A DNA stretch of 46,585 bases from an uncultured bacterium (GTDB taxonomy: Bacteria; Bdellovibrionota_C; UBA2361; JANWWW01): positions 1 to 46,585 of the forward strand of contig CALHSA010000031.1 in assembly GCA_938038205.1 (NCBI GenBank), read 5' to 3'. Below the pieces are notes generated by a model. That model saw nothing but the letters and a program-made list of their open reading frames with translations. It was not told where the DNA came from and did not search any database. Positions within the stretch are counted from its first letter, which is position 1. Each line of letters opens with the position of its first letter. Shown here in pieces: positions 1-46,585 of the stretch. The position numbers and the translations under genes are program-made.

Positions 1-111
1 TTATTATGTTTAGCTGATGCAAAGGGTAGCTTGCGAGAAAACGCTGACGGTAAATTAGAACCTTTTCCTTATCCAAGCTGGAAATTTTTAAGGAAGCAAT
101 TAAAGAATTAA
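1..111 (+). CDS. C-terminal end of a CCA-adding tRNA nucleotidyltransferase-like protein (partial)
   Basis: The first reading frame is open from base 1 to a TAA at 109-111 and gives 36 residues; the start lies outside the window. The tail contains LADAKG, then PFPYP, then an FLR segment. This resembles the ADxxGR...PYPQ...LR stretch in the HD region of multifunctional CCA tRNA nucleotidyltransferases. The match is by remembered motif on a very short piece, so another HD-domain protein is possible. It ends 46 bases before the convergent ispA stop codon. Confidence 0.4.
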   Translation, partial: LLCLADAKGSLRENADGKLEPFPYPSWKFLRKQLKN

Positions 112-157
112 ATAAACAGTAAATAATACTGATAATCGAAATTGAGCTTAAGAAGGT

Positions 158-985
158 TTAAAAAATTTTTTCAAGAACTTTTATAGTATTAACAAGCTCA
201 ATATTAAAATTATTCTTGAGTGAGGTTAGAATATTGTCAATCTCATTTTTAAGTTTTGCTATGGTTTCAAAAGTGAAGCTCTCTGTGCTTTTTAAAATTA
301 TATTTGAATGTGCTCTTTTTGTAGCATCAGATTCTTTGTCTTTAATATCGTCTTTAATTTGGTAAAGTATACCAACCTTTAGCCCAAGATCTTGAAGAAA
401 CTTTTTAGTGTACTCATCTAAGCCACTAAGTATACTACTAGAGACAAACACTAATTTGAATAAAGACCCAGTTTTGAGTTGAGCCACAATTAAAGGATCC
501 GAGTTTTCTTGTAAATCCAAGAGCTGTCCCTCGATAAGCTCCTTGTTACAAGAAGAGAATTCATACAATAAGTTTATCAAAATATCTGAATTTAATCCCG
601 ACATCTTAAGAAAGTAAAAAGCCTCATTTAAAAGCCAATCGCCAAACAAAATTGCCTTTGCTTCACCAAATTTTACATGAATTGAGGGTTTCCCTCTTCT
701 AATTGAATCATTATCAAGAGCTGGTAAATCATCATGAACCAATGAGGATTCATGTAAAAGTTCTATTGCAGCAGCCACATAAAGAGCCTTGTTAAGCTTG
801 TTATCAAAATTGTTCGGAGAAATATCCTTAATCAGATTTAAAAGTAACGATGATCTCAATCGTGCACTGCCTCCATTAAGCATGTAACTAATCATTTCCC
901 TGAGAGTATCATTCTTAGAGGTTAGATTTTTCTTCAAAAAGTCATTGATAATGTCTTCCACTCTTAGATTAGACCATTTAATCAT
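158..985 (-). CDS. ispA: Polyprenyl diphosphate synthase (farnesyl/geranylgeranyl type)
   Basis: This is a 275-residue trans-isoprenyl diphosphate synthase that condenses isopentenyl diphosphate with allylic diphosphates in the cytosol, feeding quinone and undecaprenyl synthesis. The first aspartate-rich motif is DDLPALD at residues 85-91, followed by RRGKP; the second is DDIKD at 212-216. The length suits IspA-type short-chain enzymes. The usual GGKRLRP substrate-binding motif is altered to GGSARLRS near residue 38, which loses the Lys and Pro. That is odd and could affect IPP binding. The start at 985 lies only 17 bases from the divergent rsmD start, so the two promoters must overlap each other or the coding regions. 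Chain length cannot be told from the sequence by eye. Confidence 0.88.
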   Translation of the reverse strand: MIKWSNLRVEDIINDFLKKNLTSKNDTLREMISYMLNGGSARLRSSLLLNLIKDISPNNFDNKLNKALYVAAAIELLHESSLVHDDLPALDNDSIRRGKPSIHVKFGEAKAILFGDWLLNEAFYFLKMSGLNSDILINLLYEFSSCNKELIEGQLLDLQENSDPLIVAQLKTGSLFKLVFVSSSILSGLDEYTKKFLQDLGLKVGILYQIKDDIKDKESDATKRAHSNIILKSTESFTFETIAKLKNEIDNILTSLKNNFNIELVNTIKVLEKIF

Positions 986-1002
986 GCTATATTCAACACT
1001 AC

Positions 1003-1560
1003 ATGCTGCGTATTCTTGGGGGGGAGAAAAAAGGTTTCAAATTAATTTCCTGTAACAGTAAAGGGTTGAGACCAATTCCAGCTAAAGTCAAAGAAGCAAT
1101 ATTTAACATATTAGGAGAATCTATTGTAGCTAAATCTGTTTTGGATGTTTTCGCGGGCACAGGATCTTTTGGACTTGAGGCTTTGAGCAGGGGAGCGAGC
1201 TATTGTTGCTTCGTTGAATTAAATAGGCGAGTGTTTGAGATTCTGAAGAAAAATATCTCTATTCTTGGATATCAGAGCAAAACTCAGATTTACAACGTCG
1301 ATGCTTTTCGATTTATCAGGGATACAACCAAAGAGTTTGATTACATCTATGTGGCACCACCTCAATTCCAAGGATTGGCGTTCAAGGCTTTGTTTGAGAT
1401 TTTTTCTAGACCAAGTTTAGTGGCTTCGCGTGGAACTGTAATTGCTCAAATTGATAAACGTGAGAAGTTTGATTTAAACCCTGCTTTTTTTGAATTAGTT
1501 AGAGATAGAATTTATGGGGATACCTATGTGCTTTTTTTCAATAAAAAAGACAACCTTTAA
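1003..1560 (+). CDS. rsmD: 16S rRNA (guanine-N2)-methyltransferase RsmD
   Basis: This is a 185-residue class I methyltransferase that modifies G966 of 16S rRNA during 30S assembly. It starts MLRILGGEKKG and has the RsmD-specific LRPIPAKVKEAIFNIL segment. The SAM-binding motif LDVFAGTGSFGLEA is at residues 47-60. The catalytic motif IV reads APPQ (118-121) rather than DPPY or DPPF; I recall this variant in some RsmD lineages, so it need not mean loss of activity. A TATATT hexamer at 988-993 sits nine bases before the ATG, so the transcript may be nearly leaderless. The 3' end overlaps the next lipoprotein gene by 47 bases in another frame. Confidence 0.9.
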   Translation: MLRILGGEKKGFKLISCNSKGLRPIPAKVKEAIFNILGESIVAKSVLDVFAGTGSFGLEALSRGASYCCFVELNRRVFEILKKNISILGYQSKTQIYNVDAFRFIRDTTKEFDYIYVAPPQFQGLAFKALFEIFSRPSLVASRGTVIAQIDKREKFDLNPAFFELVRDRIYGDTYVLFFNKKDNL

Positions 1561-1924
1561 TCTGTTACTAGCATTACTCATCTTGAGTTGTGCAAGTTCG
1601 AAAAACCACGTAAAATTTAGGCATGCGTTGGAGTTGCAATCAACTCCAAACAAAATTTTTTTTGAGGCCAATCAACAAAACAAAGTTTTTAATGACCTTG
1701 TTATTTTGCTTACCAAAATTCTGGATGTAAAATTTAACATCACCTCAGATGGAAGTACCACAAACTTTGATTTTCATATAAAGGATACCCGATGTACAAT
1801 AACACTCGAGTCTAATGCTGACACTCTTGAAGTTGTATCACAGTGTGATGGGAATAAGAATCTTGAGAGAGCAATTAATTATTTTTTGCAAACAGGAGTG
1901 TTTGAGAGGAATTTTTTAGAATGA
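1514..1924 (+). CDS. Putative small lipoprotein of unknown function
   Basis: The ORF is 136 residues from the ATG at 1514; a second ATG at 1526 (MCFF) gives a more typical lipoprotein leader. A basic N-terminus, a hydrophobic segment and ILSC (Cys 26 from the first ATG) form a signal peptidase II site, so the mature protein should be membrane-anchored in the periplasm or outer membrane. I do not recognise the mature domain; it has two cysteines near residues 95-111. It begins inside rsmD and its TGA overlaps the coaD ATG by four bases (ATGA), so translation is probably coupled to both neighbours. Confidence 0.7.
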   Translation: MGIPMCFFSIKKTTFNLLLALLILSCASSKNHVKFRHALELQSTPNKIFFEANQQNKVFNDLVILLTKILDVKFNITSDGSTTNFDFHIKDTRCTITLESNADTLEVVSQCDGNKNLERAINYFLQTGVFERNFLE

Positions 1925-2412
1925 AAACAGCGGTTTTTCCTGGAAGTTTTGATCCTTTTACTATGGGGCATCTTGATCTTGTAAACCGAGGACTAAGAAT
2001 TTTTGATAAGCTTTACGTAGTTATACTCACCAACCTGTCAAAAACTCCTTTTTTCGACCTAGAACACAGGCTAGCTATGCTAGAGAAGATTGCTCACAGA
2101 TTTAATGGTAGGATTGAGGCTCTAGCTCATCATGGATCACTTGTTGATCTTTGTAAACTTAAAAATATAAATTTTATACTTCGAGGTATCAGGGGAGTTT
2201 CTGATTTTGATTTCGAACTTCAATTCTGCAACGGTATGCGAAACTTAAACCATGAACTTGAAGTCGTCACACTACTATGCTCCCCAGAGTACAGCTGGAT
2301 ATCCTCGTCACTAGCAAGGCAAGCTATAGTGTTAAAATTTGATTACTCCAAAATACTTCCTGAGGAGATACAGGAGTTTATATCAAAAAGGTTTCAATCA
2401 ACAAACTTATAG
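1921..2412 (+). CDS. coaD: Phosphopantetheine adenylyltransferase
   Basis: This is a 163-residue CoaD that adenylylates 4'-phosphopantetheine to dephospho-CoA, the penultimate step of coenzyme A synthesis. The nucleotidyltransferase motif PGSFDPFTMGH at the N-terminus has the (T/H)xGH signature, and RGIRGVSDFDFE is the family's conserved middle region. The length is normal. It follows the lipoprotein gene with a four-base overlap and shares 19 bases with the convergent response regulator. CoaE, the next enzyme in the pathway, is also in this window at 26303-26866. Confidence 0.95.
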   Translation: MKTAVFPGSFDPFTMGHLDLVNRGLRIFDKLYVVILTNLSKTPFFDLEHRLAMLEKIAHRFNGRIEALAHHGSLVDLCKLKNINFILRGIRGVSDFDFELQFCNGMRNLNHELEVVTLLCSPEYSWISSSLARQAIVLKFDYSKILPEEIQEFISKRFQSTNL

Positions 2413-3080
2413 CCTACTCCGTGTACAGTTACTAAGTGTTTCGGTATATTCGGATCGCTCTCAATTTTTAATCTCAAACGAGCTATATGGTTGTCAACAG
2501 TCCTAGTGGCTACATTACCCTCAGAGTAACCCCACACAGCCTGCAGAAGTTCAGATCGGGTTATAACTTGATTTTTATTTGATATAAGGTAATATAAGAG
2601 TTTAAACTCAGTAGGACTTAAATTTAGATTCTTACCTTTCTTGGTTGCTGTGTAAGAAGCAAAGTCTATGGTTAGATCCCCTATCTGGTACTTCAATACA
2701 TTATTGTGCCTAACTATCCTTCTTGTTAAAGCTTTAACCCTAGCCAACAACTCTTGAGGAGAGAATGGTTTAGCTAAATAGTCATCAGCTCCAAAATCAA
2801 ACCCAAGAACCTTATCTACCTCATCACTTCTTGCAGTTAACATTAAAATAGCAACGTAATTATCCTGTTCTCTGATTTTTTTACAAACCTGAAATCCATC
2901 TAACTCTGGCATCATGATGTCTAGAATAAGAACATGAGGTAAAAATTTATCGAATTCCTCTAAACATTCTTCGCCACTAGAAACAGATTTTACCAAGTAT
3001 CCATGTTTTTTTAGGTACTTTTCTAGGCTATCCCTTACAGTTTCATCATCCTCTGCTATTAGAATTTTTACCTGAGTCAT
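2394..3080 (-). CDS. OmpR/PhoB-family response regulator
   Basis: This 228-residue two-component regulator has a receiver domain (about 1-118) and a winged-helix DNA-binding domain (about 130-228). The acidic pocket is E10-D11-D12, the phosphoacceptor is D54 in LILDIMMPELDG, and the conserved Lys is K104 (LAKPF). The C-terminal part has the OmpR wing sequence TVDNHIARLRLKIE and ends in VHGVGYKF. No histidine kinase is adjacent, so its partner must be elsewhere. A probable promoter and a perfect 12-base palindrome lie immediately upstream, which suggests autoregulation. Its target genes cannot be inferred. Confidence 0.92.
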   Translation of the reverse strand: MTQVKILIAEDDETVRDSLEKYLKKHGYLVKSVSSGEECLEEFDKFLPHVLILDIMMPELDGFQVCKKIREQDNYVAILMLTARSDEVDKVLGFDFGADDYLAKPFSPQELLARVKALTRRIVRHNNVLKYQIGDLTIDFASYTATKKGKNLNLSPTEFKLLYYLISNKNQVITRSELLQAVWGYSEGNVATRTVDNHIARLRLKIESDPNIPKHLVTVHGVGYKFVD

Positions 3081-3081
3081 C

Positions 3082-3132
3082 CCTCTTAAGAGGTTCTATA
3101 AAATTATAACATTTTAAGTTTAAACCTTATAA
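3082..3132 (-). promoter_or_regulatory. Probable response-regulator promoter with a 12-bp palindrome
   Basis: Reading the minus strand, TTATAA (3132-3127), an 18-base spacer and a perfect TATAAT (3108-3103) form a sigma-70-like promoter. The predicted transcript start is near 3096. The perfect palindrome CCTCTTAAGAGG occupies 3082-3093, just downstream of that start and touching the start codon. Its distal half also supplies an AGAGG Shine-Dalgarno sequence. A protein bound there could block transcription or ribosome access. That it is an operator is an inference. Confidence 0.5.
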
Positions 3133-3140
3133 GATGATTT

Positions 3141-3169
3141 TTGATTTTTTTTATCGTGAGAGGTAAAAT
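3141..3169 (+). promoter_or_regulatory. Probable sigma-70-type promoter of rplU-rpmA
   Basis: TTGATT at 3141-3146, a 17-base spacer, and TAAAAT at 3164-3169 match the housekeeping consensus well. The expected transcript start (about 3175-3177) is only a few bases before the rplU ATG at 3181, so the message would be almost leaderless. The purine-rich GAGAGG at 3157-3162 would lie within the promoter and too far upstream to act as a Shine-Dalgarno sequence. Confidence 0.55.
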
Positions 3170-3180
3170 ACTTACAAAGA

Positions 3181-3492
3181 ATGCCCAAGAAAGCTTTTGT
3201 TGAAGTTGCTGGGAAGCAGGTTCTAGTTGAAGAAGGCAAAGCAGTAACAGTGCCGTATTTTTCTCACTCAGAAGAGTACAAAAAGTTGAATGTTCTTAGT
3301 GTTTTTGATGAAAATCAAATACAGTTTGGGGCTCCGTACCTCTCTGATATAAATGTAGAGTACAGTGTTGAGAAAGAGTTTAAAGGCAGAAAGATTTTGG
3401 CATTTAAGTTTAAAAAAAGGAAAGGTTACAAGAAAAAGATAGGATATAGGCCTAAGTTTTTGGTAATAAAGGTAAACAAGATAGGAGGGTAA
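3181..3492 (+). CDS. rplU: 50S ribosomal protein L21
   Basis: This is a 103-residue L21 of standard length. The N-terminus reads FVEVAGKQVLVEEG, equivalent to the usual AVIxxGGKQYxVxxG. The C-terminus holds the basic KFKKRKGYKKKIGYRP stretch that contacts 23S rRNA. It is followed after three bases by rpmA, the normal L21-L27 arrangement. The ATG at 3181 is the only start that gives the family's usual N-terminus, although no Shine-Dalgarno sequence is well placed before it. Confidence 0.95.
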   Translation: MPKKAFVEVAGKQVLVEEGKAVTVPYFSHSEEYKKLNVLSVFDENQIQFGAPYLSDINVEYSVEKEFKGRKILAFKFKKRKGYKKKIGYRPKFLVIKVNKIGG

Positions 3493-3495
3493 AAG

Positions 3496-3759
3496 ATGGC
3501 AACAAAAAAAGCTGGTGGTAGTACAAAAAATAATAGAGATAGTCATAGCAAAAGATTAGGTGTAAAAAAATTTGGCTCTGAAGAGGTTAAATGCGGAAAT
3601 ATAATTGTCAGACAGCGAGGTTCGAAGTATCTGCCGGGGTTAAATGTTGGTTTGGGCCGGGATTTCACTATATATTCCCTGATTGATGGAGTAGTTAGGT
3701 TTAGGACGTCAAGAGGAAGAACAGTTGTTGATGTTTTGCCTAAAAATTTAAGCGTTTAA
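3496..3759 (+). CDS. rpmA: 50S ribosomal protein L27
   Basis: This is an 87-residue L27 beginning [20 protein letters not shown], close to the universal MAxKKGxGSxxNGRDSxxKRLG pattern. The mature N-terminus reaches the peptidyl-transferase centre. [21 protein letters not shown] is also typical. There is no N-terminal extension of the kind that is cleaved in Firmicutes. A strong AGGAGGG Shine-Dalgarno sequence lies about seven bases before the ATG. The last 20 bases overlap the convergent short-chain dehydrogenase gene. The obgE gene that often follows is not here. Confidence 0.96.
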
Positions 3760-4462
3760 ATACTGACTCAGGTATTATTTTTATAAAAGCCATGATAAAT
3801 CTCCAAAACCAAGGTGTATAGAGAATGTTCTTGTTTTTAATCATAGCTTTTAAAATATCCTCAGCTACATCTTCAGGAGAGGCTGGGAATGGGCCATTTA
3901 ATCCCTCAGTCATTTTTGTTTTAACAAAACCCGGTTTAACTGTTAAAATCTGTAATTCTCTATAATCTGACATTTCTTGTCTTAAAGCAGATAGGTACGC
4001 ATCAACGCCCGCTTTTGCCGCTGAGTAATAACCTAATTTTTTTCTTCCTCTGTCTCCTGCAACAGAGGTAATCACCACAATTTTGCCCCCTTTTTGATTT
4101 TTGAAGATTGGTATAAAATACTCAATTATTTTGATTACGCTTAAGCAGTTTATCCTGAAAACCAACTCTAACTCCTCTTCAGAGAAAAACTTATACTTTG
4201 GTAAATAACCATGACAAATTAGTAAATAATCCACTCGGTCTATTTTGCCTAAATTTTTAAGAGCTTCATCGGTTTTCAAAGCATCAAATTCGTATACCTC
4301 CACATTTTTTGCACCAATAAGCTTTAGCTCTGAGGCAAGAGAATTAAGCTGAGTAATTTCTCTTGAGAGAAGGAAAAAATTCGAAGCTTCAAACTCTGCT
4401 AAAATTTTTAAAAGCGCTTTACCAATATCAGAGTTTGCACCAAAACAGACAATATTTTTCAT
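3740..4462 (-). CDS. Short-chain dehydrogenase, DprE2-like
   Basis: This is a 240-residue SDR-family NAD(P)H oxidoreductase. The cofactor loop is GANSDIG (8-14), and the catalytic residues are Ser 133, Tyr 146 and Lys 150 in a YxxxK motif. The gene lies four bases downstream of a DprE1-like flavoprotein. That pairing is characteristic of decaprenylphosphoryl-ribose 2'-epimerase, in which DprE2 reduces the keto intermediate to the arabinose form. Length is close to actinobacterial DprE2. The assignment depends on the neighbour, since SDR sequences alone do not define the substrate. The lipid-linked pentose product and its acceptor are unknown here. Confidence 0.75.
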
Positions 4463-4466
4463 ACAC

Positions 4467-5717
4467 CTAGTTTACTAACCTTCTCCAAAGATCAGACTCA
4501 AAATAAGGGTCTTTATATTTTATGAACTCATCTAACATATTAAACATTTTTGAAAAAGTTTTGGTTTTGAGTCTAGAGTCCTTAGCTAAATATATCCTTC
4601 CACCTACATCTGCTATAAATTCATTAAGTCTATCCACTAGTCTGATTGTGTTTAAATTAACCGCAAAATCAATAGCTAAAGTGAATCCTTTTTTTGGAAA
4701 GGAAAGCAAGCCGTTTGGAGTTATATCTCCAAAATCTTTTAAGACCACAAGACTTGGGACTTCATTGAACTCTCTGATCAGTTTATAAACGCACTCAATT
4801 ATTTTAGGTTCTTTAGGAAAAACAGCCTGCCATTGCATTAAACCCCACTTGCCGTAAGCGTTGTTCCAACCTTGAATTGAATCGAGAGGAAAAAAAAAGT
4901 TTTGATAGTGGATAAAACTGTTGCCAGTCCGCATCCTTTTTACCCAATAATAGAATAAATTAAGGGCATTTATAGTCCATTTGTTAACTATTTTAATTTG
5001 AAACGGGAATTTTATTTTTATGTTTGGATCTCTACTATTTCGATCTGAGAAAGCTCCAGATATTAAAATTCCACGTATGGTATCTCTTGAGAAATCTAAC
5101 CAGGCAACAGTGTAAGGCCATGCTGCAGATTCCTCAATCAAACCTTGAGTTATCTCATTTAACCCATAAACGTTGGTAATTTTTTGCTGAATTGTTTTTC
5201 CAGGGATTTTAATGACTCTTAATTTTGCAGATAGAATTAAACCTGTTAAACCAAGCCCACCAACTGTCGCTCGAAATAAACCATCTTTGTTGGTAAGGTT
5301 ATGTATCTCACCATTACTCCTAAGTAGGGTTATCTCAGATACATTGTTTCCAAAAGACCCTTCTCGATGATGACTCTTGCCATGAATATCATTAGCGATA
5401 GCCCCACCCACCGTTACATACTGAGTTCCTGGAACTACTGGGAGAAATAAATTTCTACGTGATAAAAATGATAAAATACGTTTAATGCTCACACCAGCTT
5501 GTACTGTTAGAAACCCGTTTTCAACGTCCAAGTTTAGTATTGAGTCTAGGGTAGAGGTTACCAGATGGGTTCCTCGGGTGTTTAAACAAACGTCTCCATA
5601 ACTTCGTCCTAAACCAAATGGTAATACTGAGTGCTCTTTAGGTATAGAGCCTTTGAAGTACTGCCATTTTGAGCCAAAAACCGGTGGGTAATGTCCCCAA
5701 GATTCAATCACTGCCAT
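4467..5717 (-). CDS. FAD-binding oxidoreductase, DprE1-like
   Basis: This is a 416-residue flavoprotein of the VAO/PCMH family. The segment PGTQYVTVGGAIANDIHGK (96-114), followed by SHHREGSFGNNV, corresponds to the FAD-binding region of DprE1, the flavin subunit that oxidises polyprenylphosphoryl-ribose. The C-terminus reads AKDSR...FESDLWRRL, like the DprE1 tail. The start at 5717 lies inside the preceding tonB gene (14-base overlap), so the gene belongs to the Tol/TonB operon. Related D-arabinono-lactone-type oxidases are an alternative, but the adjacent SDR supports the DprE1/E2 pairing. Presence in a Gram-negative envelope operon is uncommon. Confidence 0.8.
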   Translation of the reverse strand: MAVIESWGHYPPVFGSKWQYFKGSIPKEHSVLPFGLGRSYGDVCLNTRGTHLVTSTLDSILNLDVENGFLTVQAGVSIKRILSFLSRRNLFLPVVPGTQYVTVGGAIANDIHGKSHHREGSFGNNVSEITLLRSNGEIHNLTNKDGLFRATVGGLGLTGLILSAKLRVIKIPGKTIQQKITNVYGLNEITQGLIEESAAWPYTVAWLDFSRDTIRGILISGAFSDRNSRDPNIKIKFPFQIKIVNKWTINALNLFYYWVKRMRTGNSFIHYQNFFFPLDSIQGWNNAYGKWGLMQWQAVFPKEPKIIECVYKLIREFNEVPSLVVLKDFGDITPNGLLSFPKKGFTLAIDFAVNLNTIRLVDRLNEFIADVGGRIYLAKDSRLKTKTFSKMFNMLDEFIKYKDPYFESDLWRRLVN

Positions 5718-6567
5718 ACAATCCCTGGGGAATAAAAATTATCTCAACTTTTTGAAAATCCTGGTAAAAGCGCATAGGAGGCGGTGGGAGAAATGGAGTA
5801 CCCATTACCGCCTTGACACAACTTTGATCAAATGCTGGGACTCCACTCGATTCAACTAATTTCACATTCAGTATACGACCATCTGGAGATATGTTAAAAG
5901 ATACAACAGCTTTAAGATTAGCTGATCTATCTTGCCAGAACCAGTTTTTCTTAATTGTTTCAATTATCGTATCTCGATATTTAATCCACTCAGGATCTTT
6001 TAGAATTCCACCTCCATAGCCTTTTTCGGGACCAATCCTTCCAGCGCCTATCCCTTCACCTCCAGCTCGCGTGCTCTCACCTAAGTATTCTTTCAAGATT
6101 CTGGAGTACTCCGAATCAATCTCAATTTTTGGTTTTGGTGTAGGCGTTGGCTTTTTGGTTGCTTTAGGAATCGGTGTGGGAGTTTGCTTAGCAGTTGGGG
6201 TTGTTTTGGGCGTCTGACGAACTGTCGGAGTTGGTGTATGTTTTTTTTTCTCAAGATTTGTTGCGTCCGGAGTTTTTTCTGTTATCGTTTTCTCATTTAA
6301 TAACGCCTCTAATTCCTTTTTCTCTGTTTGAGATAAGGTTTTTTTTTCTATTTTACTTGATTCTACAACAGCTTTCTCTCTATCTTTTTGTTCAGGAATT
6401 CTTGAAACTCCTCCTAGTTTAGAACCTGCCTCAATAGATACCGAGTAAATCTCTTGCTCTACCGAAATACTAGTATTTTGAGCTACTCCGATTATCAAAA
6501 GGAATACAACAAAATGAAGTAGGATGGAGGCTGGAATAAACCTACTAGGGCCCAAATTAGAATTCAT
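5704..6567 (-). CDS. TonB/TolA-type energy transducer
   Basis: This 287-residue protein has one N-terminal membrane segment (about residues 9-30) and an acidic/basic region. A Thr-Pro-rich linker of PTP repeats (about 110-150) follows and could span the periplasm. A C-terminal TonB/TolA fold (about 195-287) has the VVSFNISPDGRILNVKLVES...FDQSCVKAV pattern. It follows tolQ and tolR in the same orientation, so it should couple the proton motive force to the outer membrane. Whether it serves TonB-dependent receptors or envelope constriction (TolA role) cannot be settled: tolB and pal are not adjacent. Its end overlaps the dprE1-like gene. Confidence 0.85.
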   Translation of the reverse strand: MNSNLGPSRFIPASILLHFVVFLLIIGVAQNTSISVEQEIYSVSIEAGSKLGGVSRIPEQKDREKAVVESSKIEKKTLSQTEKKELEALLNEKTITEKTPDATNLEKKKHTPTPTVRQTPKTTPTAKQTPTPIPKATKKPTPTPKPKIEIDSEYSRILKEYLGESTRAGGEGIGAGRIGPEKGYGGGILKDPEWIKYRDTIIETIKKNWFWQDRSANLKAVVSFNISPDGRILNVKLVESSGVPAFDQSCVKAVMGTPFLPPPPMRFYQDFQKVEIIFIPQGLYGSD

Positions 6568-6577
6568 TGCCCAAAGA

Positions 6578-6991
6578 TTATTTTACAGGAGCTGCAACAA
6601 GATTGATATCTGTTATCCCTTTACTTACTAGTTCACCCAAAACAATCATTACATTTCCATAGTTTGAATCTTTATCTGCTTTTATAAAAACTTTTCTTTC
6701 ATCTTCCGGTTTTAAGTCTAAGATACTTTTTACCCTCTCTCCAATTTCCTCTGGTAAGATAGGGTTATCACTCCCTATGTAAATTGTGCCTTGCTTATCT
6801 ATCGTTATCACTAAATGCTCTCCTTTACCCTGTGCTACTGTTGATTTTGCCTTAGGCAAGTCAACTTTTAGACTTTGTTGTAAGTGTGGGGCAGTAATCA
6901 TAAAAATAATTAATAAAACCAACATTACATCAATTAACGGGATAACGTTTATATCACTTTTTACATCATTATCTGACTCAACACCATGCAT
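6578..6991 (-). CDS. tolR: TolR/ExbD-family proton-channel subunit
   Basis: This 137-residue biopolymer-transport protein has a cytoplasmic N-terminus and one membrane helix (about 14-36) carrying the essential proton-conducting Asp (D21, in INVIPLIDVMLVLLIIFM). The rest is a periplasmic domain. It starts two bases after the tolQ stop. The DINVIPLIDVML sequence is the family signature. TolR and ExbD are hard to separate by eye; the TolQ-like partner favours TolR. Confidence 0.9.
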   Translation of the reverse strand: MHGVESDNDVKSDINVIPLIDVMLVLLIIFMITAPHLQQSLKVDLPKAKSTVAQGKGEHLVITIDKQGTIYIGSDNPILPEEIGERVKSILDLKPEDERKVFIKADKDSNYGNVMIVLGELVSKGITDINLVAAPVK

Positions 6992-6993
6992 AC

Positions 6994-7650
6994 CTAAACA
7001 GAAACTTTAACCATAACTTTAAAGTCATCAATAAAATCAGTCATCTTAATTTTTAACTTCTTAATTTTTACTATAAAGTAATTATAAGCTAGTGCAGCAG
7101 GTATTGCGGCAACCAACCCAACAGCTGTGGCTAACAATGCTTCTGCTATTCCAGGTGCAACAGCTTGAAGCGTACTCTCTTTGATAAAAGCTAGACCATG
7201 AAAAGAATTCATAACTCCTACAACCGTTCCAAAAAGACCAATAAATGGCGCTGTTGATGCGGTAGTTGCAAGGAAACTGACCCATGATTCAAGATTTTCT
7301 ACCTCTTGTGTGTAAACCCTTTTCAAATTCCTTTCGACTGCAGCAAGGACTGATTCAATGTCTTTTAGTTCATCTTTCAAAGTTAAAAACTCCTTAAATC
7401 CAACATCAAACATCTGAGCCACAGGACTATACGGTACCTGTTTAGTAAATTCTAAAATTTGTTTCAGATTAGTGCTTCTAAAAAAGTGGTCTAAAAAATT
7501 CTCAGTTTGAATAATTGCTTTACTAAGTTGAACATATTTAAACAGTATAATCGCCCAACTGAAAATAGACATTGTTAGTAAAATAAGAAAAACCGTTAAT
7601 CCAACTGGACCTGATGCTTTAAGGATCTCAAAAAAACTAGATTCTAACAC
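6994..7650 (-). CDS. tolQ: TolQ/ExbB-family proton-channel subunit
   Basis: The frame is open upstream to 7773, but that extension is antisense to gap and lacks family character. I place the start at the GTG at 7650, giving 218 residues beginning (M)LESSFFEILKASG. Three membrane helices are visible: SWAIILFKYV near the N-terminus, a second in the APFIGLFGTVVGVM region, and a third in EALLATAVGLVAAIPAALAYN. The stretch TLQAVAPGIAEALLATAVGL matches TolQ closely. It forms the motor with TolR and drives the TonB/TolA-like protein encoded next. A TAAAAT at 7666-7661 may be its -10 element. Confidence 0.9.
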   Translation of the reverse strand: MLESSFFEILKASGPVGLTVFLILLTMSIFSWAIILFKYVQLSKAIIQTENFLDHFFRSTNLKQILEFTKQVPYSPVAQMFDVGFKEFLTLKDELKDIESVLAAVERNLKRVYTQEVENLESWVSFLATTASTAPFIGLFGTVVGVMNSFHGLAFIKESTLQAVAPGIAEALLATAVGLVAAIPAALAYNYFIVKIKKLKIKMTDFIDDFKVMVKVSV

Positions 7651-7696
7651 TTTCGTCTTTATTTTATTCTTTCTAATGATAAAATTAAATTCTGAG

Positions 7697-8707
7697 ATGA
7701 TAAAAATTGGAATTAATGGTTTAGGAAGGATAGGTAGAACTGTACTCAGAGCATTATACAATGGGTACAACAAGAGTGATATTCAGGTTGTAGCAGTTAA
7801 TGACATTGGAAATATCAATGTAATTGGGCATTTACTGAAGTATGATTCCAATTACGGTGAGTTCCCAGGAAAAATTGAATGGGATGACACTTTCTTATAT
7901 CTAGGGAGCGATAAGATAAGATTTGTTAGTGAAAGTTCAATCGAGAATATCCCTTGGGGTGATTTGGGAGTAGATATAGTGCTTGAATGCACAGGAGTTT
8001 TTACAAGTAAGGAAAAAGCTGGCTTACATCTAAATCAAGGTGCAAAAAGGGTACTTGTGTCAGCTCCGTGTGATGGTTCTGATCTTACAGTTGTTTATGG
8101 TGTTAACCATCACGAATTTAACCCAGACGAACACTTTGTTTTAAGCTCAGCTTCTTGTACTACAAATTGTGTGGCCCCTGTTTGTAAAGTTTTACATGAT
8201 GAATTTGGTATAGAAAGTGCAATCATGAGCACTGCTCACGCTTATACAAATGATCAAAGGATTCTTGATTTACCTCACAAAGATTTGAGGAGAGCTAGAG
8301 CAGCTGCACTATCTATCATTCCAACTACAACCGGGGCAGCTAAAGCAGTATCTAAAGTTATGCCAGATTTAAAAAATAAAATCGATGGTTTAGCATTACG
8401 AGTTCCAGTTCCGGTGGTATCGGTTGTTGATCTTGTTGCTAAATTGAGTAGCAGTAACTTAGATAAACAAAAAATTAATGAAGCATTTAGAAGTCATAGT
8501 CAGAAGGAGTTAAGTGGTATTTTAGGAGTATCAGAAGAGCCTTTGGTATCTGTTGATTTTAAAGGGAGTAAATACTCTGCTGTGGTGGATCTTGACTTAA
8601 CCATGGTGGTTGGAGATTTGGTGAAAGTTGTTGCATGGTATGATAATGAGTATGCTTTTAGTTGTAGGATGTTAGATTGTGTCAAGTGGATGGCTTCCAG
8701 ACAATAA
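7697..8707 (+). CDS. gap: Glyceraldehyde-3-phosphate dehydrogenase
   Basis: This is a glycolytic GAPDH of 336 residues from the ATG at 7697, which gives the canonical IKIGINGLGRIGR N-terminus; an in-frame ATG at 7676 would add seven non-conserved residues. The catalytic Cys is residue 154 in SSASCTTNC, followed by HAYTNDQRILDLPHKDLRRAR and a WYDNE tail. No pgk follows; it stands alone, divergent from tolQ and convergent with sucA. The residues after VAVND (GNI) differ from the common LT/PxD, and cofactor preference cannot be read from that alone. Confidence 0.95.
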   Translation: MIKIGINGLGRIGRTVLRALYNGYNKSDIQVVAVNDIGNINVIGHLLKYDSNYGEFPGKIEWDDTFLYLGSDKIRFVSESSIENIPWGDLGVDIVLECTGVFTSKEKAGLHLNQGAKRVLVSAPCDGSDLTVVYGVNHHEFNPDEHFVLSSASCTTNCVAPVCKVLHDEFGIESAIMSTAHAYTNDQRILDLPHKDLRRARAAALSIIPTTTGAAKAVSKVMPDLKNKIDGLALRVPVPVVSVVDLVAKLSSSNLDKQKINEAFRSHSQKELSGILGVSEEPLVSVDFKGSKYSAVVDLDLTMVVGDLVKVVAWYDNEYAFSCRMLDCVKWMASRQ

Positions 8708-8715
8708 AGTTAGGA

Positions 8716-11199
8716 CTAAACTGTAACTTGCTGTAGAATTTTAATAAGATTTTCCTGTTGATTTGCAAACGTTTTCTCAAAGCCCACTGCTGGCACAGTT
8801 TCTTCCTCAGGAGCAATAACTTCAATGTTAAGATTTTTAAATTTCAATGCAAACCAAGGCCAAACTCCTTGATTAAGGGGTTCCTCCTGGAAAAATATAA
8901 TTCTATCATAGCGAGCTAAAATTTTGTTAATTTGCTCGGGAAGTGGATATATTTGATCAAGCGCTAAAATATCACCAGTGTAGTTATCTATAACAGAATA
9001 AAATGCTTTACCAAAACAAACTACGATTTGCTTCGTTCCTCTCTCCAAATAAGTGTACCCAGGGTGAGGGGAGAATGGAAACTGTAGATTCTCAATAAAG
9101 GTTCGTTTTTGTCTTAGAAGGCTTTTTGGGGTGAACAAAATTAAAGGCTTATCCTCAGAAATTTGCGATATCAAGAAGCTAAGATAGGAGTGAGCAGATG
9201 AGGGAATAACTAATCTCCATTGATCTTTTGCGCTAAGAGTCAGAAATCTTTCAATCCTTGCACTGGAATGCTCTGGCCCCGCTCCCTCTTGACCATGGGG
9301 AAGCAGTAGTGTAATTGGAAATCTTGTTTGCCATTTCTGATATGAGCTTGATAAGTACTGATCTATTACAATTTGCGCACCATTGACAAAGTCTCCGAAT
9401 TGAGCCTCCCATAAGCAGAAAAACTCTGGATTAAGAGATAAGCCTGTTTCAAAACCTAGCGCAGCATACTCACTTAAAGCACTGTTAAAAATCTCAACAT
9501 TTTGGGTTGAAAATCCGGTTAGGACATTTACTGATTCTTCCGTTTCGGTGTCCCAAACACATATTTGACGATGACCAAAGGTTCCTCTCTTTGAATCTTC
9601 TCCAACAAGTCTCAATATTTTACCGCTTTTAAGCACTATGCCAAAAGCAATTAGCTCAGCTAGTCCCCAATCGATTGGTCCGGCATTATTAAGTGATTCA
9701 AATCTTTTTCTGTATAATTCATCAATTTTTGGATGGAGCTTGACTTTAGAGATTTGTTTTTCAATATGCTCAGCGAGTTCTTTTAAAAAGTTATTTGTAA
9801 GAATAGTAAAAGGTGAAACCTCTCTCTTAAAACTTCTTTGTATGAAATAAGGCATGGGTGTTGGTTTAGGGTTTCCTGCAAGTATTTTACATTTTTCAGT
9901 CAGATCATCACCGAAACCCCATTTTCTGATGTATTCCAACGGAGCAGGGGTTATTTGCTTTATTTCTGAGTACATTTTTGGTTGAGTTACAGTTGGGTCA
10001 TCTGTTTCATTATGACCATGTTTTCTGTAGCCAAAGAGATGGACCACACAATCTTTTTTAAATGTAGTGCAAAATTCAAAAGCTGTTACAGTTGCTTGAA
10101 TAACAGAATCGTAATCCATGCTATTAACATATATGACTGGAATTGAATAAGTTTTAAATATGTCACTAGCAAATTCGGTTGATTTTTCTTCCTTGGGATT
10201 CGCTGTAAATCCAATCAGGTTATCAAGTACAAAATGAATTACTGGTGGAGTATTAAAGCCCTCGCAGTTAATAAAGTTAAGTAATTCTTGGTTAACTCCC
10301 TGGCCACATAAGGCTGAATTTCCATGTGCCAGGATTCCTAGGGTTTCACCGATAATTCGACTCGAGCCGTATAAATAACCGTATAAAATAGGATTAATCG
10401 ATTCTAAATGACTAGGATTAGGTAATACATCTAGTCTTATCTTTTGATTTTCAAAAATCTCCTCTGTCGAGAAGCCCCAATGGTATTTAACATCACCTGT
10501 AATATCTTTTTCAAGGATAATATCATTAGAGAAACCTGCCAAAATTGATTCCAGTGGCAACCCTGCCCAAATATGTAAGGCCGCCAACCTACCTCTATGT
10601 GGTAATGCCAGAATGAGATTTTTCAAGTTTGCTTTTGCACTTAAAGCTTTTAGAAGCACTAAAGAACCAATAAAACTTTCAAGTCCTTCTACAGAGAATC
10701 TTTTCGCTCCAACAAATCTCTTGTGTAAAAATTCCTCAAAAAATAATGCTTTTAATGCTGCAGTTAAAAAAATCTCTCTAAAATTTTGAAATGATGCTGT
10801 TTTGTCTATAAAAAGTTTATCTAAAAAATACCTTATTTCAGCTGGTTTCAGGTAGCTAAGATTTATTCCTAGAGGCTTTTTAAACTTAATAATTTCCTCT
10901 TTGAAATCAGCTTTGATTTTTTCAGTCTCTAAATTCATATCAAGCGCCGTCAAATAGTCCAGAAACTCTTTGAAGAGGTCATCCTCACTTTTTTGGTCGA
11001 AAAAAACAGTACATGATTTGAGTGGAATAATATCAGCAAGTTTATAACCTTTTCCTAAAAGCCAGGACCTTATTAATTCGCCCGTTAAATCTGATGTACT
11101 ATCAATTCTGGTTTCACTAAAATAACCGCCTTTTTTAAAGCCATTGAGAGATTCTTCAACAAGCCATGAATTAATCCCAAAAATGTTATCTACATCCAT
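8716..11199 (-). CDS. sucA: 2-oxoglutarate dehydrogenase E1 component
   Basis: This 827-residue protein has a SucA-type N-terminus (INSWLVEESLNGF) and a conserved thiamin diphosphate core. The catalytic histidines are kept (H201 in LPHRGRL, H240 in DVKYHWGFS), as are NPSHLE and the C-terminal LWEAQFGDFVNGAQ and GPEHSSARIER. It is about 100 residues shorter than E. coli SucA. The metal-binding motif is unusual: GDAA reads GNSA (Asn at 294) and INNQVGFT reads LDNLIGFT (Asp 326, Asn 327). The missing Asp is normally a magnesium ligand. No sucB or lpd is nearby. The E1 family is clear, but activity and exact substrate should be treated as open. Confidence 0.88.
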   Translation of the reverse strand: MDVDNIFGINSWLVEESLNGFKKGGYFSETRIDSTSDLTGELIRSWLLGKGYKLADIIPLKSCTVFFDQKSEDDLFKEFLDYLTALDMNLETEKIKADFKEEIIKFKKPLGINLSYLKPAEIRYFLDKLFIDKTASFQNFREIFLTAALKALFFEEFLHKRFVGAKRFSVEGLESFIGSLVLLKALSAKANLKNLILALPHRGRLAALHIWAGLPLESILAGFSNDIILEKDITGDVKYHWGFSTEEIFENQKIRLDVLPNPSHLESINPILYGYLYGSSRIIGETLGILAHGNSALCGQGVNQELLNFINCEGFNTPPVIHFVLDNLIGFTANPKEEKSTEFASDIFKTYSIPVIYVNSMDYDSVIQATVTAFEFCTTFKKDCVVHLFGYRKHGHNETDDPTVTQPKMYSEIKQITPAPLEYIRKWGFGDDLTEKCKILAGNPKPTPMPYFIQRSFKREVSPFTILTNNFLKELAEHIEKQISKVKLHPKIDELYRKRFESLNNAGPIDWGLAELIAFGIVLKSGKILRLVGEDSKRGTFGHRQICVWDTETEESVNVLTGFSTQNVEIFNSALSEYAALGFETGLSLNPEFFCLWEAQFGDFVNGAQIVIDQYLSSSYQKWQTRFPITLLLPHGQEGAGPEHSSARIERFLTLSAKDQWRLVIPSSAHSYLSFLISQISEDKPLILFTPKSLLRQKRTFIENLQFPFSPHPGYTYLERGTKQIVVCFGKAFYSVIDNYTGDILALDQIYPLPEQINKILARYDRIIFFQEEPLNQGVWPWFALKFKNLNIEVIAPEEETVPAVGFEKTFANQQENLIKILQQVTV

Positions 11200-11283
11200 T
11201 TCTGTCTAAATAATTAAGATTCTATTAAAACTGAAGTATTTTAAAAACTATTCCGATATATAACTGGGAGCATCTAAATTTTT

Positions 11284-11607
11284 ATGAAGGTTGATAGATT
11301 TTGGTTAGAGGAGACCACTTTAAATGAGGTAATAAGATCAGAAAATGATTTAATGCTAGGTATTCTCTTAAATGCGCTATACGACCTGCTAAAAAAGGGT
11401 CGAGAGCGTCGCTTGGCTCTTGATTATTTTCTAAGCAAAGATGAAGATTGGCCATTCTCCTTTAATTTTGTCTGTAAACACCTTGGAATTAATAGAATGG
11501 AATTTTTAAAAACTTTGGGTATAACCGAGTGTGGTCAGAAGCTGGATATTAAAAAAATAAAAAAACTTCCAAAATCTATCATGCCGTTAAAGGCCGGTTG
11601 TAATTAA
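11284..11607 (+). CDS. Small conserved-looking hypothetical protein with a WPFSF motif
   Basis: This 107-residue soluble protein is predicted mostly helical, with a Lys-rich C-terminus. The central stretch FLSKDEDWPFSFNFVCKHLGI resembles short uncharacterised proteins of deltaproteobacterial lineages that share a (W/Y)PFSF...C..LG pattern; I cannot name the family with confidence. There is no signal peptide, membrane helix or known catalytic motif. It lies divergent from sucA (84-base gap) and convergent with the LytM-like gene. It may be a small DNA-associated or regulatory protein, but that is a guess. Confidence 0.6.
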   Translation: MKVDRFWLEETTLNEVIRSENDLMLGILLNALYDLLKKGRERRLALDYFLSKDEDWPFSFNFVCKHLGINRMEFLKTLGITECGQKLDIKKIKKLPKSIMPLKAGCN

Positions 11608-11626
11608 ACTAACTCTTTCAAGTATT

Positions 11627-12877
11627 TTATTTTAGAACTGCGGATTCTAGAGGGGTTAGAGGTAAGTTCCCTAGACGTTTCTTTGCTTGTGCAGCAACTT
11701 TTATAAAATTTTGAGTAAAAATCCTACTATTAAAAAACGTATCTGGATCAATAAATTTATCTCTAAGTTTGACATATACACCAAAAGGGCCTTTAACAGA
11801 CCCCAAAATTATACCCTGAGAGCATTTATTCCCCTGAGTTAAATAACTTTTATCTAAGTTCGTAAAGATTAACCTTAATCCAGCACCAATATTTAATGAC
11901 ACTGTAATGTGTCCTCTTCCTGGAATAACTTTCTCAATAACTCCATCCGTAGGACATTCAAGTTGAGTGCTGGATAAAGGGTCAATCCACAACCCGCGAA
12001 AGTTAATATTATCTATGCTATCTCCAAAGTTAGCCAACGTCTTGCTGCTTTTTAATCCTAATCTAGGCGGAACATCCCCAAATATTCGCTTAGTTTGAGA
12101 TAATTCACTAATAGCTGCGATTATACCTTCAGCTTCTACAATCCTATCCAATAAAATTTTTGAAATTTCTAAATTTTTACCTACTTTTTCTGGTTGAGTG
12201 AAATTAGTTGTGCATCTTTCTTCAGTCAAGTTGCCGGCTTTGTCTACCGCTGTAATAAACTCTGTGCCAGTAAGGATACTGAAAAAATTACCTAACGGGA
12301 GATTTTCATCATACTCATTAGCACTTAAAATTGTGAATTTTTGAAAACCGTCTCTTAAAAAAATTTCTGATAAGTTAGCATCAGATACTGAAAAAAAACA
12401 TATGTAAGGAGAACCTAAAAGGGAGGTATCTGGCTTAGAAATGAATCTAATTTTTGGTGGGGTTGAGTCCAAAATTAACTTATACTCAACTGTTTTAGTA
12501 TTTTTTTTTCGCGAATTATCTGTTGCAGTAACTAAAACAATAATTTCTCCATCCCTGAAGACATTTAAAAAATTCTCTTCAACTTCAATATTAATTTTAT
12601 GCTCCCTCTCACCAAATAATTGAACATTAACTAACTCCATACTTTCTGAGTCTTGCATTAAAACGACTCGTGACCGATGTAAGCCAGATATTTCATCTTT
12701 CGCCCTTACTTTTAAAATAAATCTTTTCTTACTCATGACTGGTGACGCATTATCAAATTCAATGTAGGGTGGTTTAGAATCAAAAATTTTTAGAATAAGG
12801 TGAGTTCCCACTGTTAAGAAAAAAGCTGCAACGAAAACAGAAAGATATATAAGCCATTTTTTCACACTAGTTATCAC
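11627..12877 (-). CDS. Membrane-anchored protein with a degenerate LytM/M23 domain
   Basis: This 416-residue protein has one N-terminal membrane helix (about 8-30), one or two Ig-like beta domains (about 35-220, with STPPKIRF and TAVDKAGN motifs) and a C-terminal beta domain like M23 peptidases (about 265-385). The zinc ligands are missing. The HxGxD position reads FRGLWID (293-299) and the HxH position reads GVY (366-368). The surrounding pattern DGVIEKVIPGRGHITVSLNIGAG is kept. It is therefore probably a non-catalytic LytM protein, such as an activator of amidases or a cell-wall scaffold. It lies downstream of rpoH on the same strand. Confidence 0.65.
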   Translation of the reverse strand: MITSVKKWLIYLSVFVAAFFLTVGTHLILKIFDSKPPYIEFDNASPVMSKKRFILKVRAKDEISGLHRSRVVLMQDSESMELVNVQLFGEREHKINIEVEENFLNVFRDGEIIVLVTATDNSRKKNTKTVEYKLILDSTPPKIRFISKPDTSLLGSPYICFFSVSDANLSEIFLRDGFQKFTILSANEYDENLPLGNFFSILTGTEFITAVDKAGNLTEERCTTNFTQPEKVGKNLEISKILLDRIVEAEGIIAAISELSQTKRIFGDVPPRLGLKSSKTLANFGDSIDNINFRGLWIDPLSSTQLECPTDGVIEKVIPGRGHITVSLNIGAGLRLIFTNLDKSYLTQGNKCSQGIILGSVKGPFGVYVKLRDKFIDPDTFFNSRIFTQNFIKVAAQAKKRLGNLPLTPLESAVLK

Positions 12878-12926
12878 AGTAAGGATTCTACTGCATCGAT
12901 CTTTTCGGGAAAACTAACTGAGTCTC

Positions 12927-13820
12927 TTATTCGACCATTAACTCCTCTCTGAATCTATCAAGTAAAAACTGTTTTAGTGATTCTTTTATCTTATTTTCAA
13001 TTTGACGAACCCTTTCGATGCTGATTCCAAGATCGTCCGACAATTCCTGTAAAGTGCTCTTGTTCTCATTGATTAATCTTTTCATAAACACCTCTCGATC
13101 TCTTTCCGGTAAACTCCTTGCGAACAGTTCAAGTGATTTCTTGATTTGCTCCAGAAACTCCTTTTTAAAAACTTCATTTTCTATGTCAACGGAGGTATCC
13201 GGTATGCTTTGCTCGTATGATCTACCATTTGAATCTCCGCCAACCTGTTCGTTTAAGCTTACCTCTCTAAAATTCATTCTGTGTTTAACCTCTAATATTT
13301 TCTCTTCACTCACACCTAGACTATCTGCCAGTTTTTTAATTGCCTTATTTTGATCACTTCCTTCATTTTCATTCTTTAAGTTTTTACCAAGATTGAAAAA
13401 AAGCTTTCTCTCTGTCTGGTTTGTGCCAAGCTTTACCAATCTAAAATTGTCTAGTATGTATTTAATTATATATGCCTTTATCCAAAATACAGCGTACGTT
13501 GGAAATCTTACCCCCTTGAAGGGATTAAAGTTCCGGACAGCCTCTATCAACCCTATAGTTCCCTCCTGAACTAAATCCGCTAAATCCTGAGCCGATTTTT
13601 TATATTCTTTTGCGAGTTTTATTACAAGCCATAAATTGGCCATAATAAGCTTTTTTGCAGATTCTATATCTTTTTCAGTGTAATACTTTATTGCCAAGGA
13701 CTTTTCCTCTTCACGTGTTAATCTTTGTGATAGAACCAATCCTGGTTTACTTAAAATTAAATGCGGCCTCAAGGAGTGATCAAGTGGGATAAGGGACTTC
13801 TTATTTTTCCTGCTGGCCAT
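12927..13820 (-). CDS. rpoH: RNA polymerase heat-shock sigma factor
   Basis: This 297-residue sigma-70-family protein has region 2 (DLVQEGTIGLIEAVRNFNP...FPTYAVFWI) and region 4 (ELSDDLGISIERVRQIE). The RpoH box is clear as QTERKLFFNL near residues 140-150; this marks it as the heat-shock type rather than RpoD or FliA. It lacks the long region 1 of RpoD. A TATACT element at 13831-13826 lies five bases before the ATG, so its transcript may lack a leader. If so, it cannot use the long 5' thermosensor hairpin known from E. coli rpoH. Confidence 0.92.
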   Translation of the reverse strand: MASRKNKKSLIPLDHSLRPHLILSKPGLVLSQRLTREEEKSLAIKYYTEKDIESAKKLIMANLWLVIKLAKEYKKSAQDLADLVQEGTIGLIEAVRNFNPFKGVRFPTYAVFWIKAYIIKYILDNFRLVKLGTNQTERKLFFNLGKNLKNENEGSDQNKAIKKLADSLGVSEEKILEVKHRMNFREVSLNEQVGGDSNGRSYEQSIPDTSVDIENEVFKKEFLEQIKKSLELFARSLPERDREVFMKRLINENKSTLQELSDDLGISIERVRQIENKIKESLKQFLLDRFREELMVE

Positions 13821-13883
13821 GTATGAGTATATTCTAAAGAATTTTTTTTTCTATGTCGAAATTTTGGTAGAAGTGTAGGCTTT

Positions 13884-15581
13884 GTGATAAGGGAGCGATT
13901 TCTTAATATTCTTGTTGATTCAAATGTTATAGAGCAGAGTCAAAAAAATCAGGTTTTGCAAATTATCGAGGCTGAAGGACTTGATTTATACTCAGCTTGT
14001 AGCAAACTTAGTGGAGTTTCTCCCTCTGAGCTACTATCAATAGTTGCAGATAGCTTAGGAGTTAAAGCAATTAAACTTGATGAGATCGAACTTGATCAGA
14101 GTCTTGTAGAGGTTATTCCAAGAAATTTAGCTCAGAAATATAAAGTAATCCCAATCAAGAAAGAGGGGAAAACTTTAGAGGTTGCTCTTGTTGACCCTAC
14201 GAATATTGTTATTATTAATGAACTAAAATTTATAACTTCTCACGATCTTAAGGTTTTTCTGATATCTGATGTTGAATTTGAGAAAGGTTTTGAGAATTTA
14301 TACGAGAATAATCAACTCGATAAAATAATTGACGATATCTCAGCGTCAGAAGGAAGTGTTGAAATTGTTGAAAATGAGGAGACAGTAAATCTTTCTGACT
14401 TGGAGAAACAGTCTGAAAGTGCTCCCGTAGTCAAACTTGTAAATGCTTTGATTGTAGATGCGATAAAAAAAAGAGCATCAGATGTTCACTTTGAGCCCTT
14501 TGAGAAGTACTTAAGAATCAGGTTTAGAATCGATGGTATTCTCTATGAGGTTATGCGGGTGCCGTTGAAACTTAAAAATAGTGTTCTCTCAAGAATAAAG
14601 ATAATGGCTGGCTTAGATATTTCCGAAAGACGTTTACCTCAGGATGGTCGGATTAAACTTTTAATGGGGAGTAAAGAGATTGATTTTAGAGTAAACACCA
14701 TTCCAACTGTTTTTGGGGAGAAAGCTGTTTTAAGGGTTCTAGATAAGAGTAATCTACATTTAGACTTAAAAACTTTAGGCTTCGAGAATTTTCAACTTGA
14801 GCTATTTAGAGAGGCAATCAAGAGGCCATATGGCTTGGTTCTTGTAGTTGGCCCTACTGGTAGTGGTAAAACAACTACTCTGTACTCTGCAATAATGGAA
14901 CTGAATCAACCTTCTCTTAACATAAGCACAATTGAGGATCCGGTGGAGTATCAGCTACCTGGTATAAATCAGCTGCAAACAAATGAAGAGATTGGTTTAA
15001 CCTTTGCATCTGCATTGAGGGCTTTTATGCGGCAGGACCCAGATATTATTCTTGTAGGAGAAATAAGAGATCTTGAAACAGCAGAGATTTCAGTAAAAGC
15101 TTCTCTAACTGGACACTTGGTACTATCTACACTTCACACCAATGACTCTACTTCAACCATTACCAGGCTTCTAAACATGGGGGTTGAGCCGTTTTTAGTC
15201 TCGACATCTTTAAACCTGATTATTGCTCAAAGATTATTACGCAGGGTTTGTGCAAATTGTGCTGAGCCCTATGAGGTTCATCCAGAAGCTCTATTAGATC
15301 TTGGTTTTTACGAATCAGAGATAAATTCAGTCACTCCTATCAAAGGAAGAGGATGTAAAAATTGCTCTGATACCGGCTATCGAGGGAGAGTTGCGATATA
15401 TGAGGTGTTAGCGGTTGATGATGAGATTAAGGACTTGATTCTAGGGGGTGTAACAGCTGTTGAGCTTAGGAGACATGCCAAAAGAAAGGGACTTCAAACG
15501 CTTAGAAGGTCAGCCTTGAATAAAGTCCTTGAAGGAGTAACAAGCTTAGAAGAGGTTGTAAGAGTAACAGTTAAAGATTAG
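13884..15581 (+). CDS. pilB: Type IV pilus extension ATPase PilB
   Basis: This 565-residue GspE/PilB-family ATPase starts at a GTG. It has an N-terminal MshEN-type domain (about 1-150), an N2 domain, and the ATPase core: Walker A GPTGSGKT at 323-330, aspartate box STIEDPVEYQLPGINQLQ, Walker B DPDIILVGEIRD, and His box LSTLHTND. The zinc-binding cysteines are CANC (456-459) and CKNC (491-494). It powers pilus polymerisation at the inner membrane. The stop codon lies one base before pilC. GspE of a type II system is possible, but the following regulator with a PilS-type sensor supports type IV pili. Confidence 0.93.
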   Translation: MIRERFLNILVDSNVIEQSQKNQVLQIIEAEGLDLYSACSKLSGVSPSELLSIVADSLGVKAIKLDEIELDQSLVEVIPRNLAQKYKVIPIKKEGKTLEVALVDPTNIVIINELKFITSHDLKVFLISDVEFEKGFENLYENNQLDKIIDDISASEGSVEIVENEETVNLSDLEKQSESAPVVKLVNALIVDAIKKRASDVHFEPFEKYLRIRFRIDGILYEVMRVPLKLKNSVLSRIKIMAGLDISERRLPQDGRIKLLMGSKEIDFRVNTIPTVFGEKAVLRVLDKSNLHLDLKTLGFENFQLELFREAIKRPYGLVLVVGPTGSGKTTTLYSAIMELNQPSLNISTIEDPVEYQLPGINQLQTNEEIGLTFASALRAFMRQDPDIILVGEIRDLETAEISVKASLTGHLVLSTLHTNDSTSTITRLLNMGVEPFLVSTSLNLIIAQRLLRRVCANCAEPYEVHPEALLDLGFYESEINSVTPIKGRGCKNCSDTGYRGRVAIYEVLAVDDEIKDLILGGVTAVELRRHAKRKGLQTLRRSALNKVLEGVTSLEEVVRVTVKD

Positions 15582-15582
15582 T

Positions 15583-16782
15583 ATGCCAAGGTATAAGTAC
15601 GAGCAGAGAGATAAAAGTGGAAAAATTAAAGAAGGGTATATAACTGCAAGAAATGAAGATGAAGCAAGGATTCTCCTTCAAAAAAGAGGGATCCAGCCTG
15701 TTAGCTTAATTGAGACAAAACTTTTTGGTGTTCAGTTTTTTACTGGAAAAGTTAAGTTAAAAGATTTAGTTCTTTTTACTCGGCAATTTGCAACTTTGGT
15801 ATCCGCAGGATTACCAATTAATCAGGCCCTGGATTTACTAGCAAGGCAAACAGAGTCTAAAACTCTATCTAGAGTTTTAGATCAAATTAGGAAAAAAATT
15901 GAATCTGGCCAAAGTTTATACGACAGTTTCAGTGAGCATCAGAGAGTTTTTGATCGATTATATTGCAATTTGTTAAGTGCTGGTGAGCAAGGAGGTTTTT
16001 TAGATAAAGTTCTAAATAGATTAGCCGGATATCTTGAAAAAACAGCTAAATTAAAAAGAGAGTTAAAGGTAGCCTTAATTTACCCTTTAATTTTAGTTTT
16101 CGTTTCAGTTGTCGTTGTAGCAGTTATTCTGATATTTGTTATTCCAACCTTTAAAGAAATCTTCTCTGAATTTGGTGCCGCTTTACCTTTACCCACAAGA
16201 ATTGTGATAGAAATATCAAATTTTCTTGTAGCCTACTGGTATCTGATATTTGGAGCTATAGGTCTTCTTGGATTTTTTTCTTTCAAGTACTTTAAAAGTG
16301 AAAAGGGTAGAAAATTTTTAGATCCTCTAATTCTAAAACTTCCTGTTTTTGGGAAAATTGCGCTTAAAGCTTCGATAGCGAAATTTACCAGAACTCTCTC
16401 TACAATGCTTTCTAGCGGAGTCCCAATAATTCAGTCTCTTGAGTCATGTGCAAAAGTAGCTGGAAATGTAGTTATTGAAGAAATCATTAAGGTTTCTACT
16501 AAGTCTATTTCTGAAGGAAAATCATTAAATGAAACTCTAAAGCAATTTCCGATTTTCCCTCCTATGGTAATAGGGATGATTGCTGTTGGGGAAAGTACGG
16601 GAGCTCTGGATGCAATGCTTGAGAAGTTGGCAGGTTTTTATGAGGAGGAGGTAGAAACTGCGATTCAATCCATGAAGCAGCTTGTTGAACCCGTATTAAT
16701 TCTAATTATTGGGGCGATAATAGGGGGTCTTGTGATTGCCATGTACTTACCGATATTTAAACTTGGTTCGGTGATTGGATGA
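15583..16782 (+). CDS. pilC: Type IV pilus inner-membrane platform protein PilC
   Basis: This 399-residue GspF/PilC family protein begins MPRYKYEQRDKSGKIKEG. It has two homologous cytoplasmic helical domains (about 65-165 and 270-370) and three membrane segments (about 165-190, 210-230 and 370-392). LVSAGLPINQALDLL and MLSSGVPIIQSLE are the paired domain signatures. It transmits PilB movements to the pilus base. It is translationally linked to pilB and overlaps the next gene by four bases. Pilin, pilT, pilD and pilM-Q are not in the window. Confidence 0.93.
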   Translation: MPRYKYEQRDKSGKIKEGYITARNEDEARILLQKRGIQPVSLIETKLFGVQFFTGKVKLKDLVLFTRQFATLVSAGLPINQALDLLARQTESKTLSRVLDQIRKKIESGQSLYDSFSEHQRVFDRLYCNLLSAGEQGGFLDKVLNRLAGYLEKTAKLKRELKVALIYPLILVFVSVVVVAVILIFVIPTFKEIFSEFGAALPLPTRIVIEISNFLVAYWYLIFGAIGLLGFFSFKYFKSEKGRKFLDPLILKLPVFGKIALKASIAKFTRTLSTMLSSGVPIIQSLESCAKVAGNVVIEEIIKVSTKSISEGKSLNETLKQFPIFPPMVIGMIAVGESTGALDAMLEKLAGFYEEEVETAIQSMKQLVEPVLILIIGAIIGGLVIAMYLPIFKLGSVIG

Positions 16783-18494
16783 TACGAAAACTGGATATAA
16801 TTAGGATACTTGTATATAGTGTTGCAATTTTACTTGAGTTTACCATTTTAAGTGGAAAGGCTGGGTATGGTTTAATCTCTCTCTCACTTATATCGCTTTT
16901 TCTGCCTTTTTTGTCTCGGAGTTTGTTTACTGCTTTTTTTGTAGATACTTTTTTTACTTTCGTTATAGTCTCTGCTACAGGCGGCTTATCCTCCACTGTT
17001 TTATTGATTTTACCAACTTTAATTTTTCTCTACTCATTTACATTCTCAGAGCTGAGTAAACTCTTTAGCTATTTTTGGGTTCTAGGCTTGGGAGTGCTAT
17101 TACCAAGTGGAGCGAATCTTCTTAAAACCATTGAAATTCATGTGCTTAACGCTGACTTTGAGCCTAAAGTTCTAGATTTCATCTTTTATCCCTGTGCTTT
17201 CCTCTTGCTTTTTCATTTTGGATCTCTTTTAGGTAAGAGAATGAGAGTAATTCAGGAGTGTTTAGTCAATGTTGCAGAGAAAACGGAGGAATTCTTAAAT
17301 AATCTACCTCTCCCTGTTATTGTGATGAGAGAAGGTTCAGAGATTTTTAGAAACGCAGAAGCTCAAAAGTTAAACCTATCTCTGGACAGTATAGCTGAAT
17401 CAAATATTATCGAATTATCTAACCAAGTTTTCGCTGTAAAAAGCTCAAAGTATGAGAATCAAACTGAAAAATTAAAGATTCTGGTTCTAGAAGATATTAC
17501 CGAGTTTTATCCGTTTTGCAAGGATGACAGTGCTTCACAGCAAGATGAGAAAGAGCCGGATGATTTTGTAGCTAACAGTCAGATTATGAAAAAATTAACA
17601 AAGTTAGTTTTAAGAATTGCAGCTACTGATGCAAATGTTTTAATTACTGGAGAATCTGGAACTGGTAAAAGTTTTATTGCTGAGCTAATTCACAAAAATA
17701 GTCCAAGGTCTAAAGGTCCTTTTTTAACCATAAATTGTGGAAGTATACCGTCTGAGCTTCTTGAAAGTGAGCTTTTTGGAAGCTCTAAAGGAGCATTTAC
17801 TGGGGCCGTAGAGAGAAAGGGTTTATTTTTAGAAGCTAATGGAGGGACTTTATTTCTAGATGAAATTGGCGAGTTGCCACTAAGTTTACAGGTTAAACTT
17901 CTAAGAGCAATTCAAGAGAGAAAAATTAAACCTTTGGGCAAAAATGAAGAGATTGATGTTGACGTTCGATTAATTTTTGCGACAAACATTAATCTTGAGG
18001 AGGCTGTTAAAAATGGAAATTTCAGGGAAGACTTATTTTATAGAATTAATGTTGTCAGAATAATAGTTCCACCACTTCGAGATAGACTTGAAGATATTCC
18101 GTATTTGATTGAGCGGTTTTTCAAAAAGAAGGGTTTGAGTGGTTATAAGCTTCACCCAAGTGCCATAGATTTTTTGCTTAATTATAGCTATCCAGGAAAC
18201 ATTAGAGAGCTGGAGAACATGCTTGAAAGAGCAGTTATACTATCAGAGAGTAAGGTTATTAAGAAAGAACATTTTGATCTTAATTTTAATTTTTCTCAGG
18301 TTGAACCACTTAGAATTATTCAGACTGACTATGAGTTGCCGGTTGATCTTGATGCTTTGATAAACAAAATTGAAAGTGAACTTATAAAAAAAGCATTATC
18401 TGTTACAAAGGATAAAGTTGAGGCTGCTAAGATTCTTAACATCTCTCTTAGGTCGCTTCGGTATCGAATCCAAAAACATAATATTAGCCACTAA
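16779..18494 (+). CDS. Membrane-bound sigma-54 activator: PilS-like sensor fused to PilR-like output
   Basis: This 571-residue protein has about six membrane helices (8-150), including the ATGGLSS element typical of PilS membrane domains. A PAS-like region follows (about 172-246: [15 protein letters not shown]...). Next is an AAA+ sigma-54 activator core with Walker A GESGTGKS (291-298), GAFTGA (338-343) and Walker [10 protein letters not shown], then a Fis-type helix-turn-helix (about 545-567). There is no histidine kinase and no receiver domain. It directly follows pilB-pilC, where pilS and pilR usually sit. This looks like a direct sensor-to-output fusion, and it should require RpoN. It overlaps the convergent argS by four bases. 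Confidence 0.85.
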
Positions 18495-20479
18495 ACTCGG
18501 GCAAGTTTGTCTATTCCTAAAATATCCATGCAGGTTCCCATTGCCTTTAAACTTAGGTCAACAATCTTTAACCTTTTAGCTTGAGTGCCTTCATCGGACT
18601 TGAGAATAGGTAATTTGTTGTAAAACTTATTAATTGATTGACTTAGCTTATACAAATATTCACAAATAATATGGGGGCTCAGCTCTCTATAAGCTTTAAT
18701 TAAAACTTCCTCTAAAAAAATTATGTACGAAAGTATCTCGATCTCCTCTTCCTCTAAAGAATCTGTTAATATTTCATGCGTTACGTGATTAGATTTATCA
18801 AGAACAGATTTTAATCTAGCGTAAGTATAAGAGATATAAGCACCAGAATTACCATGAATGTTAAGCCACTCGTGTAAATCAAATACTACTGGACTTGAGT
18901 TTTCAACCTTTAACATTCCATATCTAATACATGCTTTTGCTAGTTTTTCAGAAATTTTAAAAGCTTCTTCTACATCTTGGGCTTGTGAGTAATATGTTTC
19001 CATTATCAACTTTGTGGCAAGATCCTTCAGCTCCCAAAAAGTATAATAGTTTTTTGATCTTGAGCTTATTTTACCCTCTTTGGTAATTACTAGTGCATAC
19101 CCAAGATGAAACAGTTTATCTACATCCGGAAAATCAATTTTTCGTAACGTTTCAAAAACTTGCCTAAAATGAAGGCTTTGGGCTTGATCAACAATATATA
19201 TACTTTTGTCGTAATCAAACATCTCTCTCTTTTTGAAAGCTAGTACAAGATCTCTTGTTGAGTATAAAACGTTACCATCACTTTTACGAAGAACAAAAAA
19301 ACCAAGCTGATCCAAATCAATTCCTACAGCTCCGTCTTTTTCCGAGAAAATGCCTTTTTTAAGAAAAGTATCCACTAGGTTCTTAGCTTCCTCAGTTAAT
19401 TCACTTTCAAAAAAATAATGATTAAACTTACATCCTAACCATTGATAAATTTTTTCAAAATCTCGAAGACACTCCTCTCTCGTTTTCAACCATAATGACC
19501 AAGAGGGATCTTTTTTATTTTCGATATCTGTTAGAATTTGTGATACTTCTTGATTTCTTTGTAAAAAGAGCTTGTAAAGATCTTTGACAGATTTATCCTT
19601 CCTGAAAAATTCAAGTGGGTCTAGATTTTCAGGGGTATTCTCAAGAACTATGGCTTCACTGTTTGCGTCTGAAGATATTATTTTTTTTGGAACAACAATC
19701 CAGTCATATTCAATATCTTTGTTGTAAACAAGACGAAAAACCTTTGATGAGCGATTCGCAATCACACACCAAACTCCTGTTTTAAGCTCATCACCCGGCC
19801 AAAAAGCATTAATAACAACATCTTTAAGTTGGATCTTGTAGTTTGGTTTTGTAGACTCTAAAACCCTACCAAAAAAGCAGTTGGTGTAGGGGAATTCTGT
19901 AAGGTTCTCTAATTCAAGTAATTGCACCGCATTGAAATAACACTCACCCAAAAAATCAACGACTTTATCAGAGGGGAGCTCTTGAATATTCTGTTTGACA
20001 ATGTACCATATACACCTAGCCACATGTGTGCCGATATCTCCGGGGTAATTAACTGAAATTACAGAGCTGCAAAGCAACTCACAAAGATTAACCAAAGATG
20101 AACCAAGGCATGCATTCCTTAGGTGACCTACATGAAAAGGTTTGTGGGTGTTTGGTTGAGAGTATTCAATTAAAACCTTATCTGAAAATTTTGTTTTAAC
20201 AAGCGGTTCGTTATTTAATAGTAATTTAAAAATCGATGACCACTTAAGTTTGATATTTAGATATCCGTTAACAAAGTCAGTTCTGTCGATTATTTCCAGG
20301 AGTGAAATTTTTTTAGCTATTTCTTCAGCCAGGGTTACGGGAGACATATTTTTTTGTTTAGCCAGTTTAAATAAAGAAATAGCTAGATCCCCAAATGAGC
20401 GCCTTTCAGGGCTGTAGCTAATGTGCTCAGCTTCAATTCCCGATACTTCTGCAATTCGTTGCTTAATGTGTTGTATCAT
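18491..20479 (-). CDS. argS: Arginyl-tRNA synthetase with a ~100-residue insertion
   Basis: This 662-residue class Ia synthetase charges tRNA-Arg. The HIGH-type motif is HVGH (116-119) in THKPFHVGHLRN, and the KMSKS-type motif reads KISSRSKN. The C-terminal anticodon-binding domain with the usual YxxARLKSV segment is present. Bacterial ArgRS is usually about 550-590 residues. The excess is a block at about residues 195-298 within the connective region, with many hydrophobic beta-like segments. No frameshift is seen. A TATACT at 20491-20486 lies six bases before the ATG, suggesting a leaderless transcript. Confidence 0.93.
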   Translation of the reverse strand: MIQHIKQRIAEVSGIEAEHISYSPERRSFGDLAISLFKLAKQKNMSPVTLAEEIAKKISLLEIIDRTDFVNGYLNIKLKWSSIFKLLLNNEPLVKTKFSDKVLIEYSQPNTHKPFHVGHLRNACLGSSLVNLCELLCSSVISVNYPGDIGTHVARCIWYIVKQNIQELPSDKVVDFLGECYFNAVQLLELENLTEFPYTNCFFGRVLESTKPNYKIQLKDVVINAFWPGDELKTGVWCVIANRSSKVFRLVYNKDIEYDWIVVPKKIISSDANSEAIVLENTPENLDPLEFFRKDKSVKDLYKLFLQRNQEVSQILTDIENKKDPSWSLWLKTREECLRDFEKIYQWLGCKFNHYFFESELTEEAKNLVDTFLKKGIFSEKDGAVGIDLDQLGFFVLRKSDGNVLYSTRDLVLAFKKREMFDYDKSIYIVDQAQSLHFRQVFETLRKIDFPDVDKLFHLGYALVITKEGKISSRSKNYYTFWELKDLATKLIMETYYSQAQDVEEAFKISEKLAKACIRYGMLKVENSSPVVFDLHEWLNIHGNSGAYISYTYARLKSVLDKSNHVTHEILTDSLEEEEIEILSYIIFLEEVLIKAYRELSPHIICEYLYKLSQSINKFYNKLPILKSDEGTQAKRLKIVDLSLKAMGTCMDILGIDKLARV

Positions 20480-20499
20480 TTTTTTAGTATAGCAAGGCT

Positions 20500-21423
20500 A
20501 TGACTGAAAGTTCATGTAAATGTGGAACACTAATTAGTAATGAATGGGTATTTTGTCCCACATGCGGTAGAAGAGTAAGATCAAGGTTAAATAGATGGCC
20601 TTTAATCTTTATCGTACTTTTTTTTATTTTTGGTTTCGTAATATCCGAAAGATTTCTTGGGGAAACTCCTAAGTATTCTTTGAGCAATATTCGGGAACAG
20701 TTCAATTTAGCACTTAAAGTAGGAGATTATCAAAAGCTCGAGAATCTAGTTTTGGAGATTTCAAAAAAAAAGATGTATGAAATATCACCTGAAGAAAGGC
20801 TAGTATTAGTTGATTCTTTAACCGTTCTCTCGAAGATTTATCCCGATAACGTTGAAATTAAGTATAACCTCGGACTTGCAAGTTTTATTTTTGGAGCTTT
20901 TTCGAAAGCTTATGAGATTTTTTCAGAGCTTGAAGATAAAGTGGGGAATAAAGAGGACGTTCGGATACTTAAGATCCTCTCCCTGGTTGGATTAAATGAC
21001 TATCAGGCAGCACGAAATTTACTTTTGGAATCTTCGTTATCTGATAAAAATTATAACTTTGTAGACGCATTTATTAAGTTTAAACAGGGATATTTATCTG
21101 CTGACGAACTTAAAAACTTTATAAACCCGAATTCAAAGAGTGATTATTTTTTAATACCTTTTTTAACTAAAGTAACTGGGTCTAGGGAGTTTGACTTGAT
21201 TAAATGGTTTCATGACCATGAAATAATTGGACCAAAAATTATTGGCCATTCAGTGCGTGGTAACAAACTAATCCTTGAGCTGGATAACTTTCCGATTTAT
21301 GCAATGCCAGCTGACGTTCTTGATAACTTAAAAATGAGGATAAAAGAGGAGTTGAAAAAATCAAGTATTGAAACTGTTGAGTTTTATTCAAATAATCAGA
21401 AGATTCTGGATGTTGGTAAATGA
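20500..21423 (+). CDS. Zinc-ribbon, single-pass membrane protein with TPR-like repeats
   Basis: This 307-residue protein has an N-terminal four-cysteine ribbon (Cys 6, 8, 19, 22; CKC and CPTC) and one membrane helix (about 33-50). A helical TPR-like domain follows (about 65-175: YPDNVEIKYNLGLASFIFGAFSKAYEIF). The C-terminus is of unknown fold. The topology suggests a cytoplasmic ribbon and an extracytoplasmic helical-repeat domain for protein contacts. It overlaps the downstream methyltransferase by four bases (ATGA). Function unknown. Confidence 0.7.
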   Translation: MTESSCKCGTLISNEWVFCPTCGRRVRSRLNRWPLIFIVLFFIFGFVISERFLGETPKYSLSNIREQFNLALKVGDYQKLENLVLEISKKKMYEISPEERLVLVDSLTVLSKIYPDNVEIKYNLGLASFIFGAFSKAYEIFSELEDKVGNKEDVRILKILSLVGLNDYQAARNLLLESSLSDKNYNFVDAFIKFKQGYLSADELKNFINPNSKSDYFLIPFLTKVTGSREFDLIKWFHDHEIIGPKIIGHSVRGNKLILELDNFPIYAMPADVLDNLKMRIKEELKKSSIETVEFYSNNQKILDVGK

Positions 21424-22094
21424 CTCAGCCTGATGAGTTTGTCTCGACAGAGGGTTATAGAGAGAGGTTTAATTCAATTATTGGGTCTTTGTATATCAAA
21501 AAACAGTTGAACATTATATTGGATATACTGAAACATGTAAGTGCAAAGAAAATATTAGAGATTGGGGCTGGTCATGGTCAGGTATGTAATTCGCTTTTTA
21601 ATCTAGGATTTGAAATTGAGTGTGTAGTTTCAACAGAGGATTGTAAAAAGTTCATTAATCCCGAAATAAAAACTTATGTTAATCCAATTCTGAAGTATAT
21701 TCCGGAACGAGAGTATGACTGTATTATAGCTCTTAAAACTTTAGGACACACGGATGATCCAAATCGATTTGTGAGAAACATTTGTGGTCACTCAAAGTAT
21801 GTTATTGTAGATTATCCTAGTTCTTTTAGTTTTGCTAGGTTTTACAAACTTGGATACCATTTAAAAAGAATCTTTGAAAAAAACCTGAGAGAATTTTTTC
21901 CACAATCTCCGAAGGAGATAGAGCTACTATTCAGAATTAATAACTACAAAAAAGTATCATCTTCGGGTTTATTTACGCTTCCGATTCTGTTTTATAGATT
22001 AATTAATTCACCAAGCTTAATTGAAGAAATTGAAAGAAAACTCAAGTTTATACCATTTAAATCGCCTGTAATTGAGTGCTACTCTTCAATCTGA
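21420..22094 (+). CDS. SAM-dependent class I methyltransferase
   Basis: This 224-residue protein has a clear motif I, KILEIGAGHGQVCNSL (about 41-56), for S-adenosylmethionine binding. A motif IV-like region, YDCIIALKTLGHTDDPNRFV, follows. It resembles small-molecule or glycan-type methyltransferases (methyltransf_11/23 type) rather than RNA or DNA enzymes. The substrate is unknown. It is translationally coupled to the zinc-ribbon/TPR gene by a four-base overlap and shares 16 bases with the convergent ferritin gene. Confidence 0.75.
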   Translation: MTQPDEFVSTEGYRERFNSIIGSLYIKKQLNIILDILKHVSAKKILEIGAGHGQVCNSLFNLGFEIECVVSTEDCKKFINPEIKTYVNPILKYIPEREYDCIIALKTLGHTDDPNRFVRNICGHSKYVIVDYPSSFSFARFYKLGYHLKRIFEKNLREFFPQSPKEIELLFRINNYKKVSSSGLFTLPILFYRLINSPSLIEEIERKLKFIPFKSPVIECYSSI

Positions 22095-22576
22095 ATAGTT
22101 CTGTCAAACAAAATTAGATTTCCTAAGTTATCCCCAATTAGTTCAACTTGATCAAGTAAGCTTTTGAATGTTCTTATCTCCTCTACCTGTTCTTTTAAAA
22201 ACCACATTACAAACTCATGAGTTGTATAATCTTTTTTTTCTAGACTTAACTGTGCTAGTTCCTGATAATCCTTCTCAACTTGAATCTCCAGTTCTAAAGC
22301 CCATCTCACTGCTTCTGCTAATTTAACGAACTCAGATTTTGAAGAGGGAATTCCAACAAAGTTAATTTTTGAGTCTCTCGAGAGCAGATAATCAAATACT
22401 TTTTCTGCATGCTCTTTTTCCTCATTAGCTTGGTGCAAAAACCATTTACTTAGGTTTTCAAATCCATTTAAATCACACCAAGCTGCTATTCCCAAGTAAC
22501 TGTAAAAAGCATGAAGCTCTCTGTGGAATTGAAAAGCTAACCTATTTGCAATCTCCTCTGTGAGTAACTGTTTCAC
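22079..22576 (-). CDS. Non-heme ferritin
   Basis: This 165-residue four-helix-bundle ferritin stores iron as a ferric core in a 24-mer shell. All ferroxidase ligands known from E. coli FtnA are found at equivalent positions: Glu 20, Glu 53, His 56, Glu 97, Gln 130 and Glu 133. There is no haem-binding Met of the bacterioferritin kind that I can identify. It is transcribed alone, divergent from rpsQ. Regulation by iron (Fur) is likely for the family, but I see no certain Fur box. Confidence 0.92.
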   Translation of the reverse strand: MKQLLTEEIANRLAFQFHRELHAFYSYLGIAAWCDLNGFENLSKWFLHQANEEKEHAEKVFDYLLSRDSKINFVGIPSSKSEFVKLAEAVRWALELEIQVEKDYQELAQLSLEKKDYTTHEFVMWFLKEQVEEIRTFKSLLDQVELIGDNLGNLILFDRTIQIEE

Positions 22577-22603
22577 TCTTTGGATAGTATAGCGGTTGAT
22601 AAT

Positions 22604-22632
22604 TTGAAAGAAAAATATTTTTTTTGTAAACT
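22604..22632 (+). promoter_or_regulatory. Possible promoter of rpsQ-rplN
   Basis: TTGAAA (22604-22609), a 17-base spacer, and TAAACT (22627-22632) precede the GTG start at 22639. The predicted transcript start coincides with the start codon. No Shine-Dalgarno sequence is visible. It is a moderate consensus match in AT-rich DNA. Confidence 0.35.
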
Positions 22633-22638
22633 ACAGAC

Positions 22639-22902
22639 GTGTCAAAAAACACAAAATCGAGGATTGGAGTAGTTGAGAAAATAAGTGGACAAAAGACGAT
22701 AAAAGTAGTTGTTTCTAGGTTAACCAAACACAAGTTATACAAAAAATACATAAAGTGGAGGCGTAATTTTTTAGTACATGATCCAAAAAATGAGGCAAGG
22801 GTAGGGGACACAGTATTAATTAAAGAAGGGAGACCTTATTCCAAGCTAAAATCCTGGTACTTAGCTAAGATTATTCAGAGAAGTGAAGAGCAAGTAGTTT
22901 GA
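22639..22902 (+). CDS. rpsQ: 30S ribosomal protein S17
   Basis: This 87-residue S17 of normal length starts at a GTG. It has the family pattern GVVEKISGQKTIKVVVSR, then HKLYKKYIKWRRNFLVHDPKN and VGDTVLIKEGRPYSKLKSW. It binds 16S rRNA early in 30S assembly. Normally it lies in the long S10/spc cluster between rpmC and rplN; here rpmC is missing upstream and the gene stands at the head of a two-gene unit with rplN. Confidence 0.95.
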   Translation: MSKNTKSRIGVVEKISGQKTIKVVVSRLTKHKLYKKYIKWRRNFLVHDPKNEARVGDTVLIKEGRPYSKLKSWYLAKIIQRSEEQVV

Positions 22903-22936
22903 TGTTAAATCTGCCTGCAGTTATACTAAGTAGCTT

Positions 22937-23305
22937 ATGATAGGTTTGAAGTCTAGGCTGATTGTTTGTGATAATTCTGGGGTAAAAAAGGTAGTTTGTT
23001 TTCATGTTTTTGGAGGATCTCGAAGGCGATATGCGTCAGTAGGGGATACCATCAAGGTCTCGGTTCGGGAAACACTACCTAATTCAAAAATTCAAAAAGG
23101 AAGTGTTCTAAACGCAGTTGTCGTAAGAGTTAGAAGGGCAATCAGAAGGGAGGATGGATCGTACGTTAGATTTGGTGATAACGCATGTGTAATAGTTGAC
23201 AAACAAGGAAACCCAGTTGGCAGCAGAATTTTTGGGCCAGTAGCTCGGGAGCTAAGGGATAGAAACTTTATGAAAATAGTTAGCTTAGCTCCAGAAGTAG
23301 TTTAA
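22937..23305 (+). CDS. rplN: 50S ribosomal protein L14
   Basis: This 122-residue complete L14 has [38 protein letters not shown] and the C-terminal [26 protein letters not shown]. It sits 34 bases after rpsQ. The gene that almost always follows, rplX (L24), is absent; the next gene is the convergent rho. The pair therefore looks like a displaced fragment of the spc operon. Confidence 0.96.
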
Positions 23306-23335
23306 TGAGTTAAACTTTAACAAGTTGGACTCTTT

Positions 23336-23359
23336 GTATTAGTTAAAGTATTAGTTAAA
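23336..23359. repeat. Two tandem copies of a 12-bp sequence
   Basis: GTATTAGTTAAA occurs twice in exact head-to-tail copies (23336-23347 and 23348-23359) in the 60-base gap between the convergent rplN and rho genes. No terminator hairpin is evident there. It is most likely a small slippage duplication. Confidence 0.7.
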
Positions 23360-23365
23360 TCAAAA

Positions 23366-24892
23366 TTATCCTTCGATGGTTGCTCCAGAGCTGCTTTTCA
23401 TACTTTCTAGGAATTCAGCATTGTTCTTTGTTGCTTCAATTTTAGATAAGAGCCATTCCATCGCCTCTATTGGTGTTAAAGGAGCCAGCAATTTTCTGAG
23501 CAACCAAACTTTTTGAAGTACGTCATTTGGTAAAAGTAATTCCTCCTTTCTAGTCCCACTCTTATTCAAATCGATTGCGGGAAAAATTCGTCTTTCAGCA
23601 AGAACACGACTAAGAACTAATTCCATATTTCCAGTCCCTTTAAACTCCTCAAAGATTACTTCATCCATTCTACTACCTGTATCTATCAACGCAGTTCCTA
23701 TAATCGTTAAGCTTCCTCCTTCTTCGGTATTTCTAGCTGCTCCAAAAAATCTTTTCGGTTTATGTAGGGCATTACTATCGACTCCTCCTGATAAAATTTT
23801 TCCCGAAGGAGGAACTACTGCATTGTATGCTCGTGCAAGCCTCGTGATTGAATCAAGCAAAATAACCACATCCTTACCATGCTCAACTAATCTTTTTGCT
23901 TTTTCCAAAACCATTTCGGCTACCTGAACATGACGCTGTGCAGGTTCGTCGAAAGTTGAGCTTACAACCTCTGCAGAAACAGTCCTTTCCATATCAGTAA
24001 CCTCTTCTGGTCTTTCATCAATAAGAAGAACTATTACTACGCATTCAGGATGATTTTTAATTATACTCCTAGCTATTTGCTGCAATAGGATAGTTTTTCC
24101 TGCTTTTGGAGGTGAAGTAATGAGTGATCTTTGCCCTTTTCCTATTGGACAAAACAGGTCTATGATTCGCATACTAATTGGACCACCCTCTATCTCTAGT
24201 TTTAATTGCTCTGATGGATATAATGGGGTTAGGTTGTCAAAGCTTATTTTTCTTCTTAAAAATTCTGGATCATCAAAATTGACAGATATAACTTTTGTAA
24301 GTGCAAAGTATCTTTCCCCCTCCTTTTCTCTTGGAGCTCGAACTTCTCCGTAAACTGTATCTCCAGTTTTCAGAAGATACTTCCTTATTATACTTGGGCT
24401 TACATATATATCATCCGAGCCACTTAAGTAATTAGAGTCAGCGGTTCTTAAAAACCCAAATCCATCATTTAATACCTCTAGGACTCCTTCTGCTAAGATT
24501 ATGCCGTTTGGACCTGCCAGCTTATTTATCAAAGAGAAAATCAAATCTTGTCTTTTTAGGCTATTAGCATTCTCGATACCTTTGCTTTGAGCAAGTTTAA
24601 TAAGCTCATCTGGCTTCAATTTTTTAACGAAATTTAAGTTAACCGTAGGTTCTTGTGCTGGTATAGCTGATGATGGAACTACTCTACTGGTTTGTAAAGC
24701 CAAGTCAGTAGAAACACCATTAATTTCATCATTTTTTACCTCCTGAGTATTATCAAAATCAGCTGAACCAAAGCGTTCATTACTTTTAGTATCTTCCTTC
24801 CGATTAGCATCTGATTCTAGAGTTTTATTTTCCATCTCAACAACCTTAACCTTCCTTCTCCTTGATTTTTGAGTTGAACTTTCTTCGGGCAT
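23366..24892 (-). CDS. rho: Transcription termination factor Rho
   Basis: This 508-residue hexameric RNA helicase has a charged, low-complexity N-terminal extension of about 85 residues, beyond the usual ~420-residue Rho. The Rho N-terminal RNA-binding domain follows ([31 protein letters not shown], then LNDGFGFLR). The ATPase core has Walker A SPPKAGKT, a [18 protein letters not shown] segment and [11 protein letters not shown]. It is the last gene of a minus-strand run from coaE through tsaB. The very short intergenic gaps and few hairpin terminators in this window fit reliance on Rho, though that is an inference. Confidence 0.96.
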
Positions 24893-24956
24893 TTTTAGAA
24901 TAGAGTTATATGCTTGCTTATATTAAATTCTAACAACTACAGTATACCAAGTCAAA

Positions 24957-25514
24957 TTAAGTTTGGGCAACTTTTTTAAATTGAACATTTAAGCCATAAT
25001 TCAGAGTGCAAGATGAGATATCAAGTGGTATCCACAATTTATTTAATTCTGCCATTAAGATACTTAAATTAGGTAATTTTTCCAGTTTTTGTAAAAGCTT
25101 AACATCGTCACAGTATACTTGGAACTTAAAGGAGGAAAAGTCTATTTGATCAATCCGATCTGATTTTAAAAATTGGAATTTTTCATCTTGAAAAAGAACT
25201 AGAAAATCACTTTTTGTTACCCTACAAACTACGCTTCCACCTATTTCTGCTGGGAGTTTTTGTAAGTCAAAGCCGTAAAAAAGTAAATCTGGCTTACACG
25301 AGAGTCCCAAAGCAATTGCTACATTAACTCGTAATCCGGTGAAACTACCAGGCCCAACGTTAAACAAAACACTATCAAGCTTTGTTGGTTTAATTCTCCA
25401 AAGCTCTAATAATAGCTTATGACTGATATCATCGGCATCGAATAACACTTTATTAATTCCAGAATAGAAGTAACTCGCAACAAACATTGATGCATCAAAC
25501 GATAGTAAAAACAC
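24957..25514 (-). CDS. tsaB: tRNA threonylcarbamoyladenosine biosynthesis protein TsaB
   Basis: This 185-residue protein has the key TsaB/YeaZ motif VGPGSFTGLRVNVAIALGL (about residues 53-71). TsaB supports TsaD in forming t6A37 on ANN-decoding tRNAs. It has no catalysis of its own. The N-terminal LLSFDASMFVASYFY stretch is a diverged form of the usual LxIDTS...VAL. It is shorter than most TsaB (about 220-230), mainly in the C-terminal half. It starts one base after the preceding membrane-protein gene, so the two are co-translated. Confidence 0.82.
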   Translation of the reverse strand: MFLLSFDASMFVASYFYSGINKVLFDADDISHKLLLELWRIKPTKLDSVLFNVGPGSFTGLRVNVAIALGLSCKPDLLFYGFDLQKLPAEIGGSVVCRVTKSDFLVLFQDEKFQFLKSDRIDQIDFSSFKFQVYCDDVKLLQKLEKLPNLSILMAELNKLWIPLDISSCTLNYGLNVQFKKVAQT

Positions 25515-25515
25515 T

Positions 25516-26256
25516 TTATTTCTTACGAGTAGTAATTATTTTAAATAAATGAGTTAACGACAGGCACCCTGAGGTCATAAAAAGAAATGTGTGAAGTAAT
25601 TTTTTAAACAAATAAATGAATGTTAGCTCCTCAAGTCCAAGAATACCATTGTTGTCATATACAATAGCATTAAGATCATGAATATGCTTAGAGTGATCTA
25701 AATGATCTCCACCAATCAAATGGTTAGCAGGGTTCATTAACAATGATAAAGTTACTCCGGAGAAAACTTGAGCAGAGATAATAAACATTAAAGAGCCGGC
25801 TGAGGCAAATCCGATGTAAAACATAATAGGATTTTTAACTTGATTTACTTTGTTTAGTTCTTTAAGAAGAGGTATTAAAAGACCCTTTGTAGCTGCCCAA
25901 GCACTTAAAAGAACAAGCGGAATTAGTATAAAAGGTGAGTGTGTTAAATGAAGTAAGCTGGAGAGCCCAACACTTGCACTACCAAGAGCTGCGAATACTC
26001 CGGTTAGAAGACATTTAAATGAACATAATGAGCCTGATACTAGACCACAAACGTCCCATTTTAAATTATCAGTAGCTGGATTTGAGGAAGGTTCACGAAT
26101 TTGAGTTGTGCAACCTTCAGGTAAATTTAGATGCGCTAAAGCCTCTGTTGTACTTTTTACGGTCTCCTGACTTACCGAAAGATCGTTTTGGCTTTGTTTA
26201 GCATGTAATGATTCTTGGTCGCTGATATCCGCTACTTTTTTCCTATTGTCAAACAT
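25516..26256 (-). CDS. Four-to-five-helix membrane protein with a His-rich loop, possibly MerC-like
   Basis: This 246-residue protein has a soluble polar N-terminus (about 1-65) and four or five hydrophobic segments. The first membrane segment contains CGLVSGSLCSFKCLLTG (three cysteines), which loosely resembles the Cys-containing first helix of MerC-type metal transport proteins. A loop near residues 183-197 is rich in His and Asp (HLIGGDHLDHSKHIHDL), suggesting metal binding. I do not recognise the family with certainty. It lies between coaE and tsaB and is closely linked to tsaB. Confidence 0.6.
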   Translation of the reverse strand: MFDNRKKVADISDQESLHAKQSQNDLSVSQETVKSTTEALAHLNLPEGCTTQIREPSSNPATDNLKWDVCGLVSGSLCSFKCLLTGVFAALGSASVGLSSLLHLTHSPFILIPLVLLSAWAATKGLLIPLLKELNKVNQVKNPIMFYIGFASAGSLMFIISAQVFSGVTLSLLMNPANHLIGGDHLDHSKHIHDLNAIVYDNNGILGLEELTFIYLFKKLLHTFLFMTSGCLSLTHLFKIITTRKK

Positions 26257-26302
26257 TTAAAAATTTTTTACTTGGATATATTAACGACACTCAAAATTAA
26301 AT

Positions 26303-26866
26303 TCAAATAAATTCCAATACTTCTAGGAGTAAATCGGATGAACGGTGGAAATCACTTAGAGTTAGGTAATTAAAGAGAATGATATCAGCTTTAAAGAACG
26401 TTTTTGAGAATGGTGCTTGCCTGCTTAATCTTTCCTTAACAAAACTTAAGCCCAGTTTGTTTGCTCTTGCAAAAGATTGTGCATCTGATGATCTAACAAG
26501 TATAACTTTGTGTTTAAACGGCAGTGAGTATTTTGATTCAAAATAAAGCGGGATACCAATGAATAAATTTTTGAACTTCACTTCCTTGGAGCCTACTTTT
26601 GAGATAATTGAGTGATAAACTTTTTTATGTATGAATTTTTCCCATTTTCTAAGAAGAGTTGGTTTCTTAAAAAGAAATCTTGCAAGTTTTTTTCTATCAT
26701 CTAATGGCAGGAAGCTATATTTCTTTTTAATCGATGAGTCCTTATTTAATAACTCTTTAACAATTTCATCTGCTTCATGAATTAGATTGTTCTTACTTTT
26801 CGCTCTCTTTAAAAATGTTGATTTGCCAGATGATAAATTACCAGTTACAACAAATATTCTGCCCAC
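26303..26866 (-). CDS. coaE: Dephospho-CoA kinase (divergent)
   Basis: This 187-residue P-loop kinase performs the last step of CoA synthesis. The P-loop is TGNLSSGKST (usual TGGIGSGKS). Further CoaE features are EADEIVKELL (usual DAD), FIHKKV (usual HPxV), IPLYFES (usual PLLFE) and the lid-to-end pattern RLSRQAPFSKTFFKADIILFN. The Asp-to-Glu change in the DAD motif and the Pro-to-Lys change in HPxV are deviations. The assignment rests on the ordered set of motifs rather than one strong match. Confidence 0.8.
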   Translation of the reverse strand: MGRIFVVTGNLSSGKSTFLKRAKSKNNLIHEADEIVKELLNKDSSIKKKYSFLPLDDRKKLARFLFKKPTLLRKWEKFIHKKVYHSIISKVGSKEVKFKNLFIGIPLYFESKYSLPFKHKVILVRSSDAQSFARANKLGLSFVKERLSRQAPFSKTFFKADIILFNYLTLSDFHRSSDLLLEVLEFI

Positions 26867-26893
26867 AGATTATTTATAAATTAGAATAACAGG

Positions 26894-26899
26894 TATAAT
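26894..26899 (+). promoter_or_regulatory. Perfect -10 hexamer directly upstream of the aminotransferase start
   Basis: TATAAT ends six bases before the ATG at 26906, so the normal initiation point would be the A of the start codon. The matching -35 region (TTATTT at 26871-26876) is weak. This is one of the clearest candidates for a leaderless transcript in the window. Confidence 0.4.
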
Positions 26900-26905
26900 A
26901 ATGTC

Positions 26906-27976
26906 ATGCCAGTGCGTGAATTTTATGACTTTAGAAAAAAAGTATTTGACGCTTTACCTAACAAAACTGATTTATCCTTCATCAATCCAAATTTTTTAGG
27001 AGAAAAAAAAGCGGTATTAGAGGACTATCATGAATTTTTACAAAAAAGATCCTTAAGTTATCAGGGAGCAAGGGGTAATTTAGAAGCTCGGGTTATTGCC
27101 GTTAATTTCTGGAGCTCGTTAACGGGCTTCTCTCAAGATTATAACTGTGCTTTGGTTACTTATGGTACAAAGGATAGCTTAAATATGTTTTTAACGGCTT
27201 TTTGCTTGCCTGGTCAAAAGGTTTTTTTGTTAAAACCATTTTACCCAGCTTACTTACAGATAATTCTTGCCAAGAATCTTAGAGTAACCTCGGAAATAGC
27301 TGAGGCTGACGCTTTTGTTTTTTCTGTGCCCCATAATCCGACAGGCGACTTTGATTGGATATTTTTTAACTCATTGATTGAGTATCTATCTCAAAAGCCT
27401 AATATTCCAGTATTTCTTGATTGTGTATACGCTGGGCTTTCTCCCTCTACTACTAAAGTTTGTTCTGCTTTGCGCGTTCATTGTAACAACTTATTTGAGT
27501 CATACTCTCTTTCCAAAGGATTTGGTATTGGTTCGGTTAGGGCTGGATTAGTTTTTGCTCCAAAGTCAGGGATTGATATTTTGGCTGATATTCGATCAAG
27601 GATTGACTATGGTGTATCATCCCTTGTAGAGGGGTTTATCACCGTACTGTTGAGTAAATATCATTATTTAATTAATAAAATGAAGGAAAACATGGAGCAC
27701 AGAGCAGGTATTTTTAGAGCTTTTGGTCTTGAGCAGATTATAAAATCTGAAGCAGGAATCCCTTTTATTTGGCTTGAAGATCAGCTTATAGACAGATCAT
27801 TTTGGGAAAGACTAGCATTTAACGGGTTTTTGACTATTTGGGGTGGATTCTATTTAGGTGGAAATCCAAAAGGTTTAAGAGTTAGCTTAACTGCCCCGGA
27901 GGTTCAGCTGGCAAGATTTTGTCAGCTTCTTTTATCAGAATTTAATGAATTAAAGCGTGAGGTTATTAATATTTAA
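26906..27976 (+). CDS. PLP-dependent aminotransferase, class I/II
   Basis: This 356-residue fold-type I aminotransferase has a YQGARGNLEAR segment, a GTKDSLNMFLTAF cofactor-binding stretch and VPHNPTG for substrate carboxylate/PLP contact. The PLP lysine is in SYSLSKGFGIGSVRAG. The C-terminus has the usual RVSLTAP arginine region. It could be an aspartate-, alanine- or aromatic-type enzyme; the substrate cannot be set from motifs. It is divergent from coaE, and its last 20 bases overlap the TPR gene. Confidence 0.85.
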   Translation: MPVREFYDFRKKVFDALPNKTDLSFINPNFLGEKKAVLEDYHEFLQKRSLSYQGARGNLEARVIAVNFWSSLTGFSQDYNCALVTYGTKDSLNMFLTAFCLPGQKVFLLKPFYPAYLQIILAKNLRVTSEIAEADAFVFSVPHNPTGDFDWIFFNSLIEYLSQKPNIPVFLDCVYAGLSPSTTKVCSALRVHCNNLFESYSLSKGFGIGSVRAGLVFAPKSGIDILADIRSRIDYGVSSLVEGFITVLLSKYHYLINKMKENMEHRAGIFRAFGLEQIIKSEAGIPFIWLEDQLIDRSFWERLAFNGFLTIWGGFYLGGNPKGLRVSLTAPEVQLARFCQLLLSEFNELKREVINI

Positions 27977-29009
27977 ATTCTACCTTTTAATTTTCCCTCT
28001 CATTTTTGCGCAAGACTCGTGTACTAAGCTTATTGAAACTGCCAACCAAGAGTTGAAAAGTCAGGGCTCTCAGGAATCTAAAAAAAAATTACTTTTAGAG
28101 GTAACTACAAAATGCCCAAAAGCACCAGAGGCGTTTTACAATTTGGCTGTCATATTTTTCCAGGAATCAAATTATGTTAAAGCGCTGGAATATGTTTCAA
28201 AAGCGTTAGAAGAGCAAACTAATGATAAATTTTTTGTTTTGGCATTAGCCTCGGCTTTAAAAATTTCAAATAGAGCTCAGTTTGAGAGCATCTTTAAGAA
28301 AGCATCAGTTCAAGCGAAAAAGGAGTTATTGCAGAGAGTTCAAAATTCTTCTGAGGTAAATTTCATTTTAGATTTTTTGGAGCCTCAGCTAGCTTGTGAT
28401 TTCATTCGATTAGCTTTTAAGTTCAGTTTTAATGACTTTGTTTTAAATAATTATCAACTTTGTAGAGATCAGCCTTTAGCCTCATTTTATGAAATTATAG
28501 TTAAATATTTAAGGGGTAATGAGATAACACCTTCAGATGTAGAGCAAATTACTTTATATGATCTTGGGCTTTTAAAGGAGCATGAACTGGTGAAAATTTT
28601 GGAAATTTTCTCGCGAGCAAGTTTGTTTCAAGAGGCAGAGCTGATCTTCAGAAGGTTAAAAAAAAGTAACAACTTAACTCCGGACTATTCATGTTTAGGA
28701 GCTTACGTACTAGCGAATAGAAAAAAAATCGCTGAAGCAAAAGAATATTACCTTGGGCCTTTGTGTAAATCTTGGGAATGTTTTGATTTATGTGCTCGAG
28801 CTGCCTACATTTCAGGAGATTTTAATTCAGCTAGAACAATTATTGAGGATGGACTAAAGATACATCCAGACTCTCCTTATTTGTACAATTCTTTAGGGGT
28901 TATTCACAGGTCTTTAGGCAATAGACGGGAAGCCAGAGAGATGTTTAAAAAGGCTTTGGATTTAAAACCGGATTTTAAGGAAGCTCAGCACAATCTTGAT
29001 CTAAATTAA
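27957..29009 (+). CDS. Exported TPR-repeat protein
   Basis: This 350-residue protein starts at a GTG inside the aminotransferase gene. An N-terminal signal peptide (RLLIFKFYLLIFPLIFAQ) precedes a helical repeat protein. TPR units are visible at about 55-90 (APEAFYNLAVIFFQESNYVKALEYVSKAL) and 300-345 (SPYLYNSLGVIHRSLGNRREAREMFKKALDLKP). TPRs act as protein-binding scaffolds; the location should be the periplasm. The partner is unknown. It overlaps the convergent DUF5658 gene by four bases. Confidence 0.75.
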   Translation: MRLLIFKFYLLIFPLIFAQDSCTKLIETANQELKSQGSQESKKKLLLEVTTKCPKAPEAFYNLAVIFFQESNYVKALEYVSKALEEQTNDKFFVLALASALKISNRAQFESIFKKASVQAKKELLQRVQNSSEVNFILDFLEPQLACDFIRLAFKFSFNDFVLNNYQLCRDQPLASFYEIIVKYLRGNEITPSDVEQITLYDLGLLKEHELVKILEIFSRASLFQEAELIFRRLKKSNNLTPDYSCLGAYVLANRKKIAEAKEYYLGPLCKSWECFDLCARAAYISGDFNSARTIIEDGLKIHPDSPYLYNSLGVIHRSLGNRREAREMFKKALDLKPDFKEAQHNLDLN

Positions 29010-29413
29010 AAAAAGATCAACTCTTTAATATGTGCTATAGCTTGAGTTAGCGACCATCCAAACAAAATTAATGACCACGGCATAATAGCACAGATAAGGT
29101 AAAAAGCAGTGAGACTCCATAAGCCGTTTTTGACTAAATTCTCTTTTATCTCCGAGAAGTACATAAATATCACGGCAATAATAGCCAAGGACTTCATAAC
29201 AAACAAGCTAAAAGCTGCTCCCCAGTGTTCCATTAAAAATCTCAACAAAGGATTGCCTTCAAATTCAATGCCAAAGGTGCTTACCCCAAAAAAAGTTAAA
29301 AAGCCATCCAAAACCTGAAGAATTATCATTGCGCTAGCTAAAGTCCACATCTCGACTTTGCGAAAATGCTCTGTTGGTAAGCTCAGGGTAAAAATATTAC
29401 GCTTTTCTGACAC
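29006..29413 (-). CDS. DUF5658-like small membrane protein
   Basis: This 135-residue protein has three or four membrane helices. The segment LQVLDGFLTFFGVSTFGIEFEGNPLLRFLM fits the DUF5658 pattern, in which an early Asp (LxxxDxxLT) and a (E/F)xNP motif lie in the first helices. A following K in the third segment (FVMKSLAI) is also typical. No function is known for the family. It is the downstream member of a pair with the DUF1844 gene. Confidence 0.65.
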   Translation of the reverse strand: MSEKRNIFTLSLPTEHFRKVEMWTLASAMIILQVLDGFLTFFGVSTFGIEFEGNPLLRFLMEHWGAAFSLFVMKSLAIIAVIFMYFSEIKENLVKNGLWSLTAFYLICAIMPWSLILFGWSLTQAIAHIKELIFF

Positions 29414-29446
29414 TAAGGTTTAAAAGTCGGAAGAAAAAAAGAAATT

Positions 29447-29905
29447 TTAAGTCTTTTTAGACTGAAATCTACCCATTACGTCTACATATTTTAACTTTAA
29501 TGTTGAAGTAATGTTCTGGATTAGCTCATTCTCTTCAGGGGTTAGATTACCTTTGGTTTTATGTTTTAAAACATCAAGAACATCAATGGTATTCCTGGCA
29601 GCCTCAAGGTCTATTGGAGCTCCTGGAACACCGGTTGCTTCGCCAAGATGTATCAAAGCTTGCTGAGCTAAGCTTAAAACAAGAGTGCTGAAGGACACCG
29701 ATAAGTTTTCCTCCTCATAATGTTTTTGTTCATTTACTATTCGATCTTTTTCAGAAGAGACTTGATTTTCTACCCTGGAATTAGTTCCGTTTTCTTTTAC
29801 CTCTGAGGTTTGATTTTGACTAATATCTACACTTTCTTTCTCATTTCCTTCTGAGTCAAACCTTCTTCGATCAATCACCTTGAATTTCGATGGATTCTCC
29901 TCCAT
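29447..29905 (-). CDS. DUF1844 protein with a charged N-terminal extension
   Basis: This 152-residue protein has a disordered, Glu/Ser/Asn-rich N-terminus (about 1-65). The DUF1844 domain (about 66-145) has the pattern VSFSTLVLSLAQQALIHLGE, DLEAARNTIDVLDVLKHKTKGNLTPEE and LKLKYVDVMGR. The family is common in deltaproteobacterial-type, acidobacterial and PVC genomes and has no known function. No catalytic residues are evident. It lies divergent from the PhnP-like hydrolase gene. Confidence 0.85.
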   Translation of the reverse strand: MEENPSKFKVIDRRRFDSEGNEKESVDISQNQTSEVKENGTNSRVENQVSSEKDRIVNEQKHYEEENLSVSFSTLVLSLAQQALIHLGEATGVPGAPIDLEAARNTIDVLDVLKHKTKGNLTPEENELIQNITSTLKLKYVDVMGRFQSKKT

Positions 29906-29941
29906 ACAAATATAATGTTAACATACTTTAGCTAAAATTCT

Positions 29942-30742
29942 ATGAATTTCAAAGTACGTGTACTAGGTTGTGGAGATTCGCTCGGGGTACCAAGGTTGGG
30001 GTGTTATTGCAATGTTTGTTCTTCAGGATTGGATAAAAATAGAAGAACCAGAAGCTCGATTGCAATTTTTTTTGATTCAGGTTGGTTTATAATAGATGCC
30101 ACTCCCGATTTAAAAAACCAGCTTTTGCCATTGAAAGTTGATTATAATAAGTTTCTAGGGGTTTTATTTTCACACCCCCATGCTGATCACATACTTGGTA
30201 TCGAAGATTTAAGATCAATTTCTCTTTCTTTAAGGAAAGAATTAAGTATATACGCATCCCATGAAACCTTAATTGAAATATATTCAAGGTTTTTTTATCG
30301 AGTCAGTTACATTCGGAAAAAAGTTAATGCGTTACCTTGGGATACTTTGAATAGTATTCTTATTAATCACGGCGAAGTGTTTAACCTTGATGGGGTAAAT
30401 ATAGTTCCTTTTTTTGCTTATCATGGAGATATTAAGGTCACTGGTTTTAGAATTCATGATTTTGCATATCTTCCGGATTGTAAAATTTTACCCGATGAAT
30501 CTAGGATTTTGCTGAAAAATGTTCAAACCTTGATTCTTGGGGCGTTGTGGTCAAAGAATAAGGCGGAGATCATGAATCCTAAACACCTTACTGTTGAAGA
30601 AGCTGTGGAACTTGGCGAAGAGTTAAAAGTTGAGAGACTGTATTTAACGCACTTGAGTCACAAAGTTGATTATTATGAGGACATGAAGATGTTACCAAAT
30701 TGGGTTGAATTTTGCTATGATGGTTTAGAGATTGAGCAATAG
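29942..30742 (+). CDS. PhnP-like metallo-beta-lactamase-fold hydrolase
   Basis: This 266-residue MBL-fold protein begins with VRVLGCGDSLGVPRLGCYCNVC. The glycine-rich start and paired cysteines are typical of PhnP-type cyclic phosphodiesterases. The metal motif is SHPHADHILGIEDLR. Downstream histidines lie in AYHGDIKVTGFRI and YLTHLSHK. Likely a cyclic phosphate diesterase or a related tRNA/nucleotide hydrolase. No phn genes are nearby, so a general housekeeping role is more likely than phosphonate use. Its end overlaps the next gene by 11 bases. Confidence 0.82.
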   Translation: MNFKVRVLGCGDSLGVPRLGCYCNVCSSGLDKNRRTRSSIAIFFDSGWFIIDATPDLKNQLLPLKVDYNKFLGVLFSHPHADHILGIEDLRSISLSLRKELSIYASHETLIEIYSRFFYRVSYIRKKVNALPWDTLNSILINHGEVFNLDGVNIVPFFAYHGDIKVTGFRIHDFAYLPDCKILPDESRILLKNVQTLILGALWSKNKAEIMNPKHLTVEEAVELGEELKVERLYLTHLSHKVDYYEDMKMLPNWVEFCYDGLEIEQ

Positions 30743-31940
30743 TTATTGGGATCTAAGTAAAAAATATGTAGTTGATACTTATGATCCTCTTCAGATTATT
30801 GTTGAAAGAGCAGAGGGTTGTTACTACATAGACACGGAAGGAAAAAGATATTTAAACTTTACAGCTGCCTACTCAGCGCAAAATTGGGGGATTTTAAATG
30901 AGAGATTCATAGAGGTAATGGCTAAACAAGCTTACAAACTTCCATTAACCTCCCGGGCTATTGAAAACACTGTACTACCCATCTTTGCAAAAGAGGCTTG
31001 TGAACTTTTTGGCTACGATAAATTGATTCCAATGAACTCAGGAGCAGAGGCAGTAGAAACTGCAATAAAAGTTGCGAGAAGATGGGGTAGTGGAGTTAAA
31101 GGAGTACCTGAAAATTCAGGAGAAATTATTGTTTTTAACAACAACTTTGCTGGTAGAACGATTACAATAATCAGTTTCTCGGAAGAGGGATCTGAAACTG
31201 AAATGAAAAAAGGTTTTGGCCCTTTCACCCCTGGCTTTAAATTATGTGAACTTAACAACCTAGATATGTTTAAACAACTAGTGACAAATAACACAATCGC
31301 TGTTCTGTTAGAGCCGATTCAAGGTGAGGGGGGTATTAATGTTATTGATAGCTCGTTCTATCAAGCTTTATACGACCTATCGAAAGAGCATAGATTCCTT
31401 TTAATTGCTGATGAAATTCAATGTGGATTATTTAGGGCTGGTAAACTTGTTTGTTCTGATTGGTTTAGGGTTAAGCCAGATATTTTAATTTTAGGCAAAT
31501 CTCTCGGAGGTGGCTTATTACCGGTGTCAGTGGTGCTTGGTTCTGAGAATGTATTCTCTCAAATGAGAGTTGGCAGTCATGGTTCAACGTTTGGCGGAAG
31601 TCCTCTTGCTGCTAGAGTTGGTTTAGAGGTTGTTCGTTATTTAAAAGAAAATCGAAATCAGCTTGAGGCAGAGGTAATTAGAAAGGGTGAAAAAATACTA
31701 AGGTTTTTAAAAGATTTAAAGTCAAATAGGATTGCGGATTTACGGGGATTAGGTTTAATGATTGGAATGGAGCTAAAGTGTGATGTTAAAGATTTTATAA
31801 TAAAATGTGCTTATGAAGGCCTAATTGTAGGCAAGGCTCGAAATAACACTATTAGACTTACTCCACCTTTAATAATTAGTGATGAAGATATTGAGTTTGC
31901 TCTTAGTGTTCTGGAGAACGTTCTGTCGAGCGAGTTTTAA
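30732..31940 (+). CDS. rocD: Class III aminotransferase, ornithine aminotransferase type
   Basis: This 402-residue PLP enzyme starts at a TTG. It has the RocD pattern TYDPLQIIVERAEGCYYIDTEGKRYLNF, TAAYSAQNWG, LTSRAIEN, NSGAEAVETAIKVARRWG with VKG, LLIADEIQCG and the PLP lysine in LGKSLGGGLLPVS. It should convert ornithine and 2-oxoglutarate to glutamate semialdehyde and glutamate. Acetylornithine aminotransferase is the main alternative, but the TAAYSAxNxG and LTSRA segments favour ornithine type. It overlaps the PhnP-like gene by 11 bases. Confidence 0.85.
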   Translation: MSNSYWDLSKKYVVDTYDPLQIIVERAEGCYYIDTEGKRYLNFTAAYSAQNWGILNERFIEVMAKQAYKLPLTSRAIENTVLPIFAKEACELFGYDKLIPMNSGAEAVETAIKVARRWGSGVKGVPENSGEIIVFNNNFAGRTITIISFSEEGSETEMKKGFGPFTPGFKLCELNNLDMFKQLVTNNTIAVLLEPIQGEGGINVIDSSFYQALYDLSKEHRFLLIADEIQCGLFRAGKLVCSDWFRVKPDILILGKSLGGGLLPVSVVLGSENVFSQMRVGSHGSTFGGSPLAARVGLEVVRYLKENRNQLEAEVIRKGEKILRFLKDLKSNRIADLRGLGLMIGMELKCDVKDFIIKCAYEGLIVGKARNNTIRLTPPLIISDEDIEFALSVLENVLSSEF

Positions 31941-31983
31941 TTTAAATCTTCTCGTAATGTAATAATGTTTATAAAATTATAGT

Positions 31984-32292
31984 GTGGTTATCCATCCTTT
32001 TATTTTTTTTCTTTTAACGCTTATTTTTAGTATCCCGGTTATAATTGTAGGCACATTTCAACTCAAAGATCTTCACAAGAGGGTATTTAATGATAAGAAA
32101 AAAGAAATTAATTTTTACCTATTAAATCAGAATCATCCAATGATAAGAGAGGAGAAGAGTTTAGCGTCTCCTAAAAATAATAATAATGATCAAGAGGGAA
32201 TAAACTGGAGAGAAATGTTTAACAAACTGTACATTATGTTTATAACTCCGCCATTAAATGAAAAAAATAACAAATCTAAAGGGAAATCTTGA
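31984..32292 (+). CDS. Small single-pass membrane protein of unknown function
   Basis: This is a 102-residue ORF with a GTG start (MVIHPFIFFLLTLIFSIPVIIVGTF). One membrane helix at residues 5-25 is followed by a polar, Lys/Asn-rich cytoplasmic or periplasmic tail. There are no recognised motifs. Its TGA overlaps the TTG start of the following lipoprotein by four bases, which supports it being a real gene. Its own start choice is uncertain. Confidence 0.55.
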   Translation: MVIHPFIFFLLTLIFSIPVIIVGTFQLKDLHKRVFNDKKKEINFYLLNQNHPMIREEKSLASPKNNNNDQEGINWREMFNKLYIMFITPPLNEKNNKSKGKS

Positions 32293-32915
32293 GGTTTTTA
32301 AATCTCGCGGTTCTATTTTTTTTATTTGGATGCTCTGGGGTTTTTATTAAGTCTAAAACTGAAAAAAATATAACGTTGGAGCATTATCTTAGTGTAAGGA
32401 ATAACGAAGTAGTTTTAAATGCTCCATTTAGGTTTCCTCTCAATCATCCGTATGGAATTACTTTGGCAACTTTGAAGTTAGGAAGGATTTGTGATCAAAG
32501 TGAGGTTAGTGGTGTTGGCAGTGGTGAGGTTGTAAATGTTGCACTCGTGTCAAAACTTCAGGACTGTGATACAGTTCAGATTGTAATTGTCTCGGGGCGG
32601 TTTGCGAACAATACTAAAAATTTCCAAAACGCTACTCCTTGGCTTTCTTCAGTTGAACTAATTCCTCAGCTTGTTAATTGCCTTTCTGAGTCATGCTATT
32701 CAAAAGTCCAAGCAAAGATTAAAATTGGTTGGCCAGAGGATTTTCTTAACGATTTAAAGATTAATTTAGTGTTTTTTAATAATACAACAGGTGATAGGTT
32801 AAAAGAAGATACCAGGATTGTTCCAGCTAAAACAGAGACTCTTGAGCTTGAGTATCAGTTGCCTGTTGATGTGAGTGTTTTTAATGTATCAGTTGAAGTA
32901 GAGCTTCTTACTTAA
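32289..32915 (+). CDS. Putative lipoprotein of unknown function
   Basis: This 208-residue protein has a TTG start. The signal sequence RFLNLAVLFFLFGC places the lipobox (LFGC) at Cys 15, so the mature protein is lipid-anchored in the envelope. The mature part is beta-rich with four further cysteines (two as CLSESC) that could form disulphides. I recognise no family. It is translationally coupled to the small membrane protein before it and overlaps the convergent fliG by four bases. Confidence 0.65.
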   Translation: MRFLNLAVLFFLFGCSGVFIKSKTEKNITLEHYLSVRNNEVVLNAPFRFPLNHPYGITLATLKLGRICDQSEVSGVGSGEVVNVALVSKLQDCDTVQIVIVSGRFANNTKNFQNATPWLSSVELIPQLVNCLSESCYSKVQAKIKIGWPEDFLNDLKINLVFFNNTTGDRLKEDTRIVPAKTETLELEYQLPVDVSVFNVSVEVELLT

Positions 32916-33910
32916 ACGTATTGCTCCTCAGCTCCTCCACCAATAGCAATTTTACCCTCTGCTTCAAGTTTCCTAATTATATCTATTATTTGTTGTTGAG
33001 CTTTTTCAACATCTTTAACTTTTACTGGGCCCATTGCTGAAAGGTCATCTTTAATCATTTCAGCGGCTCTTTGACTGACATTCCTGAAAATGAGAGATTT
33101 AATATCCTCAGATGCTGTTTTAAGTGCCAAAACGAGTAAATCTCTTGGCACCTCTTTGAGGACGGTTTGAATACTCCTGTCATCCAGCTTTTTAATATCC
33201 TCAAAAGTAAACATTAGATTACGAATCTCTTCTGCCAACTCGGGTTGAGTTTCCTCTAATTCTCCCAGTATTCTTGTTTCAATTTTTCGATCTACGTAGT
33301 TTAAGATATTTGCCACAGCTTTAGGACCCCCGGTTTCCTCATCCCTGGTAAGTAAAGTTCCCCTTAGTTGATTTTTTAAAACCTCTCTAACTTCATCTAC
33401 TACCTCTGCTTTAACCGGGCCTAGTTTTGCTATTCTTTGTATAATGTCTAGCTGTTCTTCCTCTGGTAAAGCTTGAATAACTTGAGCTGCTATATCAGGA
33501 GGAATTTTTGCAAGAAGAAATGCTGCAGTCTGAGGATGTTAACCCGATATAAACCCAACCAGGATGTTAAGTGGAGTATCTGATATAATTTGAGCTATCG
33601 ATTCTTTTTTTGCTCCAGTAATGTAGTCTAGTAAGCTTTCAGCATTTGCTCCAAAGGCACCTGCTATTACCTCTTTGGCAAACTCTTTACCATCAACCAA
33701 AACTGTTTTTCCGGCCTTAAGCATGTTTCTAAACTCTTTGGCAATTTGGAATTGAGTTTCTCTATCTAATTCTGATACTGACATGAATGCTCGGGAAATT
33801 TTCTTGACCTCATGCTCAGAAAGATGTTGCAATATCTTTGATGCTGCATCCTTCCCTAGTGTTAGCAAAGTTAGTGCTGCTTTCTCAGTTGAAGATAACT
33901 CTCGAGGCAC
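32912..33910 (-). pseudogene. fliG: fliG, flagellar motor switch gene interrupted by one in-frame TAA
   Basis: A 333-codon frame runs from a GTG at 33910 to the stop at 32912, the usual FliG length (about 330-345). Codon 124 (33541-33539) is TAA. Before it are 123 residues of FliG N-domain (SSTEKAALTLLTLGKDAASKILQHLSE). After it the frame continues with HPQTAAFLLAKIPPDIAAQVI, the middle domain, and the full C-domain (LMFTFEDIKKLDDRSIQ, MGPVKVKDVEKAQQQI). FliG normally has EHPQT here, so a single GAA-to-TAA change explains the break. AAGGA precedes the GTG by five bases. No other lesion is seen. It is a recent nonsense mutation, a sequencing error, or a read-through site. No flagellar genes adjoin it. 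Confidence 0.88.
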
Positions 33911-33936
33911 TATTTTCCTTGATTTTTTGATGAAAT

Positions 33937-34854
33937 ATGGAGCTAGAAAGTTTCATTGACAGATTATCCAAGGATGTTTTGCGGAGTTTAAAGAGACTAG
34001 CTAGCGAAAAAAAATTAAAACAGAACAGAATTTTTGTTTTTACAAACTCAAGACTTTTTTTATCATTTTACCCAAATGTAAGAGAGTATCATGCTGCGCT
34101 GTATTTGTCAGATTTATTTATTAATAACGGTATTCTTTGCCCAAAACCGGTTTTGGCTATAAAGCACTATAGAGTTATTTTTTATGAGTATGTTTACGGT
34201 CAGCTTATAGCAGAGCTTAAATTTGGCTTAAATAAAACGCTAGAATCAGCTCTGGAGATCTGTCAGAAACTTCATAAACTTAATGTTGATTCTAAATATT
34301 TAGCTTTAGGGCCTATGACTAAATCTTCATTTTTTCGGATACTAGATTCTGTTGTTAGAATCTCAAATGCAGCTGGACTAAAATTTAATAGGAAGAGCCT
34401 GTCTAAAGAGTGCAGTAATATCTTGGATAGAGTTTTTAAAAAAGGTAGAAAATTTAGTTTCATTCACCATGATTTTCAAGGTCGAAACCTTATAAAAACT
34501 AAAAAAGGTATTTATATAACGGATTTTGAGAGGGCCCGGATTGGTCTACCTGAGTGGGATATTTCTGCGCTTATTTTTAGTTCATCATTAAAATGGTCTT
34601 TTGATAGAAAACTAAATTTTCTTTGTGAGATTTGTAGCAGATTAAAATTGAACTATGAAGATGTTATTTTGGTTAGTTTTTTACGTCTACTACGCGGAGT
34701 TGAAAGACGCTTACAAGTACTTGAAAACCCTGATAAGCAGTATTTTGTCCAATCATTCAAATCCACTCTTATCCAAATCGGGGAATTATCCAGGGTCTTG
34801 GGTTTGGAAAATTTTGAAAACTTCTGTAAAGAACTAATCAACTACCAAAGCTAA
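33937..34854 (+). CDS. APH/choline kinase-like phosphotransferase
   Basis: This 305-residue protein kinase-like enzyme has a catalytic loop HHDFQGRNLI (about 176-185), matching HxDxxxxN, and a metal-binding DFE (ITDFERARIG) in place of DFG/DWE. EWDISALIF follows, as in APH-type kinases. The N-lobe is short and has FYEYVYG at the hinge. Substrate unknown: sugar, lipid head-group or small metabolite. LPS core kinases are also possible. It lies divergent from fliG and overlaps the convergent SpoA gene by 21 bases. Confidence 0.75.
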   Translation: MELESFIDRLSKDVLRSLKRLASEKKLKQNRIFVFTNSRLFLSFYPNVREYHAALYLSDLFINNGILCPKPVLAIKHYRVIFYEYVYGQLIAELKFGLNKTLESALEICQKLHKLNVDSKYLALGPMTKSSFFRILDSVVRISNAAGLKFNRKSLSKECSNILDRVFKKGRKFSFIHHDFQGRNLIKTKKGIYITDFERARIGLPEWDISALIFSSSLKWSFDRKLNFLCEICSRLKLNYEDVILVSFLRLLRGVERRLQVLENPDKQYFVQSFKSTLIQIGELSRVLGLENFENFCKELINYQS

Positions 34855-35805
34855 TCTTTGGTCATAGACATATATTTTGCCAGTAGCTAGATAATCAGCA
34901 CCTACCTTGATTTTGCAAGATGGCGTAACCGGTTCATTTGAGAAGAGTGGTTCTCCTTTCTCCAGACTTTTTTGAAGATCTGGAACTCTCACTTTAAACA
35001 GTTCAATTTGAAGTAAAGCTTTTCCTTGAGTGTTAGAGATCCTAAATACCTCTTTACTCGTTGGTTTGAAAACCCATTTTCCCTCTGCAATTCCTAAAAC
35101 ACCTGTAATCGCGCTATCCTTCTCCAATTTCAGGTAAGCACGTGACGTAATCGGTACTTCTAAGTCTATTACTGATTCCGAATTTAAATACTCTTCTATC
35201 TCATTCACTGGGACCATGAGAAAACACAAATTAACACTTAATTCGTCCCCAGTTGGATCTGTAGCTGTTTTTAAATATGATGCTCCAAAGCTCGAGTTTA
35301 ATAAAAGGTATACTTCAACTAAATTGTAATTAAGTAGGAATTCAATTTTGAGAGTAAAAGGAAAACTTGTTTTTGTATTTGAATGTGAAGTAAATCGAGC
35401 ATCTTTAAAAATTTTTGAACGGGATAGTAAAAAAATGAATTTTCTTGCAAGATACTCGAGCAGCTCCGATGAGTATGAAACTTCTTCCTCAAAAAAAATT
35501 TTTTCTAAAGTTTTTGTTGTTTTTAGCGGAATCACAAGGCAATTAATACCATTCTTCTCGAAATAAAATGTGAGATTGGATGCTTTTGGAATACTTTGAG
35601 CTGGATTTACTACAAGGCTTGAAATCTCGATTCCGAAAAGTTTGAAAAAATAATCGAATTCAGTTTTAAGAATAATAAAATCTTCTTCAGAGTAGTTATT
35701 AAGTATTATTTTTTCGGTTAAATTAAGACTAAGATCTATCTGTTCAACATAAGCTTCTGGCTTCCAAATTGTCAAAGATATTTCATCACTGTCGTTCTGG
35801 CTCAT
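34834..35805 (-). CDS. SpoA-domain protein (FliM/FliN/SctQ-like)
   Basis: This 323-residue protein has a diverged N-terminal two-thirds without clear motifs. The C-terminus reads FSNEPVTPSCKIKVGADYLATGKIYVYDQRLALVV, which fits the SpoA fold of FliN and SctQ (L-x-V-G-x-x-x-A-x-G-x-x-x-V-x-x-R-x-x-x-x-V). A possible first SpoA unit lies around 215-275. SctQ/FliM-N proteins build the cytoplasmic C-ring or sorting platform of type III secretion systems and flagella. It is the last gene of the FHA operon and overlaps the 76-residue gene by 20 bases. The similarity is by pattern only. Confidence 0.5.
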   Translation of the reverse strand: MSQNDSDEISLTIWKPEAYVEQIDLSLNLTEKIILNNYSEEDFIILKTEFDYFFKLFGIEISSLVVNPAQSIPKASNLTFYFEKNGINCLVIPLKTTKTLEKIFFEEEVSYSSELLEYLARKFIFLLSRSKIFKDARFTSHSNTKTSFPFTLKIEFLLNYNLVEVYLLLNSSFGASYLKTATDPTGDELSVNLCFLMVPVNEIEEYLNSESVIDLEVPITSRAYLKLEKDSAITGVLGIAEGKWVFKPTSKEVFRISNTQGKALLQIELFKVRVPDLQKSLEKGEPLFSNEPVTPSCKIKVGADYLATGKIYVYDQRLALVVD

Positions 35806-36016
35806 TATAACGTCGCAGGTAAGTAAGCAATATGCATACTCTCACTTGAAATGGGATTTTGGTTAAATAATCAAGAACAACATGTTCACGGTTCATGGAT
35901 TGGTCGTTTAAAAAAACTGATTTTGCTTCTAATCCATCTAAGAAAGCTCCCAAAAAAACTAAAAGTCTACGTTTACGATCTAATGAGCTTAGGGCATCAT
36001 ACAAAGTTAGGGACAT
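35786..36016 (-). CDS. Small helical protein in the FHA-SpoA operon
   Basis: This 76-residue protein is predicted all-helical (MSLTLYDALSSLDRKRRLLVFL...), with no membrane segment of clear length and no known motif. Its ATG overlaps the stop of the zinc-ribbon/FHA gene (TAATG), and its end overlaps the SpoA gene by 20 bases. This tight coupling on both sides is the main evidence that it is real. It could be a partner or chaperone of the SpoA protein. Confidence 0.6.
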   Translation of the reverse strand: MSLTLYDALSSLDRKRRLLVFLGAFLDGLEAKSVFLNDQSMNREHVVLDYLTKIPFQVRVCILLTYLRRYNEPERQ

Positions 36017-36855
36017 TACCTAAAGAGGACACAAAGCAATTTAACTTTCCCAACTACTAACTCATCTCTGTCATGCAGTTCCCCAAAAGTATCCACTCGA
36101 GTTTTTGCATTTTTTCTCTGAATATATGTTCCGAAATCACTCATTAAATCCATAACTTTAATTGGACCATTCTCTGGGATTTGGATAATGGCATGTGGAA
36201 CACTTACCGATGAGTCAGGAATGAGAATCTCCCTATTACTTCCTCGTAACTGCTGAGATGTGATTAGGAACTTCCCGCTTCTTAATTCCACACTTTGACC
36301 CAGGCCGTCAGTTATTACTAACCATCCTCTTAGTACACCGTCTTGTATTGGTGCTTCTGATTGATTGATTTCATTGGGACTTTTCTCCTCCATTTCTACA
36401 ACATTCAATTGCTCTTGATCAGCCTCAGTTATTCTTGAACTTGTTTTTGACATCCCAGTATCTACTTCATCCTCAGGCTCTTCTTCAAAAAGAAAATCAT
36501 CAAAATCCTCCCCGAAATCTTCATCATCTGAGTCTTCATCGTCTTCGAAATCTAGATTAATATCTTCCTCATCCGTTTGATTCTTTTCTTCGTATTTCGT
36601 ATCTAAATCATCCTCAGCTTCTTCAAGACCAATATCAGATTCTTCTTCAGTGAAGCTAGTATCTGTCTTTTTAGAAACCGACTCTCTTACTTTTTTTACC
36701 AGCTCGGAAAACTTCTGATCACCATCACCTGAAGTAGCAACCCTTTGTCTAGGGGCTGGTTCTTCAGCTAATGGGGCACCACACATTCTGCATGTTTTAG
36801 CAGACGATGGTACTAAACTCCTGCAACTCGGACATCTTATGAATGAAAGTTCCAT
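36016..36855 (-). CDS. Zinc-ribbon and FHA-domain protein with an acidic linker
   Basis: This 279-residue protein has an N-terminal zinc ribbon (CPSC...CRMC, residues about 8-25), a long highly acidic and probably disordered middle (about 60-165), and a C-terminal FHA domain (about 180-279). The FHA domain has SVPHAIIQI and DFGTYIQRKN in place of the canonical SxxH and NG positions. The phosphothreonine-binding Arg position is not well kept (ITSQQLRGSNREI). There is no membrane helix. It overlaps the upstream multi-FHA gene by 19 bases, so the two products probably act together. Confidence 0.75.
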   Translation of the reverse strand: MELSFIRCPSCRSLVPSSAKTCRMCGAPLAEEPAPRQRVATSGDGDQKFSELVKKVRESVSKKTDTSFTEEESDIGLEEAEDDLDTKYEEKNQTDEEDINLDFEDDEDSDDEDFGEDFDDFLFEEEPEDEVDTGMSKTSSRITEADQEQLNVVEMEEKSPNEINQSEAPIQDGVLRGWLVITDGLGQSVELRSGKFLITSQQLRGSNREILIPDSSVSVPHAIIQIPENGPIKVMDLMSDFGTYIQRKNAKTRVDTFGELHDRDELVVGKVKLLCVLFR

Positions 36856-37979
36856 ATCAATAAACCAATTAAAACCATTATTAAAATTATAACACAGATC
36901 CGAAAAATAATTTTTTTCAGATCCTTCCGTTTAGATGCATTGAGATCAATTTTTTCTTCACTTATTTCGTTAACGGAATCAAGTTCATCTCTTGTTTTTT
37001 GAAGACTTAAAAATTTTTCCTCATCATTTTCGTTAAAACATAACCCTAATTTCAAATCTTTTCCCAAATTAATAACAGTGAAAGTATTTGATATAAGAAT
37101 TTTATCGCCATTTTTTAGAAGTGTTTGATTTACAAGAGTCCCGTTAGTGCTACAGTCCTCAATTTGAATATCTTCGAAATTTTCTCCTACTTTAATTCGT
37201 AAATGCACTCTGCTTACATGTGGTGCTGGCACCCAAATATCATTACTTGGTTCTCTACCGATTGTTATTGTTGAGTTTGTTGATATTGGAAGTTTCAGTG
37301 GCCTAATAAGGGGGCTTCTGGCAATTAAACAGGGATAAGATTCAACAGAAAACGTGAATTTAGATGGTAAGGCATGTGTTTCCAGGTTTAGAACTTCGTT
37401 TAACATGTTTTCTGAGTTAACAACAACTACCCTATACTTATCATTAAGCGTTATCACTGAACCAAAATCAACTTCAACTAATCCGGTTATTGGACTTGAA
37501 TCTACGTATAGTATTCCGTTGCCTTCATTAGATACATTTACTGAATTATTCTTAATATATATTGAACAATGAGTATCAAACAGTCCTTCAAGAACTATGG
37601 TGTTATGTTGACCCGATCCTAGTGTTATTTTCTTTTGCGAAAAACAGGAACTGACTGCAACTTCAAGGTCTTTAAAAAAAACTAAACAAGGGAATGGAGA
37701 ATTAAATTTGACAGCTTTAACAAGCAATTCACGCGGATTAAATTCTTCAGCTGGGAAAAGGTCTAAATCCAAGCTTTGTATTGCTACTGTGCAACCTGAA
37801 ATTTCAAGCTTGGCAAAAGAATTAAAAATTTTTTTTTCATCATTAATTTTCACAGAGAAAAAACTAGATTGAAGCTTATTTACTTTGAGCATCTGATCTC
37901 CAAGTTTTAACTCAATAAAAGGACTTTTTATTAATTCCTCTGAGAGATTTCCTCCATCTTGTAAAGTTATGTAAAACAT
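36837..37979 (-). CDS. Tail-anchored multi-FHA-domain protein
   Basis: This 380-residue protein has a possible N-terminal beta domain (1-85), a degenerate FHA domain (about 118-190, GS instead of GR and THCSI), and a canonical FHA domain (about 238-310) with GR (241-242), SRVH (256-259) and STNGT (277-281). A polar linker and one C-terminal membrane helix (about 357-377) leave only a few residues outside. SctD-type secretion proteins also have cytoplasmic FHA folds, but they continue into a large periplasmic part that is missing here. First gene of the operon; GAAAGG touches its ATG. Confidence 0.78.
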   Translation of the reverse strand: MFYITLQDGGNLSEELIKSPFIELKLGDQMLKVNKLQSSFFSVKINDEKKIFNSFAKLEISGCTVAIQSLDLDLFPAEEFNPRELLVKAVKFNSPFPCLVFFKDLEVAVSSCFSQKKITLGSGQHNTIVLEGLFDTHCSIYIKNNSVNVSNEGNGILYVDSSPITGLVEVDFGSVITLNDKYRVVVVNSENMLNEVLNLETHALPSKFTFSVESYPCLIARSPLIRPLKLPISTNSTITIGREPSNDIWVPAPHVSRVHLRIKVGENFEDIQIEDCSTNGTLVNQTLLKNGDKILISNTFTVINLGKDLKLGLCFNENDEEKFLSLQKTRDELDSVNEISEEKIDLNASKRKDLKKIIFRICVIILIMVLIGLLIWNFHS

Positions 37980-38048
37980 CCTTTCAACCTTAGATTAATG
38001 TTTTTTAATCATAGTTACCAACTCCAATTTTTCGCATCTAATATCATA

Positions 38049-38411
38049 ATGAAAAATATTTTATTTGTGGATGATGATCTTAACTCCTTAGAGGTTACAA
38101 AATTTTTATTCGAGCAGGCTGGTTACAGATGTTTAGCGGCTCTTAATTATGATCAGGCTCTTGAGATTTTAAAAAAAGAAAAGGTTGACGCTGCAGTTAT
38201 AGATTTAAGAATGCCTGGGGTTGACGGAAATCAGCTTATTAAGGATATAAGGGCTAGTTTGTCATTCCCAATTGTTGCTTTTACAGCGTTAGATAGTTTT
38301 GAGGTGCATGAACAAGCTATTTCGAATGGTGCAAACTGCGTGATTACGAAGCCTTGTGCTCCTCAACTTTTACTGAACACTGTTAAAGAGTTGATAGAGT
38401 CGTGCCACTAA
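38049..38411 (+). CDS. Stand-alone receiver-domain protein (CheY-like)
   Basis: The frame opens at 37998, but the ATG at 38049 gives the canonical receiver start MKNILFVDDD and a 120-residue protein. The phosphoacceptor is Asp 52 (AVIDLRMPGVDG), with a conserved Thr near 79 (VAFTA) and Lys 101 (ITKPC). There is no output domain. It lies divergent from the multi-FHA gene, 69 bases apart, so it may share control with that operon. Its kinase and target are unknown. Confidence 0.88.
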   Translation: MKNILFVDDDLNSLEVTKFLFEQAGYRCLAALNYDQALEILKKEKVDAAVIDLRMPGVDGNQLIKDIRASLSFPIVAFTALDSFEVHEQAISNGANCVITKPCAPQLLLNTVKELIESCH

Positions 38412-38428
38412 ATTAGAATCCATCTGTA

Positions 38429-39853
38429 TTGGCATTAATCTTTTTTTTCACAATTAGTTTTCTATATTTGGTTAAGATCGCTCCTTTAGCCTCTTCAAGT
38501 GAGGCGAGGGAGTTGTTGGTAGCTTATTTTATCTGTACTAATCAGACTGATCCTCTAAACCCTACTCGATTTGACTCATATGCAAGTAAGCCTCCTTTGT
38601 TTCATATAGTTTTATGTCTACTTTCTGGGGTATTAATGCATGATATAACGCCTGCCTTTGGTAGAACACTTTCAATGATTAGTGTTTTTGTTGGCTCAGT
38701 ACTAGCTGCAGATGTTTTGAAGATCGAGCGTAAATTGGCATTAATTATTGCTAGTATTTCCTATCCGATATTAGATGAAGGATTCTCTGCGAAGGTTGAT
38801 GCTTTTAATTTTCTTATTATTTGGTTTGCTCTATGGCTTGTTAGGTTTAATGTTTTTTTCACTCCGTTCATTGGTTTTTTTCTTTTTTTGGGTAAAGGAT
38901 TTTATTCTATAGCCGTTTTTTTATTTCTCTACTTTTTTTTAGTAAATAAAACTAGACTTAATTTAATTTTTGTACTTTTTAGTTCAATCCTTCCTGGAGT
39001 AATTTACTCTTTTTTAGATTCAGGAATATCTATCTCAAAATGGTTTATTGAAGAGAGTTTTAAAAGGTTCGTTGGATCTGAGGATATAAATTTCTCACCT
39101 TGGTATTACTATGTGCTTAAAATCATGAATTATTTCCCGGTTAACCTAGGTATTTTGGGCGGTATCTTGTATTACTCAAAACTTAAAAATGAAGGAAGAC
39201 GAGCAGTGAATATCTTTATCGCATCTCTATTACTACTCTCAATTTCATACGGCAAGCGAGCGAATTATCTTTTACCTTTCTGGCCTCTGGTGTTTGTAAT
39301 AGTTAAACATTTTTGGGAAATTATTTGGGGAAAAAAGGACCTAATTAAATTAATCACATTAATTTCAACCTACATTTCGTTTTTTATCATTGCTATTTTT
39401 GGGATTCTTTTGGTTTTATGCAAAGGATATATAAGTTTTGGGCTGCATAAGCTTGATGTTCTTATCACTGTTTTTAATAAAAACGATAATATTCTATGGT
39501 TATTTATTTCATGGTTTATTTTAACGTTTTACATTTATAAAAATTCAGTTAGTAGATTAATTGCTAAAGTACCATTTATTTTGCTTTTTGTAACAGTTTC
39601 ACAGACTATTCTAGCTTATAATACTAGATTTGAGCTTTTTCAGACGGAATTTCCAATAGAGTGTAACAAGGTTGCGTGTTTAAAACATCCAAGAAACGAG
39701 TCTTTAGATGTTTTACTTTACAATAATAGGCATAAACTTGTTAACTCAATAAAATATGATCACGATTGTATCTTATATGATCACAATCAAATAGAATTTA
39801 ATAGAGAGGGAGCTCTTTTAAAAAACTCATTATTTGCGATATTTAAGAAATAG
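38429..39853 (+). CDS. PMT/ArnT-like membrane glycosyltransferase
   Basis: This 474-residue polytopic membrane protein starts at a TTG, with about ten hydrophobic segments. SSSEAREL near residue 22 corresponds to the first-loop DEAR/EAR catalytic motif. SYASKPPLFHIVLCLLS matches the EKPPL motif, and a YLLPFWPLVFVIVKHFW segment is as in ArnT/GT39/GT83 proteins. Such enzymes transfer a sugar from a polyprenyl phosphate carrier on the outer side of the inner membrane. The DprE1/E2-like pair elsewhere in the window could make such a pentose donor, but that link is speculative. Confidence 0.72.
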   Translation: MALIFFFTISFLYLVKIAPLASSSEARELLVAYFICTNQTDPLNPTRFDSYASKPPLFHIVLCLLSGVLMHDITPAFGRTLSMISVFVGSVLAADVLKIERKLALIIASISYPILDEGFSAKVDAFNFLIIWFALWLVRFNVFFTPFIGFFLFLGKGFYSIAVFLFLYFFLVNKTRLNLIFVLFSSILPGVIYSFLDSGISISKWFIEESFKRFVGSEDINFSPWYYYVLKIMNYFPVNLGILGGILYYSKLKNEGRRAVNIFIASLLLLSISYGKRANYLLPFWPLVFVIVKHFWEIIWGKKDLIKLITLISTYISFFIIAIFGILLVLCKGYISFGLHKLDVLITVFNKNDNILWLFISWFILTFYIYKNSVSRLIAKVPFILLFVTVSQTILAYNTRFELFQTEFPIECNKVACLKHPRNESLDVLLYNNRHKLVNSIKYDHDCILYDHNQIEFNREGALLKNSLFAIFKK

Positions 39854-39934
39854 AATTTTGAAACAAACTTTAAGAATTAAGATTATAAAAAAAACCGGGT
39901 GCAATGATGGGCTATTCTAGAACTTTGGGCCTTT

Positions 39935-40648
39935 TTATACAGAAAAATAGTAACTAACATTGACTCTTTTTAGCAAATTAGCCAATGTTTGTTTTGAGAT
40001 ATCAGTTAACTTGGGAACTTTAACATTAAACTGTTGCTCTACATTAAAAACGGGATAAAATCCAGCATGCAGAAATCTTAAGTCTCTAACTATTGTGCTT
40101 ATTTTTTCTTTGAACTTTTTGTCTACCTTGATTAGACCGCTAACATATGCTTCAAAAAAAAGCTCATCTTCAGGTGATATAAATGGCGATATTTTGGGTA
40201 ATAAAATTGAGATATCATCTAGGGCGCTTGAAAGTGCTTCAAGGTTCCAACTATAGGGAGAATAATACAGATTTCGAAGTATCCTGAATACAAGATCTTG
40301 GTAATTTAGCTGAAAATCCCTCTCAAGACCAGAGAAAAGTACCTCAGTTAAATCCCTGGCATCTAGTAAGTTTAAGATTGGAGGTAGATGAAATTCTTCT
40401 ACCATCACCTGATCATCTTCAACAAACGATAAGTAGAACTGCTGAGGGGCCTCATGATTCACCTTAGCTCTTTGAAAAGTCAAATGTAGATAAAATAGAG
40501 CACTTGGAAGTAGTAACAGATATAAACTTGGAGTGTTTGTGATGTTTAGGATAGCGACAATTATAACTAAAAAAAGCAAAAAGCTTTTGGAAAGAATCGA
40601 ATTGTTTATAAATCTAAAGACTCTGTCCAAAGTTAACGGAGTACCCAT
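39935..40648 (-). CDS. Membrane protein of unknown function (second of a pair)
   Basis: This 237-residue protein has two membrane helices near the N-terminus (about 20-58) separated by a short loop, then a soluble domain of about 170 residues rich in helices and acidic residues. I recognise no family. It overlaps the upstream membrane-protein gene by 35 bases. That long overlap implies coupled expression and probably a joint product complex. Confidence 0.6.
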   Translation of the reverse strand: MGTPLTLDRVFRFINNSILSKSFLLFLVIIVAILNITNTPSLYLLLLPSALFYLHLTFQRAKVNHEAPQQFYLSFVEDDQVMVEEFHLPPILNLLDARDLTEVLFSGLERDFQLNYQDLVFRILRNLYYSPYSWNLEALSSALDDISILLPKISPFISPEDELFFEAYVSGLIKVDKKFKEKISTIVRDLRFLHAGFYPVFNVEQQFNVKVPKLTDISKQTLANLLKRVNVSYYFSV

Positions 40649-41222
40649 TGTTGCTTACTATCACTCGTCTTTCAAATTCTTCATCATTAAGTTTCGCTAA
40701 AATCAGTAGCGCCAATTTTTCGCAAATCTCATCGGTAACACCAATCTTTTTTAGGACAAGTAAAATGCGATCAAAGGTTTTCTGGGTTATTTTTGAGGCT
40801 TTAATTTCTGAAAATGCTAGTTGGGTTATTTTTTCACTTAGTTTTGGTAAGTTTTTAGCATCGAAATGATCCATAAGATATCGTTTCACCTTTTTCTTCC
40901 ATGATGGTCTAGATCTATTAAGACTAATGAACCTGTTTTTAATCTCTCGAGTAAAAACCCCAAGAGGCCAAACTATAAGCATACCAATGAGAGAAATACT
41001 AATGTTGCGAAGAAAAACATCTAAAGTGTAATCACCAGTTTGAATGAAAGATAAAAACTTCTCAACTTTATCAGCCTCTAACGGACAAAACCATAGCTCC
41101 TCACAAAGAATCGAAATTTCAGTTATATGTTCAAAATATGTTTGCTCATCTATTTCATAAACCAAAATAAATCCAGTTACAAAAAATAATAGGACAAACC
41201 TAGCTAAAATTCTGTTTGACAC
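40614..41222 (-). CDS. Membrane protein of unknown function (first of a pair)
   Basis: This 202-residue protein starts at a GTG. It has one helix at the N-terminus (about 5-22) and a second at about 72-90 (SISLIGMLIVWPLGVF), with an intervening domain carrying two cysteines (CEELWFC) that would be periplasmic. The basic, helical C-terminal half should be cytoplasmic. No family recognised. It is divergent from the di-heme oxidoreductase gene with only 29 bases between starts. Confidence 0.6.
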   Translation of the reverse strand: MSNRILARFVLLFFVTGFILVYEIDEQTYFEHITEISILCEELWFCPLEADKVEKFLSFIQTGDYTLDVFLRNISISLIGMLIVWPLGVFTREIKNRFISLNRSRPSWKKKVKRYLMDHFDAKNLPKLSEKITQLAFSEIKASKITQKTFDRILLVLKKIGVTDEICEKLALLILAKLNDEEFERRVIVSNNGYSVNFGQSL

Positions 41223-41251
41223 GAATTTATGCTAAAATAGAATAACATATT

Positions 41252-42562
41252 TTGAAGGGATTGTATCACTTTTTTATTTTGATATTTTACCAGTTTTTGT
41301 TCGCACTTCCGGAGTTGCCGGGGGGTGGTTTTACAAGTGATTTTTCTGACCGGGATAGTGTTCAATTACCAGCACCTAAGATAACTAATCCGGCGAAGAG
41401 AGCTAGGCAGATCGCTGGATTCGTGCCGTTTCATACTTCATTTTCAAGGCGTGAGGGATTGGGTCCCTTGTTTTCAAACTCCTCTTGTGGGGGATGCCAC
41501 CTAAATAATTTTAAAGGGCCAGTTGACATTGAGGCAAAGGGGGAATTTGGTTCTTCTGCTGTTTTGAGAATTGGCTTTCTAGGGTCTGATGGTAAGGTCA
41601 GAAAATTTAGGGAATGGAATGGCCAAGTACCTTTAGGTGATAAAAGATTTGTTAGAGATTTAGGGATAAAAGTTTCACGAATTAGTGTGGGAAAAGTTAC
41701 ATTATCTGATGGTAAAGTTGTAAACCTAAGTAAGTATGAGGTAAGACTGAATCCAAGGAGAAACTCCCTAAAAAGAAAACTTACACCAAGAAGAGGTGAA
41801 AAACTATTGTTAAGTATTAGAGTTAGCCCACCAATGATAGGAATGGGCCTTATTGAGGCAATACCTGAAGATGTTATTCTTGCGTGGGCCGACCCGAATG
41901 ATGCTGATGGAGATGGAATCAGGGGTAGGGTTAATTACGTTAAAGATATAGATGGTGTTACAAAAGTTGGCAAATTTGGTTTAAAAGCTCAACATCCATC
42001 ATTAATGAGACAAATCGCTTTTGCTTTTTTTATGGAGATGGGTCTTGAAAACGAATATTTTAAAAGATCTAAAGTTGAAGTAAGTGAAACCACATTGAGA
42101 GAAGTTTTTGATTATTTAAAGTATGCAGGGGTCCCGAAACCCGTTTTTACATCAAGGGAAAGATACTCTGAGGGATATCAGGTGTTTAAAAGATTAGGAT
42201 GTGAGTCTTGTCATAAGGCTAATATTCAAATTTTTGGGAATGAGGAAGAGGAATTTAATAATGAGTTAATTAGTCCATTCTCTGACTTCCTACTGCATGA
42301 TTTGGGTTCTAAGATGTGTGATCCATTTAAAGATGGAAGAGCTCATGAATGCGAATGGAGAACAGCACCTTTGTGGGGCTTAAGCGCGAACGTGAGAGAG
42401 AATGGGAGAGTAAGTAGACATTATTTACATGATGGAAGGGCTCGATCCCTTGAGGAAGCAATCTTGTGGCATGAAGGGGAAGCTTCCTTGGCTAGGAGAA
42501 ATTTTATTGAATTATCCCGAGAAGAGAGACAGTTGTTATTGGATTTTCTGAACTCTTTATAA
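41252..42562 (+). CDS. Di-heme oxidoreductase (DHOR, formerly DUF1111) family
   Basis: This 436-residue exported protein starts at a TTG, with an N-terminal signal segment (KGLYHFFILIFYQFLFALP). Two c-type haem sites are visible: CGGCH (79-83) and CESCH (317-321). The phrases GPLFSNSSCGGCH, DPNDADGDGIRGRVNYV and the C-terminal HDGRARSLEEAILWHEGEA are typical of the DHOR family, which resembles di-haem peroxidases. It would act in the periplasm in electron transfer. Imelysin-type partners common in other DHOR loci are absent. A TAAAAT at 41233-41238 may be its -10 element. Confidence 0.88.
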   Translation: MKGLYHFFILIFYQFLFALPELPGGGFTSDFSDRDSVQLPAPKITNPAKRARQIAGFVPFHTSFSRREGLGPLFSNSSCGGCHLNNFKGPVDIEAKGEFGSSAVLRIGFLGSDGKVRKFREWNGQVPLGDKRFVRDLGIKVSRISVGKVTLSDGKVVNLSKYEVRLNPRRNSLKRKLTPRRGEKLLLSIRVSPPMIGMGLIEAIPEDVILAWADPNDADGDGIRGRVNYVKDIDGVTKVGKFGLKAQHPSLMRQIAFAFFMEMGLENEYFKRSKVEVSETTLREVFDYLKYAGVPKPVFTSRERYSEGYQVFKRLGCESCHKANIQIFGNEEEEFNNELISPFSDFLLHDLGSKMCDPFKDGRAHECEWRTAPLWGLSANVRENGRVSRHYLHDGRARSLEEAILWHEGEASLARRNFIELSREERQLLLDFLNSL

Positions 42563-42571
42563 TTAGCAACA

Positions 42572-43135
42572 ATGTTGAAGTATCTTGTAGAGGGTAGTGG
42601 AAAGGTTTCAATCTGTCTTTTTCATGGATATAAAGGTAACTCAGATTCTCTGAGAGTACTAGGAGCGGGTCTCAAAGAATTTCGAAGAATATACTTTGAA
42701 GCCCCGTACTTTGTTACCAACAACAGTTATGCATGGATACCGGAGTCACGAGAGGCGGATTTAAGTGAGGTCATTGACGATTTATGGCGAATTTTGAGAT
42801 TAGAACTGAGAGTTGATCTAGATCGAGATCTGTTCTTAGGTTTTTCTCAAGGAGCTCAATTTTTACATAGAGCACTCAATATAATCCCATTTAAAAATCT
42901 AATTTTTCTTTGCCCAAGATTTGATGTTTTTTCACCCCAGAACCAAATAAAAAGATTTTTTTGTTACTTAAGTAAAAATGATCCAAAAGTGAGTTTTTTT
43001 GAAGCGTTTAACGGTTTTCAGTTAATATCAAGTTTTTCAGAGACTTCAGTTTTAGTCATTGGAGTGAGCAAACATAAAGTTAGCGCATATGGTCTAAAAA
43101 CTTTGCATTACTGGTTAAAAGAATACACCCTTTGA
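42572..43135 (+). CDS. Carboxylesterase/phospholipase-type alpha/beta hydrolase
   Basis: This 187-residue small hydrolase has the nucleophile elbow GFSQG, the oxyanion-region sequence CLFHGYKGNSDSL near the N-terminus, and a late His (SKHKVSAYG) as likely catalytic base. It lacks a signal peptide, so it should be cytoplasmic. The layout fits the YpfH/acyl-protein thioesterase-like group. The substrate is unknown. It starts nine bases after the DHOR gene and may be cotranscribed with it. Confidence 0.78.
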   Translation: MLKYLVEGSGKVSICLFHGYKGNSDSLRVLGAGLKEFRRIYFEAPYFVTNNSYAWIPESREADLSEVIDDLWRILRLELRVDLDRDLFLGFSQGAQFLHRALNIIPFKNLIFLCPRFDVFSPQNQIKRFFCYLSKNDPKVSFFEAFNGFQLISSFSETSVLVIGVSKHKVSAYGLKTLHYWLKEYTL

Positions 43136-43168
43136 TTAAGGATAACCAAGTATATCATAATTCAAAAA

Positions 43169-43555
43169 ATGGGGATAAGAAGGATACATTCTATTGATGG
43201 TTGTATAAAACCAATTGGCCCGTACAGTTTAGCTGTGCAGGCCGGGAATTTATTTTTTTTGTCGGGGATCATACCTTTAAATGACTCCGGTGAGCCTCTT
43301 GTTTCAGACAGCTTCTCAGAACAGGTAGAAACTGTTTTTAATCATACTAGGAAAATTTTAAGTGGTTTAAATCTTTCCCTAAATTCAGTTATAAAGGTTA
43401 CAGCATATTTAACTGATTTGGATAATTTTGCAACTTTCAATGAAATTTACTCAAAACACTTTGGTGATGAATATCCAGCTAGGACAACTGTTCAGGTTGC
43501 TAGACTCCCCAAAAATGTAAAAATTGAGTTAGACTTAATTTGTTTCAAGGAGTGA
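43169..43555 (+). CDS. ridA: RidA-family 2-iminobutanoate/2-iminopropanoate deaminase
   Basis: This 128-residue protein of the YjgF/YER057c/UK114 family hydrolyses reactive imines released by PLP enzymes. The signature YPARTTVQVARLPKNVKIELDLICF contains the active-site Arg and the final Glu. The N-terminal IGPYSLAVQAGNLFFLSG is also canonical. It forms trimers. The two aminotransferases in the window are possible sources of its substrates. Its end overlaps the convergent Rrf2-type gene by 21 bases. Confidence 0.94.
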   Translation: MGIRRIHSIDGCIKPIGPYSLAVQAGNLFFLSGIIPLNDSGEPLVSDSFSEQVETVFNHTRKILSGLNLSLNSVIKVTAYLTDLDNFATFNEIYSKHFGDEYPARTTVQVARLPKNVKIELDLICFKE

Positions 43556-43972
43556 CTTTTTAGTTATATTACATATATTTGATAACTGCAAACTGGCCAG
43601 GGGTATTTCAAGTTCTTTTACCACTGTATTGTATACTTTTGAAAAAAAATTTTTTAAATCACAATTAGCTTTATCATCACAGTTTGAGAAAATTTTTCTT
43701 GTATTACACTTTAATTGAAACCATTTTGGTTCAATAGCTAGTAGTATTTCTATTATTCTTATTTTTTCTGAGTCTCTTAGAAGGTAGATTCCTCCTTTTG
43801 CCCCTCTGATTGTGCCTACTATTTTATTTTTCTTTAGCTTAAATAGAATTTGATGGGTAAAATCCAAACTAATGTTTAACTTTTTTGCCAAGTCTGATGC
43901 TAATAGAGGCTTTTTTGATTCAGCTAGAAATAGTGTTATAAGTACGGCTAATTCAAAAGACTTTGAAAACAC
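43535..43972 (-). CDS. Rrf2-family transcriptional regulator, probably Fe-S-sensing
   Basis: This 145-residue winged-helix regulator has the recognition helix and wing (LDFTHQILFKLKKNKIVGTIRGAKGGIYLLR). Three cysteines (89, 98, 104) are spaced like the Fe-S ligands of IscR/NsrR-type proteins. It may thus sense NO, iron-sulphur status or oxidation. It is encoded just downstream of a flavin reductase-like gene on the same strand, which may be its target. Confidence 0.88.
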   Translation of the reverse strand: MFSKSFELAVLITLFLAESKKPLLASDLAKKLNISLDFTHQILFKLKKNKIVGTIRGAKGGIYLLRDSEKIRIIEILLAIEPKWFQLKCNTRKIFSNCDDKANCDLKNFFSKVYNTVVKELEIPLASLQLSNICNITKKSLLETN

Positions 43973-43983
43973 TTTTTAAAATT

Positions 43984-44604
43984 CTACAGTTCAGGAATCT
44001 TGCGTGTAAATATTTGACCTAAACCTGCATAATAAGCTCGACCAAGTCTACAAAGTGGATTTAGTTTTAACGGATCAACTCTTAAATCTTCCTCAAAAAT
44101 TTTTTCATCAATAAATAATGCTAGTATTCTACCAAAAACAACTGTAACACCTGAGGTGTATGGGTCTCCAAAATTTACAGTTTTTTCAAGTTTACATTCG
44201 ATATTTACAGGAGCCTTAATAACTTTTTTAGACCGAACAAAAGTTCCATCCTCTAAAGCAACGTTTAACACTTCACTTTCATCAACTTCGGTTGGATAGT
44301 CAGCCGCTGAATCAACAACTTGGTTTAGCAGCTCTACCGACGGTATGTTTATTGTAAATTCCTTTGTTTTTTGAATGTTACTTAGAGTGTCTTTTACCCC
44401 CTTCTTTTCGTGACCCGTTATACTAACCATAACAATGGGTGGATTTGAGCAAATCGCATTGAAGTAACTAAAAGGTGCAAGATTTCCAATGTTATTCTCT
44501 GAGTTTGAATGAATCCAAGCTATCGGTCTTGGAATCACGACTTGATTAATAATTGAATAAACCTCTTTGGTTGAATATGAGTCAAAAACAAACATCCTCT
44601 TCAT
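43984..44604 (-). CDS. Flavin reductase-like (flavoredoxin/DIM6-NTAB family) protein
   Basis: This 206-residue FMN-binding split-barrel protein has the family start PRPIAWIHSNSENNIGNLAPFSYFNAICSNPPIVMVSI. FTINIPS, which contacts FMN, follows. The C-terminus ends with LCRLGRAYYAGLGQ, common in this family. It would use FMN for NAD(P)H-dependent reduction or as an electron carrier. It is the first gene of a pair with the Rrf2 regulator. Confidence 0.88.
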   Translation of the reverse strand: MKRMFVFDSYSTKEVYSIINQVVIPRPIAWIHSNSENNIGNLAPFSYFNAICSNPPIVMVSITGHEKKGVKDTLSNIQKTKEFTINIPSVELLNQVVDSAADYPTEVDESEVLNVALEDGTFVRSKKVIKAPVNIECKLEKTVNFGDPYTSGVTVVFGRILALFIDEKIFEEDLRVDPLKLNPLCRLGRAYYAGLGQIFTRKIPEL

Positions 44605-44644
44605 GTTTTTATTTTTACATAACTGAATTTAAAATTCTCTTTTA

Positions 44645-45079
44645 ATGTCTAATGAGGTAATTAATTTTATGGCAGAAGCGGTAAAGGAAGCTGAAAAGAG
44701 TCTTGCTTTAATGGAGGTGCCAGTGGGAGCAGTTGTAGTAAAAAACAATCAGGTAATAGGTAGGGGAGGGAATAAGGTTGAGAAAGATAGGTGTCAGGTT
44801 TATCATGCTGAAGTACTAGCTATTCAACAGGCCTGCCGGTATCTCGGAAACTGGAGGCTGAATGATGCTTCACTGTATGTAACATTGGAGCCGTGCTTAA
44901 TGTGTTATGGTTTAATGGTCCTCTCACGTATCAGAACGTGCTTTTTTATAGCCCGTCAGCCACGTTTTGGTGTAAGCTGTTTTTTAAAATCTTTTGACAT
45001 TGAATTTATTCAAGTAGAGGATAATTTTAATTACTTGGAAAAACTTAAGCTTTTTTTTAAAGATCTAAGGAATAATTAG
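44645..45079 (+). CDS. tadA: tRNA-specific adenosine deaminase
   Basis: This 144-residue cytidine/deoxycytidylate deaminase-fold enzyme converts A34 to inosine in tRNA-Arg(ACG). The zinc site is HAE (54-56) and PCLMC (83-87). The family phrases VPVGAVVV, GNWRLNDASLYVTLEPC and RFGV are present. It starts at the ATG at 44645; TAAAAT at 44630-44635 lies nine bases upstream. It is the last gene before a long non-coding stretch. Confidence 0.92.
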   Translation: MSNEVINFMAEAVKEAEKSLALMEVPVGAVVVKNNQVIGRGGNKVEKDRCQVYHAEVLAIQQACRYLGNWRLNDASLYVTLEPCLMCYGLMVLSRIRTCFFIARQPRFGVSCFLKSFDIEFIQVEDNFNYLEKLKLFFKDLRNN

Positions 45080-45264
45080 TTTGATTATTTTTATCTCGGT
45101 CAATTTATTCTTTAAGCTTATCTAGAAAACCCTAAAGTTAGGGGGAAATATATCATTTCATCCTAATATGAGGCGCTGTAATTTAAGTTTTAAAACTTGT
45201 AAAAGTTTAAAAATTTTTTGTAAAAATTAATAGCAATAGTTTTATATAAGTAATTACATCTAGC

Positions 45265-45295
45265 TTTGAGTGCGTGGCTAAAAGATGCACTCAAA
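45265..45295. other. Inverted repeat, 9-bp perfect stem
   Basis: TTTGAGTGC (45265-45273) and GCACTCAAA (45287-45295) pair perfectly around a 13-base loop. No T-run follows on either side, so it is not a standard intrinsic terminator. It may be an operator or part of a structured RNA. Confidence 0.6.
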
Positions 45296-45645
45296 CTCAT
45301 GCCTTGCAGTTTGATAACTAAAGTTGAAAAGAAATTCTTGTACATTAATCTAACTTTAATTAATGCTCTGTGTTAGACCTTAAATTTTAAATAATTAAGA
45401 AGTTTCACGCAGGGAACCATTCTAACCATGTTTTTAGTTTCAGATATATACATGTATTGCGGGGTATTAACACTAGTTTTACGATGATTTTACATTACTT
45501 GCTCTTAAAATGTCTCTTAAGTGACAAGGCTAAATTTTAATCTTGGTTTAGAATATTGTTTTTCTGCTTCTATTGATTATTTTTCTAGTTTTACTGTGAC
45601 ATTTTAAGACCTAAATAAGGCCAATAAAAATCTACGATAAATGGT

Positions 45646-45680
45646 TTAAGCTCTTAAGAATATCTCAAGTAAGAGTTTAA
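45646..45680. other. Inverted repeat, 11-bp stem with one G-U pair
   Basis: TTAAGCTCTTA (45646-45656) and TAAGAGTTTAA (45670-45680) pair around a 13-base loop; the only non-Watson-Crick position becomes G-U in a plus-strand RNA. There is no adjacent T-run. Loop size equals that of the hairpin at 45265-45295. Confidence 0.55.
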
Positions 45681-45803
45681 TGGCAAAGCGTTCTGTGGAT
45701 TGCAGTTTATTGCTTTGATAACAACCGGTGATCTAAACGATAGGTTAGAGGTGTTTTTTAACCTGAAAATTTTTAAATCCGAGATTTTTAATGCAGACTT
45801 ATT

Positions 45804-46166
45804 TTAACACTTAGTTAATTTGTTATAATCGGATTCCGATAGCAAACCTGCAAGCTGAGAAGGATCTAATGCCTCAGCCTCACATATCCAACCATCACTG
45901 TAAGGTGAGGAGTTAATTAAGCTAGGGTTATTAATTAAAAGGGTGTTGATATTTACAATCCTTAGATCAAAAGGAGCGTACACGTCACTTGCAGTTTTTG
46001 TCGACTCAACAACCGCAATAGTTTCACCTTTTTTATAAGTGTTTCCAATAACGGGAAGCTGTACAAACACTAATTCTCCCAGTTCTTTTGCAGCGTGCTC
46101 TGTTATACCAATTAAAAAATGATTTCCCTTCTGTTCTACCCACTCATGTTGATTTGTAAATAACAT
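45804..46166 (-). CDS. gcvH: Glycine cleavage system H protein
   Basis: This 120-residue lipoyl carrier protein shuttles the aminomethyl group between the P and T proteins. The start LFTNQHEWVE and the lipoylation region VVESTKTASDVYAP (Lys 57) are clear; ESTK replaces the more common ESVK. It ends with the SPYSDGWIC segment typical of the family. No gcvT or gcvP is adjacent within the window, so it is transcribed alone or the others lie outside. Confidence 0.93.
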   Translation of the reverse strand: MLFTNQHEWVEQKGNHFLIGITEHAAKELGELVFVQLPVIGNTYKKGETIAVVESTKTASDVYAPFDLRIVNINTLLINNPSLINSSPYSDGWICEAEALDPSQLAGLLSESDYNKLTKC

Positions 46167-46534
46167 GCTGAATATTTTCGCACATTTAATAACAGTAAAT
46201 TAAGTATCTTAAGTAAAGCTTTATTTTGTCATCTAAATTAACAGAAATAATCCTTTTATCTTGTTAACTTTTTAAGTATATGTGTGTAAAAACTCTACCG
46301 CTTAAGAAAATCATAATTGAGTGTTTTCCTCTTTTGATGACGTAAATCAGAAAATCAAAAATTTAGATTTAATGAGATCTTTCTGCACTCCATCTAGTAT
46401 TTGAAACAAAAAAAAGTTGATTATTGAGTTCTTGTACAAAGTCTTGTGGTGTTCGGAAAATATTTACAAGTAACGCCTAAGCTTAAGACTCTATTAAAAG
46501 AATCTTTTTTTTTTACTTTAATTCTAAACACAAA
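46167..46534. other. Intergenic region upstream of gcvH
   Basis: This 368-base AT-rich stretch has no credible gene. I found no glycine riboswitch pattern on the gcvH strand. The only clear element is the terminator-like hairpin near its right end. The gcvH promoter must lie near 46167-46220 but I cannot fix its elements. Confidence 0.5.
46485..46514 (+). terminator. Terminator-like hairpin followed by ten T residues
   Basis: AAGACTCT (46485-46492) and AGAATCTT (46499-46506) form an eight-position stem with one C-A mismatch and a six-base loop; the run of T residues spans 46505-46514. No plus-strand gene precedes it, so it would end an unrecognised transcript starting after 46166, or it is fortuitous. 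The stem is AT-rich and weak. Confidence 0.3.
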
Positions 46535-46585
46535 ATGCTCAACTCAAGCTTAAATCAAAGAGATATACCTGAGGCACTATTTAAA
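46535..46585 (+). CDS. Possible start of a gene running off the window
   Basis: An ATG at 46535 opens a frame of 17 codons (MLNSSLNQRDIPEALFK) that reaches the end of the window without a stop. No Shine-Dalgarno sequence is visible. The length is too short to judge coding character or family. Confidence 0.2.
   Translation, partial: MLNSSLNQRDIPEALFK

Follow-up and report, generated by a model that had tools for sequence, protein, structure and literature searches.

A four-gene FHA-SctQ operon is a probable fragment of a Tad-linked non-flagellar type III secretion system in an uncultured bacterial class

The locus at 34834-37979 of the window (the whole 46,585-nucleotide stretch of DNA analysed here) raises the question of why genes for FHA-domain proteins should share an operon with a gene for a protein resembling the cytoplasmic ring of type III secretion systems. 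The initial annotation read it as four overlapping genes in a single direction that might encode a reduced, phosphothreonine-controlled membrane platform. The open reading frame list agrees on the layout, with all four genes on the minus strand and overlaps of 19 nt (36837-36855) between FHA-TM and Zn-FHA, 1 nt (36016) between Zn-FHA and the 76-aa gene, and 20 nt (35786-35805) between the 76-aa gene and sctQ. The genes and a neighbour are as follows.

36837..37979, minus strand: FHA-TM, three FHA folds and a C-terminal tail anchor (Pfam, AlphaFold, Foldseek)
36016..36855, minus strand: Zn-FHA, a four-cysteine zinc ribbon, an acidic linker and a degenerate FHA domain (Pfam, alignment)
35786..36016, minus strand: 76-aa helical protein, conserved in the class (21-member alignment)
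34834..35805, minus strand: SctQ, a predicted FliM/CheC-like domain and two SpoA domains (AlphaFold, Foldseek, profiles)
38049..38411, plus strand: single-domain response regulator, divergent from FHA-TM (Pfam Response_reg 5.5e-23)

We note that the product of 34834-35805, described initially as having a SpoA-like C-terminus, is predicted from its sequence and modelled fold to be a whole SctQ. The SpoA fold does appear in the predicted structure (AlphaFold pLDDT 82), but it appears twice, behind a FliM/CheC-type domain, an arrangement that the protein shares with SctQ and the FliM-FliN C-ring proteins. Foldseek matched its SpoA fold to 4yxc (E 4e-6), the top PDB fold being FliM(SPOA)::FliN, with FliM also matched, and at the profile level it matched YscQ-C (3uep, E 1.5e-4), its two halves matching the YscQ-C and FliN profiles. 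Pfam alone gave E 0.1 for the window protein; a homologue in L030 passes the Pfam threshold for FliMN_C (27.8 bits), and the NCBIfam match of a homologue is SctQ. The protein was matched in 42 of the 46 genomes of the class, at identities to class homologues of only 15-39%, and a search of named genomes with the single SctQ sequence gave no match.

The tail-anchored multi-FHA protein was likewise recognized correctly at the outset. FHA-TM has Pfam matches to FHA (1.6e-16) and Yop-YscD_cpl (2.5e-9), three consecutive FHA folds in its AlphaFold model (pLDDT 81) and a membrane helix at residues 357-375, beyond which the chain has just 5 more residues; its Foldseek matches are FHA folds, including that of CT664/CdsD (3gqs). 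In the third FHA domain (FHA3) the phosphothreonine-site residues GR, SRxH and S(T/S)NGT are all kept in 13/13 homologues; in FHA2 the site residues are present in most of the class and lost in the window's family. FHA-TM consists of FHA domains and a membrane helix, with no SctD-type periplasmic domain, and it would stand in for the cytoplasmic part of SctD.

The second FHA protein also bore out its first description, with four cysteines (C8, C11, C22, C25) invariant in 13 homologues, a linker containing 47 D/E in 110 residues and a Pfam FHA domain (5.7e-6; zinc-ribbon families at about 2e-4). GR and SRxH are missing from this domain in all 13 homologues, which leaves no intact phosphothreonine site, and Zn-FHA is probably a soluble adapter. 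Its profile matched in 46 of the 46 class genomes, some of these matches being to an FHA paralogue only, and unlike the single SctQ sequence its alignment did find matches in named genomes. The 76-residue helical product is conserved in the class, and in relatives its gene sits between sctJ and sctQ, the place that sctK occupies in operons of the ysc type. It matched no Pfam family or PDB chain; the place after sctJ raised the idea of a relative of the FliG N-terminus, which we rejected on a profile comparison probability of 0.4%.

The context of these genes becomes apparent in the relatives, all of which are MAGs. There the window's genes keep their order inside a non-flagellar type III (NF-T3SS) superoperon, for which we derived the composite order PP2C, FHA, Ser/Thr kinase, CpaE, CpaB, TadA, TadB, TadC, SctV, pseudokinase-HEAT, FHA-TM, Zn-ribbon-FHA, SctJ, 76-aa, SctO-like, SctQ, SctR, S, T, U and TPR chaperone. 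The gene order is thus conserved, with sctJ and a sctO-like gene inserted, and since the same order of all four genes recurs across many genera, chance is excluded as the origin of the set. In relatives sctQ lies between sctJ and sctR, and in the window it is accompanied by FHA genes only. The relatives' locus carries the complete export gate, SctRSTUV, together with a SctO/FliJ-like protein and a SctY/LcrH-like TPR chaperone, and sctJ, sctV and protein-kinase genes are all linked to it; the SctU of the FHA-locus set stops before the autocleaved C-terminal domain. The proposal that FHA proteins are joined here to a cytoplasmic platform of type III descent is supported, both by the SctQ fold and by the gene order in relatives.

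The same string holds a Tad content like that of Kil, with CpaB, TadA, TadB, TadC and FHA proteins. The run CpaB-TadA-TadB-TadC lies immediately upstream of the SctV of this locus (the first type), TadC being next to it, in 14/14 visible loci outside the window's family, and was found upstream of the second-type SctV of the class in none of six loci. Upstream of SctV in genome G003 we found Pfam RcpC, T2SSE and two T2SSF matches along with FHA, kinase and PP2C genes; the Tad genes are Pfam-assigned in this genome and were assigned by similarity in the other loci. As judged from gene content, this uncultured class encodes in a single gene string an injection-type secretion machine, a machine for making a pilus and a switch based on protein phosphorylation, and the window operon is probably a fragment of a Tad-linked NF-T3SS.

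In the small genome from which the window derives, this string is split over at least four contigs. Its first-type SctV is on contig C2 and falls within the FHA-locus clade of the SctV tree (support 100/98), one further FliI-like (SctN-like) ATPase is on contig C41 (287 bits against a curated cut-off of 379.5), and the only non-flagellar SctRSTU is a second-type set on contig C24. The early statement that export-apparatus genes are lacking here therefore holds within the locus but not genome-wide. We considered the C24 genes as the FHA system's own original gate and rejected this on the C24 neighbours and on the SctR tree, where the genome's only non-flagellar SctR stands outside the FHA-locus clade (100/100). 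The separation of the two types is less clean for SctR than for SctV, because a few FHA-locus SctR (those of G002, G006, G027, L091 and L101) also fall off the main clade, across the root.

The window's family keeps first-type SctV, SctQ, the FHA proteins, the pseudokinase and the Tad genes. In both of its genomes (G000, that of the window, and G001) sctJ is gone from its conserved slot between the Zn-FHA and 76-aa genes, and neither first-type SctR nor SctJ was found at E <= 10; in the window genome the SctJ alignment search gave only FliF and nothing else convincing at that threshold. This absence is weak evidence, because the two genomes are only 81% and 85% complete. The description of the platform as reduced is half right: by origin it is no stand-alone platform but part of a complete NF-T3SS that has moved elsewhere, and it is reduced only insofar as the family's two genomes yielded no first-type SctR or SctJ.

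We propose, with a probability of roughly 0.7, that the four genes specify the 'pod', or cytoplasmic platform, of an NF-T3SS that evolved jointly with a Tad pilus, in a gene string that has since been split. FHA-TM would replace the cytoplasmic part of SctD and tether SctQ at the inner membrane, and its FHA3 would dock a partner phosphorylated on threonine, the linked Ser/Thr kinase adding the phosphate and the linked PP2C phosphatase stripping it. Through this docking a contact signal might lead to assembly of the platform. The platform may also cooperate with the Tad pilus, on the pattern of T3SS* and Kil in Myxococcus xanthus. The first-type gate of the window genome may be gone, with the second-type SctRSTU of C24 in its place, or it may be unassembled. 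Phosphothreonine control is plausible from the sequences: a Ser/Thr kinase with intact motifs is encoded on contig C7 of the window genome and in relatives. The kinase-like HEAT protein adjoining SctV was ruled out as an active kinase, the P-loop, VAIK lysine and DFG all being missing; as it is a pseudokinase, the source of phosphate would be a separate kinase.

It might instead be that nothing has been lost and that this is an ordinary dispersed NF-T3SS, whose first-type SctJ, SctR and remaining parts lie in the unassembled portion of the genome. This is a serious possibility, if short of an even chance: the window genome is only 81% complete, in G003, which the SctV tree places as the sister lineage, the SctR, SctS and TPR genes have moved to another contig, and the NF-T3SS genes of Chlamydia are scattered too (PMC3459982). 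Against it, no first-type SctR or SctJ was found at E <= 10 in either family genome, and sctJ is missing from the very slot where it is otherwise conserved. Rather unlikely, in our judgement, is that the family's SctV, SctQ and FHA proteins no longer export protein and now serve the Tad pilus as its phospho-regulated base or switch; the retention of first-type SctV, SctQ, FHA, pseudokinase and Tad genes without a detectable first-type SctR or SctJ would fit, but the second-type SctRSTU and the SctN-like ATPase remain and could provide a gate. We speculate, and only tentatively, that in this streamlined family a SctV-SctQ-FHA platform that has lost its own gate and ring either serves as a kinase-controlled Tad base or borrows the gate of the second T3SS. 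More broadly, and just as tentatively, the Tad pilus and the needleless T3SS might by descent be a single machine that one gene string encodes. A decaying T3SS relic, as genome reduction, the broken superoperon and the missing partners might suggest, is very improbable, because all four frames are intact in G000 and G001, whose products are 31-48% identical, and the residues that matter in FHA3 and the zinc ribbon are retained, which indicates purifying selection on the four genes. We dismiss as most improbable of all a flagellar role, with the SctQ-like protein as a FliY/FliM-like extra of the C-ring, which was suggested by fliG (32912-33910, on the operon's strand with one convergent gene between, and adjoining the locus in G001 too), since bona fide FliM and FliN are encoded separately on C16, the locus neighbours outside the window's family are SctJ and SctR and not flagellar genes, and NCBIfam calls the homologue SctQ.

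The closest known arrangement is the needleless T3SS* of M. xanthus with its Kil Tad pilus, the two being encoded there in separate clusters; the likeness is one of gene content. We assign T3SS* to Abby and Rocha's 'Myxo' group of NF-T3SS, in which secretin and needle are absent. T3SS* (MXAN_2434-2464) is an NF-T3SS with SctJ, SctQ, SctRSTUV, SctN and LcrH-like chaperones (PMC10433427). Unlike it, the locus described here forms a single string together with Tad, kinase and phosphatase genes, has two FHA proteins at the place of SctD and encodes the shortened SctU; our literature search found no paper on FHA genes in MXAN_2434-2464. A long and a short NF-T3SS locus have been reported in Myxococcales (PMC3459982), and this class similarly has two non-flagellar sets. 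Kil (MXAN_3102-3108, 4648-4661) is Tad-like and FHA-rich and acts jointly with T3SS* when the cell touches prey (PMC8460266, PMC12075869), and the present locus resembles it, again by gene content, in its Tad ATPase, CpaB, two platform proteins and many FHA proteins. KilF has an N-terminal FHA domain (PMC8460266), whereas the TadA examined here has none by Pfam. Chlamydia SctD/CdsD also has FHA domains and is phosphorylated by PknD (PMC2765968); FHA-TM, which matches its fold, resembles it as an FHA-bearing T3SS inner-membrane component near kinase signalling but is without the periplasmic ring domain. In contrast to SctD of the PrgH type, where the phosphothreonine site is poorly conserved (PMC3635987), FHA3 of FHA-TM retains the site.

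Kil and T3SS* are known to cooperate (PMC10433427, PMC12075869), and the mode of their interaction and the signal for their assembly are stated as open (PMC10433427, PMC8460266, PMC12075869). Throughout this uncultured class the Tad platform genes come immediately before SctV, and the string also contains kinase, phosphatase and FHA genes. This arrangement makes two guesses testable: that Tad pilus and type III system are physically one machine, and that both are assembled through threonine phosphorylation, which an FHA domain would recognize. Our findings further suggest that SctQ may pair with a tail-anchored FHA protein that is without the periplasmic domain of SctD.

Unnamed small genes remain within the superoperon loci. 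The response regulator divergent from FHA-TM, for which 38049 is a likelier start than 37998, is a conserved neighbour in the class, its homologues adjoining the same locus in many relatives.

The four open reading frames claimed by the initial annotation are present on the minus strand and, read as ORFs, overlap by 19, 1 and 20 nt:

36837-37979, minus strand: FHA protein with a C-terminal membrane helix (FHA-TM)
36016-36855, minus strand: zinc-ribbon FHA protein (Zn-FHA)
35786-36016, minus strand: 76-aa protein
34834-35805, minus strand: SctQ

The FHA domains it described were recovered in the first two products (Pfam FHA, E 1.6e-16 and 5.7e-6, respectively). In the fourth, Pfam SpoA matched only at E 0.1, and the SpoA claim therefore required further proof. 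An AlphaFold model with a class-wide alignment as input (mean pLDDT 82) displays the SpoA fold, its closest solved structures being FliM(SPOA)::FliN fusions (E 4e-6), followed by folds of FliM and of CheC/CheX; in the alignment profile the first SpoA half matches YscQ-C and the second FliN. By these fold and profile matches, the product is a complete SctQ. The four frames remain open in this genome (G000) and in the second genome of its family (G001), with 31-48% identity between the two, which argues against reading the operon as a relic. A CheY-like single-domain response regulator gene (38049-38411, plus strand) is divergent from FHA-TM and is kept beside the locus in many relatives.

By itself, the four-gene operon is a fragment of a gene string that unites Tad, type III secretion (T3SS) and kinase genes. 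The single SctQ sequence as query matched in 18/58 genomes, the SctQ alignment in 42/46 class genomes and a Zn-FHA profile in 46/46, some of these through an FHA paralogue only. All sequences compared come from MAGs, and the named relatives, MAGs without exception, are labelled Deltaproteobacteria, Bdellovibrionales, Oligoflexia and similar. The relatives keep the four genes in the same order with two insertions: FHA-TM, Zn-FHA, a ~290-aa gene, the 76-aa gene, a coiled-coil gene and SctQ, then more genes. At one such locus, L030, the ~290-aa gene is SctJ (YscJ_FliF, 8e-16) and the coiled-coil gene FliJ-like (a weak match), and there are SctR (FliP, 8e-40), SctS (9e-12), SctU (7e-16) and a TPR protein like the SctY/LcrH chaperones. 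The fullest strings (loci L091, L096 and L101) carry SctV, then a HEAT protein, upstream of FHA-TM. Upstream of SctV, the relative G003 encodes PP2C, FHA, a Ser/Thr kinase, a CpaE-like ATPase, CpaB (RcpC), TadA (T2SSE), and TadB and TadC (two T2SSF proteins). The initial annotation had pictured a platform lacking export-apparatus genes in the window; linked sctJ, sctV and Ser/Thr kinase genes were all found in these relatives (L030; L091/L096/L101; G003).

TadC lies immediately upstream of SctV of this FHA-linked (first) type in 14/14 distinct loci outside the window's family where that side is visible, and in 0/6 loci of a second SctV type. As all loci are related by descent, the 14 represent one ancient kept arrangement, not independent events. 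Lacking P-loop, VAIK lysine and DFG, the HEAT protein is a pseudokinase; all motifs are intact in the separate Ser/Thr kinase, which G000 also carries, on contig C7. The pseudokinase-HEAT gene is conserved immediately after SctV (L032:2110-4686, L037:15635-18223, L056:12004-14247). CpaB/RcpC genes number three in the 1.2 Mb of G000 (contigs C13, C14 and C33), at least two accompanied by Tad ATPase and platform genes, and one to six in relatives.

In the FHA-TM model (pLDDT 81), three FHA folds precede a C-terminal helix, and the Foldseek matches are FHA domains, among them CT664, the chlamydial SctD CdsD (PMC3635987). SctD has a periplasmic ring domain, whereas FHA-TM has none, since only five residues follow its membrane helix. 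The GR, SRxH and S(T/S)NGT residues are kept in FHA3 in 13/13 homologues; in FHA2 they are kept in most of the class and lost in the window's family; the Zn-FHA domain is without GR and SRxH in every homologue.

At the level demonstrated, the mechanism consists of these parts and their gene order. FHA-TM may anchor SctQ pods at the membrane, replacing the cytoplasmic part of SctD; FHA3 would recognise phosphothreonine that the linked kinase writes and PP2C erases; and the platform might cooperate with a Tad pilus. This model is borrowed by analogy from Myxococcus xanthus, in which at prey contact the Tad-like Kil pilus recruits the T3SS*, a system without needle and secretin (PMC12075869, PMC10433427), and FHA proteins are proposed to relay the contact signal (PMC8460266); a predatory life of these MAGs is conjectural, and the likeness of T3SS* and Kil to the Tad-linked T3SS here is an analogy.

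In G000, a MAG of 1.2 Mb in 46 contigs (81% complete), the string is split across at least four contigs:

C7: PP2C, FHA, kinase, CpaE
C13: CpaB, TadA, TadB, TadC
C2: SctV, pseudokinase-HEAT
C31 (window): FHA-TM, Zn-FHA, 76-aa protein, SctQ

It has two FlhA/SctV genes, flagellar and C2, and two FliP-family genes, flagellar and C24. In the SctV tree, the C2 protein falls inside the FHA-locus clade (100/98). In the SctR tree, the C24 protein joins second-type SctR and FliP (99/96) and stays outside the main clade of FHA-locus SctR (100/100). Five FHA-locus SctR make up an extra small group on the second-type side of the midpoint root, which leaves the two types less cleanly separated here than in the SctV tree. 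The C24 order (SctR, S, T, U, histidine kinase, separate SctU C-terminal piece) recurs in L061 and L064, so that gene neighbours agree with the tree in assigning C24 to the second type. Alignment searches (E <= 10) yielded no further first-type SctR or SctJ in G000 or G001, and neither has sctJ between Zn-FHA and the 76-aa gene, its slot in relatives; absence from incomplete MAGs is weak evidence. C41 holds one more FliI/SctN-family ATPase, scoring under the curated cut-off.

Second-type SctU comes in two gene pieces (L055:11403-12032 and 14813-15055; L064:7961-8770 and 4511-4780), separated by a histidine kinase gene. The membrane piece stops just upstream of the expected NPTH autocleavage site and the C-terminal part is a separate small gene, so this SctU looks pre-cut at the gene level. 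The FHA-linked SctU is without the autocleaved C-terminal domain (L030:6088-6798, L101:11710-12453, L073:6720-7412), most copies having 195-275 aa and lacking NPTH; this would be consistent with a system that has no substrate switch. The second locus (L060, L063, L067, L118) has its own SctJ, SpoA proteins and SctV, in several cases a small gene of 74-81 aa after SctJ, and in L060 a sigma-70 factor gene upstream of it.

Non-flagellar T3SS without secretin and needle were already known in Myxococcales, where a long locus and a short one are described (PMC3459982). Within the library searched, the novelty lies in the class-wide Tad-T3SS-kinase string, in the pair of FHA proteins that occupy the SctD/SctK position, and in a family whose incomplete MAGs yielded no first-type gate or ring.

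Near the operon, fliG (32912-33910, minus strand) has one in-frame TAA at about codon 124, the rest of its frame being intact; the part of the G001 gene compared has no such stop, and the TAA may be either a true mutation or a sequencing error. This fliG is separate from the fliF-fliH-fliI cluster on C18, which has none. A further FHA protein whose membrane helix is C-terminal (L043:408-1277) adjoins the flagellar cluster of its own genome.
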